Assembly: GCA_946481475.1 (NCBI GenBank)
Contig: CAMLOB010000277.1
Location: 1 to 5,931, forward strand
Direction: 5' to 3'
DNA: 5,931 nucleotides
Origin: an uncultured Chlorobiota bacterium
GTDB lineage: Bacteria > Bacteroidota > Kapaibacteriia > OLB7
Below are positions 1-5,931 of this stretch, one piece after another; positions within the stretch are counted from its first letter, which is position 1, and each line of letters starts with the position of its first letter. The position numbers and the translations under genes are program-made. Under the pieces are notes generated by a model, which worked only from the letters and a program-made list of their open reading frames with translations, was not told the origin of the DNA and did no database searches.

Positions 1-933
1 CACCTCGGCCGGCAGCGAGCAGTTGACCATCCAGCCGATTCCGAACCGGTCGACCGTGTAGAGGAGCTTGCCTGCGACCAGAAACGCCCCGTAGGAAGAG
101 AGGGGGAGTCCGTCTCCTCCCTCAAATCCCCTCCCTCCCTGCCACGCGAATTCACCTTCGTAATCGAAGGGGGCGATCGATCCGCGAACAAACGTTCCGG
201 CCGTGATCCGGTTCCGGGCCTGCGATCCGGAGTCCTCTCCGCGAGGAAGTGCCCGCGTGTCGTTGTCGTACAGCGCAAAGACATCCCCCTTGTGGTTTCC
301 ACCGAAGTTCAGCGAACTCCAGAGACCGTACAGATTCGTCGAGAAGAGATCGTCCAGCCGCTCAAGCGAATCGGTTTCAATGCCGAAGCCGAGGCGTGAG
401 GCGAAGAGATCGACCGATCCCCAGTCATCTGCGGTCCGGAGTCTGATCGCATCGAACGACCGGCCGACATTGCTCCAGCCGACCGCACCGATCAGCCGCT
501 CATTCCCGTAGATCATCTCCTGCCGACCGATCTGCAGGTCCAGACCGGAGCCGAGAAGATCGGGAAGGCGGACAAACGCCTGATGCACATCGAGCCGGTC
601 GGCACTTCCGTCCATAGTGCTCTGCTCCTCACCGAAGGTGCGTGAATCCTGAATCACCATGACCCCTTCCACATCATCAGTCGGCGAGAAGAAGATCCCG
701 GCACGGGTACGCAAAAGATGAAAATCTCCGAACCGATCCCCCCCATCCTCCGCGACACGTCGTCCGTCGGCCTCGAAACGATAGCGGATCTCGCCGCTGA
801 ACTTCACCACCCGCTCCCGTACCGCAATGTCTGCCGTCTCCTGTCCCATCAACCCGGTCTGACCGCTGAGGAAGAACGTCGCCAGCAGGAAGGGGACCGG
901 CAGGATCTGCCGAAACCGTCTGTTCGCATTCAT
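1..933 (-). CDS. Alginate-export-family outer-membrane porin, N-terminal part (cut by left edge)
   Basis: An open frame of 311 codons starts at ATG 933-931 and runs off the left edge without a stop, so the C-terminal part of the barrel is missing. The N-terminus looks like a Sec signal peptide: basic start (RRFR, residues 5-8), hydrophobic stretch at about 10-23, and likely cleavage near residue 30 (LMG-QET). The mature part alternates short strands and polar turns, as in a beta barrel. Residues about 133-166 hold the family-like segment IGRQEMIYGNERLIG, then W153 and GRSFDAIRLR, which I recognise from alginate-export-type (AlgE/OprD-like superfamily) porins. Known members form outer-membrane channels for anionic or polymeric substrates; the substrate here is unknown. 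It lies 222 bp downstream of the nrfD-like gene in the same orientation, so passage of nitrate or nitrite is possible but only inferred. The ribosome site is weak (AGAAGATCCT before ATG), which leaves the start slightly uncertain. Confidence 0.85.
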   Translation of the reverse strand, partial: MNANRRFRQILPVPFLLATFFLSGQTGLMGQETADIAVRERVVKFSGEIRYRFEADGRRVAEDGGDRFGDFHLLRTRAGIFFSPTDDVEGVMVIQDSRTFGEEQSTMDGSADRLDVHQAFVRLPDLLGSGLDLQIGRQEMIYGNERLIGAVGWSNVGRSFDAIRLRTADDWGSVDLFASRLGFGIETDSLERLDDLFSTNLYGLWSSLNFGGNHKGDVFALYDNDTRALPRGEDSGSQARNRITAGTFVRGSIAPFDYEGEFAWQGGRGFEGGDGLPLSSYGAFLVAGKLLYTVDRFGIGWMVNCSLPAEV

Positions 934-994
934 AGGATCTTCTGTCGGTTTTAGAAGGTTTCTTAAAAGTCTCGAATTGCAGAAGTCTCAGTTG

Positions 995-1079
995 CTTGGT
1001 GATTCTTGGTGCCCTTTGTGTCTTGGTGGTAAGAATCAGACGCACCACCAAGACACCAAGAGCACGAAGCATCACCAAG
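995..1079. repeat. 36-bp near-perfect inverted repeat with 13-nt loop, built of CACCAAG units
   Basis: The left arm 995-1030 and the right arm 1044-1079 are reverse complements at 32 of 36 positions, with a 13-nt loop (1031-1043). The right arm is itself built from four short units: CACCAAG at 1046-1052, CACCAAG at 1054-1060, CACGAAG at 1063-1069 and CACCAAG at 1073-1079, with starts 8, 9 and 10 bp apart. The left arm repeats the pattern on the other strand. From memory, similar 'ACCACCAAGACACCAAG' text recurs between genes in several bacterial phyla and is often translated as spurious TTKTQR-type peptides. There is no T-run after the stem in the minus-strand direction, so a standard intrinsic terminator is not supported. 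Confidence 0.8.
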
Positions 1080-1103
1080 TGGTAGAGCATTTCGCTGATA
1101 CTT

Positions 1104-1128
1104 CTCTGTGACTGCTCAGACCACAGAG
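1104..1128. repeat. Small hairpin CTCTGTG/CACAGAG
   Basis: A perfect 7-bp stem (1104-1110 with 1122-1128) encloses an 11-nt loop, between the middle and outer right arms of the larger palindrome. The following CACAGAGCACACAGG text resembles a second, related style of intergenic repeat (CACAGAG repeats). Most of it (1106-1128) lies in the 33-nt stretch that makes the right half of the element longer than the left. No function can be assigned. Confidence 0.45.
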
Positions 1129-1155
1129 CACACAGGCTACTTTTAAGACTCCCTC

Positions 1156-2421
1156 TTAGTGATGCTTGTCGAAACGAACGTGTCCCAGTTCTATCGGGAC
1201 GGCGATTCTGACCAGCAGGGTAAAGACGAAGGCGCCGAAGGCCCAGACGCCGACGGTAACGGCGATCTCCACCCAGCTCGGCGAGTATTCCACAATCTGT
1301 CCCCACTGTCCGGGGATAAATCCCGGAACGATCAGTCCCATCCCCTTCTCGATCCAGATGCCGAGGAAGAGAAGGGCGCAGGCCCAGTTCAGCAACCGGA
1401 GGTTCTTGCGGAAGCGATGAATCGTCAGTGCGGCGGTCGCCAGGACGTTCAGCGTGATCCCGGTCCAGATCCACGGGACAAGACTGTTGTGTCCTTCCAG
1501 ACCGAAGAAGAGGTAGAGCGCACTGGCGCTGTGTTCGGTCGGCGCGTAGAACTCCTTGAAGATTTCCGAACCGAGCATGATCAGGTTGATCTGCGCGGCA
1601 ACGGTAACGATCAACGCGATCTTGTTCAGGGTTTCGGTCTTGATGTCGTAGTCGGTGTTGCGACGGATAAAGCCGAGGATCAGAATGATGAGGGCGGGAC
1701 CGGCGGCAAACGCCGAGGCAAGGAACCGGGGACCGAGGAGAGAGGAGTTCCAGAAAGGACGGGAGGGAAGACCGGCGTAGAGGAATGCCGTGACCATGTG
1801 GATGCCGACCGCCCAGAAGACCGAGAGGAAGACACCGGGGAGATAGATCTTCGGGTTCGGATGTTCCCCCCTGTAATGCTTCCAGAGGATGTAGGCCGGG
1901 ATGGTGAGGTTGATGAAGAGATAGCCGTTGAGGACGATCACATCCCAGGCCAGCATCGACTGAGGCCAGTTGAACAGACCGATTCCCGGAATCAGATGCC
2001 ACATCCGGGCCGGTCCACCGAGATCGACCACGACGAAACTGAGACACATCATCAACGCGGCAACGGCAAGTCCCTCGCCGATCAGCACGGCCCCCTTGAA
2101 ATCCACATCTTTCAGGACGTAGGCCGGCAACACAAGCATGACCGCCGCCGCTGCAACGCCGACAAGGAATGTGAAGTTTGAAATGTAGAGTCCCCAACTG
2201 ACATGATCGTTCATCCCGGTCGCCCCCAGCCCTTCGCGCAACTGCACCGAGTAGGCAAAGGCACCCAGAAGCATCAGAAAGGTCAGCGATCCCATCCAGA
2301 GATGGTAGCGTGCCCCCCCGGAGGTAACGGAGTTGAAGGCGTCGCGGATGAAAGAGCGGAGGACCGATATCGATGATACCGATTCGTTTCGTTCCGTTCC
2401 GGCTATTGTCTTGCTTCTCAT
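1156..2421 (-). CDS. nrfD: NrfD/PsrC-family ten-helix quinol-interacting membrane subunit (DsrP-like)
   Basis: This is a 421-residue polytopic membrane protein. About ten hydrophobic segments are visible, near residues 40-60, 77-100, 112-132, 157-180, 194-216, 231-252, 265-287, 311-334, 343-365 and 383-408. That fits the longer ten-helix NrfD branch (DsrP, HmcC, ActC, QrcD) better than the shorter eight-helix NrfD/PsrC. The segment NDHVSWGLYISNFTFLVG at residues 71-88 and the EIFKEFY motif at 286-292 are family-like. It has no heme motif. Family members exchange electrons between membrane quinones and a partner iron-sulfur protein, which here is encoded just upstream with an 81-bp gap. In this operon it probably oxidises quinol and feeds the Nap cytochromes, taking the place of NapC. 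The start at 2421 is preceded by GGAAGAG at 2425-2431. Family assignment is firm; quinol oxidation towards nitrate is inferred from context. Confidence 0.9.
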   Translation of the reverse strand: MRSKTIAGTERNESVSSISVLRSFIRDAFNSVTSGGARYHLWMGSLTFLMLLGAFAYSVQLREGLGATGMNDHVSWGLYISNFTFLVGVAAAAVMLVLPAYVLKDVDFKGAVLIGEGLAVAALMMCLSFVVVDLGGPARMWHLIPGIGLFNWPQSMLAWDVIVLNGYLFINLTIPAYILWKHYRGEHPNPKIYLPGVFLSVFWAVGIHMVTAFLYAGLPSRPFWNSSLLGPRFLASAFAAGPALIILILGFIRRNTDYDIKTETLNKIALIVTVAAQINLIMLGSEIFKEFYAPTEHSASALYLFFGLEGHNSLVPWIWTGITLNVLATAALTIHRFRKNLRLLNWACALLFLGIWIEKGMGLIVPGFIPGQWGQIVEYSPSWVEIAVTVGVWAFGAFVFTLLVRIAVPIELGHVRFDKHH

Positions 2422-2502
2422 GGTCTCTTCCGTTGCTGCATTTCGAACGTTGGATGTCGGCGGGTCGCATCGAAGGGCGTACCCGGACGGAGGCTCCGGT
2501 CG

Positions 2503-3546
2503 CTAATCCATGAAGTACCAGAATTTCGGTTCCGTCCCCAGATCTTCCTTCAGCCGGAAGACTTTCTTGTTCTTCAGCACCCAGCGGATCGTGCTGTCCG
2601 GATCGAGCAGATTTCCGAAGATGCGGGCCCCCGTAGGACAGGCCTCCACACAGGCCGGGTTTCTCCCCTCACGCGTTCGCTGGATGCAGAACGTACACTT
2701 CTCCACCACTCCTTTCTTCCGCGGCCGGTTCCCCAGATAGTGCTGGTTCCGGTTCAGCTCCTCCTGCGGCACCACCGGCTCGTGCCAGTTGAAACGGCGG
2801 GCGTGATACGGACAGGCCGCCTCGCAGTACCGACAGCCGATGCACCAGTCGTAGTCGACCACCACGATCCCGTCCTTCTCCTTCCACGTCGCCTTCACCG
2901 GACAGACGTCGACGCAGGGAGGGTTCTCGCACTGGAAGCACTGCGTGCCGACATAGAAGTGTCCGGCCGCCGGAACTTCGTGATAGAAATCGGTCTCCGC
3001 TCCGTGGAAGTTCAGACTGCCGTTCTCCAGTTCATGGATCTGGATATACTGCATCCCCGACTTCCTGTCCTGATTGTTCTCGGCGATGCAGGCGGTGACG
3101 CAATCCATGTAGCCCTTGCATCGGGAGATGTTGAAGGCATAGCCGTAGAGGACCCGGTCACGCGGACCGGTGGCGGCGATATTCACCGATCCGGGATTGT
3201 TCTTCTCGTACAGTCGTTCCAGTCGCGTTACCGTCTCCTCTTTCTCCTCATCGTTCATCAGACGGAAGTTCTTCTTGAAGTAATCCTCCCACTCCAGCTC
3301 CGCCTTCTCCGAATCGCCGAACGGACTGCAGGCGGCGTTGAGAAGGCCGAGACCGGCCATCAGGCTTCCGGCGATCGAGCTCATGGCGCTGCGGCGATCA
3401 AGCTTCCGCTCGAAAAAAAGTTCGTAGCCGTTCTTTCCGACCTCGGATTCATCGCTGCAACCACACCCGCCGCCGTTGCAACCGCACGAGGTGTTGTTCT
3501 CGCGGTGAAGAATCGGCAGGCTCCTGTCTTCCTGATTTCGGTTCAT
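2503..3546 (-). CDS. Four-cluster [Fe-S] electron-transfer subunit (NrfC/DsrO/ActB-like) with Tat-like signal
   Basis: This 347-residue ferredoxin-type subunit should wire the NrfD-like membrane protein to the cytochromes. Four Cys groups are visible: C143/C149/C153, C203/C206/C211/C215 (CFQCENPPCVDVC), C235/C238/C241/C245 (CIGCRYCEAAC) and C284/C287/C299/C303. The first group reads CxxYxxCxxxC: Y146 sits where the second Cys is expected, so one centre may be [3Fe-4S], as known for NarH (Trp substitution) and reported for ActB. Residues 50-73 look like a Tat signal (DRRSAMS, then a Gly/Ala/Leu-rich stretch) ending in a lipobox-like LNAAC with C73. It is preceded by an unusually long 49-residue tail containing CGCNGGGCGC (21-30). 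The gene sits between the tetraheme lipoprotein gene (96-bp gap) and the nrfD-like gene (81-bp gap). A GGAG lies 12 nt before ATG 3546. Cofactor content and periplasmic location are inferred from motifs. Confidence 0.9.
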   Translation of the reverse strand: MNRNQEDRSLPILHRENNTSCGCNGGGCGCSDESEVGKNGYELFFERKLDRRSAMSSIAGSLMAGLGLLNAACSPFGDSEKAELEWEDYFKKNFRLMNDEEKEETVTRLERLYEKNNPGSVNIAATGPRDRVLYGYAFNISRCKGYMDCVTACIAENNQDRKSGMQYIQIHELENGSLNFHGAETDFYHEVPAAGHFYVGTQCFQCENPPCVDVCPVKATWKEKDGIVVVDYDWCIGCRYCEAACPYHARRFNWHEPVVPQEELNRNQHYLGNRPRKKGVVEKCTFCIQRTREGRNPACVEACPTGARIFGNLLDPDSTIRWVLKNKKVFRLKEDLGTEPKFWYFMD

Positions 3547-3642
3547 ATCACTCTTTCGCTCCGTGATCTTCGATTGACAGCCAACTCCCTTCTCATCAGC
3601 GGCACGTCGGACGTTTCCGTGGCGATGGAAGGACTCGTTTCT

Positions 3643-4317
3643 CTACTCTTTCTCCCGCACCGCCCGGCTTGCCCGTGCGGGGAACCGTATCGGAAACCCG
3701 GGATCGTGCGGGTTGTGGCAGGAGGTGCATGGAGCCGCCACCCGCGGAGGAGCCCAGCCTCCGAGTCGCTTGCCGTGCGCACCGCCGACCCAGTCGGCCG
3801 CCTGCGTTGCGTGACACTGGGCGCAGAGGCGATAGCTTTCGTCGAAAGCGATCCGCTCGCCACTTATAAGCCGGAGAGAATCGGTCTGCTCCGGATCGTG
3901 ACAGGTCTGACAGTTCATGATCTCGGCCGGGGCGTGATGGAGTTCCATCTCCCAGTGAGCACGAGCCAGTCCGGGATCGGGAGACTGCATTCGGCTCAAC
4001 GGCACCGTGTGGCACTCGCCGCAGTTGAACCGCTCGATGCTGTCGGTCCGGCGCGCCACAAAGAACGTGTCGACATCGCCGAGTTCCATTCCCGTCACCC
4101 GGTCATACCGCACTCCCTCGATCCAGCGATCGGATGTCAGACCGGCATTGTTGTTCGGCTCGACCGCTTCTTCCAGTTGTTCCAGTACCGAATGATGTCC
4201 CTTCGGTCCCTCATGTTCTCCCCCGCCGCAGCCGATCAGCAGGAAGATCGCCGGCAGAATCGCAAGGAACGATCCCCGACGGTTTCCTCCACGCTTCTTT
4301 TCTCTTCGATGGTTCAT
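3643..4317 (-). CDS. Tetraheme c-type cytochrome lipoprotein
   Basis: This is a 224-residue protein with a basic N-terminus (residues 1-14), a hydrophobic stretch (16-29) and a clear lipobox LIGC ending at C30, so it is probably a lipid-anchored periplasmic protein. Four CxxCH heme-binding motifs follow: CGECH 99-103, CQTCH 136-140, CAQCH 165-169 and CTSCH 197-201. Extra His residues at 121, 127, 128, 181 and 204 could be distal ligands. The CTSCHNPHDPG ending resembles multiheme cytochromes of the c3/DmsE-like kind, but I do not recognise a named family. Its ATG (4317-4315) overlaps the TGA of the NapB-like gene by the sequence ATGA, and GGGAGGAG stands 10 nt upstream, so the two are translationally coupled. 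By position it would carry electrons from the iron-sulfur subunit to the NapB-like cytochrome, a role NapC or NapM fills elsewhere. The exact partner is inferred. Confidence 0.9.
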   Translation of the reverse strand: MNHRREKKRGGNRRGSFLAILPAIFLLIGCGGGEHEGPKGHHSVLEQLEEAVEPNNNAGLTSDRWIEGVRYDRVTGMELGDVDTFFVARRTDSIERFNCGECHTVPLSRMQSPDPGLARAHWEMELHHAPAEIMNCQTCHDPEQTDSLRLISGERIAFDESYRLCAQCHATQAADWVGGAHGKRLGGWAPPRVAAPCTSCHNPHDPGFPIRFPARASRAVREKE

Positions 4318-5018
4318 GGCAGCTTGTCTCCTCCCGGTCGTTCCCAGATAGCGTCATCGGAAGAAAGTGCGTGACACTGGCGGCAGTTGACCCGCTCCGG
4401 ATGAGTCGTCCTGATCTCCTCGACCGCTCCGGGACCGGCATGACAGCTCAGGCAGTTTTCCCGCATCCTGAGCCGGTGCGGAATCGGCGGCGGACCGGTC
4501 GGCAACGCCTGTCCGTCGAGAGAAGGATAATCGACCGGCTGGAACAGATTGGCCCGGAACGTCCCCTCGACCCGTGCGGGATTGTGGCATTGACGGCAGT
4601 TCTTCAGGTCGGGATGGGGGGTGACCGGCGTGAAGGCGTTGAACTTCGGGACGTAGCCCCCCTTGCCGTGGCACGTCAGACAGTGATCGCCGCCGAGACT
4701 CCGGTCATCTTCCACCTCGTGCGGAATCATCGGAGGTCCCCCGGGATAGGCGCGACGCGCATGGAACATCGCCAGCGTCCGGCTCCCCTCCTCACTCGAT
4801 TTCAGATAGCTCAACGCCTCGGCTCCGGACTGAAAGCCGGAGACTTCACCGGCAAGCCGACTCGGCTCGGCCGGCCGCAGCACTTCTCCTTCCTCTCTGC
4901 CTGCCGACACTTCCTCGATCAGACTCTCGCCGACGACAACGATACCGGATGCCATCAGCACGATGCAGAGTCCGATGACGACATACCGTCGTTCAGGTCC
5001 TCTTTTCATCCGCTTCAT
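4314..5018 (-). CDS. napB: NapB-like cytochrome with duplicated diheme module (four hemes)
   Basis: Starting at ATG 5018, this is 234 residues. A basic N-terminus (MKRMKRGPERR) and a hydrophobic stretch (about 12-30) form a signal peptide or anchor. Two similar modules follow. Module 1 has RAYPGGPPMIPH (His 100), CLTCH 113-117, TPH (His 135) and CRQCH 141-145. Module 2 has GPPPIPH (His 181), CLSCH 189-193, TTH (His 206) and CRQCH 212-216. The order 'PPxIPH, CLxCH, P/T-H, C-x-QCH' is the signature of NapB, the diheme electron donor to NapA, and ordinary NapB carries it once. Here it is doubled, giving four bis-His-type hemes. The start at 5018 is preferred over ATG 5048: it gives an ATGA overlap with the napA stop and has GGAGAAG 8 nt upstream, whereas 5048 would overlap napA by 34 bp with no ribosome site. 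The role as NapA partner is strongly supported by adjacency. Confidence 0.88.
   Translation of the reverse strand: MKRMKRGPERRYVVIGLCIVLMASGIVVVGESLIEEVSAGREEGEVLRPAEPSRLAGEVSGFQSGAEALSYLKSSEEGSRTLAMFHARRAYPGGPPMIPHEVEDDRSLGGDHCLTCHGKGGYVPKFNAFTPVTPHPDLKNCRQCHNPARVEGTFRANLFQPVDYPSLDGQALPTGPPPIPHRLRMRENCLSCHAGPGAVEEIRTTHPERVNCRQCHALSSDDAIWERPGGDKLP
4328..4335 (-). promoter_or_regulatory. Strong ribosome binding site for the tetraheme lipoprotein gene
   Basis: GGGAGGAG on the minus strand lies 10 nt before ATG 4317 and inside the last codons of the NapB-like gene. Together with the ATGA overlap it supports the start at 4317 and translational coupling. Confidence 0.65.
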
Positions 5019-5931
5019 GCGACGATCTTCTCCAGCCGTACGGCGCATTTCTTGTAATCGGGTTGCTTCGAGATCGGACAGAAGGCGTCGAGCGTCAACT
5101 CGTTGATCAGGTAGGACTCGTCGAAGAAGGGGACGAAGACCTGTCCCGGCGTGGGCAATCCCCGACCGTTGATCGACGCCGGCAACACAAGTTCGCCCCG
5201 CCTCGTCACCAGCTTCACCCGTTCACCGTCGTTGATGCCGAAGCGGACGGCATCCTCCGGATGGATCTCCACATAGGCGTTCGGGACCGCACGGTGGAGG
5301 ATCGGCACCCGGCGCGTCATCGATCCGGTGTGCCAGTGTTCAAGGACGCGTCCGGTGTTCAGCCAGAAAGGATAGTCGTCATCGGGGACTTCCGGAGCCG
5401 GTTCGTAGGGACGCAGCCAGAGCCAGGCCCGGTGATCCGGCTTGCCGTAGAAGTCGTACGGACTGTTGCCGACCGTCTGTTTTGCCGCCGGATCGTAGTC
5501 TGCGTTGTATCGCCACTTCGTCTCCTTTCCATCCACAAAAGGCCAGATCACTCCCGGACGTTCTTTCAGCAATTCATAGGGGGCCATGCCATGTTTCGCT
5601 CCCTCCTGGAACCGGCTGTACTCTTTCCAGATCTCTTCGATGTGCGTCTCGTAGCTCCACGGGAAAAGGTCTCCGTAGCCGAGTCTTCGGGCCACCTCGA
5701 TCAACTGCCATCCGTCGCTCATCGCCTCTCCCGGAGGCGTGAGCATTTGCTGAAAATGCTGTGTCCGTCGCTCGGAATTGCCGAACATTCCCTCCCGTTC
5801 GATCCACATGGCCGAAGGGAGAATCACGTCGGCGATGTCGGTTGTCGGCGTCGGGTAGACATCGGAGACGACCACGAAACGTCCCTCCTTCAACGCCCCC
5901 TCACGGTAGCGTTTCAGCTTCGGCATCGTCA
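5015..5931 (-). CDS. napA: Periplasmic nitrate reductase catalytic subunit NapA, C-terminal ~305 residues (cut by right edge)
   Basis: The frame is open to the right edge. The ATG at 5926 is an internal Met (T-MPKLKRY), so this is the C-terminal third or so of a protein normally around 800 residues. NapA reduces nitrate to nitrite at a bis-MGD molybdenum site in the periplasm. Counting from that Met, recognisable segments are FVVVSDVYPTPTTDIADVIL (17-36), MWIEREGMFGNSERRTQ (40-56), the molydopterin-binding domain motif LNTGRVLEHWHTGSMTRR (189-206), NAYVEIHPEDA (216-226) and the ending FVPFFDE...LTLDAFCPISKQ (264-288) then YKKCAVRLE (291-299). These match NapA closely. The LEHWHTGSMTRR block and the adjoining cytochrome genes argue against assimilatory NasA. 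The Tat signal, N-terminal [4Fe-4S] motif and Mo-ligand Cys lie outside the window. The stop overlaps the next gene as ATGA. Confidence 0.96.
   Translation of the reverse strand, partial: TMPKLKRYREGALKEGRFVVVSDVYPTPTTDIADVILPSAMWIEREGMFGNSERRTQHFQQMLTPPGEAMSDGWQLIEVARRLGYGDLFPWSYETHIEEIWKEYSRFQEGAKHGMAPYELLKERPGVIWPFVDGKETKWRYNADYDPAAKQTVGNSPYDFYGKPDHRAWLWLRPYEPAPEVPDDDYPFWLNTGRVLEHWHTGSMTRRVPILHRAVPNAYVEIHPEDAVRFGINDGERVKLVTRRGELVLPASINGRGLPTPGQVFVPFFDESYLINELTLDAFCPISKQPDYKKCAVRLEKIVA
5027..5033 (-). promoter_or_regulatory. Ribosome binding site that decides the NapB-like start
   Basis: GGAGAAG on the minus strand lies 8 nt upstream of ATG 5018, within the last codons of napA. The alternative in-frame ATG at 5048 has no purine-rich site before it, so 5018 is the better start. 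Confidence 0.6.

Follow-up and report, generated by a model that had tools for sequence, protein, structure and literature searches.

In the usual account, the periplasmic nitrate reductase NapA receives its electrons through NapC or NapGH, Qcr and others are treated as special cases, and the quinol step of Nap is said to be non-coupling. The locus described here shares with the canonical systems (E. coli napFDAGHBC; alphaproteobacterial napEFDABC) the NapA model, NapD and the NapB pattern in its cytochrome, but its NapB is duplicated and carries four hemes, its operon is without NapC and NapGH, and it has an NrfD/Fe-S/tetraheme quinol module. This module resembles DsrJOP, encoded in the order J-O-P in DsrMKJOP, in that cytochrome, Fe-S protein and NrfD occur together and the cut-off of the DsrP model is passed. 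Unlike DsrJOP, it lies beside nap rather than DsrMK, its cytochrome is tetraheme, its Fe-S subunit keeps the first motif, and it forms a separate tree clade. A non-standard cytochrome for NapA is also found in the NapMADGH type of Desulfovibrio, Caldithrix and Thermosulfurimonas, where a tetraheme NapM occurs with NapGH or NapC, or with a Rieske/cytochrome b pair (accessible sections of PMC5317091, PMC5276818), whereas here a tandem NapB is combined with an NrfD module. E. coli NrfBCD likewise uses a multiheme cytochrome, a four-cluster Fe-S subunit and NrfD to feed a periplasmic reductase, but there the reductase is NrfA, and NrfD, given as having eight helices in the available part of PMC12285233, lies on a distant branch. 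A triad of the same kind as in the window is the MHC-4Fe4S-nrfD cluster near Nap/Nxr genes of the Phycisphaerae MAGs OFTM8 and OFTM33, to which its authors assigned a general electron-transfer role only (PMC10732223). Our locus L044, from OFTM8, is probably this published cluster; it differs from the window in that nap and the triad are divergently oriented, and its NapA and NrfD belong to other clades. A literature search found no description of a Nap variant with a DsrP-like module, and the present operon is absent from the accessible portions of four papers on Nrf or Nap systems (PMC12285233, PMC11896075, PMC5516251, PMC12780646).

The window, the whole stretch of 5,931 nucleotides that was analysed, holds the following genes:

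5015..5929, minus strand: napA, 3′ part, of which the window covers 304 codons, with a partial TIGR01706/PRK13532 match and Molybdopterin and Molydop_binding matches
4314..5018, minus strand: tandem (double) NapB, with four CxxCH motifs, a hydrophobic N-terminal segment and Pfam NapB over cut-off
3643..4317, minus strand: tetraheme cytochrome c lipoprotein, with four CxxCH motifs, lipobox LIGC and Paired_CXXCH_1
2503..3546, minus strand: Fe-S subunit of the DsrO/NrfC superfamily, with Fer4 families and NCBIfam DsrO as best match
1156..2421, minus strand: NrfD/DsrP-like ten-helix membrane subunit, with NrfD PF03916 and NCBIfam DsrP over cut-off
1..933, minus strand: outer-membrane porin-like gene, cut by the window end, with Alginate_exp, PF13372

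The five genes from napA to nrfD thus run in one direction and in the order that the earlier note had given, and the ATGA overlaps it saw between the first three are both real (napA/four-heme at 5018-5015, four-heme/tetraheme at 4317-4314). Gaps of 96 bases (tetraheme/Fe-S) and 81 bases (Fe-S/NrfD) separate the others. The frame of the four-heme protein is open from 5048, and its start is probably 5018 rather than 5048. No DsrMK lies beside the module in the window, and in class A it is nap genes that adjoin the module. Clade A denotes the loci that group with the window in the NrfD and NapA trees; the class label 'A' was given to 17 loci including L026, L039 and L074, which fall in other clades and are not counted in the clade. 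It is unsure whether the porin-like gene is a member of the operon; this cluster is recurrent, not constant, being seen at 7 of 80 NrfD-related loci (L002, L004, L007, L044, L053, L060, L081). The protein P0001 is recorded on seven contigs, the longest of 31,305 bases.

The window copy of NapA is incomplete and matches the NapA equivalog TIGR01706 in part. It is 67-78% identical to the NapA of 13 relatives and falls inside the class A clade with support of 100/100, in a tree where the window row fills 37% of the columns and from which L080 (fragments) was dropped. Class A relatives pass the TIGR01706 cut-off in 11 of 12 genomes and in one of three genomes found later, all three of which match at E<=4e-197. 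Each of these 15 genomes has a single NapA locus (E<=1e-100 in the 12, 1e-60 in the three), always the nap locus with the NrfD module.

The four-heme protein had been read as a double NapB, and profile comparisons with controls bear this out. Its halves match each other at 99.3% and E. coli NapB at 97.4% (first half) and 96.0% (second half), while the controls scored weaker, with a clearer contrast for the first half (17 loci plus the window). The Pfam NapB model reaches 29.1 bits on the first half, against a cut-off of 25.1, and the PH...CxxCH pattern is kept in both halves. Rather than being diheme, the protein has four CxxCH motifs in the window, as it does in 17 of 18 aligned clade A relatives; the frame in L006 has two and appears broken. 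Downstream, the tetraheme protein has CxxCH at residues 99, 136, 165 and 197 and a lipobox from residue 27. Its description as a lipoprotein holds in the window, but among relatives only the non-deltaproteobacterial branch has the lipobox. With a relative at 75 of the 80 NrfD-related loci, it is the putative partner cytochrome of the Fe-S/NrfD pair.

The Fe-S subunit scores 191.6 bits against NCBIfam DsrO (NF045797), just under the cut-off of 200, and its relationship is drawn from column counts and model scores rather than a tree. It looks like a Tat lipoprotein, with a Tat signal and a lipobox-like Cys73. The earlier note had expected four cysteine groups and about four Fe-S centres; three four-Cys motifs are indeed there, but the first motif has three Cys (C143, Y146, C149, C153). 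This first motif is largely missing from five DsrO references, in column counts that cover the window, 19 clade A loci and 21 hand-picked other loci and exclude L006, whose frame is in pieces.

The NrfD subunit scores 420.1 bits against NCBIfam DsrP (NF045798), over the cut-off of 350. Its predicted model contains ten helices of at least 18 residues (mean pLDDT 82.6, three short segments <50), which together with the PF03916 match agrees with its description as a ten-helix NrfD-family protein. In a tree of 81 rows, where the no-nap class was sampled at every second locus (23/45), one clade (100/100) unites the window with 20 loci. Together with DsrP and further DsrP-like proteins this clade makes up a group (100/99) whose internal branching order is not settled, and nap-linked NrfD and sulfate-reducer DsrP fall into separate clades (100/100, 100/99). 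It stands apart from the ActC, QrcD, HmcC/HybB and NrfD references, of which NrfD, HybB and some others are on long branches; NapH, which belongs to another protein family, is absent from the tree. Because of this placement, the DsrOP-like half of the earlier label NrfCD/DsrOP-like is right and the NrfCD-like half is wrong, with the NrfD references distant; tree and model scores together exclude an NrfCD module. The DsrP quinone-site residues (Y79, D133, S155 and D160 in the window) are kept in 20/20 clade A rows including the window, with L017 counted among 'B' (label no-nap). Across the same rows, 17 of the 20 listed DsrP1 residues are kept, one of them in 19/20 rows. At DsrP position 106 the clade has Asp and six ActC references have His. 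A structure search recovered ActC chains, and the four PDB sequence matches are all ActC-type chains, none DsrP.

The five-gene order was found at 13 genome loci and on one Flammeovirga plasmid, and a six-gene order with napD in front in all three genomes found afterwards, napD scoring 19 bits in one. Carriers span Bacteroidota, Calditrichota, Chloroflexota, Gemmatimonadota, Nitrospirota and deltaproteobacterial lineages. Among the five proteins, pairwise distances (14 rows, the 13 loci plus the window) correlate in all ten pairs, with Spearman coefficients of 0.55-0.82 reached in 0 of 2000 permutations. The conserved Nap variant that had been proposed is thus upheld by a recurrent order in several phyla and by NrfD and NapA clades that each hold the window at 100/100. 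Adjacency by chance is ruled out by the recurrence and by the order in the three later genomes. The variant is real, widespread but sparse, and assembled from known parts. In L017, a chromosome-level record, the module is kept and nap is missing from the stretch read, which counts against the module serving nap. A literature search on Flammeovirga with nitrate and on Agaribacillus returned no usable report on carrier phenotype. Among the 80 NrfD-related loci, the triad neighbours large multiheme or outer-membrane-type genes at 20 and an octaheme Hao-like gene at 12, and the 25 loci labelled 'none' include six of clade A (L009, L011, L013, L016, L017, L018) that are cut by a contig end or without nap. 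Triads beside octaheme or large multiheme genes are partly in print already.

Other quinol routes were counted in the genomes of 15 relatives, a set outside which the window's own genome stands. TIGR02163 (NapH) is over cut-off in one, PF03264 (NapC/NrfH) is found at E<=1e-8 in six and in none of the other nine, and eight have neither at the thresholds used. Neither NapC nor NapGH lies between the operon genes. The eight genomes with neither favour the absence of NapC and NapGH that had been claimed, whereas the six with some NapC/NrfH-family protein and the one with NapGH count against the proposed route. Two nearby cases weigh weakly against that absence: in L012 an octaheme Hao-like gene upstream of napD is accompanied by a NapC/NrfH-like gene, and L014 has napGH on the opposite strand, about 3 kb past nrfD. 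In 12 genomes, sulfate-reducer-type DsrP is a separate second copy in five (all five of those having it), and in the other seven the nap-linked copy alone exceeds the DsrP cut-off. On these copy counts, in which the nap-linked copy is distinct or sole, a reading as misplaced sulfate-reduction genes is rejected. ActC occurs in six of the seven genomes searched with PF03916 (G001, G005, G007, G008, G009, G010), where one copy per genome matches solved ActC chains with best scores of 451-728 bits; the seventh, G012, has no ActC among its four NrfD-family matches.

Gene content, gene order, shared inheritance, cofactor motifs, the tandem NapB, the DsrP-type quinone site and the frequent lack of NapC and NapH are directly supported. 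Judged from sequence, the locus is, with a probability of about 0.77, a periplasmic nitrate reductase operon (napD-napA-double napB-tetraheme-FeS-nrfD, with napD seen in relatives and lying outside the window) in which quinol would be oxidised by the DsrP-type NrfD subunit. Electrons would then pass to the Tat-exported Fe-S subunit and the tetraheme cytochrome, and from there through a membrane-tethered tandem NapB to NapA with its [4Fe-4S] and Mo centres. We infer this order and direction of transfer, the single chain of all these proteins and their membrane anchoring; the substrate would be nitrate, given the family membership of NapA.

Since the triad stands beside other genes elsewhere, it may be a general quinol module, and linkage to nap alone is no proof of use. 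It might serve another periplasmic acceptor, such as nitrite via an octaheme or NrfA, and be merely co-transcribed with a nap that is fed elsewhere. The relatives beside octaheme Hao-like (12/80) or large multiheme genes (20/80) point that way, as does the tentative assignment of such a locus to nitrite by the T. dismutans authors (available portion of PMC5276818). We consider this improbable: among the 13 napA loci of the clade, in the stretch read, the octaheme of that cluster occurs in L012 alone, the NapB duplication and the module have a common history, and in the eight of 15 genomes where the thresholds used give no NapC-family protein and no NapH, NapA would be left without those donors. 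Against a route through NrfD it also counts that ActC (alternative complex III) could feed periplasmic cytochromes. With ActC in the six genomes named above, and with Nap fed by Qcr in Campylobacter (accessible part of PMC6195509), the double NapB might draw on alternative complex III, a bc complex or a soluble cytochrome pool, leaving the NrfD module accessory or redundant. Tight operonic linkage of a dedicated quinol module across phyla is not expected under such a scheme, and G012 has no ActC among its matches, so we hold it to be quite improbable. It is scarcely credible that the module works towards quinone, as Qrc does, and that the operon is no quinol-driven reductase chain: the nitrate/nitrite couple lies far above quinone in potential, NapA is the sole catalytic partner in the operon, and the NrfD subunit is not QrcD in the tree. 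The precedent for it is QrcABCD, a member of the NrfD family that reduces quinone (PMC6303296, in the part available); the nitrate potential of +420 mV (likewise, PMC6195509) speaks against it.

Within the preferred route from quinol to NapA, a further step, which we regard as rather unlikely, is that this Nap conserves energy. NrfD would couple quinol oxidation to charge movement, and the NrfD subunit, the Fe-S lipoprotein, the tetraheme lipoprotein, the tandem NapB and NapA would form one membrane-tethered supercomplex. Of the half-channel residues listed for the N side and the P side, NrfD keeps the majority, and a drop of about half a volt to nitrate would be available. ACIII has been proposed as such a coupling site for oxygen.

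From the comparison, the tetraheme-FeS-NrfD triad would seem to be a quinol module that can be exchanged between systems. A further conserved route in bacteria, with no classical donor seen in eight of the 15 examined, would explain possible nitrate respiration there. A double NapB, a Tat-lipobox Fe-S protein with CxG[YF]xxC and a DsrP-like NrfD together provide an annotation signature, and caution is due where proteins in nap operons receive the DsrP name. Flammeovirga kamogawensis and Agaribacillus aureus are carriers recorded as strains, in which the energetics are testable. DsrP-like wiring might save energy that is lost in textbook Nap, and if the energy-conserving reading is true, it makes the textbook 'wasteful' nitrate reductase a coupling site.

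The nap operon of the window, as read from its sequence, most probably encodes a chain that runs from quinol through an NrfD membrane protein, an Fe-S subunit, a tetraheme protein and a tandem NapB to NapA, a reading to which we give a probability of about 0.77. In this scheme, NrfD would oxidise quinol at its P-side site and hand the electrons, by way of the Fe-S clusters, to the tetraheme protein; the tethered tandem NapB would then carry them on to NapA. The relay ahead of the reductase would contain eight hemes and four Fe-S clusters. The genes are arranged as follows:

5929-5015, minus strand: 3′ part of napA (its last 304 codons)
ending at 4314, minus strand: four-heme protein
4317-3643, minus strand: tetraheme lipoprotein
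3546-2503, minus strand: Fe-S protein
2421-1156, minus strand: NrfD protein
933-1, minus strand: Alginate_exp porin, truncated where the window stops, after a 222-base gap from the NrfD gene

The earlier note had the first three genes linked by ATGA overlaps, and two such overlaps are indeed present (napA/four-heme/tetraheme), with gaps of 96 and 81 bases after the tetraheme and Fe-S genes. The predicted NrfD model contains ten long helices (mean pLDDT 82.6, alignment of 26 rows), and among solved structures it matches ActC chains best, with 19-20% identity. The Fe-S protein carries a Cys-rich N-terminal stretch, CGCNGGGCGC, ahead of its Tat signal (window 3457-3486); Cys in this stretch is found in some relatives only. 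Members of the porin cluster lie near the module of tetraheme, Fe-S and NrfD genes in 7 of 80 loci (the best 80 of at least 544), where they could perhaps form a nitrate/nitrite outer-membrane channel.

The reading of the four-heme protein as a double NapB holds, as each half shows the NapB-like pattern PPxIPH...CxxCH...CxxCH, and in profile alignments the halves match one another with 99.3% probability and E. coli NapB with 97.4% (first half) and 96.0% (second half). Control alignments gave 43.6% (NrfB) and 6.9% (NapC) for the first half, 73.1% and 52.1% for the second, 78.2 and 84.3% for the halves against the tetraheme protein, and 31.8% (NapB) and 88.4% (NrfB) for the tetraheme protein itself, and thus heme motifs by themselves yield sizeable scores. 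The predicted NapB assignment is better supported for the first half; for the second, it depends chiefly on the match to the first. A database search with the four-heme protein returned 3337 relatives at E<=0.001, NapB being the source name for many among the 120 matches listed.

Scanning species genomes with the NrfD protein confirmed at least 544 relatives, the best 80 of which were kept; reading frames were called in these 80 loci and a plasmid locus, and scored against proteins of the window, of Flammeovirga and of E. coli. The gene order was expected to recur in other genomes, and it does: among the best 80 of at least 544, the napA, four-heme, tetraheme, Fe-S and NrfD genes share a strand in 13 genome loci of the window's clade (L002-L008, L010, L012, L014, L015, L019 and L021; napA is truncated by the contig end in L004, and L006 has some broken frames). 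The plasmid collection gave one good match, plasmid p1 of Flammeovirga kamogawensis, with napD followed, in the window's order, by genes for a molybdopterin oxidoreductase, a c3-type cytochrome, a hypothetical protein (bearing four CxxCH), a 4Fe-4S protein and NrfD, the last annotated as DsrP. The NrfD of locus L001 (15004-16221) is titled 'sulfate reduction electron transfer complex DsrMKJOP subunit DsrP' in its public record, yet it lies in a nap operon, and the DsrP name over-reaches. Three genomes found afterwards all carry napD-napA-four-heme-tetraheme-FeS-NrfD on the same strand (L142 gives just a weak napD match, of 19 bits), and in all three the Fe-S protein has the derived features of a three-Cys first motif and a Tat/lipobox-like Cys. 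Clade members L009, L011, L013, L016 and L018 are truncated by contig ends, with the napA end retained in L013. The sole exception is L017, a chromosome-level Desulfobacterales record that retains, of the five genes, just the 3′ part of the tetraheme gene, the Fe-S gene and nrfD (8657-11167), of nap-clade type; tblastn gave no NapA or four-heme match in this stretch, which may be a decayed copy or a module serving another partner. At E<=1e-120, NrfD was found in 2 of 201 genomes of L003's phylum and 3 of 296 of L002's, both starting genomes included, and the system is therefore sparse.

In an NrfD tree of 81 rows, the window and 20 loci form one clade (100/100; clade A) and five DsrP references another (100/99), while ActC, QrcD, HmcC/HybB and NrfD references fall outside both, the order of branching among the window's clade, DsrP and other triads being unsettled. 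Because of their very long branches, the NrfD and HybB references served for exclusion only. Closest to the window's clade are ten triads without nap, nine proteobacterial and one acidobacterial (93/95, not starred). NapA of the window and 15 loci likewise forms a clade (100/100), separate from the NapA proteins of E. coli, Agrobacterium and Thalassobaculum. Whichever two of the five proteins are compared, their distances over 14 rows correlate (0.55-0.82 in the ten comparisons, with 0 of 2000 permutations reaching the observed value in any of them). As the rows are few and related, the correlation shows shared history and not function. Five genomes (G008-G012) hold a higher-scoring DsrP (471-502 bits, with a DsrO-like neighbour) beside the nap-linked copy (385-395 bits); in the other seven of 12, the nap-linked copy alone exceeds the DsrP cut-off.

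Fe-S columns were counted in 20 clade A proteins (L006 excluded), 21 other-class loci and five DsrO references. The first motif reads CxG[YF]xxCxxxC in all 20 clade A proteins, with Tyr or Phe for the second Cys, and the resulting three-Cys cluster may be [3Fe-4S]. Tyr also occurs in six proteobacterial/acidobacterial other-class loci (L020, L025, L030, L037, L048 and L072), Asn in L044 and L066, and Cys in the other 13; in the DsrO references, most of this motif is absent, as is the partner Cys303. All 20 clade A proteins have a twin Arg with a Cys about 22 residues further along, and the subunit is thus probably lipidated and exported by the Tat route. That Cys column is empty of Cys in the other-class (0/21) and DsrO (0/5) sets; L073 and L078, however, carry one three positions later, and so the trait is perhaps wider than the window's clade.

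For NrfD, we used the residue list given for DsrP1 by Calisto and Pereira (PMC8076601), whose numbering fits the DsrP references apart from Lys329, which is their residue 328. The quinone site, with its four residues, is intact in 20/20 clade A proteins; position 106 is His in ActC references, unlike in clade A. On the N side, 7 of 9 residues are invariant, with Arg152 and Lys162 not conserved, and on the P side 5 of 7, with Arg189 in 19/20 and Thr194 not conserved. The NrfD proteins of other triads retain a nearly identical set.

The triad of tetraheme, Fe-S and NrfD genes has varied company. Among the best 80 of at least 544 loci, napA is in the stretch in 30, an octaheme Hao-like gene in 12 (7 with nap), and large multiheme/outer-membrane-type genes in 20, none with nap; 25 have none of the listed partners. 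The group of 20 pools six protein clusters, five of which were scanned, and only the OmcA/MtrC-like cluster passes its NCBIfam cut-off, the others having weaker names or none. In two gammaproteobacterial MAGs (L030 and L036, ~1790-17070), the triad sits amid OmcA/MtrC-type decaheme and other large multiheme genes; extracellular electron transfer supplied by a related quinol module is a fair guess there, and only a guess for the rest of the group. In Planctomycetota and Verrucomicrobiota, napA and the four-heme NapB-like gene are often divergent from the triad, and these genes fall in other clades. One operon of a proteobacterial MAG (L026:2-6817) combines napA, double NapB, tetraheme, Fe-S and NrfD genes with an octaheme Hao-like gene, a possible one-operon nitrate-to-ammonium pathway. 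Its NapA and NrfD group with the Planctomycetota/Verrucomicrobiota-type clades and not the window's, and hence the five-gene order may have arisen on two occasions or date back to a common ancestor. A single 852-aa open frame in L133:1-2556 combines an NrfD domain of HybB/HmcC type with an octaheme cytochrome of the tetrathionate-reductase family; the two domains score under their NCBIfam cut-offs.

The expectation that NapC and NapGH would be missing holds for 8 of 15 genomes, which lack both at the thresholds used; NapH is over its cut-off in 1/15, and PF03264 (NapC/NrfH) occurs in 6/15. The NapH (TIGR02163) is in one of 12 carrier genomes, that of L014, ~3 kb from nrfD, with weaker matches in 12/12 carrier and 12/14 control genomes. 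PF03264 (E<=1e-8) occurs in 6 of the 12, three matches adjoining nrfA (L089, L090 and L091), one paired with an octaheme gene ahead of napD in L012, and the others in G003 and G007; the three later genomes had neither (0/3 each). Incompleteness is an unlikely cause in the later genome G346, which is nearly one contig (3,868,304 of ~3.9 million bases), but may account for missing NapC/NapH in the other drafts. At the thresholds used, each of the 15 genomes has one NapA locus, always the operon's own. Of 7 genomes searched for ActC, 6 have a well-supported copy, which slightly weakens the quinol-NrfD chain and helps the alternative that ActC, a bc complex or soluble cytochromes feed the double NapB, leaving the NrfD module accessory or redundant; we consider this improbable.

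We recognised no description of this operon among the open-access papers listed in our searches; subscription papers lay largely outside the search, so absence in print is unproven. Of the closest reports, one places an MHC-4Fe4S-nrfD cluster close to genes for Nap and Nxr in two MAGs, including the source of L044 (PMC10732223); L044 is of the divergent type, unlike the window operon. The others describe, in the vicinity of napMADGH, genes for NrfD, an Fe-S protein and a cytochrome accompanied by an octaheme (PMC5276818), and NapM together with NapGH (PMC5317091); the main text of PMC8076601 contains neither 'nitrate reductase' nor a word starting 'Nap'. Ten-helix family members are described as accompanying catalytic subunits outside the standard Mo/W family (PMC6303296), whereas here a ten-helix NrfD is paired with a Mo enzyme, albeit via cytochromes. 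QrcABCD, a quinone reductase of the family, is electrogenic without pumping (PMC6303296). By analogy, a quinol oxidase with a Qrc-like proton path would carry an energy cost unless protons exit to the P side or are pumped.
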